A stretch of DNA of 40,582 nt. Origin: a virus. The stretch covers positions 1 to 40,582 of the IMG/VR virus record IMGVR_UViG_3300042375_000813; one strand, 5' to 3'. Positions 1 to 40,582 of the stretch are shown here, one piece after another (within the stretch, counting starts at the first letter, position 1; the number at the start of each line of letters is the position of its first letter). The translations under genes were made by a program, and so were the position numbers. The notes under the pieces were generated by a model that ran no database searches, was not told the DNA's origin, and saw only the letters and a list, made by a program, of their open reading frames with translations.

Positions 1-1716
1 CCTCCAACACCACCCGTAGATCCTATCGTACCAGATCCAGTTATTCCAGACTGGACACCACCAGTAGATCCGGTTGAACCAGTAATCGGTGAACGCGGTC
101 GTTTTTCGTGGGAAGATGACTTTAATGCACCAGCTTACATTGATCCGTTGGCTCAATCTTTCATGATTGATTCTCGCCAAGGAGCATTCGTAACATCATT
201 GGATCTATACTTTGCAGCAAAGGATGACGAGGTTCCAGTTACTATACAAATTCGCGTCATGGTAAACGGAGCTCCAACTCCAACGGTGGTACCATTCTCT
301 CAGGTTACTATGCCTGCAGTGGATATTAATGTTACAGAAACTGCAACAGTTCCAACAACATTTACATTCGAATCCCCAGTATACTTAATGCAGGGAGTTG
401 AATATTGCTTCGTGGTTCTTAGCAATTCGAATAAACCTAAGATTTTTATTTCGGAACTCGGAGAATACGACGTCACAGCACCATCATTCAGAATTACAAA
501 GCAGCCATATGATGGCGTTATGTTCAAGTCTGCAAATGCTTCGACCTGGACTCCAGAGCAAACCAAGGACATCAAATTTACTCTGCGTCGTGCTGCATTT
601 GCCCAAACAGGTACTGCAACATTTGTAAATGCTCCAACTCCATCTGCCACGCTATCAAATCCAATTCAGACCACTTTAAGTTCCGGCATTGTTCGCGTTC
701 TTCATAAGAATCACGGACATTTTGCTGGATCATCCAAAGTAACTTTTTCAGGAATTGAAGAAAACGATGGTAGCGGAAGCGGCACATTAAACGGCCTTTC
801 AATTTCAGCACTCAATACTACGCATGACATAGATGACGTTGAAATCGATTCTTATACGATTTCTATCACGGGTGGTTCTGCTTCAAAAACTGGTCGTGCG
901 GGTGGTACTTCCGTTAGAGCAACTGAAAATAAGACATTCAACGTTCTACATCCAATCATTCAGCAATCGATTATCCCAGCCACAAACATTAACTGGAAAG
1001 CAAAGGTAACGAGTGGCGAATCGCTTAGCGGACAGGGAGATCCTCATAATGTATCAGAATACACTGATGTTAAGGTTAATGACAATATATATTTCAATTC
1101 TCCTCAGACCATCGTTTCTCAACCGCACGTAAGTCCTACGTCTATTCTAAGCAACTCCGAACAGTATAGTATGTACTTTGAAGGTACTCTTACGACTGCA
1201 TTGGAGAACATTTCTCCAGTCATTGATCTGGATCGTGTATCCGTTGTAACTGTGGCAAATCGTATCGATAATCCTGCAGCATCAGCTACTCCAGGAGTAT
1301 CAAACGCAGTAAATAATTTTATTGCGGAAACGGAGTCTTCTGGCGGTTCACGTCTCTCGAAGTATATTACCCGCAAGATTGAACTCAATGATCCTGCGAC
1401 ATCACTTCACATTTATACCCTGGTAAATCAACCCACCGGAGCTGGCATCGAGCTCTTCTATAAGACTCTTCCTAATGGTTCAGATGCTAAATTCGAAGAT
1501 CTACCATGGATTGGCCATGCGACTATCGCGAATGCCGGCGTTTCTCCAGACAATCCAATTCCAACAACGGATAATTCAAACGATTATACCGAGGCTCAAT
1601 ACAACATCTTGGACATGGCTGAATTCAGTGCATTTGCCGTGAAGATTACGTTTACCGCACAGAACTCATCAGCTGTACCAACTTGCCGAGACTTCAGAGC
1701 AATTGCAAGTACCTAA
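1..1716 (+). CDS. Large virion structural protein, C-terminal part (5' end outside window)
   Basis: The frame is open from base 1, so this is the C-terminal 571 residues of a longer protein. A TTG at 148 lies inside the frame and is not a start. The visible part begins with a proline-rich linker of PPVDP/VPDP-type repeats (residues 1-30). It is followed by a domain beginning DPLAQSFMID and continuing through VTSLDLYFAAKDDEVPVTIQ, a beta-rich domain I recall from large tail or baseplate-associated proteins of marine T4-like phages. No transmembrane segment or enzymatic motif is visible. The next gene starts 3 bases after the stop, so they are co-transcribed. By position (left of the fibre genes, which precede gp13) it may occupy the T4 gp10/gp11/gp12 slot and hold fibres on the baseplate; this is inference. 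That it is a structural protein is fairly safe, its precise role is not. Confidence 0.6.
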   Translation, partial: PPTPPVDPIVPDPVIPDWTPPVDPVEPVIGERGRFSWEDDFNAPAYIDPLAQSFMIDSRQGAFVTSLDLYFAAKDDEVPVTIQIRVMVNGAPTPTVVPFSQVTMPAVDINVTETATVPTTFTFESPVYLMQGVEYCFVVLSNSNKPKIFISELGEYDVTAPSFRITKQPYDGVMFKSANASTWTPEQTKDIKFTLRRAAFAQTGTATFVNAPTPSATLSNPIQTTLSSGIVRVLHKNHGHFAGSSKVTFSGIEENDGSGSGTLNGLSISALNTTHDIDDVEIDSYTISITGGSASKTGRAGGTSVRATENKTFNVLHPIIQQSIIPATNINWKAKVTSGESLSGQGDPHNVSEYTDVKVNDNIYFNSPQTIVSQPHVSPTSILSNSEQYSMYFEGTLTTALENISPVIDLDRVSVVTVANRIDNPAASATPGVSNAVNNFIAETESSGGSRLSKYITRKIELNDPATSLHIYTLVNQPTGAGIELFYKTLPNGSDAKFEDLPWIGHATIANAGVSPDNPIPTTDNSNDYTEAQYNILDMAEFSAFAVKITFTAQNSSAVPTCRDFRAIAST

Positions 1717-1719
1717 TCT

Positions 1720-1935
1720 ATGAGACCAATGATGAGAGCATCAGTTGTAGATAATCCCACATTAGAAAGGGATATGTCGACAAATGCTGTAATAAATAGA
1801 AATAAGACTGAATATAGCCGCAGACTTCAAGTTAAAAAAAGCAACCAGAAAAAAGAACAGGAACTAGAAAATTTGAAGGCTGAAGTCACTCAGTTAAAAG
1901 AACTCGTGAATTCTCTCATTTCCAATATAAAGTAA
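1720..1935 (+). CDS. Small coiled-coil virion-associated protein (71 aa)
   Basis: A 71-residue protein. The N-terminal half carries LERDMSTNAVINRNKTEYSR, and the C-terminal half (about residues 38-71) is a clear coiled coil with leucine heptads (EQELENLKAEVTQLKELVNS). Small proteins of this plan, a short 'RD..T.AVIN.....Y' segment followed by a coiled coil, are common beside baseplate and fibre genes of T4-like marine phages; their role is unknown. It starts 3 bases after the upstream stop and ends 6 bases before the next ATG, so it is part of a tightly packed unit. No Shine-Dalgarno sequence precedes it. The coiled coil suggests oligomerisation, perhaps as an adaptor or chaperone for the fibre that follows. 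Confidence 0.7.
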   Translation: MRPMMRASVVDNPTLERDMSTNAVINRNKTEYSRRLQVKKSNQKKEQELENLKAEVTQLKELVNSLISNIK

Positions 1936-1941
1936 TCTATT

Positions 1942-3666
1942 ATGCCAACCCAACCTACAAGAGTCGAGCCAACCAGCACATTTGAAATCTGGCGCCTAGC
2001 TACTAACACTATCTCTTCGGATCTTGGCAATATCGTTGACCTCAATAATAATATTGCGGATCATACGAATGTTGTTGCTGTGGTCAATGAATTGCAGACC
2101 AAGGTGGGTCTTTCAGTAGCTAAACCCCTCGTTGGAGCGAATTCAACTGATCTTGTTGGTGCAGTGAATGAAATTCGTAGTAGCGCAGTGAGTCTTTATA
2201 GCGATAAATTGTTCGCGAATAGATTAGCAGCAACTGGTGATTTTATAGTTGGCGCTCAGGGCGTGCAAGGTCTGCAGGGTACCCAGGGTATTACTGCAAT
2301 GGCAAAAAGCTTTACTGTTGAGGCAGCAACTGGTAATACCTATATTCAAGGAACAGTTGGTGTGGCTGGAGCAGCTACATTCAGCGGAGCAGTTGCATTG
2401 AACGGTGGCGTTACTTTAATTGGAGCCACGGTTAAAGGCGGCGATCTATTAGTACAAAATTCAGCTGGTGCAAATAAGTTCACGGTTGCAAATGTTACTG
2501 GGGATACTGTTATTAAAGGCAATCTTACGGTTGAAGGTTCTACTACACTTACGTCTACAACGTATTCTCCAAACTGGTCCACGATCACTTTTAATACAAA
2601 TCCAGCGTACGTACCAGCTGTCTTAAGCGCTCAGGGTATTTCTATTCAAGGCATTAGCGGAGTTCAACAAGTCATTAATTCAAGCGGAGTTTGGGTTGGA
2701 AGTAATTCGGGTCTTCAGGGAACTCAGGGTATTCAAGGCCGTCAAGGTATCCAAGGCATCCAGGGTACTGCTGGATTTGTAGGATCTAACGGAGCACAAG
2801 GAACACAAGGCACTCAGGGTATCCAAGGTATCCAGGGTGTTCAAGGTATCCAGGGTGTTCAAGGCACTGCAATTCAAGGTATTCAAGGTACTGCGGGAGC
2901 TGCAAGTTCTCAGGGTATGCAAGGTGCTCAAGGTAGCATTGGCGCAGGCGTTCAAGGTGCACAAGGAGCAATCGGTGCACAAGGAACTCAAGGCGTACAA
3001 GGAATTCAAGGACGCCAAGGTATTACTGGTTCACAAGGCACAATTGGTAATACTGGCACAGGTATTCAAGGTGCACAAGGTACAGTAGGTTCAAATGGTA
3101 CAAATGCTACAGGTACTCAAGGTGCTCAGGGTACTGCAGGTACGGCTGGTGGCGGAGGTGCTCAAGGTGCTCAAGGGACCATTGGTCAAACTGGTACAGG
3201 TACTCAAGGGACTATTGGTCAAACTGGTACAGGTACTCAAGGAACCATTGGCGCTCAAGGAACCATTGGCGCTCAAGGAACCGGCGGTACTCAGGGTACA
3301 ATAGGTTCTCAAGGGCCAGGAGCCGATCAAGCGTTAAATACGAATAGCGCAGTAACATTCAGCACTGTTACTGCTGGTAGCTTCAATGCTACTTCATCAC
3401 TTCGTTATAAAGAAAACGTTAAGGACTTAACAGGATCACTTGACATCATCAAACACCTTCGCCCAGTTTCATATGATATGAAATTTGGAGCAAAGGATGA
3501 AATTGGTCTTATTGCTGAAGAAGTTCAAGCATTAATTCCTGCAGTTGTTCGACTGAACAGAATCGGTCAACCGGATTCTATCGATTACTCTCGTATCACC
3601 GCGGTTCTTATCGGAGCAATGCAGGATATTGTTGTTCGCCTCGAGAAATTAGAATCAAAGGAATAA
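1942..3666 (+). CDS. Collagen-like tail fibre with S74-type C-terminal chaperone
   Basis: 574 residues. The N-terminal region (1-90; FEIWRLATNTISSDLGNIVD, then TDLVGAVNEIR) resembles the attachment end of fibres in T4-like marine phages. A short Gly-X-Gln patch near residue 105 is followed by a beta-rich segment with GNLTVEGSTTLTSTTYS. The main collagen-like stalk covers about residues 255-465, with triplets such as GIQ, GTQ and GAQ, glycine spacing kept through a GFVGSN signature, and a more degenerate GTIGQTGTG part near its end. The C-terminus (about 488-574, SSLRYKENVKDL to IGLIAEEVQALIPAVV to SIDYSRITAVLIGAM) is an S74 intramolecular chaperone, which trimerises fibre tips and is often auto-cleaved. 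Ser-x4-Lys spacing is kept although the usual Asp after Ser is replaced. The segment GADQALNTNSAVTFSTVTAG is paralogous to the C-terminal part of the fibre at 30217-32148. Confidence 0.85.
   Translation: MPTQPTRVEPTSTFEIWRLATNTISSDLGNIVDLNNNIADHTNVVAVVNELQTKVGLSVAKPLVGANSTDLVGAVNEIRSSAVSLYSDKLFANRLAATGDFIVGAQGVQGLQGTQGITAMAKSFTVEAATGNTYIQGTVGVAGAATFSGAVALNGGVTLIGATVKGGDLLVQNSAGANKFTVANVTGDTVIKGNLTVEGSTTLTSTTYSPNWSTITFNTNPAYVPAVLSAQGISIQGISGVQQVINSSGVWVGSNSGLQGTQGIQGRQGIQGIQGTAGFVGSNGAQGTQGTQGIQGIQGVQGIQGVQGTAIQGIQGTAGAASSQGMQGAQGSIGAGVQGAQGAIGAQGTQGVQGIQGRQGITGSQGTIGNTGTGIQGAQGTVGSNGTNATGTQGAQGTAGTAGGGGAQGAQGTIGQTGTGTQGTIGQTGTGTQGTIGAQGTIGAQGTGGTQGTIGSQGPGADQALNTNSAVTFSTVTAGSFNATSSLRYKENVKDLTGSLDIIKHLRPVSYDMKFGAKDEIGLIAEEVQALIPAVVRLNRIGQPDSIDYSRITAVLIGAMQDIVVRLEKLESKE
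3181..3282 (+). repeat. Tandem repeats in the 1942-3666 fibre stalk (33 bp x2, 18 bp x2)
   Basis: Two nearly identical 33-bp units (3181-3213, 3214-3246; IGQTGTGTQGT) are followed by two identical 18-bp units (3247-3264, 3265-3282; IGAQGT). All preserve the reading frame. The low divergence indicates recent in-frame tandem duplication at the distal end of the stalk. Confidence 0.85.
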
Positions 3667-3672
3667 CAATAT

Positions 3673-4215
3673 ATGCCAAGTTTTCCATATTATACTGGCG
3701 GATTTGGTAGTAATGCTATCGATGGATTGTACGCGCCTGGAAATAGCGGTATTACTACTAATTATAAAGCTGATGATGGTACAGATCTAGGGGCAGTATG
3801 CAAAGCCTCGATGCATTCGAGCGATCGAAGAGGACCAGTTCCATATTACGTAAATGGCACTGCTACATCCGATCTATTCAGAGATGTAGGGTTTCAGCCA
3901 GTTTCAATTAATATTATCGAAAGTGCTGTAAATAATGGATCTAGTGGTAATCTAACTAGCAATACACTAAATGCCTCTGTGTCTGGGACCAATGTTAATT
4001 CCAATAACTATTCGGTGGAATGGAAATATGAATATACCTTTGGCGGTCCGGGCTTTGGAAACGCAATACCAGACAGTCCAAATAGTTTAAGTACCACTTT
4101 TCTCGGAAATTTGCAACCGATCGATTATTCGGTCGCTGTAAGCTGCACAATAACAGATTCCTATACTGGCGAGACTGCAATTGATTACGCCATAATTGAC
4201 TGGTATATGCAGTAA
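3673..4215 (+). CDS. Hypothetical beta-rich virion protein (180 aa)
   Basis: 180 residues, family not recognised. The N-terminus (about 1-65) is rich in Gly, Tyr and Asn (FPYYTGGFGSNAIDGLYAPG). The C-terminal half (about 75-180) has alternating hydrophobic and polar residues typical of an immunoglobulin-like beta-sandwich, with VEWKYEYTF, then YSVAVSCTITDSYTG and a final IDYAIIDWYMQ. No signal peptide or membrane helix is seen. It starts 6 bases after the collagen-like fibre stop and a late promoter follows its stop, so it is probably the last gene of the unit starting upstream of the window. A weak AAGGA lies 11 bases before the ATG. A structural or fibre-associated role is inferred from its neighbours only. 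Confidence 0.55.
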   Translation: MPSFPYYTGGFGSNAIDGLYAPGNSGITTNYKADDGTDLGAVCKASMHSSDRRGPVPYYVNGTATSDLFRDVGFQPVSINIIESAVNNGSSGNLTSNTLNASVSGTNVNSNNYSVEWKYEYTFGGPGFGNAIPDSPNSLSTTFLGNLQPIDYSVAVSCTITDSYTGETAIDYAIIDWYMQ

Positions 4216-4237
4216 TAAAGTACCATTGACGAATTAT

Positions 4238-4245
4238 TATAAATA
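4238..4245 (+). promoter_or_regulatory. T4-type late promoter (TATAAATA)
   Basis: An exact match to the T4 late -10 octamer, followed by G. It ends 9 bases before the ATG at 4255. With usual late-promoter geometry the transcript would begin only about 3-5 bases before the start codon. A short inverted repeat GAGTCACTC (4246-4254) fills the space between octamer and ATG. Confidence 0.8.
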
Positions 4246-4254
4246 GAGTCACTC

Positions 4255-4599
4255 ATGGCAGTATTTGCAAACATTTCGATCGATCAAGGATCTGACTTTT
4301 CTTCAACCATTACCGTTGAAGGAGCTGATGGTTTGATGGTGAACCTTGCAAATTATAGTGCCAGAGGACAAATTCGGAAGACTTATACGTCTTTGACAGC
4401 TGTGAATTTTCAAGCTGCCATCCAGTCCGAAGAAGGTGGTACAATTTTAATTTCATTAACAAACGAACAGACGCGGATAATGAAGCCTGGTCGCTACGTC
4501 TATGACGTAGAGATTGTTCATGATGTTTCGGAGAGTGTTACACGAGTAGTAGAGGGACAAGTGGAAATTACTCCAGCCGTCACTCAATCATCAGTATAA
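4255..4599 (+). CDS. Small beta-sandwich virion protein (114 aa)
   Basis: 114 residues with an all-beta plan: FANISIDQGSDFSSTITVEG, then YSARGQIRKTYTS, GTILISLTNEQTRIM and PGRYVYDVEIV near the C-terminus. This pattern (a 'QG.DF..T.T' opening, then 'GQIRK.YTS', then 'PGRYVYD') is a recurrent small structural protein of T4-like marine phages and resembles the N-terminal domain of baseplate upper proteins of other tailed phages. It probably sits on the baseplate or fibre base; this is inferred from family resemblance and context. A perfect late promoter ends 9 bases upstream, there is no Shine-Dalgarno sequence, and the next gene starts 1 base after its stop. Confidence 0.65.
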   Translation: MAVFANISIDQGSDFSSTITVEGADGLMVNLANYSARGQIRKTYTSLTAVNFQAAIQSEEGGTILISLTNEQTRIMKPGRYVYDVEIVHDVSESVTRVVEGQVEITPAVTQSSV

Positions 4600-4600
4600 C

Positions 4601-4822
4601 ATGCCTCAACCAGCAATCAGAGCAACAGTTGCGCTTAATCCAGGTATACAAGCAAAAGTTGTAGCCCTTGGCAAGCCGATTTCGCTTGCAGAATTAGCAG
4701 ACATGGATCTATCCCAAGCAACGGATGGAGCCCTGCTCATTTATAACGGTACGCGTCACAAATTCGTAGCTACAACAGAAGCCAGCAATCCCAATACCAT
4801 CGTTAGCGGTGGTAACTTTTAA
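4601..4822 (+). CDS. Small conserved virion-associated protein (73 aa)
   Basis: 73 residues, with one base between the upstream stop and this ATG. The core LAELADMDLSQATDGALLIYNGTRHKFVATT is a phage tail-protein motif of the 'L..L.DVD.S..TDGALL.Y......F' type that commonly opens or links fibre proteins; a related phrase (LGDVQILGSGGPTDGQVLIY) occurs inside the next protein. The C-terminus ends IVSGGNF, echoing the IIDGGEY ending of the neighbour. This suggests a shared tail peptide, perhaps for docking. It is likely a minor fibre or baseplate component; the exact function is unknown. Confidence 0.6.
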   Translation: MPQPAIRATVALNPGIQAKVVALGKPISLAELADMDLSQATDGALLIYNGTRHKFVATTEASNPNTIVSGGNF

Positions 4823-4841
4823 ACTTTAATTCTTAAAAATT

Positions 4842-6701
4842 ATGCCTACTCCTATTAAAGGAACAACAATCCTTACACGTTTCAGCGTTAATAACGGCGC
4901 ACCAGGTACAAATGTACTCAGTCGCGGTGAACAAGCTTATTCATTTAAATTAGACACCACAACTGGTGGATCAGCCGGCATTACTAACGGCGGTCAAAGA
5001 CTGTATATTGGTGCACTAGACGGTGCCGATATTGTACCAGTCATCGTTGGCGGTCAATACTACACCGACATGATGAATCAGGCTCACGGTACTCTTACCG
5101 CGAGTTCTGCAATCATCGTTAACTCTGATAGTTGGGTTGATAGTATCAAGACTGGTGGCCTTCAACTTGGCACAACTGGCAATTCAAATCAGATCGTAAC
5201 GACGATCATCACTTCGGGTCTTGATACCGATTCTCTTGATAGCGAATTGCCAACAGCAAAAGCTGTTTTCGATGCTATCACTGATGGTTCAAATATCTTC
5301 CTTGATAACCTAGGTGATGTCCAGATTCTTGGTAGCGGTGGCCCAACTGATGGTCAGGTATTGATTTACAATAATGCCTCAGGCGTACAGCAATGGCAGA
5401 ATCAAACACTCGATGGCGATGCCACGATTGATAACCTAGGTGAAATTACCCTCGCAACAGTACTCGGTACTGCGGCGGGCGAATATGGTTCTAATGGTGC
5501 AATTCCGGTTATTACTGTTAATGAGAAGGGTCTTATCACCGCGATTCATACCGTATCGGTTTCTACCGAGATTACAATCAATGGTGATGGTCCATCTACA
5601 GCTAGCCTCGATATTCTTAATAACGGTCTAACCTTCTCTGGCGGAGATGGTATTACGACGGAAGTAACAATCGACTCGGCTGGCGAGGTTGACGTTAACA
5701 TCCATATCGATGATACGGTTGCAACAGACGCAGACAAACTCGACTTCTTCTCAGCCACAACATCTGCAGAACTTGCCAGTGTTATTAGCGATGAAACCGG
5801 TTACAGCGTTGATAACTCTGGTGCAAAACTAGTATTCAACAATAGTCCAACAATCAACGACGCGATCGTTGCTGGTACTGCTACAGTTGCCGTATTCAAT
5901 GATACTGCCACAACGGTAAACGCTTTTGGTGCAGCTACCGAAATCAATATCGGAGCTGCGACTGGTGATACTACGGTTAATAATAACCTTATTGTTGCTG
6001 GTAATCTCACGGTTTCTGGTACAACAACTCAGGTTAATACGGTTGTTACCTCTCTCACGGATCCAGTTATCCAACTTGCTACAAATGCAATTGCTGGTGG
6101 TGATGCAAATGACCGCGGCGTTTCATTTAACTTCGGTGAAGGCGGCGTCGTTAAGACTGGCTTCTTCGGTATGGATATGCAAAGCAAACGCTTTGTGTTT
6201 CAGAAAGCCGTAGGATCTGGTTCTGGTTCTGGTGGTACAGGCAGCACTGGCAATGAATTCTTCTCACCCTGGGGTGATGCAGAATTCAATGGCCTTTATG
6301 CTGTTGTTTCTGAAATCGGCGACATTAAGCTTGGCGGCGCAGGTACACTTGGTAAACTCACCACAACTGCTGGCGATCTGACCATTGCATCTTTCAGTGG
6401 TGAAGTTGTCTTCGGTGTTCCAGGATCTGGTGGCACAAATGCAAATGTTACCGTCACTGGTGACCTTGATGTAAGTGGTACAGTTACTCTGGCGGATCCT
6501 TTGACAGTAACTTCAGGTGGTACTGGAGTTGATGTTCTCACTAGCAATGCTTTTGCAATTACTACAGAAGGTTCTACCGGAGTCGCTCCGGCTCTTGACT
6601 TCATCACTTATACTTCCGTTAACGGAAGCGTTGGTGTTATGCAGATTGGTTCTAACGGCCAGCCGACTGTTTCTGACATTATCGACGGCGGCGAATACTA
6701 A
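4842..6701 (+). CDS. Tail fibre / virion structural protein without collagen repeats (619 aa)
   Basis: 619 residues of low-complexity beta-rich sequence. The N-terminus (MPTPIKGTTILTRFS, then RGEQAYSFKLD and GGQRLYIG) matches the plan of a fibre attachment domain and is paralogous to the next gene. The middle (about 140-190) has SELPTAKAVFDAI and LGDVQILGSGGPTDGQVLIY, both common in phage fibres. Around residues 385-410 is GNLTVSGTTTQVNTVVTSL, a phrase very typical of T4-like cyanophage fibres. A glycine/serine hinge (GSGSGSGGTGSTGNEF) lies near residue 465. The C-terminus ends DIIDGGEY. It is probably an elongated trimeric fibre or baseplate-attached protein. No enzymatic motif is seen. A hairpin follows the stop. 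Confidence 0.7.
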   Translation: MPTPIKGTTILTRFSVNNGAPGTNVLSRGEQAYSFKLDTTTGGSAGITNGGQRLYIGALDGADIVPVIVGGQYYTDMMNQAHGTLTASSAIIVNSDSWVDSIKTGGLQLGTTGNSNQIVTTIITSGLDTDSLDSELPTAKAVFDAITDGSNIFLDNLGDVQILGSGGPTDGQVLIYNNASGVQQWQNQTLDGDATIDNLGEITLATVLGTAAGEYGSNGAIPVITVNEKGLITAIHTVSVSTEITINGDGPSTASLDILNNGLTFSGGDGITTEVTIDSAGEVDVNIHIDDTVATDADKLDFFSATTSAELASVISDETGYSVDNSGAKLVFNNSPTINDAIVAGTATVAVFNDTATTVNAFGAATEINIGAATGDTTVNNNLIVAGNLTVSGTTTQVNTVVTSLTDPVIQLATNAIAGGDANDRGVSFNFGEGGVVKTGFFGMDMQSKRFVFQKAVGSGSGSGGTGSTGNEFFSPWGDAEFNGLYAVVSEIGDIKLGGAGTLGKLTTTAGDLTIASFSGEVVFGVPGSGGTNANVTVTGDLDVSGTVTLADPLTVTSGGTGVDVLTSNAFAITTEGSTGVAPALDFITYTSVNGSVGVMQIGSNGQPTVSDIIDGGEY

Positions 6702-6721
6702 GTTTAGATTCACTTAAAATC

Positions 6722-6752
6722 ATGGGTATCGTCAGAGAATGGCGATACCCAT
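6722..6752 (+). terminator. Hairpin, possible rho-independent terminator
   Basis: Perfect 10-bp inverted repeat (ATGGGTATCG, 6722-6731, and CGATACCCAT, 6743-6752) with an 11-base loop, 20 bases after the stop of the 619-aa gene. Only three T follow, so termination may be weak. It could also protect the 3' end or shape the leader of the next gene. Confidence 0.5.
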
Positions 6753-6767
6753 TTGATACATAATATT

Positions 6768-7280
6768 GTGCCAACACCTCTCAAAGGAACTGTTCTTAAA
6801 CATAGAAGAAGCTCAACAGCAAATGCTGTTCCTTCAACGGGTAATCTTGAACTCGGAGAATTGGCAATTAATACAGCGGATGGTTACGTATATCTCCGCA
6901 GAAAGAATACCTCACTTTCAATTGATGAAGTCGTACGACTTCGCGCAAGCCCATTGGCTGGTTCAGGAGAGAATTTCTCATTTGAGAAGGTATTAACTCT
7001 GAGCACTCCGGTTCAACTCATTGATACCTTTCCTCTTACTGAATACCGTACATTAAAATACGTAATTCAAATGTCCTATGCTGGGGATTATCATTCAACA
7101 GAGATTCTGTTGATGCATAATGATGTGGATGTTCATATCACTGAATACGCTACGATCTATACGGATTCAAGTCTCGGAGTAATTACCGCGGTGATTGCTG
7201 ACGGTGCGGTTAAGCTTTTAATTACTCCCACATTTACGAATACCACGATCAAAGGTTTTCGCACGGGAGTTGCAGTTTAA
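6768..7280 (+). CDS. Small fibre-type protein paralogous to N-terminus of upstream fibre (170 aa)
   Basis: The GTG at 6768 is preferred over the in-frame TTG at 6753. From GTG the protein reads (M)PTPLKGTVLKHRRSS, matching the MPTPIKGTTILTRFS start of the preceding gene. The next segment, GNLELGELAINTADGYVYLRRKN, is the widespread phage-fibre N-terminal motif ('L..GELAIN..DG..Y.'). The remaining ~105 residues are beta-rich (FSFEKVLTLS, then STEILLMHNDVDVHITEYAT) and unrecognised. It is probably a small virion protein bound at the same kind of site as the 619-aa fibre. It has no ribosome-binding sequence and sits just after the hairpin at 6722-6752. Confidence 0.6.
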   Translation: MPTPLKGTVLKHRRSSTANAVPSTGNLELGELAINTADGYVYLRRKNTSLSIDEVVRLRASPLAGSGENFSFEKVLTLSTPVQLIDTFPLTEYRTLKYVIQMSYAGDYHSTEILLMHNDVDVHITEYATIYTDSSLGVITAVIADGAVKLLITPTFTNTTIKGFRTGVAV

Positions 7281-7308
7281 GGTTTACTTTTAAAAAAAGC
7301 TGATATAT

Positions 7309-7333
7309 AGTAGTAGCTAATTCAGTTACTACT
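7309..7333 (+). promoter_or_regulatory. Hairpin directly before the start codon at 7335
   Basis: AGTAGTAGCT (7309-7318) pairs with AGTTACTACT (7324-7333), 10 pairs including one G-T wobble, with a 5-base loop (AATTC). It ends one base before the ATG and occupies the place of a ribosome-binding site. A TATATAGT stretch (7304-7311) could be a degenerate late promoter. A regulatory role at translation initiation is inferred. Confidence 0.45.
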
Positions 7334-7334
7334 T

Positions 7335-8330
7335 ATGAAAAACTTTGTTAAATCTGCATTGCAGGATGGCGGCGCCATCAAGCCATTAATTGTTCCAGCA
7401 AACCTCACGAAGGGTACTGGACTCATGAATCCGTCCATCTTCAATGATGGCGGTAAACTCAAGGTTGTAATTCGCCATGTGAATTACACCTTCTATCATT
7501 CCGAGAACAAACTGTTCTTGCATCCTTGGGGTCCGCTGACCTATCTACACCCCGAGAACGACCAGCATCTCCGTACAGAAAACTATTACGGCGAACTGGA
7601 TAATGCTGTTAATCTTAACCTCAATCGAGTCACAAAGATTGATATGAGTTTTGGTGATACCTATGAGCCCAAATGGGAATTCGTGGGTCTTGAAGATGCT
7701 CGCCTTGTTCGTTGGGACAACAAACTGTTCATCACTGGCGTCCGCCGTGATACGACCACGAATGGTCAGGGTCGCATGGAACTCTCTGAAATTCAGGTTA
7801 ATGGTGATACTGTAAAGGAAGTATCTCGCTTCCGTATTCCAACTCCAATTGATCCAAAATCATATTGCGAAAAGAACTGGATGCCAATCCTGGATAAGCC
7901 GTATCACTTCATTAAATGGTGTGGTCCCACGGAGATTGTAAGAGCAATTCCAGAAACACAGGGTTGCGAACAAGTATTGCTTGGTCAAAACCATGCTGAT
8001 CTTCGTCGCGATCTTCGTGGCGGAACACAGGCAATTAAGATTGGTAACCATTATGTTGCAATCACTCACGAAGTGGACCTCTTTAAGTCCGATGTGGGTC
8101 GCAAGGACGCAGTGTATCATCACCGTTGGGTAATGTGGGATGAGAACTGGAACATTGTAAAATACTCCAAAGAGTTCTTCTTCCTTGATGCACAGGTTGA
8201 ATTTGCAATCGGTATGTGCCAATCAAATGATGATGTAATTATTACCTTTGGTTTCCAGGACAATGCCGCATATGTGCTTCGTTGCCCAATTTCTACAGTT
8301 ATGAGTTTTATTGAGGAGAACAACAAATGA
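7335..8330 (+). CDS. Five-bladed beta-propeller glycosidase/phosphorylase-like protein (GH43/GH130-type fold)
   Basis: 331 residues. The motif GLEDARLV (residues 118-125) followed by WDNKLFITGVRRD fits the conserved 'G.EDAR/PRL....G.yy' blade signature of GH130/GH32/GH43-type five-bladed propellers. Other blade-like strands are LMNPSIFNDGGKLKVVIRHV (30-50), WMPILDKPYHFIKWCGPTE (about 184-202), and GGTQAIKIGNHYVAITHEVD. No catalytic residues can be assigned with certainty. Such proteins cut, phosphorolyse or bind glycans; here it may trim or process a sugar that the neighbouring enzymes handle. The last four bases overlap the next start (ATGA), so it is translationally coupled to the methyltransferase and then the glycosyltransferase. 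Substrate is unknown. Confidence 0.6.
   Translation: MKNFVKSALQDGGAIKPLIVPANLTKGTGLMNPSIFNDGGKLKVVIRHVNYTFYHSENKLFLHPWGPLTYLHPENDQHLRTENYYGELDNAVNLNLNRVTKIDMSFGDTYEPKWEFVGLEDARLVRWDNKLFITGVRRDTTTNGQGRMELSEIQVNGDTVKEVSRFRIPTPIDPKSYCEKNWMPILDKPYHFIKWCGPTEIVRAIPETQGCEQVLLGQNHADLRRDLRGGTQAIKIGNHYVAITHEVDLFKSDVGRKDAVYHHRWVMWDENWNIVKYSKEFFFLDAQVEFAIGMCQSNDDVIITFGFQDNAAYVLRCPISTVMSFIEENNK
8313..8318 (+). promoter_or_regulatory. Shine-Dalgarno sequence (GAGGAG) of the methyltransferase gene
   Basis: GAGGAG, 8 bases before the ATG at 8327 and inside the end of the upstream gene. It is the only strong Shine-Dalgarno site I see in front of any gene in the window, and it supports this start at the ATGA junction. 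Confidence 0.7.
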
Positions 8331-9514
8331 ATCGTACCACAATCATCAATTATCTAATTGCCAAGTCCAAAGCCAAATCCTATCTCGAGATTGGTGTCTG
8401 GAACGGACACAACTTTGACAATATTGTTTGCGCTAAACGTGTTGGTGTTGACCCGTCTCCGGAGAAATTAAAGAATCCGGAACTCTGTAAGGTCATGACT
8501 TCGGATGAATTCTTTGCTCAGAATACCGAGAAGTTTGATGTGATCTTTATTGATGGGCTTCATCATGCGGATCAGGTCTTCAAGGACCTCACGAATGCCG
8601 CAAAGTGTCTGAATCCGAATGGTTACATTGTGTGCCATGATATGAATCCATTGACTCAACGGGCTCAGGAGATTCCATATTCTGGACAGGGTATGTGGAA
8701 CGGAGATTGCTGGAAAGCTCTTGTTAATTTTCGTAAAACAAATTATCTGTATGATGTGAACGTCGTCGATGTCGACCATGGTTGCGGTATCCTTAGTCTC
8801 AAGAAAAATCTTACCGATATTGAATTCCTTGAGGTCAAGGAAGAACTCACCTATGAGAACCTTGAGAAGAACCGCAAGAAGTGGTTGAATCTGACCGACC
8901 GCTACGCTTGGGCACAAGGCATTAGTTTTGATGAGATGATGAATGCCTACGTTGGTGATCCAACCAATGAATATAATAACTACGTCCTTGCTCTTTGGTA
9001 TGACAGTTGCGGCCAGACGGCTTCTGCCATCTCCTATTATATTCGTGCAGCAGAACGCAGTGACATTCCATTGTATCAATACGAGTGTCTCATTCGTGCA
9101 GCACTCTGCTTCCAGCAGCAGGGTACCCGCGGTCTTTCGGTTCGTGGATTGCTGCAACGTGCAATCTCAATTATGCCAAAACGTCCTGAGGCTTATTTCC
9201 TCCTAGCTCGTTATCACGAACGCGAAAGCACCGTTGAGAGCTGGGTGAACTGTTATACCTATGCAGCAATGGCGCTTGAGGTCTGTGATTTTAATTGTGG
9301 CAATCTCCGCACGTGGGTTGAATATCCTGGTTACTATGGTATGCTTTTCGAGAAGGCTGTCAGCGCATGGTGGGTTGGCCTCTGTGAAGATTCGAAGAAT
9401 ATGTTCATCAATCTTTATAAGAACTATCCACTCGATGCAACTCATAAAGGTTCCGTTGTTAATAACCTTAAATTCATGAAGGCGCAATCTGTACTTCTAC
9501 CTTCTGATGTATGA
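8327..9514 (+). CDS. Class I SAM-dependent methyltransferase with C-terminal helical-repeat domain
   Basis: 395 residues. The N-terminal domain (about 1-165) is a Rossmann methyltransferase of the Methyltransf_24 type. It has motif I YLEIGVWNGHNF (19-30), the acidic ribose-binding strand VGVDPSP (39-45), FDVIFIDGLHHADQVFKDL (70-88) and NGYIVCHDMNP (98-108). Residues about 195-385 form amphipathic helix pairs resembling TPR repeats (NYVLALWYDSCGQTASAISY, then RPEAYFLLARYHERES), as found in bacterial glycan-biosynthesis proteins. It probably methylates a sugar or glycan precursor, with the repeats holding a partner or substrate. It overlaps both neighbours by ATGA and has its own Shine-Dalgarno site. 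Methyl acceptor unknown; the methyltransferase call is firm. Confidence 0.75.
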   Translation: MNRTTIINYLIAKSKAKSYLEIGVWNGHNFDNIVCAKRVGVDPSPEKLKNPELCKVMTSDEFFAQNTEKFDVIFIDGLHHADQVFKDLTNAAKCLNPNGYIVCHDMNPLTQRAQEIPYSGQGMWNGDCWKALVNFRKTNYLYDVNVVDVDHGCGILSLKKNLTDIEFLEVKEELTYENLEKNRKKWLNLTDRYAWAQGISFDEMMNAYVGDPTNEYNNYVLALWYDSCGQTASAISYYIRAAERSDIPLYQYECLIRAALCFQQQGTRGLSVRGLLQRAISIMPKRPEAYFLLARYHERESTVESWVNCYTYAAMALEVCDFNCGNLRTWVEYPGYYGMLFEKAVSAWWVGLCEDSKNMFINLYKNYPLDATHKGSVVNNLKFMKAQSVLLPSDV

Positions 9515-11058
9515 GCAAATTAAATAATTTTCCTCCAGTCTATTGGCTCACTCTTGCTGATCAACCAGAAAGGCATAAGTGCATTACAGACCAATTTGCA
9601 AAGTATGGTATTACGGATCATACTCGCATTAATGGTTTTGATGGTCGAGTAACAGATTATCGTAGGAAGGGAGATGTCGTCACTGGCATCTACTTTGACA
9701 TTATGAAGTCGACAGATATTGCGTGTGCAATGGGTCATCTCGCAATGATCAAGCAGTGGTATGATACTTCGACGAGTGATGTTGCCATATTCCTGGAAGA
9801 CGATGTGAACCTTGAGAACTGTGAGAACTGGAGTTTCTCATGGTCCGAGTTCTTTGCCTCTCTTCCGCCTGATTGGAAAAATGTTCAGCTTGCTCAGATT
9901 CGTTCCGATGAAATTAGCGACATTGGCTTTCGTCCACGCATTGCTTCAGATTGGTGCGTCACTGCATATCTCATTCAACGCTCATATGCAAAACAGTTGA
10001 TTGATGATTATTTTGTTGATGGTCGTTTCCGTCTTATTGTTCAGAATGATAAAGAGTGCCAACCAATCGTAGAGAACCTTGTATATTTCCCAGGAGAACC
10101 AAAGTCCTACAGTATCCCACTTTTCACTGAAAAGAATACGTTCTCTTCAACCTTCTATAGCAATGACACGAAGAAGGTCAAGGAGTACAATGCCCTTTCT
10201 GAAAAGTATGTGACAACTTGGTGGCAACAGAATGGTCCCACGGCATCATTGGAATCCATCATGCATAAACCCGTGCCAATGCCCATGATTCCTATGATTG
10301 GAACTGCGGTCGTCACGAATCCAAAATGGGTGAAACGCCTTGTTGAGAGTGTTGATTTTCCTGTCAAGGAATTCTGCATCATCAACAATAACGGACGCGG
10401 AGAGATTGATGCGGAGCTGGATGCTATTGCTGCAACTCCTCATCCATATATTCGTAAGATTAAAGTGGTTCATATGCCTGCAAATCTAGGTGTTCCGGGC
10501 TCATGGAATCTTATGATCAAGTCGTATCTCAAGGCTCCGTACTGGATTATCGTGAATGACGATGTTTCCTTTGGTCGCGGCTTCCTTGCTGAAATGTATG
10601 CGGCAACAATGCGGGATCCATCACTCGGTATCATCCATGGCTTTGAAGGCGACCATAATGTCGGTAGCTGGGACCTCTTCCTTCTACGCGATCATATTGT
10701 TGCTGATTATGGTCTTTTTGACGAGAATCTGTATCCCGCATATAATGAGGATGCGGATTACTTCCTGCGGTTCATCCATAGTCCAATCCGTAAGATGATG
10801 AATCTACGTAGTGATTACTATCATGGAGAGGGCAAGAAGAACGAATATCATACCCATGGAAGCCAGACAAGTAAGAGCGATCCAGTACTCAAGGAGAAAC
10901 TAGACCGCGTAAATCTCATGAACATGGACTACATGACTCATAAATGGGGTAAGGAATGGAGATGGTGTTCTCCGAGCAAGCTTCCATTCGAGAATCGGCC
11001 GATTAGCTATACTTCCTACGACCTTCGGTTCATTCGCCAAAAGTACCTGGGCTTTTAA
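9511..11058 (+). CDS. Double glycosyltransferase: GT25-like domain fused to GT2-like domain
   Basis: 515 residues with two transferase domains. The N-terminal half (about 1-215) has the GT25 hallmarks: PVYWLTLADQPERHKCITDQ (9-28), the RINGFDGR strand (39-46), DIACAMGHLAMIKQWYD (69-85), and the acidic VAIFLEDDV (91-99), where the DD would bind metal and nucleotide sugar. GT25 includes LPS galactosyltransferases and the animal collagen galactosyltransferases. The C-terminal half (about 258-470) is GT2-like: MIGTAVVTNPKWVKRLVES, HMPANLGVPGSWNLMIKSYL, the metal-binding WIIVNDDVSFGRGF (NDD at 349-351) and YPAYNEDADYFLRF. It overlaps the methyltransferase by ATGA and is last in the cassette. It could modify host surface glycan, a virion sugar or the collagen-like fibres around it; the sequence alone does not decide. 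Confidence 0.75.
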   Translation: MSKLNNFPPVYWLTLADQPERHKCITDQFAKYGITDHTRINGFDGRVTDYRRKGDVVTGIYFDIMKSTDIACAMGHLAMIKQWYDTSTSDVAIFLEDDVNLENCENWSFSWSEFFASLPPDWKNVQLAQIRSDEISDIGFRPRIASDWCVTAYLIQRSYAKQLIDDYFVDGRFRLIVQNDKECQPIVENLVYFPGEPKSYSIPLFTEKNTFSSTFYSNDTKKVKEYNALSEKYVTTWWQQNGPTASLESIMHKPVPMPMIPMIGTAVVTNPKWVKRLVESVDFPVKEFCIINNNGRGEIDAELDAIAATPHPYIRKIKVVHMPANLGVPGSWNLMIKSYLKAPYWIIVNDDVSFGRGFLAEMYAATMRDPSLGIIHGFEGDHNVGSWDLFLLRDHIVADYGLFDENLYPAYNEDADYFLRFIHSPIRKMMNLRSDYYHGEGKKNEYHTHGSQTSKSDPVLKEKLDRVNLMNMDYMTHKWGKEWRWCSPSKLPFENRPISYTSYDLRFIRQKYLGF

Positions 11059-11077
11059 AACATCATGATTTAAAGTG

Positions 11078-11085
11078 TATAAATA
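11078..11085 (+). promoter_or_regulatory. T4-type late promoter (TATAAATA)
   Basis: An exact octamer followed by G, 39 bases before the ATG at 11125, in the 66-base gap after the glycosyltransferase gene. A 6-bp hairpin (TTCTGT 11101-11106 with ACAGAA 11117-11122) lies between it and the start codon. Confidence 0.8.
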
Positions 11086-11124
11086 GACATCAACGTCAGT
11101 TTCTGTGGAAAATGAAACAGAATT

Positions 11125-14100
11125 ATGTCTATCGATAAAAACTTTAAAGTCAAAAACGGCCTCGATGTGGCCGGCAACTCAACCGTAACTGGAACACTCA
11201 CTGTTCAGGGTGTTCAAAGTACTCAGGGGCTTACGCGCTTTTTAGTATCCGATACGGATGGCAAATTCTATTATCAGACTGGCGGAACTCAAGGTACGCA
11301 AGGCCTTCAAGGAATCCAAGGTATTCAAGGCATTCAGGGAATTCAAGGGCGCCAAGGTATTCAGGGAACTCAAGGTACGCAGGGAGAACAAGGAATCCAG
11401 GGTATCCAGGGCATTCAAGGAACTCTGGGCACGCAAGGTGCGCAAGGTCTTCAGGGCGAACAGGGCATTCAGGGTATCCAAGGTATTACAGGCATTCAAG
11501 GTGCTCAAGGTCTACAAGGTATCCAAGGATTCAAGGGAACAGAAATTTCGATTGGCGAAACTGCTCCAGCTTATCCAGAACTAAACGATCTTTGGTGGAA
11601 TTCTCTGACGGGTGTGCTCATGATTTATTATGATGATGGCGACACCGCGCAATGGGTCTCTGCGACTGCTGGTATTGTTGGTGCACAAGGTATTCAAGGT
11701 GTCCAGGGTCGTCAAGGCATACAAGGTGTTCAAGGCATTCAGGGTATTCAAGGAACAACTGGTCTTGCTTTCACAATTGCAAAAACTTATCTTTCCGTTG
11801 CGGCATTAACTGCGGACACATCTCCTACTAGTATTACTGCGGGACAGTTTGCATTAATTAATACTGCAGATGTTGAGGATGCGGATAATTCTAAATTGTA
11901 TCTCTGGAATGGAGCTACATATATTTTTCAAAATGACCTTTCGGGTACAGCAGGTATTCAAGGTATCACGGGTTCACAAGGCACTCAGGGTATCCAAGGC
12001 ATTCAGGGTATTGAAGGAATGCAGGGCACTCAAGGTGCACAAGGGCTTCGAGGTTCTCAAGGCGTCCAAGGGATTCAAGGGATTCAGGGAACTGATGGTA
12101 CACAGGGCACGCAAGGTGCACAGGGACTTCAAGGAACCCAAGGTCTTCAAGGCGAACAAGGCATCCAGGGCATTCAGGGCGTGCAAGGTATTCAAGGTGC
12201 ACAAGGCAGACAAGGAACCCAAGGTACACAGGGCATTCAAGGTCTTCAAGGAATTCAAGGCATCCAAGGTGCACAAGGAACCCAAGGTACGCAGGGCATT
12301 CAAGGAACCACTGGTCTTGCTTTCACAATTGCAAAGACCTATCTTTCCGTTGCAGCTCTTGTTGCGGATACGGCGCCAACTGGAATTATTTCAGGTCAAT
12401 TTGCATTAATTAATACAACAAATGTAGAAGATGCGGATAATTCTAAGTTGTATATTTGGAATGGATCAAGCTACATTTTCGTTGATGACCTTTCTGGTTC
12501 TGCTGGTATTCAAGGTATCACTGGTTCACAAGGAACTCAGGGCACGCAGGGAATTCAAGGCATCCAAGGTGCTCAAGGCACTCAAGGTATTCAAGGTCTT
12601 CAGGGAGTGCAAGGTACTCAAGGCGCATTAGGTGTACAAGGAACACAAGGAACTCAGGGTACACAGGGCGTGCAAGGTATTCAAGGACCGCAAGGTACGC
12701 AAGGCATTCAAGGCATTCAGGGTATTCAAGGTGCTCAAGGCACTCAAGGACAACAAGGAATCCAGGGTACTCAGGGTACACAAGGCATTCAAGGAATCCA
12801 AGGTTCACAAGGAACACAAGGACAACAGGGCATTCAAGGAATTCAAGGTACGCAAGGAACATTAGGTACACAAGGTACTCAGGGCATTCAGGGTTTACAA
12901 GGTACTCAGGGTCGTCAGGGTGTTCAGGGTATTACTGGTTCACAGGGTACCGTAGGAACGAATGGTACAAACGGTACAAACGGTGCTCAAGGTATTACCG
13001 GCGCAACAGGAGCTCAGGGCACAATTGGAACAAGTGTAACCGGTGCACAGGGTACTTCTGGCGCAACGATCCTTGGAAGTGCAAATACTTGGACAAACAC
13101 CAATAATTATAGTTCTGGAAATTATATCCGCTTTGGTAATGCATCACAAACAGATGCTAATGATGGTGTTATTGGAGCCGGTGTTTTTGGTACGGGATTA
13201 AATATTGTAGGAACGCAAACATCATCTGGAACCGGAAGACAAGTTCGTATTTGGGGTTCTGTAATTAATGATGCTGGTACTGCATATGTTTATAATACAG
13301 GTACATGGGGAATTAGCATTTCCGGTAATGCTGCAACTTCATCTTCATGTTCCGGTAATGCTGCAACTTCATCTTCATGTTCAGGTAATGCTGCAACAGT
13401 AGGAAGTCTTTCAGTTCATAGCGGTACCAATAATGAAGCAAATAAGATTGTTCGTACCGACGGTAACGGATATATTCAGGCTGGCTGGATTAATAGTATA
13501 TCCGGTGATGCTGGTACCACCGCTATTGCAAGAGTAATTGCTTCTAATGATGCATATCTTCGCTATTACACCCTTGCTAATTTTACTGCGCAGGTCGCGG
13601 CAAATGGTGGTTCCTGGAACGGTAACGCTTCAACAGCAACTTCTGCGAGTTCGGCTACTTTCTTAAATAGCAGTAATTATATTAATCGCGTTGGTTCCAG
13701 TGGAAACGCAAATACCGATTTTAATAATACACCAGCAGGTTCTGTTCGTCACAATGGCGACGATGCAAATTTAACAAACTCGCCCGGCAACGCTTGGTGG
13801 TTTTACGATAATTATCGCCACTCTAATGGCAGTAATTATTGGGGAACTCAAGTCGCTTGGGGTTGGGAAGATAACTCATATAGATTATGTCAAAGAAATG
13901 TTACAGCAGGTACTTGGAGCGGATGGGTTGAGTATTTAAGTACATCAGGAAGATCATTTAGTGGAAGTCTGACAATGACAGGTAACATTACCGCGTATTC
14001 GGATTTATCGTTAAAGGAAGATATTCAAATCATTCCCGATGCTTTAAACAAATTAAAAACTCTACGTGGTGTTACCTTTACGAGAAATGATATTGAAGAT

Positions 14101-14295
14101 AAGGTTAAACGCCATACTGGCGTTATCGCCCAAGAAGTAGAGACAGTTCTTCCAGAAGCTGTAATGACTGACGAAAAAGGAATAAAGAGTGTTGCTTATG
14201 GTAACATGGTTGGTCTCCTCATTGAGGCAATGAAAGAACAGCAAAAGCAAATTGAAGAATTAAAATTACTCGTTCAATCTATTACGCGTAAATAA
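11125..14295 (+). CDS. Collagen-like tail fibre, 1056 aa, with S74-type chaperone
   Basis: The N-terminus (MSIDKNFKVKNGLDVAGNST, then FLVSDTDGKFYYQTGG; about 1-53) differs from the caps of later fibres and resembles common phage fibre starts. Collagen-like Gly-X-Gln blocks (about 54-136, 186-212, 278-396, 462-610) alternate with module B (137-186) and two copies of module A (213-277, 397-461). The next segment includes NGTNGTNGAQG, then a beta-rich head with WTNTNNYSSGNYIRFGN and SGNAATSSSC repeats. The last ~90 residues (YSDLSLKEDIQII to GVIAQEVETVLPEAVM to VAYGNMVGLLIEAM) are an S74 intramolecular chaperone with the usual Ser-Asp-x3-Lys site, and the end is a coiled coil. A trimeric fibre matured by chaperone-assisted folding is likely. 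A late promoter lies 39 bases upstream. Confidence 0.85.
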   Translation: MSIDKNFKVKNGLDVAGNSTVTGTLTVQGVQSTQGLTRFLVSDTDGKFYYQTGGTQGTQGLQGIQGIQGIQGIQGRQGIQGTQGTQGEQGIQGIQGIQGTLGTQGAQGLQGEQGIQGIQGITGIQGAQGLQGIQGFKGTEISIGETAPAYPELNDLWWNSLTGVLMIYYDDGDTAQWVSATAGIVGAQGIQGVQGRQGIQGVQGIQGIQGTTGLAFTIAKTYLSVAALTADTSPTSITAGQFALINTADVEDADNSKLYLWNGATYIFQNDLSGTAGIQGITGSQGTQGIQGIQGIEGMQGTQGAQGLRGSQGVQGIQGIQGTDGTQGTQGAQGLQGTQGLQGEQGIQGIQGVQGIQGAQGRQGTQGTQGIQGLQGIQGIQGAQGTQGTQGIQGTTGLAFTIAKTYLSVAALVADTAPTGIISGQFALINTTNVEDADNSKLYIWNGSSYIFVDDLSGSAGIQGITGSQGTQGTQGIQGIQGAQGTQGIQGLQGVQGTQGALGVQGTQGTQGTQGVQGIQGPQGTQGIQGIQGIQGAQGTQGQQGIQGTQGTQGIQGIQGSQGTQGQQGIQGIQGTQGTLGTQGTQGIQGLQGTQGRQGVQGITGSQGTVGTNGTNGTNGAQGITGATGAQGTIGTSVTGAQGTSGATILGSANTWTNTNNYSSGNYIRFGNASQTDANDGVIGAGVFGTGLNIVGTQTSSGTGRQVRIWGSVINDAGTAYVYNTGTWGISISGNAATSSSCSGNAATSSSCSGNAATVGSLSVHSGTNNEANKIVRTDGNGYIQAGWINSISGDAGTTAIARVIASNDAYLRYYTLANFTAQVAANGGSWNGNASTATSASSATFLNSSNYINRVGSSGNANTDFNNTPAGSVRHNGDDANLTNSPGNAWWFYDNYRHSNGSNYWGTQVAWGWEDNSYRLCQRNVTAGTWSGWVEYLSTSGRSFSGSLTMTGNITAYSDLSLKEDIQIIPDALNKLKTLRGVTFTRNDIEDKVKRHTGVIAQEVETVLPEAVMTDEKGIKSVAYGNMVGLLIEAMKEQQKQIEELKLLVQSITRK
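11533..11682 (+). repeat. Module B, copy 1 (in 11125-14295)
   Basis: 50 codons, KGTEISIGETAPAYPELNDL followed by WWNS, LMIYYDDGD, QWVSATAG. One of four copies of identical length. It always follows a GFK/GLK triplet ending a collagen block. Confidence 0.9.
11761..11955 (+). repeat. Module A, copy 1 (in 11125-14295)
   Basis: 65 codons, opening [20 protein letters not shown], then [20 protein letters not shown] and ending NDLSGTAG. One of nine copies of exactly 195 bp; a small globular beta domain interrupting collagen-like stalk. Confidence 0.9.
12313..12507 (+). repeat. Module A, copy 2 (in 11125-14295)
   Basis: Second module A of the same fibre, 195 bp, [20 protein letters not shown] to DDLSGSAG. 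It differs from copy 1 at several residues and many synonymous sites, so the duplication is not very recent. Confidence 0.9.
13321..13380 (+). repeat. Exact tandem 30-bp duplication in fibre head
   Basis: Bases 13321-13350 and 13351-13380 are identical and encode SGNAATSSSC twice; a third, diverging partial copy (SGNAAT) follows. Identity at synonymous sites shows a very recent in-frame duplication. Confidence 0.95.
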
Positions 14296-14302
14296 TAGTG
14301 TC

Positions 14303-15247
14303 ATGGCACTCCCGAATAATACGACTATTAGTTTAAGTCAGGTTAATACCGAACTAGGATTAACCTCAACTGCAACAATTTCGCTGAATCAAGCTGCAGT
14401 TCGTGCATTGTTTGGTAAATCATCAGGAACTATTTCTATGTCAGATGGATGGGGTAAATCGAACTATACTCCAGGAAGTCAATTCTTTACAAGCTCAGGA
14501 ACGTTTAATGTTCCTTCATATGTTTCATCCGTCACGATTGCAGTTGTTGGAAGTGGCGGTGGTGGCGGTTCGCATATTGGTGGTGGAGGTGGTGGAGGCG
14601 GTATTGTATATGGAACTGTTAGCGTTACACCAAGTAGCGCTATAAGCATTTCTATTGGTGGTGGTGGCGGTGGTGGTTACGGCGGAGGAAACGGTAATTC
14701 AAACTCTGGCGGAAACGGTAGTAATGTTTCATTTGGAGGATATATTGCCTATGGTGGCGGTGGAGGCGGTGGAACTTATTCTGGTGGAAATAGTACTTCG
14801 GGCTGTGGAGGTGGCGGTGGTGGCGTAAATCAATCTGGTGGATCAGGATCACAAGGATATGGTGGTGGTAATTATTCTGGCGGACCATGGCGCGCGGGAG
14901 GCGGTGGCGGAGTTACTACCGCGGGTGGCAATGGTGATCAAAATGGATATTACGGCGCAGGAAATGGTGGCGATGGTAATCGTTGGATGGGTCACAGCGG
15001 CGGAGCTGGTGGAGGTGGTGGTTCAGATTTAAATACTGGCACATATCTAGGATACGTTTCTCAGGGGGGCGGGGGTGGCGGTGCCGCGGGTGGTGGTGGA
15101 CGTGGAGGCGGTCACAATGCAAACGATTCTACAGATTTTCCTGGCGAAGCTGGTCTTGATGGATGGGGAAGTGGCGGCGGAGGTGGAGGTGGCGGTTGGT
15201 GTTCCGGCGGAAACGGTGGATCTGGTTGGGTAATGATTTCATGGTAA
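14303..15247 (+). CDS. Glycine-rich putative adhesin (314 aa)
   Basis: Residues 1-50 (TTISLSQVNTELGLTSTATI, then AVRALFGKSSGTISMSDGWG) match a small N-terminal domain frequent in phage tip proteins ('ISLS.V..ELG....ISL....VR.L.G..SG.ISM.D.WG'). Residues 58-85 form a beta segment, FFTSSGTFNVPSYVSSVTIA. The rest (about 86-305) is very glycine-rich, with many GGGGG runs separated by single polar or aromatic residues, ending GWVMISW. It resembles glycine-rich tip domains of tailed phages; the gp38 adhesin of T-even phages binds receptors through packed polyglycine helices. A receptor-binding tip role is inferred. It starts 7 bases after the stop of a fibre gene, the usual fibre-then-adhesin order in T-even phages. 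The glycine content raises local GC. Confidence 0.7.
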   Translation: MALPNNTTISLSQVNTELGLTSTATISLNQAAVRALFGKSSGTISMSDGWGKSNYTPGSQFFTSSGTFNVPSYVSSVTIAVVGSGGGGGSHIGGGGGGGGIVYGTVSVTPSSAISISIGGGGGGGYGGGNGNSNSGGNGSNVSFGGYIAYGGGGGGGTYSGGNSTSGCGGGGGGVNQSGGSGSQGYGGGNYSGGPWRAGGGGGVTTAGGNGDQNGYYGAGNGGDGNRWMGHSGGAGGGGGSDLNTGTYLGYVSQGGGGGGAAGGGGRGGGHNANDSTDFPGEAGLDGWGSGGGGGGGGWCSGGNGGSGWVMISW

Positions 15248-15254
15248 AAATTTT

Positions 15255-15626
15255 ATGGCACACTTTGCACAAATAGATTCTAACAATAAGGTTACTCAGG
15301 TCATTAAAGTTGATAACGCTCAAGAAAATGAAGCACTCAATTTTATTACGACACAACTTGGATTAAAAGGTACATGGATCCAGACATCATATAACACTCT
15401 GGGTGGAAAACATATGAAGAATGGTACTCCACTTCGTAAAAATTACGCTCTTATTGGATCAACGTATGATGCAGGAAGAGACGCGTTTATTCCGCCTAAA
15501 TTATTTTCAAGTTGGATTTTAAATGAAGAAACATGTAACTGGATGGCACCCGTTTCTCTACCTCGTGGAACCGATAAACGATATAAATGGGATGAGTCCG
15601 TCGTTAATTGGGTTGAAATAACTTAA
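15255..15626 (+). CDS. Small conserved virion protein (123 aa)
   Basis: 123 residues: MAHFAQIDSNNKVTQVIKVD, then GLKGTWIQTSYNTLGGKHMK, YALIGSTYDAGRDAFIPPK, FSSWILNEETCNWMAPV and a closing YKWDESVVNWVEI. I recognise this as a common small protein of T4-like marine phages ('MAHFAK......TQVIVV', 'G.TYD...D.FI.P..Y.SW.L', 'Y.WDE....W'), often beside fibre genes, with no established function. It starts 7 bases after the glycine-rich gene and probably shares its message. It may be an accessory or capping factor for the adhesin. A hairpin with a T-run follows, so it is probably the last gene of this unit. Confidence 0.7.
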   Translation: MAHFAQIDSNNKVTQVIKVDNAQENEALNFITTQLGLKGTWIQTSYNTLGGKHMKNGTPLRKNYALIGSTYDAGRDAFIPPKLFSSWILNEETCNWMAPVSLPRGTDKRYKWDESVVNWVEIT

Positions 15627-15637
15627 ACATCCATTTT

Positions 15638-15645
15638 GATAAATA
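15638..15645 (+). promoter_or_regulatory. Late-promoter-like octamer (GATAAATA)
   Basis: One mismatch from the T4 late octamer, followed by G. It lies just upstream of the hairpin at 15649, so transcripts from it would run into that hairpin. Weaker candidate than 15680. Confidence 0.4.
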
Positions 15646-15648
15646 GTC

Positions 15649-15678
15649 AAACGTTCGAATAATACTCGAAGTGTTTTT
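15649..15678 (+). terminator. Putative rho-independent terminator
   Basis: TTCGA (15654-15658) pairs with TCGAA (15666-15670) around a 7-base loop. The stem is extended by AAAC (15649-15652) and GTTT (15673-15676) across a small internal loop, and ends in a T-run. It lies 22 bases after the 123-aa gene and immediately before a perfect late promoter. Confidence 0.5.
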
Positions 15679-15679
15679 A

Positions 15680-15687
15680 TATAAATA
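15680..15687 (+). promoter_or_regulatory. T4-type late promoter (TATAAATA)
   Basis: An exact octamer followed by G, 82 bases before the ATG at 15770. This gives the longest leader among the fibre genes. Confidence 0.8.
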
Positions 15688-15726
15688 GTTAAATCTATTT
15701 GATAGACCTTGGATCACTTTCATTAA

Positions 15727-15759
15727 AAACCGCAGATTCCCCTACCTTTAAACCGCAGA
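15727..15759 (+). repeat. Direct repeat AAACCGCAGA in leader of 15770 gene
   Basis: AAACCGCAGA occurs at 15727-15736 and 15750-15759, 23 bases apart, in the leader between the late promoter and the ATG at 15770. Function unknown. Confidence 0.6.
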
Positions 15760-15769
15760 ATTACCTAAT

Positions 15770-18712
15770 ATGGCAGCTCTAAATTTTCCCGCATCACCAT
15801 CAGTCAATCAAGTTTATACTTCTAATGGAAGTAGCTGGTCCTGGACCGGAGATTATTGGCAGACAGTTAACCAAGGTATCCAAGGTGTTCAGGGTGTCCA
15901 AGGTACCCAAGGTCTTCAGGGTGCCGATGCCGCACAGGGTACGCAAGGTACTCAGGGTCGTCAAGGTATCCAAGGCATTCAGGGAACCCAAGGTGCTCAA
16001 GGTACCACGGGTATGGCGTTCATTGTTGCACGTACATACGCAACAGTTGCCGCACTTCTTGCTGATACAACTCCTGCTAATATCATTGCGGGTCAATTTG
16101 CTCTCATCAATACAAATGATGTAGAGGATCCGGACAATTCAAAACTTTATCTGTGGGATGGATCCACATACATTTTCACAAATGACCTTTCGGGTACCGC
16201 TGGTATCCAAGGTACACAAGGAACGCAAGGCGTTCAAGGCACACAGGGAACCCAGGGTACGCAAGGAACGCAAGGAACTCAGGGTACACAAGGTCTTCAA
16301 GGTACGCAAGGCACCCAAGGTGTTCAAGGTATCCAAGGAACACAAGGAACCCAGGGAACGCAAGGTACTCAAGGCATTCAGGGCATCCAAGGAACACAGG
16401 GCACGCAGGGTGCACAAGGTCTTCAAGGTACGCAAGGCACGCAGGGTATCCAAGGTATCCAAGGCACGCAAGGTACACAAGGAGCTCAAGGCACCCAAGG
16501 TGAACAAGGCATTCAAGGCATTCAGGGTACGCAAGGTACTCAAGGCATCCAAGGTATCCAAGGAACTCAGGGCACTCAAGGTATCCAGGGTATTCAAGGC
16601 GTCCAAGGAACACAAGGTATCCAAGGAACTCAGGGCACTCAAGGTGAACAAGGTATCCAAGGCATTCAGGGCATCCAAGGCGTACAAGGAACTCAAGGTA
16701 CGCAAGGTCTTCAAGGTACGCAGGGCATCCAAGGTACTCAAGGAACACAAGGTATTCAAGGTGAACAAGGCATTCAGGGTATCCAAGGTATCCAGGGCAT
16801 CCAGGGTATCCAAGGAACTCAGGGCACTCAAGGTATCCAAGGCATTCAAGGAACTCAAGGTACGCAAGGTCAACAAGGTATCCAAGGTGAACAAGGCATT
16901 CAAGGTATCCAAGGTATTCAAGGAACGCAAGGTACACAGGGTATCCAAGGTATTCAAGGTACAACAGGTCTCGCCTTCACGATTGCAAAGACCTACCTCT
17001 CTGTTGCTGCATTAACTGCAGACACTTCACCAACAAGTATCATTGCGGGTCAATTTGCTCTCATCAATACAAATGATGTAGAAGATCCTGAAAATTCTCG
17101 CTTGTACATCTGGACAGGATCCACATATACATTTGTTGACGATCTTTCTGGTACCGCAGGTATTCAAGGTATCCAAGGAACACAAGGCACACAGGGTATT
17201 CAAGGTGTACAAGGAACTCAGGGAACACAAGGTATCCAAGGAGCGCAAGGCACTCAGGGTACACAAGGTATTCAAGGTATCCAAGGCACGCAAGGTACAC
17301 AAGGCTTGCAAGGCACTCAGGGTACTCAAGGTATCCAAGGCACGCAAGGAACTCAGGGAACACAAGGTACTCAAGGCACCCAAGGTGAACAAGGCATCCA
17401 AGGTATCCAGGGCATCCAGGGTATCCAAGGAACGCAAGGAACTCAGGGCATTCAAGGTATCCAGGGCATCCAGGGTATTCAAGGAACACAAGGTACTCAA
17501 GGTATTCAAGGTGAACAGGGTATCCAAGGAATTCAAGGTATCCAGGGCGTTCAAGGAACTCAGGGTACACAAGGAACTCAGGGCTTGCAAGGTACACAAG
17601 GTACACAAGGCATCCAAGGTGAACAAGGTATTCAAGGAACCCAAGGTACTCAAGGTATCCAGGGCATTCAAGGAACTCAGGGCACTCAAGGTGAACAAGG
17701 TATTCAAGGAACTCAGGGCATTCAAGGCATTCAGGGTATCCAAGGTACGCAAGGTACGCAGGGTCAACAAGGTATCCAGGGTATTCAAGGCATCCAAGGA
17801 ACACAGGGTACTCAAGGTATCCAAGGTCTCAAGGGTACGCGTATCGTTTCTTCTTCGAATCCTCCAGCATCTGCAGAAATTGACGATCTATGGTGGAATG
17901 CAGATCTCGGTATCTTGATGATCTATTACTACGATGGTGATTCATACCAATGGGTTACGACATCATCGGGTATTGTAGGACCGCAAGGTTCACAAGGCAC
18001 TCAGGGCATCCAAGGAACCCAAGGAACCCAAGGTATTCAAGGTATTGCAGGTATTGCTTTCACGATTGCAAAAACCTATCTTTCTGTTGCAGCTCTTGTT
18101 GCTGATACAGCCCCTACTTCAATTGTAGCAGGGCAATTTGCTCTCATCAATACCACAAACGTGGAAGATGCAGACAATTCTAAATTGTATATCTGGGATG
18201 GAACGCAATATATTTTCGTTGACGATCTTTCCGGAGCTGCAGGTATTCAAGGTATTACTGGATCACAAGGCACACAAGGCACACAGGGTATTCAAGGTAT
18301 CCAAGGTATCCAAGGTATTCTAGGTGTTCAAGGTGCTGCTGGATTCGTGGGATCTAATGGAACTCAAGGTACTCAGGGTACACAAGGATTGCAAGGAACA
18401 TCAGGAGCAAATAATCTTCCTGCAAATGCTCAAAGCACAAGTTATGCCCTCGTGATCGGCGATGTTGGTAAATACATCAACATTACTACGGGCGGTGTCA
18501 CGGTTCCTGCAGGAGTCTTCGCTTCGGGTGACGTTGTATCAGTCTTTAATAACTCTACCTCGAATCAAACAATTACTCAAGGTTCAACAGTTACAATGTA
18601 TCTTGCTGGATCTGCTACAACTGGAAATAGAACATTGTCACAGTACGGTCTCACAACTGTACTCTGCGTTGGATCAAATACATTCGTAATCTCTGGTGCT
18701 GGTCTCACATAA
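15770..18712 (+). CDS. Collagen-like tail fibre with the longest Gly-X-Gln stalks (980 aa)
   Basis: The N-terminal cap (1-35: [20 protein letters not shown], then TGDYW) is shared with the fibres at 22253, 24702 and 27773. The order is then: short collagen block (36-80), module A (81-145), a continuous run of 85 Gly-X-Y triplets (146-399), module A (400-464), 75 triplets (from 464 to the GLK at 688), module B (688-737), a short block, module A (761-825), a block containing GFVGSN, and a C-terminal domain of ~100 residues ([20 protein letters not shown] to ISGAGLT) that looks like a beta-sandwich. Gln fills nearly every Y position, X is Thr, Ile, Val, Leu, Ala or Glu, and proline is almost absent. 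There is no S74 chaperone, unlike several paralogues. The long stalk suggests a filament far longer than other fibres here; receptor role is inferred. Confidence 0.85.
16010..16204 (+). repeat. Module A, copy 3 (in 15770-18712)
   Basis: 195 bp. The most divergent copy: [20 protein letters not shown] to NDLSGTAG. Confidence 0.9.
16202..16966 (+). repeat. Unbroken run of 85 Gly-X-Y triplets
   Basis: 765 bp, exactly 85 codon triplets without a register break between two module A copies. Gln is in the Y position in all but the last triplet (GTT). Gly, Gln and Ile codons vary synonymously throughout (GGT/GGC/GGA, CAA/CAG, ATT/ATC), so the array is not one recent slippage product. Confidence 0.9.
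16967..17161 (+). repeat. Module A, copy 4 (in 15770-18712)
   Basis: 195 bp, [20 protein letters not shown] to DDLSGTAG, with [10 protein letters not shown] in the centre. Confidence 0.9.
17159..17833 (+). repeat. Unbroken run of 75 Gly-X-Y triplets
   Basis: 675 bp between module A copy 4 and module B. All triplets are in register, and the array ends with the single lysine-containing triplet GLK. Confidence 0.9.
17831..17980 (+). repeat. Module B, copy 2 (in 15770-18712)
   Basis: 150 bp, [20 protein letters not shown] then [21 protein letters not shown]. Confidence 0.9.
18050..18244 (+). repeat. Module A, copy 5 (in 15770-18712)
   Basis: 195 bp, [20 protein letters not shown] to DDLSGAAG. 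Third copy in this one gene. Confidence 0.9.
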
Positions 18713-18726
18713 TTCTAATATAACAT

Positions 18727-21700
18727 ATGTCACGCGGATCCAATCACGTCTTAGCAAGAACAAGTATTCCCGTAACAGAGGTTAGCTTTACCCCCGTAAC
18801 ATATACGGGAGGTACGCTGACGGCTGGAGTTGCAAGTGTGACTCCATCCAATGCTACGCACTCTACGCCAACATCTACGCAGGTAAATGCTGGTACGCAT
18901 AGTACTTCAATTACTGGTACTGGAGCCTTTAATAAAACTGTTTCTGCAAATTGGACCATCAATCCAGCATCACTGGTTTCAGTTGGTTTTGCTGCGCAGA
19001 CCTATACAGGAAGTGCACTTACCCCAGTCGTTAATTCAGTAAATCCTGCTGCTGCAACGTATTCAACATCTGCAATTGCAAAAACAAATGCTGGTACATA
19101 TACGGATAGTGGTATCACAGGAACAACAAATTATACCGGGACAGTCACAGGCTCATTCGTCGTAAATCGTGCATCAATGGTTTCAGTTGGTTTTGCTGCG
19201 CAAACCTATACCGGAAGTCCATTGACTCCTGCAGTGAATGCCGTGAATCCAGCTGCTGCAACTTACACAACAAGTGCAGTTCCAAAAACAAATGCTGGAA
19301 CTTATTCGGACAGTTCAGTGACTGGAACCACGAATTATCAAGGTACAGTCAATGGTAGTTTTGTGGTGAATCCAGCATCAATGGTTTCAGTTGGGTTTGC
19401 AGCGCAGACCTATACTGGAAGTGCATTGACTCCTGTGGTGAATTCTGTAAGCCCAGCAGCCGCGACGTATACTACATCAGCAGTCGCAAAAACAAATGCT
19501 GGTACATATACAGATAGTGGTATTACGGGAACAACCAATTATACTGGCACAGTGACGGGCTCATTCGTCGTAAATCGTGCTTCGATGGTATCCGTAGGGT
19601 TTGCAGCGCAGACCTATACCGGAAGTTCACTCACTCCTGTTGTCAATGCGGTAAATCCTGCTGCAGCAACGTATACTACATCAGCTGTTGCAAAAACAAA
19701 TGCTGGTACATATACAGACAGTTCCGTCACGGGAACAACAAATTATCAAGGTACAGTCACAGGCTCATTCGTCGTAAATCGTGCATCAATGGTAGGATTT
19801 ACCATCGGTGCTCAAACATATACCGGTTCACCATTGACTCCTGCAGTTGCAAGCGTGAATCCTGCTGCAGCAACGTATTCAACAAGTTTTACAAATCAGA
19901 CGAACGCTGGAACTTATTCAAATTCCATTACTGGAACAACGAACTATCAAGGCACAGTCAATGCTAATTTTGTAGTAAATCCAGCAACAGTGACCGCAAT
20001 CACGTGGAACACCGTAACATACAACGGTGTTTCACAGACTCCATCAACCGCGTCACGTACGCCAGCGGCTGCAACGGGTAATGTTGGAACAGCGCAGACA
20101 AATGCTGGTTCATACACAACAACATTTACTGGAACTGGAAATTATACCGGTAGTCCAACTGCTACATGGACAATTAATCCAGCATCGGTTACATTCTCTT
20201 ATTCGAGCACATCCAAGACGTATAATGGTGCAGCGCAGTCGCCAACAGTGACTCCTTCAAACGGATCCGCGACGTATAGCAATGGCGGAACAACTTCTGC
20301 TACATCTCCTGGATCATATACAATTACATCAACAGCATCAGGAAATTATACCGGTTCTGGATCCTCTGCCTGGACTATTGCGAAAGCAAATCAAGCCTCA
20401 GTCACAGTTTCCGCTGCATCGTCGATGACGTATGGAACCGGTTCTACCTGGTACGGTGGCGGTGGAACTGGTACGGGTCAAATGTATTGGAATGTGCCAG
20501 GTTATATTGGAGACAATGCAGCAACATCTGCAACATTGTCCACTCAATTGAGTGCCAACGCATATTACACGATGCGTTTCTATAAGGCTGGCGATGCAAA
20601 TTATAACCAATCAAATAACGCGGATCAATCTTTCTACGTAAATCCAGCCTCAGTCACATTCTCTTATACAAATACATCATTTAGCTATAATGGTGCAGCG
20701 CAGGGTCCAACAGTGACTCCTTCAAATGGATCAGCCACATACAGTAATGGCGGAACAACTTCTGCCACGAACGCTGGTTCATACACGATCACGTCTTCTG
20801 CAAATGGTAATTATAGCGGTTCTGGATCCTCTTCCTGGAGTATTGCAAAAATAGGTCAGGGCACAGTGTCAATTTCTGGAGCAACAACTGGTACTGTTGG
20901 TAATTCTTATAGCTACACCGCATCTGGTGGTAGTGGCGGTGGTGCTTATGTTTTCGGTAGTTCCGGATCTGGTAGCACAAATCCTAATAGCGTTTACTTT
21001 GGTTCAACTGGTACATTCTACGTTAACGTATATAAAGCTGCAGATACAAATTATAACCAGTCAAATACTGCGACAGCAACAATTGTAATTTCTCCTCCAC
21101 CTCCGCTTGAAGTCACTCTTACCTATAATGGTGGTGGTCAAAACTATACCGTACCTTCCGGTAAAACCTCAGTGACAGTTTACGCATACGGTGCTGGCGG
21201 TGGCGCTGGTATCGGAGTGCCGGGTGGCTATGGCGGTCTAGCTCGCGCAACCTACTCAGTTTCTGGTGGCCAAAACATTTATGCTGAAATCGGCCAGGGC
21301 GGATCTTATTCATACCAAGCGTATGGCGGCGGTGGCGCACCTCACGGCATCGGTGGCGGTGGTGGTGGTCTCACGTATGTCTCGATGCCAGATGGCAGTT
21401 GGCTCAGAGCCGGAGCGGGTGGCGGCTCGGGTAACTCTGGTAATACCGACGGTTATGGCGGCGATGCTGGATATAACGGCGCAGGCGGCGGAGGCGTAGG
21501 TGGATACGCTGAAGGCGGTGGCGGTGGCGGTCATACCGGCGGTGGCGGTGGCGGTGGCTATTCGAATGATGGCGGCAGCGGCGGCAGCGGTGGAAATAAT
21601 TATGGTGGATCTGCAGGATCCGGTGACTATAGCGCAGGATCTGGCGGCAGCGGCTATGGCGGCGGCGGCGGTGGCGCTGGTCATAATGCCACATATCCAT

Positions 21701-21840
21701 TCGGCGCAGGCGGCGGTGGCGGTGGATCATGCTACGTCTCTGGCGGAAGTAATGTTCACGAGGGTGGCGGCGGCGGTGCACCGGGCGAGCCAAACTTTAA
21801 TGCTGGTGCAAACGGTTCAGTCTTATTAGTATTCACGTAA
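18727..21840 (+). CDS. MBG/YDG-type Ig-like repeat protein with glycine-rich tail (1037 aa)
   Basis: A giant adhesin-like protein. Residues about 18-80 form a first MBG-type repeat (VTYTGGTLTAGV, NAGTHSTSITGT). Five repeats of about 68 residues follow (81-419), each with VGFAAQTYTGS..LTP, then NPAAATY, then TNAGTY, GTTNY.GTV and FVVNPAS/RAS. Then come a related repeat (ITWNTVTYNGVSQTP) and two longer pairs (TFSY...YNGAAQ.PTVTPSNG, and YNQSN units) up to about residue 790. MBG and YDG domains are Ig-like repeats of large bacterial surface adhesins. Residues about 795-1037 are glycine-rich (YAYGAGGGAGIGVPGGYGG, then many GGGGG runs), similar in style to 14303-15247. No signal peptide is seen, which fits a virion rather than a secreted protein. 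The stop is 4 bases before the next ATG. Probably a long fibre with a polyglycine tip. Confidence 0.7.
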   Translation: MSRGSNHVLARTSIPVTEVSFTPVTYTGGTLTAGVASVTPSNATHSTPTSTQVNAGTHSTSITGTGAFNKTVSANWTINPASLVSVGFAAQTYTGSALTPVVNSVNPAAATYSTSAIAKTNAGTYTDSGITGTTNYTGTVTGSFVVNRASMVSVGFAAQTYTGSPLTPAVNAVNPAAATYTTSAVPKTNAGTYSDSSVTGTTNYQGTVNGSFVVNPASMVSVGFAAQTYTGSALTPVVNSVSPAAATYTTSAVAKTNAGTYTDSGITGTTNYTGTVTGSFVVNRASMVSVGFAAQTYTGSSLTPVVNAVNPAAATYTTSAVAKTNAGTYTDSSVTGTTNYQGTVTGSFVVNRASMVGFTIGAQTYTGSPLTPAVASVNPAAATYSTSFTNQTNAGTYSNSITGTTNYQGTVNANFVVNPATVTAITWNTVTYNGVSQTPSTASRTPAAATGNVGTAQTNAGSYTTTFTGTGNYTGSPTATWTINPASVTFSYSSTSKTYNGAAQSPTVTPSNGSATYSNGGTTSATSPGSYTITSTASGNYTGSGSSAWTIAKANQASVTVSAASSMTYGTGSTWYGGGGTGTGQMYWNVPGYIGDNAATSATLSTQLSANAYYTMRFYKAGDANYNQSNNADQSFYVNPASVTFSYTNTSFSYNGAAQGPTVTPSNGSATYSNGGTTSATNAGSYTITSSANGNYSGSGSSSWSIAKIGQGTVSISGATTGTVGNSYSYTASGGSGGGAYVFGSSGSGSTNPNSVYFGSTGTFYVNVYKAADTNYNQSNTATATIVISPPPPLEVTLTYNGGGQNYTVPSGKTSVTVYAYGAGGGAGIGVPGGYGGLARATYSVSGGQNIYAEIGQGGSYSYQAYGGGGAPHGIGGGGGGLTYVSMPDGSWLRAGAGGGSGNSGNTDGYGGDAGYNGAGGGGVGGYAEGGGGGGHTGGGGGGGYSNDGGSGGSGGNNYGGSAGSGDYSAGSGGSGYGGGGGGAGHNATYPFGAGGGGGGSCYVSGGSNVHEGGGGGAPGEPNFNAGANGSVLLVFT
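18967..19983 (+). repeat. 204-bp tandem repeats encoding MBG-type domains
   Basis: Repeat boundaries (GCATCA or GCTTCG, the Ala-Ser before MVSVGF) fall at 18967, 19171, 19375, 19579 and 19783, exactly 204 bp apart each time. The fifth unit is 201 bp. Adjacent units differ mostly at synonymous positions. Some non-adjacent units are more alike (TGTVTGSFVVNRAS in units 1 and 3), which suggests shuffling or conversion among units. Confidence 0.9.
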
Positions 21841-21844
21841 AATT

Positions 21845-22147
21845 ATGAAAGTACAACTACCAACAAACTCACATAATCTTAGCAATACTCTATTCATTGA
21901 AGTAATAGAGATTGCAGAGGTTGACATTCTAACTACAGGATTTAAAGCGGGCCATTGCAAATGGCGCATTGTAGATTCTGCCGATACTGTTATTATTCCT
22001 CCAGGGCAGCCGTATATCCGTACTCAGCTTCCCGTGATGATCTCTAAATTATGGGATAAAACTGATGAGCATTTCGTTGAGCTGCTCATCGAGTATCTGA
22101 CTCCCATGGCATTACGCCTTCCAGTAGGTTATACCGCTCCGGTATAA
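21845..22147 (+). CDS. Hypothetical protein (100 aa)
   Basis: 100 residues, not recognised. It has mixed alpha/beta character: SNTLFIEVIEIAEVDILTTG, then CKWRIVDSADTVIIPPGQPY, and LPVMISKLWDKTDEHFVELL towards the end. There is no signal peptide or membrane helix. It starts 4 bases after the MBG/glycine-rich gene and precedes a strong hairpin, so it is the last gene of that unit. Its position after a glycine-rich adhesin mirrors the 123-aa protein after the first glycine-rich gene (15255). That suggests a small accessory or capping partner for such tips, but the two small proteins do not look alike in sequence. Confidence 0.55.
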   Translation: MKVQLPTNSHNLSNTLFIEVIEIAEVDILTTGFKAGHCKWRIVDSADTVIIPPGQPYIRTQLPVMISKLWDKTDEHFVELLIEYLTPMALRLPVGYTAPV

Positions 22148-22160
22148 TTTAGTTTAAAAC

Positions 22161-22191
22161 TTCTGCTAAACATATTGAGTGTTTAGCAGAA
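22161..22191 (+). terminator. Strong 11-bp hairpin in intergenic region
   Basis: Perfect inverted repeat TTCTGCTAAAC (22161-22171) and GTTTAGCAGAA (22181-22191) with a 9-base loop, 14 bases after the stop of the 100-aa gene. No T-run follows, so it is not a classical intrinsic terminator; a transcript-end stabiliser or processing site is equally possible. Confidence 0.55.
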
Positions 22192-22235
22192 TTCAGTCTG
22201 TGTGAAATAACTTACTAATTTGCAAATTTTTAAGT

Positions 22236-22243
22236 TATAAATA
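22236..22243 (+). promoter_or_regulatory. T4-type late promoter (TATAAATA)
   Basis: An exact octamer followed by G, ending 9 bases before the ATG at 22253, which predicts a nearly leaderless mRNA. The 22148-22252 gap otherwise holds only the hairpin at 22161. Confidence 0.8.
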
Positions 22244-22252
22244 GAATACATC

Positions 22253-24658
22253 ATGGCACTTTCATTTCCGAATTCACCTTCACTCAACGACGTTTATACC
22301 TATGGCGGTAAAAGCTGGCAGTGGAATGGTAATTATTGGATCTCGATTAATTATGGCCAACAAGGAGTCTCTGGTGCTCAAGGAGCTCAAGGACTTCAGG
22401 GTACTCAAGGACTTCAAGGCGCCACGGGTCTTGCTTTCACAATTGCAAAGACGTACGCTTCGGTTGCTGCATTAACTGCAGACACTTCACCCGCATCTAT
22501 TATTCCAGGACAGTTTGCTCTCATCAATACAGCAAATGTAGAAGATGCAGAGAATTCTAAACTGTATATCTGGGATGGATCGAGTTATATCTTTGTTGAC
22601 GATCTATCCGGTGCGGCAGGTATTCAAGGCGTAACCGGATCACAGGGCGTCACGGGAATTCAAGGAGCTCTCGGAACGCAAGGCGCTCAGGGTACTCAGG
22701 GACTCCAGGGTATTCAAGGAATTCAAGGTGCCACAGGTTCTCAGGGAACTCTTGGTGCACAAGGTTCTCAGGGACTTCAAGGTATTCAAGGTACTGAAGG
22801 ATCGCAAGGAATTCAAGGCGTTCAAGGACTTCATGGAACATCCGGTACTCAGGGTACTCAAGGAGCGCAAGGTCTTCAAGGTATTATTGGATCGCAGGGT
22901 GCGCAGGGTACTGCTGGATTTGTAGGATCAAACGGTGCACAGGGATCCCAAGGTGTTCAAGGTGCACAAGGTGGCCAAGGTGTTCAAGGTACGCAGGGTA
23001 TTCAAGGACTTCAAGGTACTGAAGGATCGCAGGGTGTGCAAGGACTTCAAGGACTTCAAGGTACTGCAGGATTTGTAGGATCAAACGGTGCACAGGGTAT
23101 TCAAGGTATCCAAGGTGTGACTGGTTCACAGGGAAGTAATGGATCGACTGGTAATACAGGTTCTACTGGAGCTCAAGGAATTCAAGGACTACAGGGTATC
23201 CAAGGTACGCAAGGTATTCAAGGCTTAAAGGGAACAAAGATTTCACATTCAGAAAATCCTCCTTCAAGTCCAAATGTAAATGATCTTTGGTGGAATTCTT
23301 CCGACGCGGTGTTAATGATTTATTACGACGACGGAGATAGTACTCAGTGGGTAAGTGCAAATTCTGGAATGGTTGGACCTCAGGGCACGAATGGATCTCA
23401 AGGCACAACTGGCCTTGGCGTTGCCACAACAGGACCACTGTATGGACGTTTGCGCAAAGCAATTTCAGGCACAATCACTTCAAGTTCGGATGTGAATTGG
23501 ACGAGTCCCGACGAGTTTAACGTAAAAGATTATGGCGCAGTTGGAGACGACTCCACTGATGACAGTAGCGCCTTTGCTGCTGCTCTGGCCGCTGCGTGTG
23601 CAGCGGGGCGTGGAGTCACTTTAAAAATTCCACATGGAAGCTACAAAATTTTAGATACTTTAACTGGTACGTTTGGAGTAAATAACCAAATGTATGGTCT
23701 CACAATTGCGGGAGACGGAATCGGAACAAGCATCATAAAACAATACGGAACGAATAAGGGTGTTTTTAACATTACAAATTCTGCGGTTGCAGGATGTTTA
23801 ACAGTTAGAAATCTTTCGTGCTGGAATCAACCAGGCGTAATGAGCACTCAGGCGTGTATTAAATATGAGGTAACACAAATTGCAAATGATGACGCTCATG
23901 CTAATTTGCGTGTGGATAATTTGCAAATTGCTTCTCCTTTCGGAGCAGGAACTTGGGCCATTGGATTAGATCTATATCGAGTTCATTGTGGTAATATATC
24001 CAATTATCAATATTGCGGAGACAATGCTGGAGGCGGAACTGGTATTGTGTTTCAGAAATCTGGAGTAGCAGCTACTGCAGGATCCAACAAGTCCATGGCC
24101 TGCGTGATTCAAGCATCTCAGATGAATCTTTGCGGTACAGGAGTTATGATCAAAGATTCAATGGAGACTTGTTTAATTGATAAGTGTTTAATGGTTGGTG
24201 TGGTGTACGGTGTGCAAGCGGATTACTGTATTCATCTTGGAGTGTCGAACTCCCACATTAATGCATCAACAAATGCTATTTTATCTACAGGAGTTGGAGC
24301 AGGCGGAGCAGTGGACCAGGGCCTCATAACAAATAATTCTCTGTATGCAGATAGTGCAAATGTAGAATCAGTAAAGGGCCCGTTTGTTAGATCTGTGATC
24401 TCTGGTAATCAATTTCTTTCTACAGCTCAAAGTTCCGGAACAGTAGGAGTTCGTTTGACTACTGGAAGTACTGGAAACAATATTAGTGGAAATACCTTTG
24501 CGTGGCACGTGCTTAGTTACGTTATTGCTGATTCGGGCTCGACATACAATATGGTCACTGGAAATATGGCATCAAGAAATAATGCTGCTGCGACAACGCC
24601 GTTTAATAACCAGGGTGGCGGAACGAACAGCTTCACGAACAATATTTACCAACCCTAA
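22253..24658 (+). CDS. Collagen-like tail fibre/spike with pectate-lyase-like beta-helix tip (801 aa)
   Basis: Shared N-terminal cap (LSFPNSPSLNDVYTYGGKSW, then WNGNYW; 1-35), a short stalk, module A (59-123), and a collagen-like stalk (124-325). The stalk contains two GFVGSN signatures and GTEGSQG insertions. Module B (326-375) follows. From residue 420 the sequence is that of a right-handed parallel beta-helix of the Pectate_lyase_3/tailspike type: FNVKDYGAVGDDSTDDSSAF at the start, LKIPHGSYKI, GLTIAGDGIGTSIIKQYG, then coils with NNQ/NN-rich turns to the C-terminus (ISGNTFAWHV, TGNMASRNN). Such heads bind or cut capsular or other polysaccharide; many are depolymerases. No active-site residues can be fixed here. 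There is no S74 domain. A late promoter octamer ends 9 bases before the ATG. Confidence 0.85.
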   Translation: MALSFPNSPSLNDVYTYGGKSWQWNGNYWISINYGQQGVSGAQGAQGLQGTQGLQGATGLAFTIAKTYASVAALTADTSPASIIPGQFALINTANVEDAENSKLYIWDGSSYIFVDDLSGAAGIQGVTGSQGVTGIQGALGTQGAQGTQGLQGIQGIQGATGSQGTLGAQGSQGLQGIQGTEGSQGIQGVQGLHGTSGTQGTQGAQGLQGIIGSQGAQGTAGFVGSNGAQGSQGVQGAQGGQGVQGTQGIQGLQGTEGSQGVQGLQGLQGTAGFVGSNGAQGIQGIQGVTGSQGSNGSTGNTGSTGAQGIQGLQGIQGTQGIQGLKGTKISHSENPPSSPNVNDLWWNSSDAVLMIYYDDGDSTQWVSANSGMVGPQGTNGSQGTTGLGVATTGPLYGRLRKAISGTITSSSDVNWTSPDEFNVKDYGAVGDDSTDDSSAFAAALAAACAAGRGVTLKIPHGSYKILDTLTGTFGVNNQMYGLTIAGDGIGTSIIKQYGTNKGVFNITNSAVAGCLTVRNLSCWNQPGVMSTQACIKYEVTQIANDDAHANLRVDNLQIASPFGAGTWAIGLDLYRVHCGNISNYQYCGDNAGGGTGIVFQKSGVAATAGSNKSMACVIQASQMNLCGTGVMIKDSMETCLIDKCLMVGVVYGVQADYCIHLGVSNSHINASTNAILSTGVGAGGAVDQGLITNNSLYADSANVESVKGPFVRSVISGNQFLSTAQSSGTVGVRLTTGSTGNNISGNTFAWHVLSYVIADSGSTYNMVTGNMASRNNAAATTPFNNQGGGTNSFTNNIYQP
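22427..22621 (+). repeat. Module A, copy 6 (in 22253-24658)
   Basis: 195 bp, [20 protein letters not shown] to DDLSGAAG. Confidence 0.9.
23228..23377 (+). repeat. Module B, copy 3 (in 22253-24658)
   Basis: 150 bp, KGTKISHSENPPSSPNVNDL then [21 protein letters not shown]. Joins the stalk to the beta-helix tip through a short linker. Confidence 0.9.
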
Positions 24659-24687
24659 TCCTTGAGTTTAGACGATTGTAAAAAAAC

Positions 24688-24695
24688 AATAAATA
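24688..24695 (+). promoter_or_regulatory. Late-promoter-like octamer (AATAAATA)
   Basis: One mismatch from the late octamer, followed by C, ending 6 bases before the ATG at 24702. Transcription would start at or next to the start codon. Confidence 0.6.
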
Positions 24696-24701
24696 CTTAA
24701 A

Positions 24702-27700
24702 ATGGTAATTTCATTTCCCAATTCTCCAAGCACAAACGACATTCATTCGCAGGGAGCTCTTAGCTGGCGGTGGAACGGTTCATCGTGGTTATCTGTCAAT
24801 GCTGGTGTTCAAGGCGCGCAGGGACTTCAAGGCATTCAGGGTATTCAAGGTATTACTGGTGCACAAGGAACGTTTGGTACTCAGGGTGCCGCAGGATTTG
24901 TAGGATCCAATGGTGCACAGGGCGCTCAGGGTATTGATGGCTCACAAGGAATTAATGGATCGAATGGCGCTCAGGGTACACAAGGCACTCAGGGTATTCA
25001 AGGTCTCAAAGGAACAAAGATCACTCCAGGAGATACTGCGCCTTCAACTCCTTCTGAGAATGATCTTTGGTGGGATTCGACAAATGGTATTTTGATGGTG
25101 TACTATAATGATGGTACCTCATCACAATGGGTATCTGCAAATTCTGGTATTGCGGGAGAACAAGGAATTCAAGGCATCCAAGGCGTACAAGGAATCCAGG
25201 GAACTCAGGGAATTCAAGGCATACAAGGTGTCCAAGGTACACAAGGAACTCAGGGCGTCCAGGGTATTCAAGGTATTACCGGACTTGCCTTTACCATTGC
25301 GAAAACATATCTCTCCGTTGCTGCTCTCACTGCCGACACGTCGCCGACGAGCATTGTGGCGGGACAGTTTGCCCTCATCAATACAACAAATGTAGAAGAT
25401 GCAGAGAATTCAAGATTGTATATTTGGACCGGATCCGCCTATACTTTTGTTGACGATCTATCAGGTTCTGCTGGTATTCAAGGTATCACTGGATCGCAAG
25501 GCGTACAGGGCATTCAAGGAACTCTAGGTACACAAGGTATTACTGGATCTCAAGGCACTCAAGGAACACAAGGCATCCAGGGTATTCAAGGTATTAGCGG
25601 TGCATCAATTCTTGGAACCAATAATACCTTTACTGGAACAAATGCGTTTACAACGCTGAGCAGCACGGGAGGAGCCACTTTTGCGACGAGTAGTGGGTCG
25701 GTGGGTATTGGGACTGCGAGTCCTGGGGCAACATTAGATGTAAACGGAAATAGCCGTTTCATGCAAAACGCTGCTGCGACAACAGGAGCAATTATTCTCC
25801 GTCAGGCCGTAGCGGATGCGGAAGGTGCATTTATTCAATGGGTTAATAATGCAAATGTCGTTGAAAAAGGTTGGTTAACGGTAGATACATCGAGCAATAT
25901 GAAATTCGGTACGGTTTCTACCGAACGTATGCGAATCGACAGTAGCGGCAACGTCAGTATTGGTACAACGAGCCCAGCTGTAAGGTTTCATGTTCAGTCC
26001 GGTTCTGCTGGAGCAACAGCATTGCGTCTTACTGACGCAATTAGAGGAACCTTGAATGTAGATTTTCCTGCAACTTCTCAGATTAGATTTGATGTAGGTG
26101 CAGCTGAAAAAATGCTTTTTTCAAGCGGTACGAACACTATTTTGACTATCAATGATATTAATAGTAGCGGTGGAATTGCAGTGGCGGGTACAACTACTAC
26201 TACCGGAAACTTTACTAGTTCTAGCAGTCAAGGAACCATAGGGTTTTCGGCTCCTGGTTGGTCTGGTTCTGGTGCTGCTTATACCATAGCAAATGTTAAT
26301 GCTACATTAAGTGGGGCAGGAGATTACATCGGCCATTATGTTCCAAGCGGTAAGGGCTGGACTTGGGTTTATGGTTCAAATTCGCAAGCCATGACCATCA
26401 CTTCGACTGGCAACGTCGGCATTGGGACAGCGAGTCCTGTTACTTTATTATCTTCTGCAACTTTGCAAGTTTATGGTAATGCAAAACTAGGTAATGCTAA
26501 TGATCGCGGATTATTGTCTTTGGGAGATGTTACCTCAACAGGTGCCAACGTTGCAATTTGGCGTGGCGCTGCTGGCGCATACGGCGCAGCTGGAAACGTT
26601 TTGTGTCTTGGCGGTTATGATGGGATTACGTTTACCACTGGAAATACAAGCGTTGACTCACAAACCGAGCGGATGCGTATCACTTCAACAGGCAACGTCG
26701 GCATTGGGACAACTGCACCGTTGAATAAATTAGATGTTTTTGGTGATGGAATACGGCTGTCGAATAGCGGAACGTACGATGCTATTTTACGTTTAGACTT
26801 TGATGGAGTATCATCCGATTCTTTTAAATTCCAAACTGTCGCTCACAATACTGCCGCAACAGGTCTTGTTACACAGATGGTAATAAAGCAAAACGGCAGC
26901 GTCGGCATTGGCACGACAAGTCCCGAATACAAGTTTGAGGTCAAGGGAGGAGTTTCATGGTTCCGTAACTTCGATGGTACAGCGGCATCTCCAACTGAAA
27001 CTCATGACTGGCCAGTTGCAGCCATGAACATTGCGTCATACGGTAACTACAACTTGCAGACCATGTTGGCGTTTACCTTGCCGAACGACGGAAATTATTT
27101 CCTTGGTTATGGTGCTTGGAACTTTAAGCTCGACCAAACCGTGCTCTCGACTACTTCTGCGGGTGTCTCTGGTATGCAGTTCGGTGGACCCGGTTATCTT
27201 GCATTCTTGCCTGGTGGCACTGAAAAGGTGCGCATATATGGTGACGGTAATATGCTGGTGGGAACGACTACGGTTGTGCAATCATCGCAGCTAACAGTGA
27301 ACGGATCGTTGGCTACGGATGGACTTACTTCCCACGCTGGTACGGGTGGTGCTTATCAAAGCAACAAATTTAACTTCCAGTGGACAGGTTCTGCGGCTTT
27401 GTGGGTTGACGGAACCAACATCGGAAACATTGCAACGTCATCTGATTACCGGATCAAAAAGAATGTCACAACACAAACAGCATCAGGACTTGATCGTGTG
27501 ATGCAGTTGCGCCCAGTTAGCTATGAATACACTGATTATAAAGAACTGTTTAAAGCTGATGGAATTATCCGCGAAGGTTTCATTGCTCACGAAGTTCAAG
27601 AAGTAATTCCGTCTGGTGCTCAAGGCGCAAAAGATGAAGAAAATCAAATACAGAGTCTTCGCATAGATGCAATTCTGTCCGTTACTGTTAAAGCTCTCCA

Positions 27701-27761
27701 AGAACTTAAAGCAGATAATGATGCTCTCCGCGCCCGCATCGCCGCTCTCGAATCTAAATAA
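24702..27761 (+). CDS. Collagen-like tail fibre with VGIG-repeat head and S74 chaperone (1019 aa)
   Basis: Shared N-terminal cap ([20 protein letters not shown]; 1-35), stalk with GFVGSN, module B (103-152), stalk, module A (194-258), and a further short stalk to about residue 300. A long beta-rich head (about 305-905) carries repeated turns such as [48 protein letters not shown] and [10 protein letters not shown], typical of S74-family fibres. The last ~107 residues ([20 protein letters not shown] to [16 protein letters not shown] to [16 protein letters not shown]) form the intramolecular chaperone with a canonical Ser-Asp-x3-Lys site, ending in a coiled coil. Codon choice in the head (GGG, ACG, TCG, GTC frequent) differs from the stalk, suggesting the head came from elsewhere. 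The AATAAATA promoter ends 6 bases before the ATG. Confidence 0.85.
25008..25157 (+). repeat. Module B, copy 4 (in 24702-27761)
   Basis: 150 bp, [20 protein letters not shown] then [21 protein letters not shown]. Unlike the other fibres with both modules, it lies before the module A copy with no earlier A. Confidence 0.9.
25281..25475 (+). repeat. Module A, copy 7 (in 24702-27761)
   Basis: 195 bp, [20 protein letters not shown] to DDLSGSAG, with [15 protein letters not shown] like copy 4. Confidence 0.9.
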
Positions 27762-27767
27762 TAAATA
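27760..27767 (+). promoter_or_regulatory. Late-promoter-like octamer (AATAAATA)
   Basis: One mismatch from the late octamer, followed by C. It overlaps the TAA stop of the previous gene (27759-27761) and ends 5 bases before the ATG at 27773, the tightest promoter-start spacing in the window. Confidence 0.55.
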
Positions 27768-27772
27768 CTCTT

Positions 27773-30181
27773 ATGGCACTTGACTTTCCAACATCACCCT
27801 CACCAAATCAGGTACACACCTCGGGCTCACGAAGCTGGACCTGGAATAATTCAGTAGGTGCCTGGTACGCAGTCAATGCTGGTGTTCAAGGAGTCCAGGG
27901 TATCCAAGGTGCTCAAGGTATTCAAGGAGTCCAGGGTATTACTGGTCTTGCCTTTACCATTGCAAAAACATATCTCTCTGTTGCCGCATTGACCGCAGAT
28001 ACAGCTCCAACATCAATTGCTGCGGGACAGTTTGCGTTGATCAATACAACAAATGTGGAGGATGCAGAAAATTCAAGGTTGTATATCTGGAATGGATCAA
28101 GCTATATCTTTGTTGATGACCTATCCGGATCCGCTGGTATTCAAGGTATCACTGGTAGCCAAGGTACAGTCGGAGCGCAAGGAACGCAGGGTGTTCAAGG
28201 TATTACTGGATCACAAGGTACACAGGGTATTCAAGGTATTACTGGAGCACAAGGTATTACTGGTAGTCAAGGTACAATTGGAACGAGTGTGACGGGTGCA
28301 CAGGGAACTCAGGGTATCAGCGGTGCATCAATTCTTGGATTAAATAATACTTTTACTGGTGTTAATTCAATCAACATTAACGGAACCGTGGGAGCCACGA
28401 CGCCGAGCACGGGAAGATTTACCACGGTTCGACTAGACAATACGGATTTGCTGACATGGGGTGGTGCATACGGAGCTGGAATACCATCAATCCTTGGCTC
28501 GACTGGAGCGGGTGAATTACAGTTTCGGCCAACGGGTTCGACTAACGGAACGATTGCTACCCTCTCCTCCACCGGACTCGCGGTGACGGGTAACATCGGT
28601 GCTCGATCAGGTGGTGCAATACAGCTTTGGGATAGCGCAAATGCTGATTACGCTTACATCAACAATACAGGAAGCAGTTCCGCGACTCAACTCATCTCGT
28701 ATTATTCTTCTGGTAGCGGCTCGGTAGCGCATCAATTCAAGACTTATTCTGGTGGTGTGGTAAATGCGTTGGCAATTACGCCAGCGGGCAACGTCGGCAT
28801 TGGAACGTCGAGTCCTGCTTACAATCTAGACATAGCTGGTAGCACAAATGTTTCTACCAATAATTTCTATCGCTACAACGGCGATACCGGAATCATTGGT
28901 TCCGCGAGCTGCACGTCTACTGGTTCAAACACCTCGTTGGGTATCCGTGCGGCGAATGACATTGTATTTGCTGCTGGTGGTTCTACAACGCGAGCCATCA
29001 TTAAAGCGGATGGGTCAGTCGGCATTGGAACGACGAGTCCGAGCAATCGGCTTCATATCTATAATACCGCTGCTGCGGATGTTGCATTACTTGAATCTAC
29101 TCAAACTTTTTCCACTTTAGCGTTTAAGTCTTCAACCAATTCTAGCACGGTAACTGTTGGTATTGACGGCTCAGGTAACGCTGCGTTTGAAAATAAATTA
29201 TCGAGCGGTGGAATGAATTTTGTAACCAATGGTTCCACTCGCGCCGTCATCAACAGCAGCGGCACTTTATCTTTAAATGCAGCATTTATAACTGGCGGCT
29301 ACTTTAATTCGCAACAATATACTTTAGGATCTATAGCCACCTCCGGTACACAATGGGTAAAAATTTGCGGAATTCCATCTCCTGGTCAGCTTCAGATTAA
29401 AGGCTTTTACGGAACAAATTCTTCGGAAGAACAATTTGAAATTGATGTAAAAACAACTTATTATGCAGCACAAGCTGTAATTAACTGTCGCAGACAGAGT
29501 TATAGCGCATCTCTTGCTGAAGTAAGAGTAGAAGGAGCTGATGGTTCTGAGCACGCTGTATATATAAAATTCAACAGCAACGGTTATGCTGGAACTATTT
29601 ATTGGAGATTAATTGATTGTAGTTATGCGCCAACAATCTACAATACTATCACAACTCCAGTTGGAGCGCTCTATTCTTCTATTACGGTTTCAGGCGGAAA
29701 AGTGTACTCAACAAATGAGAGTATTACCACCGCAGGAGCACTCTCCAAAGGCTCAGGTTCATTCCGTATTGAACATCCACTACCTTCAAAATCCGAAACA
29801 CACGAACTTGTTCACTCATTTATCGAAGGTCCACAGGCTGATCTTATTTATCGTGGTAAAGTAACACTAGTAAACGGTTCTGCATCCGTTAATATTGACA
29901 CTGCCGCCAAGATGACAGAAGGCACCTTTGAAGCTCTCTGCCGTGAAGTTCAATGCTTTACGACTAACGAAAGCGGTTGGACTGCGATTCGTGGAAAAGT
30001 CACAGGTAATATTCTCACAATTCAAGCTCAAGATTCTACATGCACAGACGAAATTTCTTGGATGGTAATTGGTGAACGTAAAGACAAACATATGCTTGAT
30101 ACTGAATGGACTGATGATGACGGAAAGGTTATTGTCGAGCCGTTAAAACCGACCAGCGAGCCTATTGCTGTTGACATCTAA
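27773..30181 (+). CDS. Collagen-like tail fibre with VGIG-type head and distinct C-terminal domain (802 aa)
   Basis: Shared N-terminal cap (LDFPTSPSPNQVHTSGSRSW; 1-37), short stalk, module A (58-122), then a stalk to about residue 185 with GITGSQG-type triplets. A beta-rich head follows with GTVGATTPSTGRFTTVRLDN, GNVGIGTSSPAYNLDIAGS and [18 protein letters not shown]. There is no S74 chaperone. From about 495 the protein continues with a carbohydrate-binding-like beta domain (TSGTQWVKICGIPSPGQLQI, AQAVINCRRQSYSASLAEVR), and from about 660 a C-terminal domain SGSFRIEHPLPSKSETHELV, FIEGPQADLIYRGKVTLVNG, resembling the 'SFKIDHPL...HSS.E.P...NIY.G' domain at the ends of many fibre-like and cell-surface proteins. 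It is probably a receptor-binding fibre with an alternative tip. A promoter overlaps the previous stop. Confidence 0.8.
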   Translation: MALDFPTSPSPNQVHTSGSRSWTWNNSVGAWYAVNAGVQGVQGIQGAQGIQGVQGITGLAFTIAKTYLSVAALTADTAPTSIAAGQFALINTTNVEDAENSRLYIWNGSSYIFVDDLSGSAGIQGITGSQGTVGAQGTQGVQGITGSQGTQGIQGITGAQGITGSQGTIGTSVTGAQGTQGISGASILGLNNTFTGVNSININGTVGATTPSTGRFTTVRLDNTDLLTWGGAYGAGIPSILGSTGAGELQFRPTGSTNGTIATLSSTGLAVTGNIGARSGGAIQLWDSANADYAYINNTGSSSATQLISYYSSGSGSVAHQFKTYSGGVVNALAITPAGNVGIGTSSPAYNLDIAGSTNVSTNNFYRYNGDTGIIGSASCTSTGSNTSLGIRAANDIVFAAGGSTTRAIIKADGSVGIGTTSPSNRLHIYNTAAADVALLESTQTFSTLAFKSSTNSSTVTVGIDGSGNAAFENKLSSGGMNFVTNGSTRAVINSSGTLSLNAAFITGGYFNSQQYTLGSIATSGTQWVKICGIPSPGQLQIKGFYGTNSSEEQFEIDVKTTYYAAQAVINCRRQSYSASLAEVRVEGADGSEHAVYIKFNSNGYAGTIYWRLIDCSYAPTIYNTITTPVGALYSSITVSGGKVYSTNESITTAGALSKGSGSFRIEHPLPSKSETHELVHSFIEGPQADLIYRGKVTLVNGSASVNIDTAAKMTEGTFEALCREVQCFTTNESGWTAIRGKVTGNILTIQAQDSTCTDEISWMVIGERKDKHMLDTEWTDDDGKVIVEPLKPTSEPIAVDI
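27944..28138 (+). repeat. Module A, copy 8 (in 27773-30181)
   Basis: 195 bp, [20 protein letters not shown] to DDLSGSAG. It closely resembles copy 7 in the neighbouring gene. Confidence 0.9.
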
Positions 30182-30189
30182 TTCTAAAT

Positions 30190-30197
30190 AATAAATA
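30190..30197 (+). promoter_or_regulatory. Late-promoter-like octamer (AATAAATA) overlapping an inverted repeat
   Basis: One mismatch from the late octamer, followed by G; 19 bases to the ATG at 30217. A perfect 8-bp inverted repeat (AATAGAGT 30194-30201, ACTCTATT 30207-30214, loop AACCC) starts inside the octamer and ends 2 bases before the ATG. Confidence 0.6.
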
Positions 30198-30216
30198 GAG
30201 TAACCCACTCTATTGC

Positions 30217-32148
30217 ATGGCTGTTACACCTATATCAATTGAAACTCAACCTACCAGCAGAACAGTTTCTGTTGGGGGTCTTGCAGCGTTCAACGTAGTT
30301 GCGAGTGGTGGTGGAACTATTACATATCAGTGGAAGAAAGCTGCCGTTGAAATATCCGGCGCAACCGCGCCGGTCTACATTGTAGGATCCGCAGTAACAG
30401 CAGATGCTGGATCGTATACCGTTACGGTTACAAATGAGGCTGGAAGCGTGACTTCCAGCAGCGCTACGTTGACGGTCAATGCACTCACTGCACCCGTCAT
30501 TACTGCACAACCATCGGGGCAGACAGCATATGAAGGAGATTCAGTCACATTTTCAGTTATTGCAACGAGCAATGGCACTTCTCCGACATATCAATGGAAG
30601 AAGAGTAGTAGTACAATTGTAGGAGCAACTTCTCCTCAATACACAATCTCATCAGTTGTTTCTGGAGATGCTGGTAATTATACCGTGGTCATCACGAATA
30701 GTGTTGGATCAACAACTTCAAGTACTGCGGTTCTTGCAACAGCGGCTCTTCCAGCAATTATTCCGGTTGATGATGAATTATTTGGTTCTCAGGGAACTCA
30801 AGGATCAGTCGGCTCTCAAGGAACTCAGGGCATTCAGGGAGTACAAGGCACGCAGGGAACACAAGGATTACAAGGTATTCAAGGTTTTCAGGGAATTCAA
30901 GGCACATTTGGTACACAAGGTAGCCAGGGCCGTCAGGGCATTCAAGGTCTCCAAGGTGTGCAGGGTACGCAGGGCATTCAGGGTTCTCAAGGAACTCAGG
31001 GTACTGTGGGTCTTGCTTTTACGATTGCCAAAATATATGCCTCAGTTGCAGCGCTCGCCGCGGATTCGTCTCCGAGTGGAATCATTGCTGGTCAATTTGC
31101 ATTAATTAATACCTACAACGTAGAAGATCCGGATAACTCTAAATTGTATATTTGGAGCGGAGCAAGTTATATTTACGTTGATGATCTTTCCGGTTCTGCA
31201 GGCATTCAAGGTATTACTGGTTCTCAGGGAACTCAAGGTATTCAAGGTCTTCAAGGAGTCCAAGGTATTCAAGGAATTCAAGGCATAAACGGAGAGTATG
31301 CTGCTATGGGTCTCCAAGGAACTCAAGGTATTCAAGGCCGTCAAGGAATTCAGGGAACATCAGGTTTAACTGGTACGGGCATCCAGGGTGCGCAAGGTGC
31401 TGTTGGATCTAATGGCGCTCAAGGAATTCAGGGTATTACTGGTTCTAACGGTAGTAACGGCACAAACGGCACGAATGGTATTCAAGGCGCTGCTGGTTCT
31501 AACGGCAGTAATGGTGCTCAGGGTACCGCTGGCACAAATGGTAGTAATGGTGCTCAGGGTACCGCTGGCACAAATGGTAGTAATGGTGCTCAGGGTACTG
31601 CAGGCACAAATGGAGCAAGTGTCACGGGCGCTCAAGGTACGGCAGGACAGAACGGTACGAATGGCACAAACGGGACAAATGGTCAAAATGGTGCTCAGGG
31701 CACAGTAGGTCAAAATGGTACGAACGGTACGAATGGCACGAATGGCAGTCCTGGTGCTCAAGGCACGCAGGGCAGTGCAGGTCCCGGAGCCGATCAATCT
31801 TTAAATACAAACAGTTCAGTGACATTTAGTAGTGTTACTGCTGGTGGCTTCAATGCCACATCATCCATTGCATACAAAATGAATGTTACTCCGATCGAAG
31901 ACGCGATCGATTTAATTAAAAATCTGAATGGAGTAATCTACGATAGAAAAGACGGTCACAAGTCTCGGGAACATGGAGTCATTGCTGAAGACGTAGCACG
32001 AGTATTACCAAGCGTGGTGGGATATAAAAATGGAAAGCCAGATTCAATTGACTATTCGCGCTTTACACCAGTTCTAATAGAAGCTATTAAAGCTCTTAGT
32101 GATAAAGTAGATGAGTTGAAGAATGAATTAAAAGCTCTGAAGCCGTAA
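30217..32148 (+). CDS. Ig-domain collagen-like fibre with S74 chaperone, in the wac/fibritin position (643 aa)
   Basis: Two tandem Ig-like domains open the protein: residues about 1-92 (PISIETQPTSRTVSVGG, ITYQWKKAAVEISGA, DAGSYTVTVTNEAG) and about 93-178 (PSGQTAYEGDSVTFSV, TYQWKKSSSTIVGA, DAGNYTVVITNSVG). A collagen-like stalk (about 190-264), module A (265-329), and a second stalk with [12 protein letters not shown] repeats follow. The C-terminal S74 chaperone (about 548-643: SSIAYKMNVTPIEDAIDLIK to HGVIAEDVARVLPSVVG) has the Asp after the Ser replaced but keeps Ser-x4-Lys. The segment before it, GADQSLNTNSSVTFSSVTAG, is paralogous to the end of 1942-3666. In T4, the gene just before gp13 is wac, the collar whisker fibritin, so this may be a neck fibre. 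That is positional inference; sequence similarity to fibritin is not visible. Confidence 0.8.
   Translation: MAVTPISIETQPTSRTVSVGGLAAFNVVASGGGTITYQWKKAAVEISGATAPVYIVGSAVTADAGSYTVTVTNEAGSVTSSSATLTVNALTAPVITAQPSGQTAYEGDSVTFSVIATSNGTSPTYQWKKSSSTIVGATSPQYTISSVVSGDAGNYTVVITNSVGSTTSSTAVLATAALPAIIPVDDELFGSQGTQGSVGSQGTQGIQGVQGTQGTQGLQGIQGFQGIQGTFGTQGSQGRQGIQGLQGVQGTQGIQGSQGTQGTVGLAFTIAKIYASVAALAADSSPSGIIAGQFALINTYNVEDPDNSKLYIWSGASYIYVDDLSGSAGIQGITGSQGTQGIQGLQGVQGIQGIQGINGEYAAMGLQGTQGIQGRQGIQGTSGLTGTGIQGAQGAVGSNGAQGIQGITGSNGSNGTNGTNGIQGAAGSNGSNGAQGTAGTNGSNGAQGTAGTNGSNGAQGTAGTNGASVTGAQGTAGQNGTNGTNGTNGQNGAQGTVGQNGTNGTNGTNGSPGAQGTQGSAGPGADQSLNTNSSVTFSSVTAGGFNATSSIAYKMNVTPIEDAIDLIKNLNGVIYDRKDGHKSREHGVIAEDVARVLPSVVGYKNGKPDSIDYSRFTPVLIEAIKALSDKVDELKNELKALKP
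31009..31203 (+). repeat. Module A, copy 9 (in 30217-32148)
   Basis: 195 bp, [20 protein letters not shown] to DDLSGSAG; one of the more divergent copies. Confidence 0.9.
31522..31593 (+). repeat. Exact tandem 36-bp duplication in fibre stalk
   Basis: Bases 31522-31557 and 31558-31593 are identical (GTAGTNGSNGAQ twice); a diverging third start follows. Very recent in-frame expansion. Confidence 0.95.
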
Positions 32149-32181
32149 TTATAAGGTGGCAAAGAGTAAGTGGTAAAAACA

Positions 32182-32189
32182 TATAAATA
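32182..32189 (+). promoter_or_regulatory. T4-type late promoter (TATAAATA) before gp13
   Basis: An exact octamer followed by G, ending 8 bases before the ATG at 32198. The palindrome ATAGATGATCTAT (32187-32199) overlaps the end of the octamer and the start codon. Confidence 0.8.
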
Positions 32190-32197
32190 GATGATCT

Positions 32198-32947
32198 ATG
32201 GCTGCACCATCATCTAGACAAAATCTCATCGACTACTGTTTGCGTAACCTGGGAGCACCGGTCCTGGAGATTAACGTGGACGACGATCAGGTGAATGACC
32301 GTATCGATGAGGCATTCCAATTCTGGAATGAGTATCATATGGATGCAACCCTCAAAACGTATCGCAAGGTCCAGGTGACACAGCCGATCATTGATAACAA
32401 ATACGTGGATCTTCCAGATAGTTGTCTTTTTGTAACTCGCGTATTCCCTCTCACAAACAACTCATCAAATTCATCTGGAATGTGGTCTGCACGTTACCAA
32501 ATGCATTTGAATGACGTATACGATCTTCAATACGCTGGAGCTTTGGTGAATTACGTTGAGACTCGCCAATTTCTCGAAATGCTGGATATGATTCTGAATG
32601 GTGTTCCTCCGATTCGCTTTAATCGTCACATGAACCGTATGTTTATTGACGTTGATTTTTCACAGCAGCTTTATCTTGGAGATTGGATTATTATTGAGGG
32701 ATACGAGACGATTGATCCTACTGGATTCACAAAGGTCTATAACGATATGTTCCTCAAGAAATATTCAACTGCATTGATCAAACGTCAGTGGGGTCAGAAT
32801 ATGAGCAAGTTTGAAGGCATGCAGCTTCCGGGTGGAGTGACGATGAATGGCATGAAGATTCTTGAGGACGCAAATGCAGAAATTGAAAAGCTTGAGGCGG
32901 ATATGGAACTCAAGTATGCCAAACCGGTCGACTTCCTTATTGGCTAA
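32198..32947 (+). CDS. gp13: Neck protein gp13
   Basis: 249 residues, shorter than T4 gp13 (about 309). Opening RQNLIDYCLRNLGAPVLEIN, DDQVNDRIDEAFQFWNEYHM and YVDLPDSCLFVTRVFPL are typical of gp13 of T4-like marine phages. The middle contains RFNRHMNRMFIDVDFSQQLY and LGDWIIIEGYETIDP; the end is a charged helix (ILEDANAEIEKLEADMELKY). gp13 and gp14 form the neck that closes the filled head and receives the tail. gp14 follows after 3 bases, the T4 order. Transcribed from its own perfect late promoter 8 bases upstream, with no Shine-Dalgarno sequence. The identification rests on sequence style and strict synteny. Confidence 0.9.
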   Translation: MAAPSSRQNLIDYCLRNLGAPVLEINVDDDQVNDRIDEAFQFWNEYHMDATLKTYRKVQVTQPIIDNKYVDLPDSCLFVTRVFPLTNNSSNSSGMWSARYQMHLNDVYDLQYAGALVNYVETRQFLEMLDMILNGVPPIRFNRHMNRMFIDVDFSQQLYLGDWIIIEGYETIDPTGFTKVYNDMFLKKYSTALIKRQWGQNMSKFEGMQLPGGVTMNGMKILEDANAEIEKLEADMELKYAKPVDFLIG

Positions 32948-32950
32948 TAT

Positions 32951-34006
32951 ATGCCCCGCAACGTTTACTTTTCTCAGGGCGCAAAGTCTGAACAGAATCT
33001 TTACGAGGACCTCGTAATAGAGGCTCTGAAGATTTATGGGCATGAAATGTATTATATGCCCCGCAGCATGATTTCTCGGGATATGATTCTGGATGAAGAT
33101 ATTGAATCTAAATTCAGTGAGGCGTACATGATTGAAATGTACCTTGAAAATGTGGATGGCTTTGATGGAGATGGTACATTCTTTAGTAAGTTTGGTCTTG
33201 AGATTCGTGACTCTGCAACATTTGTGGTTTCGAAACGCCAATGGGAAAAGCTAGTGGGTCTCTATAATAATGAGATCGTTTCGGGACGTCCAAATGAAGG
33301 TGATCTATTGTTCTTCCCACTCACTCGTTCTTTCTTTGAGATTAAGTTTGTTGAGCATAAATCTCCATTCTACCAACTCTCAAACGTACCAGTCTACAAG
33401 ATGCGTTGCGAGCTCTTCGAATACTCTGATGAAGCGATCGATACTGGCATTGCAGAAATCGATGTTCTTCAGACTAAGTTTGCAACTGAATACTTCTTTG
33501 CAATTGATAATTCGAATGATATTCCATTTACAATCGGAGAAAAGGTAAAGCAGGTTCTATCTCCTGCAGCTGGAATATATCCTGAGGTTGCCATCTACGG
33601 AAAAGTACTTCGCTTTGATCGTCTTATTCCAACAAATCCAACCAGTGAACTTCGTGTTGCACTAGGTGAGATTACCGCAACGAGCGGTAGCTATAGCGAA
33701 TTCGGAGTAACTGAACACGAATTTGATAAACTCGTGGGACTCACGAGTGGCGCTGAATGGAGCATCACGAAAAAATACGATATCGATACTCAAAGCGAAA
33801 ATCTTACATTCAAGAACAATGCTGAAGGTGCACAAAATTACGAATTTGAAAATGATGCTGCCGGAATCATTGATTTTAGCGAAAACAATCCATTCGGCGA
33901 GGTTGGCGCATCAGTCCCAGCCGTGGTTATAACAAATTCATCTTATCGTGCAGATTCAACGGGAATTTTTGCAGACTCTACAACACTAACAGCCGATACT
34001 CAATAA
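32951..34006 (+). CDS. gp14: Neck protein gp14
   Basis: 351 residues, longer than T4 gp14 (about 256). The conserved part (1-165) is PRNVYFSQGAKSEQNLYEDL, then EALKIYGHEMYYMPRSMISR, ESKFSEAYMIEMYLENVDGF, and RPNEGDLLFFPLTRSFFEIK through FVEHKSPFYQLSNVPVYKMR. The C-terminal ~130 residues have an extra acidic, beta-rich stretch (EGAQNYEFENDAAGIIDFSE). Partner of gp13 in the neck and head-tail joining. It lies 3 bases after gp13 and, unusually, only 1 base before a collagen-like fibre gene instead of before gp15. The C-terminal extension could be an attachment site for that fibre (inference). Confidence 0.9.
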   Translation: MPRNVYFSQGAKSEQNLYEDLVIEALKIYGHEMYYMPRSMISRDMILDEDIESKFSEAYMIEMYLENVDGFDGDGTFFSKFGLEIRDSATFVVSKRQWEKLVGLYNNEIVSGRPNEGDLLFFPLTRSFFEIKFVEHKSPFYQLSNVPVYKMRCELFEYSDEAIDTGIAEIDVLQTKFATEYFFAIDNSNDIPFTIGEKVKQVLSPAAGIYPEVAIYGKVLRFDRLIPTNPTSELRVALGEITATSGSYSEFGVTEHEFDKLVGLTSGAEWSITKKYDIDTQSENLTFKNNAEGAQNYEFENDAAGIIDFSENNPFGEVGASVPAVVITNSSYRADSTGIFADSTTLTADTQ

Positions 34007-34007
34007 C

Positions 34008-36068
34008 ATGGCAAAGCAAACTATTTTAACAGGAACAGTCGCCAACGATAAAACAGGTGACACAATTCGTGCAGCCTTCATAAAGGCCAATGCCAATTTT
34101 ACAGAATTGTATAACCTAGGCGCAGCGCAGGGCGTACAAGGTATACAAGGCATTCAGGGCGTACAAGGTATCACAGGCTCGCAGGGTATTACCGGAGCTC
34201 AGGGTCTGCAAGGCGCTACTGGTTCCGGTTCACAAGGCATTCAAGGTACTGCAGGATTCGTGGGATCTAACGGATCGCAAGGAACTGAAGGATCGCAAGG
34301 CATCCAAGGTACAGAAGGTGCGCAAGGCATCCAAGGTACAGAAGGTTCAGGTACTCAAGGTATCCAAGGTATTGAAGGATCACAAGGAACTCAAGGCACA
34401 GAAGGTTCAGGTACTCAAGGTATCCAAGGTATTGAGGGATCGCAAGGTACTCAGGGCACAGAAGGTTCACAAGGTACTCAGGGCACAGAAGGATCACAAG
34501 GTACTCAGGGTACAGAAGGTATCCAAGGTATTGAGGGATCGCAAGGAACACAAGGTACAGAAGGATCACAAGGAACTCAGGGTACAGAAGGTGCGCAAGG
34601 TATCGAAGGTTCACAAGGAACTCAGGGTACAGAAGGATCACAAGGAACTCAGGGTACAGAAGGTGCGCAAGGTATCCAAGGTATCGAAGGATCACAAGGA
34701 ACACAGGGTATTGAAGGTTCTCAAGGAACTGAGGGTTCGCAAGGTATCCAAGGTATTGAAGGATCACAAGGTATTACTGGTGCACAAGGAACACGCGCAA
34801 CGGAAGATAGATTAATTAATGGCAGTTATGAAGTTATACTTAATGCTACGGGCGAACTCACATTTCCCGAAGGTGCCAATATAACTGATACGGCTACTAC
34901 AATTGTAATTACACCACCCGGAGCAGCTGCTGGACAAAGTTTAGTAATTCGTCCCACATCATCGACATGGTCTGTCACCTCAAGTGGTTATATTGAGTAT
35001 GGCAGTCCAATTACAATCTCAGTCAATCAGCTTTCACAAGGAAGTTATTTTGGAACAGTTAATTATGAAATTAGTGGTACTGGAGTAACCCAACAATCAT
35101 TGGGTCGGGCTCTCACTGGTAATGTGGTTTTCGACGGAACCACAGGACCTATTGCTGAAACGGTCACCTGGACCATACCTGCTAATAGCAGCATCACTGA
35201 ATTTACTTTTACATTAACGACAGTTGATGGTACTCGTTCGACAGATTATCAAACTGAAAATGATCCGGCATTATATTATAATTTTGAATTTAATGCAATG
35301 CCTGAAGGTACCTTTGTTACCGTAACAAACAATAATATCAGTAATTCGGAACACAGTCACGTACATTTAATCTCGGGCAATTCTGTAACAACCGACATCT
35401 ATCTGGGTGATGACGATCAGTTTGTTAAGATTGAAAAGAACGGCGGCGATGTTGTTATCGGCACCAATACAAATACTAAAAATTGGAGATTTAGAACAAG
35501 CGGTAAGGCATCGCTTCCATCTGTAAGTTGGAATTATCTACCGACGACCTTTACAGCTGTTCCCGTGACCTACGGAGAAACAACTTTGACATTCACCGTT
35601 CTTCCAGACAACACGATTGTTGATATGAGTGTTGCCGCGGGGGCGGGAGGATATGGTCCCGATGATTATGATCTAACAATACCCGGAACAACTTTTCCAG
35701 GCGGAGCCACTCCTGCTAACGATATTGTTTTTAATGTTCAAACATTTGAGAGTGCAGGACCCGTTTATTCAACAGATGTAACTAGCACAGTTACTTATGT
35801 TTCCGGCACGCCGCCTCTAAGATATGACAATATTGCCGCGACCGGTGATTTAGGACTAGGCGCGGGTAGTCAACATTGGGTATTTAAAACCAACGGAGCC
35901 TCAGTATATCCAACAGATGGTATTCCGACAACAAGCAAGGGTGTTGCAGGTGATGCGATTGGAAGTGTGGTATTTGGATCAGGATATATCTACTATTGCT
36001 TCGACACTTATTCGGATGGCACCAATGATATTTGGAAACGTATTGCGTGGTCCAATGATACTTGGTAA
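34008..36068 (+). CDS. Collagen-like fibre inserted between gp14 and gp15 (686 aa)
   Basis: N-terminal cap (1-40) ILTGTVANDKTGDTIRAAFI then KANANFTELYNLG, a common phage-fibre start of the 'NDKTGDT.R.AF.K.N.NF.ELY' type and unlike the other caps here. The stalk (about 41-264) is collagen-like but with many Glu in the Y position ([13 protein letters not shown]), a GFVGSN signature, and two GS register breaks (34344-34349, 34404-34409). The C-terminal ~420 residues are a beta-rich head (FPEGANITDTATTIVITPPG, then GNVVFDGTTGPIAETVTWTI and VVIGTNTNTKNWRFRTSGKA), ending YYCFDTYSDGTNDIWKRIAW. No module A or B and no S74 chaperone. It starts 1 base after gp14 and has no promoter of its own, so it is made with the neck genes; probably a collar or neck fibre. 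Confidence 0.8.
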   Translation: MAKQTILTGTVANDKTGDTIRAAFIKANANFTELYNLGAAQGVQGIQGIQGVQGITGSQGITGAQGLQGATGSGSQGIQGTAGFVGSNGSQGTEGSQGIQGTEGAQGIQGTEGSGTQGIQGIEGSQGTQGTEGSGTQGIQGIEGSQGTQGTEGSQGTQGTEGSQGTQGTEGIQGIEGSQGTQGTEGSQGTQGTEGAQGIEGSQGTQGTEGSQGTQGTEGAQGIQGIEGSQGTQGIEGSQGTEGSQGIQGIEGSQGITGAQGTRATEDRLINGSYEVILNATGELTFPEGANITDTATTIVITPPGAAAGQSLVIRPTSSTWSVTSSGYIEYGSPITISVNQLSQGSYFGTVNYEISGTGVTQQSLGRALTGNVVFDGTTGPIAETVTWTIPANSSITEFTFTLTTVDGTRSTDYQTENDPALYYNFEFNAMPEGTFVTVTNNNISNSEHSHVHLISGNSVTTDIYLGDDDQFVKIEKNGGDVVIGTNTNTKNWRFRTSGKASLPSVSWNYLPTTFTAVPVTYGETTLTFTVLPDNTIVDMSVAAGAGGYGPDDYDLTIPGTTFPGGATPANDIVFNVQTFESAGPVYSTDVTSTVTYVSGTPPLRYDNIAATGDLGLGAGSQHWVFKTNGASVYPTDGIPTTSKGVAGDAIGSVVFGSGYIYYCFDTYSDGTNDIWKRIAWSNDTW
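34350..34469 (+). repeat. 60-bp tandem repeat containing GS interruption
   Basis: 34350-34409 and 34410-34469 encode the same 20 residues ([20 protein letters not shown]) with a few synonymous differences. Each unit runs into the next through the Gly-Ser interruption that breaks the triplet register. Confidence 0.8.
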
Positions 36069-36075
36069 TTAATCT

Positions 36076-36843
36076 ATGACAAGCGGACACTTTTATCACG
36101 CTCATATCCGTAGGATCGTAACGGTCTTCGGAACGATATTTAACAATATCAATATCATCCGCAAGGATCAAACGGGTAAAGTTATCCATTCGATCCGGGT
36201 TCCACTTGCGTATGGACCCAAGGCAAAGTTCCTTCAGCGTCTCGATGAGCAGAAAGATCTTCAGGGCAATAAAATTGCAATGAAGTTACCCCGCATGTCA
36301 TTTGAAATTACCACTATGGTATATGATGCAACTACTAAGTTGAATCGTAATAATGTCGTAACCTCAATGGATGCTGGCGATACATTGACCAAACATATTG
36401 TACGCACTTTTGCTCCGTATAGAATGAACTTCCAACTTTCTATTATGGCAAAGAATCAGGATGACGCACTTCAGGTGATGGAACAGATTCTTCCTTATTT
36501 TCAACCTGAATATACCGTTACGGTAAAAGAACTAGATTCGTCCAATGTGACGACGGATGTTCCATTTGTTCTCACCAATGTGACGATGGAAGATACGTAT
36601 GAAGGTGACTTTACGACACGCAGAGCAATCATCTATACCCTGGATTTCGAAGCCCGTATTCGTTTCTATGGACCTATCTCTCGTAGATCTATTATTAAGT
36701 ACACTGACGTAGATTTTATCACGAATGATTTTGAAAAAACCGACGTTAATATCCATACAACATTGGGATCCATCGAAGATACTCCTGAGGACTATACGGT
36801 TATACAAACGAAAACGGATTTTGGGTTTAATAACCCTGGGTAA
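36076..36843 (+). CDS. gp15: Tail completion / sheath-stabilising protein gp15
   Basis: 255 residues, close to T4 gp15 (272). Sequence signs are GHFYHAHIRRIVTVFGTIFN, NIIRKDQTGKVIHSIRVPLA, YGPKAKFLQRLDEQKDL and KLPRMSFEITTMVYDATTKL. Later come TFAPYRMNFQLSIMAKNQDD and ALQVMEQILPYFQPEYTVTV, all characteristic of the gp15 family. In T4, gp15 forms a hexameric ring at the top of the tail, ends sheath polymerisation and joins the tail to the gp13-gp14 neck. Here the gene is 7 bases downstream of the inserted fibre and 15 bases before gp16. No promoter of its own is seen, so it depends on readthrough from the gp13 promoter. Confidence 0.92.
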   Translation: MTSGHFYHAHIRRIVTVFGTIFNNINIIRKDQTGKVIHSIRVPLAYGPKAKFLQRLDEQKDLQGNKIAMKLPRMSFEITTMVYDATTKLNRNNVVTSMDAGDTLTKHIVRTFAPYRMNFQLSIMAKNQDDALQVMEQILPYFQPEYTVTVKELDSSNVTTDVPFVLTNVTMEDTYEGDFTTRRAIIYTLDFEARIRFYGPISRRSIIKYTDVDFITNDFEKTDVNIHTTLGSIEDTPEDYTVIQTKTDFGFNNPG

Positions 36844-36858
36844 AGACCTCATTTTATT

Positions 36859-37290
36859 ATGAATAAAAGCGAAGAATTACTCAAAAAGCTGGAACAAAAT
36901 CTTCCGCCCCCTTTGCCTTTACCACCAGTCGCTATAGAAGCAAAGGCGGAAAGGGAAATTGATGATGACTACGAGTTCTCCCGCAAGACCTATAAGGATC
37001 TTGTGGATAAGTCAAATAATGCCATTGAAGGTATGATGGAACTTGCACTACAATCCGAGCATCCACGTGCATTTGAAGTTCTGAGTATTATGCTCAAGAA
37101 TACTTCAGATATGACGGATAAATTGATGGCGCTTCAGAAACAAAAGAAAGAGATTAAGAAGAAAGAAAAGAATGAGGCTCCTGCTGCAACTGGAGTTACC
37201 AATAACAATTTATTTCTGGGATCAGTCACTGATCTTCAGAAGCACTTAATCTCTCAGACACTGGAAAAAAATGTCACAGATGCATCTTAA
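36859..37290 (+). CDS. gp16: Small terminase subunit gp16
   Basis: 143 residues (T4 gp16: about 164). The N-terminus has a proline run (LPPPLPLPPVA). The central region (about 38-95) is helical with YEFSRKTYKDLVDKSNNAIE, GMMELALQSEHPRAFEVLSI and MLKNTSDMTDKLMALQKQKK, the conserved coiled-coil core that builds the terminase ring. A basic KKEIKKKEKN stretch follows, and the C-terminus has FLGSVTDLQKHL. gp16 recognises DNA and stimulates the gp17 motor at the start of packaging. It overlaps gp17 by 20 bases, so translation is probably coupled. Identity follows from the family pattern and the gp15-gp16-gp17 order. Confidence 0.88.
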   Translation: MNKSEELLKKLEQNLPPPLPLPPVAIEAKAEREIDDDYEFSRKTYKDLVDKSNNAIEGMMELALQSEHPRAFEVLSIMLKNTSDMTDKLMALQKQKKEIKKKEKNEAPAATGVTNNNLFLGSVTDLQKHLISQTLEKNVTDAS

Positions 37291-38881
37291 AAATGCTGAG
37301 ATGGGTTACCTAGGTAACCCGCAGGTCAAGCGTGATGGTGTTCAACAACAGTTCACAAAAACCGAAGTAAGCGAATACCTCAAATGCATGAAGGACCCGG
37401 TTTACTTTGCAAAGACCTATGTCAAAGTAATTTCTCTGGATCGAGGTTTGGTTCCATTCACGCCTTATTCTTATCAGGAAAAAATGTTTAGTCATTTCAA
37501 TGATAATAGATTTTCTATTGTTCTTGCGTGTCGTCAGTCGGGTAAGTCCATTTCATCCGTCATTTACATTCTTTGGTACGCCTTATTCCAGCCCGACAAA
37601 ACCATTGCAGTCCTTGCAAATAAAGGCTCAACGGCGCGTGAAATGTTGGCACGTATTACACTTGCCCTCGAAAACCTACCATTCTTTCTACAACCTGGTT
37701 GCCGGGCATTGAATAAAGGGTCGATTGAATTGAGTAACAACTCTCGCATTATTGCTGCGGCGACCTCAGGTTCTTCGATCCGCGGTCTCTCCATTAACCT
37801 TCTGTTTCTGGATGAATTTGCCTTCGTTGAAAATGCAGCAACCTTCTACACCTCAACGTACCCGGTAATTACCTCGGGTACCACGTCAAAGGTCATTATT
37901 ACTTCTACGGCAAACGGTGTGGGTAATACGTTCCACCGTCTCTGGGAAAGTGCAGTGCAGGGAGTCAGTGAATACAAACCGTTTCGTGTGGACTGGTTCG
38001 ACGTTCCTGGTCGCGATGAGAAGTGGAAGAATCAGACCATTGCCAATACATCTCCGTTACAGTTTGAACAGGAATACGGCAACTCATTCCATGGTACGGG
38101 ATCAACGTTGATTAACGCTGAGAATTTACTTGCAATGAAAGCGGAGAATCCAGTCTATTCCCAGAATAAAGTAAATGTATATGAGAAACCAGTGAGCGAT
38201 CATAACTACATTATGACGGTGGATGTGGCAAAGGGGAGAGGTCAGGATTATTCTACTTTTACGGTATTTGATATATCGCAACAGCCATTTCGTACCGTTG
38301 CTACTTTTCGCGACAATTTAATGTCTCCACTGCTGTTTCCAGATGTTATTTGGAAATATGCAAAGACCTATAATAATGCCTATCTGATTATTGAATCAAA
38401 CGATCAGGGATCCGTGGTGTGTAATGGTCTCTATTATGATCTAGAATACGAGAATATGTATGTGGAATCTAGCGTAAAGACGGGTGCAATTGGAATCACA
38501 ACAACCAAGAAAACAAAACGGATTGGATGTTCTAATTTAAAAGATCTTATTGAACAAAAGAAACTGACAATCATTGATCCAGATATGATTTCAGAATTAA
38601 GTACATTTGAAGCTGATGGATCTTCCTATGAAGCATCCGACGGCAATCATGATGATATGGTTATGACGTTAGTACTTTTCTCCTGGTTTGTTGCAACGGA
38701 TATGTTTGTTCAAATGTCAAACATTGATCTTAAACAGATGTTGTATTCAGATAGAATTAAAGTCATCGAGGACGAACTTGTTCCTGTGGGTATTTTTAGT
38801 TCAATCGAAGATTCAAAGCCCCAGTATACCGTGGAAGGCGGAGAGCTCTGGACGTCATCAGTTACAACCGGAATGTTCTAA
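37271..38881 (+). CDS. gp17: Large terminase subunit gp17 (packaging ATPase-nuclease)
   Basis: 536 residues (T4 gp17: 610). ATPase domain: Walker A CRQSGKS (87-93), Walker B LLFLDE with catalytic Glu (177-182), and coupling motif TSTANG (211-216). Nuclease domain of the RNase H fold: MTVDVAKGRGQDYS with Asp318, YLIIESNDQG with Glu375, and DGNHDDMVMTL with Asp461-Asp462. It packages DNA into the prohead and cuts concatemers to headfuls at the portal. All expected catalytic residues are visible, so it should be active. The first ATG overlaps gp16 by 20 bases; ATGs at 37280 and 37301 are alternatives, and the first follows an A-rich GGAAAAAA. T4 gp17 has a longer N-terminus. gp18 follows after a late promoter. 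Confidence 0.97.
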   Translation: MSQMHLKNAEMGYLGNPQVKRDGVQQQFTKTEVSEYLKCMKDPVYFAKTYVKVISLDRGLVPFTPYSYQEKMFSHFNDNRFSIVLACRQSGKSISSVIYILWYALFQPDKTIAVLANKGSTAREMLARITLALENLPFFLQPGCRALNKGSIELSNNSRIIAAATSGSSIRGLSINLLFLDEFAFVENAATFYTSTYPVITSGTTSKVIITSTANGVGNTFHRLWESAVQGVSEYKPFRVDWFDVPGRDEKWKNQTIANTSPLQFEQEYGNSFHGTGSTLINAENLLAMKAENPVYSQNKVNVYEKPVSDHNYIMTVDVAKGRGQDYSTFTVFDISQQPFRTVATFRDNLMSPLLFPDVIWKYAKTYNNAYLIIESNDQGSVVCNGLYYDLEYENMYVESSVKTGAIGITTTKKTKRIGCSNLKDLIEQKKLTIIDPDMISELSTFEADGSSYEASDGNHDDMVMTLVLFSWFVATDMFVQMSNIDLKQMLYSDRIKVIEDELVPVGIFSSIEDSKPQYTVEGGELWTSSVTTGMF

Positions 38882-38892
38882 AAGCAGCTATT

Positions 38893-38900
38893 TATAAATA
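38893..38900 (+). promoter_or_regulatory. T4-type late promoter (TATAAATA) before gp18
   Basis: An exact octamer followed by G, 52 bases before the ATG at 38953 and 11 bases after the gp17 stop. A separate strong start for the abundant sheath protein is expected. Confidence 0.85.
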
Positions 38901-38952
38901 GATGTACTGAAAATCCGTATTATGTTTCCTTAACATCCAACACTCGCAAACT

Positions 38953-40582
38953 ATGAGTATTCTCGTTTCCCCCGGAGTTCAAGTCCAAGAACTTGACTTC
39001 ACCAACGTCGTACCAGCTGTTTCTACCTCTATTGGTGGTTATGCTGGTTCTTTCCGCTGGGGTCCAGTCGAAGAGATCCGTACTGTCAGTTCTGAAAAAG
39101 AATTGGCTCTTACATTCGGAACTCCAGATGCATCCACAGCTCGTTCATTCCTCACCGCAGCTTCATATCTGAAGTATTCAAGCAATCTTAAAGTTTCCCG
39201 TGCTCTCAATGCCTCTAGCAAAAATGCTACGTCGGCAGGAACCGGTCTTCTCATTAAGAATGCCACATCATACGAAAATGATATTGATCTAGGTGGTAGC
39301 GGTGCTAGTGTTTGGGCAGCTCGTTGCCCAGGTGCACTTGGAAATTCTATTGCTGTCGAAATCTGCACCGCAGGCGACGCATTCGATGGTACTTCGGGCC
39401 AGGCCGCATGGGCTTACTCAGGTTTATTTAATTCTGCTCCAGGAACTTCGGCTTCTGCAGCAAGTGTTGGAGCTACTCTCGACGAAGTTCACGTTGTCGT
39501 TATCGACAGCCTGGGCCATTTCTCGGGAACAGCAGGAACAGTTCTGGAACGCTTCGCATTCCTCTCCCTCGCATCAGACGCAGTTGCAGTTGATGGTACT
39601 TCACAATATTATCAAACAGCAATTAATGCTCGTTCTAACTACATTTGGTGGTTGAATCATCCATCCGAGTTGAATGCCACAACTGGCACACTTGGTGCTG
39701 GTGACGCAATCGAAACCGATGCAGTATACACCACATCCGATACCGCTCTTGAGTATACTCTGGCCAATGGCGTTGATGTAGCAGTGACTGCTGGTAATAC
39801 TGTAACCGCTCTTGCAGTATTCAATGATGCTGAAACAGTTGACGTAAATCTGGTATTCACCGCTGGTGATGCTACTGGATCACATACCGTTGCTGATGCA
39901 GTTATCGCTCTTGCAGAACTGCGTAGAGACATCGTTGGATTCATTTCTGCTCCGGTTGAAACATCTCTCGGTGCATCTCCAGCTGATGCGGTAATCACAT
40001 ACTTCAATCAAGTTGCAGGAAGCTCTTACATCGTTAAGGATTCTACTGCAGTTAAGATGTATGACAAATATAGCGACGCTTATAGCTGGATCACTGCTGC
40101 TGGCCACATTGCTGGTCTTTGCGCACGTACCGATACAGTTGCTGATGCTTGGTTCTCTCCAGCCGGTGCTACCCGCGGTCTTCTCCTCGGCGTAACAAAG
40201 CTTGGTTATAACCCAATTGCTGCTGATCGCGATGCTCTCTATAAACTGGGTATCAATCCAATCGTAAGCTTCCCAGGAACTGGTCCAATGCTCTACGGAG
40301 ATAAGACCGCTCAGGTAAAGCCTTCCGCATTCGACCGTATTAACGTACGTCGTCTCTTCCTTGTTCTTGAGAAAGCTATCGGCCTTGCTGGTAAAGCTCA
40401 ACTCTTCGAACTCAATGATGAATTCACGCGCGCCTCATTCCGTGGTGCAGTTGAACCTTATCTCCGTGATGTAAAGGGCCGTCGTGGTATTACCGATTTC
40501 AGGGTAGTCTGCGATAGCTCTAACAATACCGGTGACATTATTGATCGCAATGAATTCCGTGCTGACATCTACGTCAAGCCAG
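38953..40582 (+). CDS. gp18: Tail sheath protein gp18 (3' end outside window)
   Basis: The ATG at 38953 opens a frame that stays open to the window end, 543 codons. The N-terminus MSILVSPGVQVQELDFTNVV, then STSIGGYAGSFRWGPVEEI, is the standard start of T4-type sheath proteins. The middle has NYIWWLNHPSELNATTG. The conserved C-terminal core is DAWFSPAGATRGLLLGVTKL, YNPIAADRDALYKLGINPIV, FPGTGPMLYGDKTAQVKPSA, FDRINVRRLFLVLEKAIGLA and finally IIDRNEFRADIYVKPA. gp18 forms the contractile sheath around the tail tube. T4 gp18 is about 659 residues; because the last visible motif lies close to the usual C-terminus, only a few dozen residues should be missing. The surface domain is thus probably shorter than in T4. 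The gene has its own late promoter and a 52-base leader. Confidence 0.95.
   Translation, partial: MSILVSPGVQVQELDFTNVVPAVSTSIGGYAGSFRWGPVEEIRTVSSEKELALTFGTPDASTARSFLTAASYLKYSSNLKVSRALNASSKNATSAGTGLLIKNATSYENDIDLGGSGASVWAARCPGALGNSIAVEICTAGDAFDGTSGQAAWAYSGLFNSAPGTSASAASVGATLDEVHVVVIDSLGHFSGTAGTVLERFAFLSLASDAVAVDGTSQYYQTAINARSNYIWWLNHPSELNATTGTLGAGDAIETDAVYTTSDTALEYTLANGVDVAVTAGNTVTALAVFNDAETVDVNLVFTAGDATGSHTVADAVIALAELRRDIVGFISAPVETSLGASPADAVITYFNQVAGSSYIVKDSTAVKMYDKYSDAYSWITAAGHIAGLCARTDTVADAWFSPAGATRGLLLGVTKLGYNPIAADRDALYKLGINPIVSFPGTGPMLYGDKTAQVKPSAFDRINVRRLFLVLEKAIGLAGKAQLFELNDEFTRASFRGAVEPYLRDVKGRRGITDFRVVCDSSNNTGDIIDRNEFRADIYVKP

Follow-up and report, generated by a model that had tools for sequence, protein, structure and literature searches.

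A collagen-like fibre gene within the neck block

In T4 the neck genes 13, 14 and 15 are contiguous, a point on which an earlier sequence-only reading of this DNA was correct. In the T4-like, cyanophage-like myovirus contig analysed here (the window, 40,582 bases), a gene for a 686-aa collagen-like fibre lies between gp14 and gp15, which raises the question of where on the virion this fibre is held. The order on the + strand is gp13 (head-tail adaptor, 249 aa, 32198..32947; PHROG 211, E 7.5e-41), gp14 (neck hexamer or head-closure protein, 351 aa, 32951..34006; Pfam PF11649, T4_neck-protein, E 9.6e-37; PHROG 460/679), the fibre (34008..36068; an open reading frame matching Pfam Collagen, E 9.9e-31) and gp15 (tail terminator or sheath stabiliser, 36076..36843; Pfam PF16724, T4-gp15_tss, E 2.5e-73). 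Downstream of gp15 are, in order, a small ORF, a terminase-like gene and a sheath-like gene. The window gp14 matched T4 gp14 in the PDB (9mkb, E 2.6e-29), and the predicted structure of a gp14 homologue matched T4 gp14 in Foldseek (E 6.9e-9).

The fibre gene begins one base after gp14, as had been noticed from the letters: the last base of the gp14 stop codon is 34006, and the fibre opens with an ATG at 34008. It also appears to have no promoter of its own, since no promoter-like site above chance was found between the two genes. In all, 14 promoter-like sites were found against 18.2 expected in shuffles, none of them on the + strand just 5' of the fibre; the nearest + strand site lies within the fibre gene itself.

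The fibre protein has three parts, all encoded on the + strand. Residues 1-36 (MAKQTILTGTVANDKTGDTIRAAFIKANANFTELYN; 34008..34115) form an N-terminal module, residues 38-263 (34119..34796) a collagen-like shaft in which Gly-X-Y runs were mapped (Pfam Collagen), and residues 264-686 (34797..36065) a beta-rich C-terminal region with a cap ending in IWKRIAWSNDTW. This cap occurs once among the fibre genes of the window, in agreement with the claim that it is unlike those of the other fibres, and the N-terminal module (NDKTGDTIR) is likewise present in one copy. The Gly-X-Y shaft is shared with phage collagen-like tail fibres (PHROG 5073 and 819) and with the other collagen fibres of the window, which have different N-termini (for example, MAL.FP.SPS..) and, in several cases, S74 chaperone caps. 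Part of the distal region is common (approximately 40% identity) to neck fibres of the distant L042 clade. An AF2 model of the C-terminal part had a pLDDT of 38.8, too low to give a usable fold.

In locus L001, whose gp14 is 100% identical to that of the window, the fibre (L001:9058-11613) is 851 rather than 686 aa long. It carries non-collagen inserts in the shaft and has a tip 92-94% identical to the window's, so that the two differ by recent remodelling of the shaft.

Only the end of the gp14 extension co-occurs with the fibre

The window gp14 is indeed long (351 aa against 256 aa in T4), and the sequence-only reading had taken its whole C-terminal extension as evidence for a fibre built onto the neck. 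Among viral contigs gp14 falls mainly into three length classes, of approximately 247-257, 290-327 and 339-359 aa. The second class differs from the first by an added middle region (approximately residues 176-316 in the window; 33476..33898, + strand), which is shared with fibreless relatives. In L009, for example, gp14 has 61% identity to that of the window and contains the middle region, yet gp15 is directly adjacent and there is no fibre gene. Because it is present in fibreless relatives, the middle part is no evidence for a link to the fibre, and the extension as a whole was rejected as the fibre mount; the same reading had named just such an occurrence in fibreless phages as evidence against its proposal.

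What the third class has beyond the second is a tail following a conserved NPFG(D/E). Tail length is bimodal, at either 2-7 or 35-44 residues. In the window the tail comprises residues 317-351 (33899..34003, + strand) and is of the kind found only where a gene carrying the fibre's N-terminal module follows. It is predicted to be disordered (pLDDT approximately 32-38 in a homologue). AF2 modelling of a read-through gp14-module chain (44 sequences) recovered the gp14 fold but left the tail disordered, with docking not recovered.

The co-occurrence search that had been proposed was carried out on 152 distinct gp14s from viral contigs with readable downstream DNA. Thirty-seven of these are long-tailed, and in 37/37 a module gene follows within approximately 21 bases; among the 115 without a long tail, a module gene comes next in 0/115, even with a loose pattern included. 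The downstream gene starts in a way that resembles the window fibre (MAKQ..NDGTGD.LR..K.N.NF.E.Y). L204, L321, L324, L326 and L327 seemed to be exceptions until their genes were read and variant modules were found (DDGRGD in L204, NTGTGD/NDGEGD in the other four), and apparent gp14-gp15 gaps in L018, L022 and L027 are in fact insertions inside gp15. Beyond the constant module, the remainder of the gene ranges from 67 aa (L015, which has little besides the module) to 1290 aa. As the body varies while the module stays, it is the module, not the fibre, that the tail tracks.

On a tree of the gp14 core, tail and module gene change jointly four times and never separately. Just one of these joint changes is forced by well-supported branches, so phylogenetic independence is limited and the strength of the result lies in the association plus its replicates. 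In one exception, L284, a module-like gene in which the invariant Arg is replaced follows a tail-less gp14. Within the window the module and the tail motif stand side by side, with one copy of each. A neck of this type is also present in contigs of 140 and 168 kb, where a single module was found, likewise at the neck. No isolate among the records examined belongs to the lineages with the gp14-tail neck fibre. A literature search, with subscription papers mostly outside its reach, yielded no account of the NDGTGD motif and none of the pairing of tail and module.

The fibre N-terminus resembles a baseplate attachment module

The sequence of the fibre N-terminus identifies it as an attachment module of the gp9/gp10 type used at the baseplate. 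The first 46 residues of the window fibre matched T4 gp10 in a phmmer search of the PDB (E 3.6e-4), and a profile of modules matched T4 gp9, itself outside the profile (E 6.3e-6). The Pfam family T4_gp9_10_N (PF07880; cut-off 25) is passed by the modules of L014 (26.3) and L042 (25.5), with L002 below the threshold, and was not reported in a Pfam search of the window fibre at E 0.1. The neck gene of L014 (175 aa) aligned over 99% of its length, with 30% identity, to the N-terminal part of a cyanophage gp9/gp10-type baseplate connector. Among isolate records with the module (60 of 1745 listed), functionally annotated matches are baseplate (gp9/gp10) or tail genes and the others are unnamed. Given this homology, the neck fibre would be built on a baseplate-type plug.

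A triple heptad at the gp14 C-terminus

The last 21 residues of the window gp14 read SYRADST-GIFADST-TLTADTQ (33941..34003, + strand), three heptads that form a candidate dock for one fibre trimer. A triple-heptad dock is defined here by three hydrophobic-Asp motifs, spaced 7 residues apart, that end the product of the gene next upstream of a module gene; the gp14 tail is a strict match and the sole one in the window. Related tails read IRLDNTK-LRFDENT-ATWDAV (L042), MDSTTVL-MDSTEVT-MDEDS (L204) and VNSTSIT-VDSVLIT-SDK (L021), and that of L015 has 7-6 spacing. When the residues of each tail were shuffled, the strict pattern arose at a rate of 0.02-0.6%; 5/11 gp14/gp15 tail families have it, against 0.019 expected. 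A relaxed pattern is present in 10/11 families but also in 2.5-39% of shuffles. A permissive repeat count (3-6 per tail) was uninformative, and only the 7-7 spaced core was used.

The same association was seen in a scan that began from the module and not from gp14. The strict triple heptad was found in the last 45 residues of 17/71 genes immediately upstream of a module gene, compared with 5/677 other C-termini from the same loci (Fisher p 1.1e-14). These upstream genes encode proteins of 199-961 aa, together with open frames of 55-69 aa. In L230, L240, L249, L277 and L287 frames of the latter size, directly before the module gene, end in a triple heptad (for example, FTADTTLETADTTQFTADATEY); they are possibly minimal dock adaptors in other phage types.

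Six inspected loci have the order gp13-gp14-gp15-module. The tail is then on gp15 in four of them (L253, L279, L285 and L289), and the remaining two (L298 and L304) have no evident gp15 tail; the gp15 of the window, which stands beyond the fibre gene, is without a triple-heptad tail. A follow-up of gp15 gave 12 tailed proteins, all with a module gene, and 40 with neither, the exceptions being three cases of a module gene after a tail-less gp15 (L298, L304 and L412). With L284, four neck loci break the pairing of tail and module, which is thus a strong rule and not an absolute one.

Outside the neck, a triple heptad lies within a gp7-like giant protein upstream of a gp9-type gene in syn9, MbCM1, Syn30 (where the giant structural protein is annotated 'similar to gp7'), ACG-2014b and ACG-2014d, and in Melnitz and P-RSM6 it forms the extreme C-terminus of the protein encoded immediately upstream of the module, although some of the carriers listed were picked by the same pattern. 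Within the last 90 residues of Melnitz protein 161 (L308:12263-14953) are two stretches that resemble triple heptads, NEFDGGTKFDSTNATFDE and TRFSSDNVEFDDNVRTFDSA, perhaps docks for two fibres. In T4-type gp7 a conserved stretch, VRWSADDVRFSSQDITF, recognised by eye, matches the heptad pattern. It appears, at the corresponding place, as RWS.(D/E)VRFS...ITF in gp7 of T4, Ac42, RB43, RB49 and Thanatos-2, and KVP40 and D485 have a longer version of it. From this resemblance we infer that it may be the site of gp9 or gp10 in T4.

Comparison with known neck and baseplate fibres

Fibritin (gpwac) of T4 is, like the proposed fibre, a trimeric neck fibre encoded beside the neck-gene block, with a variable distal part and a conserved short N-terminus for attachment (PMC3797505, PMC12270204). 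It is held by domain III of gp13 (residues approximately 190-239; PMC12270204), whereas this domain is missing from gp13 of the window and of all aligned relatives (MAFFT; gap at T4 residues approximately 190-236) and the mount proposed here is gp14. The two fibres differ further in that the fibritin N-terminus is not a gp9/gp10 module, in that wac lies between gp12 and gp13 and the window gene between gp14 and gp15, and in that fibritin is a segmented coiled coil with a foldon in place of a Gly-X-Y shaft. Pfam and PHROG searches of the window fibre gave no fibritin family match.

The position of wac is taken in the window by another collagen-like fibre gene (30217-32148), directly before gp13. 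Its product begins with a pair of Ig-like domains and ends in an S74 chaperone (Pfam), and may be whisker-like or capsid-bound.

At the T4 baseplate, the N-terminal domain of gp9 docks on monomeric gp7 and swivels, which provides the long fibre with its pivot (PMC3004832). The N-terminal domain of gp9/gp10 (Pfam PF07880) and its partner gp7 resemble the window pair in that the module is homologous and the gp7 stretch shares the heptad pattern. In contrast, the window pair belongs to the neck block, the carrier is gp14 and the putative dock is a free C-terminus; in place of the gp9/gp10 body there is a collagen fibre.

The neck fibre proposed here has a parallel in Anabaena phage A-1(L), a cyanophage myovirus with fibres at its neck that are attached by a trimeric protein (gp82-gp81-gp80, carried on gp5; PMC10966104). 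In A-1(L) there are five fibres, each a trimer on three subunits of a pentadecamer, built as a bead chain of several proteins with a pilus-like fold in the attachment domain (PMC10966104), whereas the neck of the window is of the T4 type. Phage neck fibres and gp9/gp10 attachment are already known; the arrangement here, probably a neck fibre with a gp14 dock, is unusual.

Further genes of the fibre cluster may be mentioned. At 8327-11058 are a methyltransferase-like gene and a gene whose product combines glycosyltransferase domains of families 25 and 2. Family 25 includes collagen galactosyltransferases, so modification of the window's collagen-like fibres is conceivable. A 1037-aa protein encoded at 18727-21840 has repeated MBG-like domains (Pfam MBG_3).

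Where the fibre is held

A protein with a gp9/gp10-type N-terminus might simply be a baseplate or tail fibre whose gene happens to lie in the neck operon, the gp14 tail having some other role. The homology of the module, and the baseplate gp9/gp10 annotation of module genes in sampled isolates where a function is given (60 of 1745 listed), fit this view; since the N-terminus is a baseplate module, location at the baseplate would be the default reading if the gp14 tail were absent. This explanation is nevertheless unlikely, as it accounts neither for a tail found only together with a module gene (37/37 versus 0/115) nor for its presence on gp15 instead when the module gene follows gp15. Because gp14 ends in a tail that matches the module and that fibreless relatives lack, the neck is most likely where the fibre is plugged in.

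Two explanations in which the tail has no role in mounting fare worse. Ordinary insertion of a gene between gp14 and gp15, with coincidental variation in gp14 length, has precedents: the junction is occupied in L012 by an endonuclease-like ORF and in several loci by a small DFGFTAVDE gene. Those insertions leave gp14 tail-less, however, whereas across the gp14 set tail and module gene go together without exception (37/0 vs 0/115), and chance of this kind is barely credible. A hitch-hiking cassette is a little less improbable, though still very doubtful: a C-terminal dock together with the fibre gene next to it makes up a single short stretch of DNA, comparable stretches stand behind other genes, and the tail could be a functionless relic of the 3' end of a donor dock gene, left on gp14 by recombination. 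Against a relic, the hydrophobic-Asp heptads persist in diverged gp14s (approximately 40-65% identity to the window) although the preceding spacer varies, and no gp14 in the set keeps the tail after losing the module gene.

As to the inserted genes themselves, the ORF of L012 (L012:2421-2996), in a tail-less relative, was recognised by eye as homing-endonuclease-like. The small gene (approximately 80-90 aa, ..DFGFTAVDEDELEAVQK..) separates gp14 from gp15 in many tail-less phages, including loci L152, L154, L155, L161, L163, L165, L168, L172, L185 and L191.

A proposed dock and plug

The explanation that we favour, and consider probable from the sequences compared, is a trimeric neck fibre with a collagen shaft and a gp9/gp10-type plug, gripped by the triple-heptad tail of gp14, with up to six per virion. 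The earlier proposal of a fibre mounted on the neck by way of gp14 is strongly supported by the co-occurrence (37/37 vs 0/115, with the gp15 replicate), but only as regards the last 35 residues (317-351), most of the extension being no evidence for it. In T4 the C-terminal region of gp14 (178-256) binds gp15 in the virion (PMC12270204), so the C-terminus of the window gp14 is expected at the gp14/gp15 junction, where a tail predicted to be disordered would be free to hold a fibre.

In such an arrangement the first 36 or so residues of each chain of the trimer would form the plug, and one gp14 tail (its last 21 or so residues) would wrap the base of one trimer, one heptad per subunit. The triple heptad would then be a single-chain answer to a three-fold partner, in a 1:3 ratio, and the gp14 hexamer could present up to six fibres at the head-tail junction. 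This mount may stand in for that of T4, in which domain III of gp13 holds fibritin, and the fibres may serve in host adsorption or fibre control. Being end to end, dock and plug genes could be translated in step and could move and change as one small cassette.

A wider reading, to which we give somewhat better than even chances, is a general and transferable mounting code, in which a single-chain triple heptad of approximately 21 residues grips a trimeric gp9/gp10-type module. The dock would have been added to many virion proteins (gp7, gp7-like giants, gp14, gp15 and very small proteins), by which fibres come to stand at the baseplate, on the neck or in other places; the fibre gene would usually be the next one downstream.

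The results point to a neck fibre system made of baseplate-type parts in phages that lack the T4 whisker mount, and dock plus plug suggests an exchangeable handle. The match in gp7 is a specific prediction for deposited T4 structures. If confirmed, the dock-and-plug code would be a rule, readable from sequence, for the placement of fibres, which is otherwise known only from cryo-EM.
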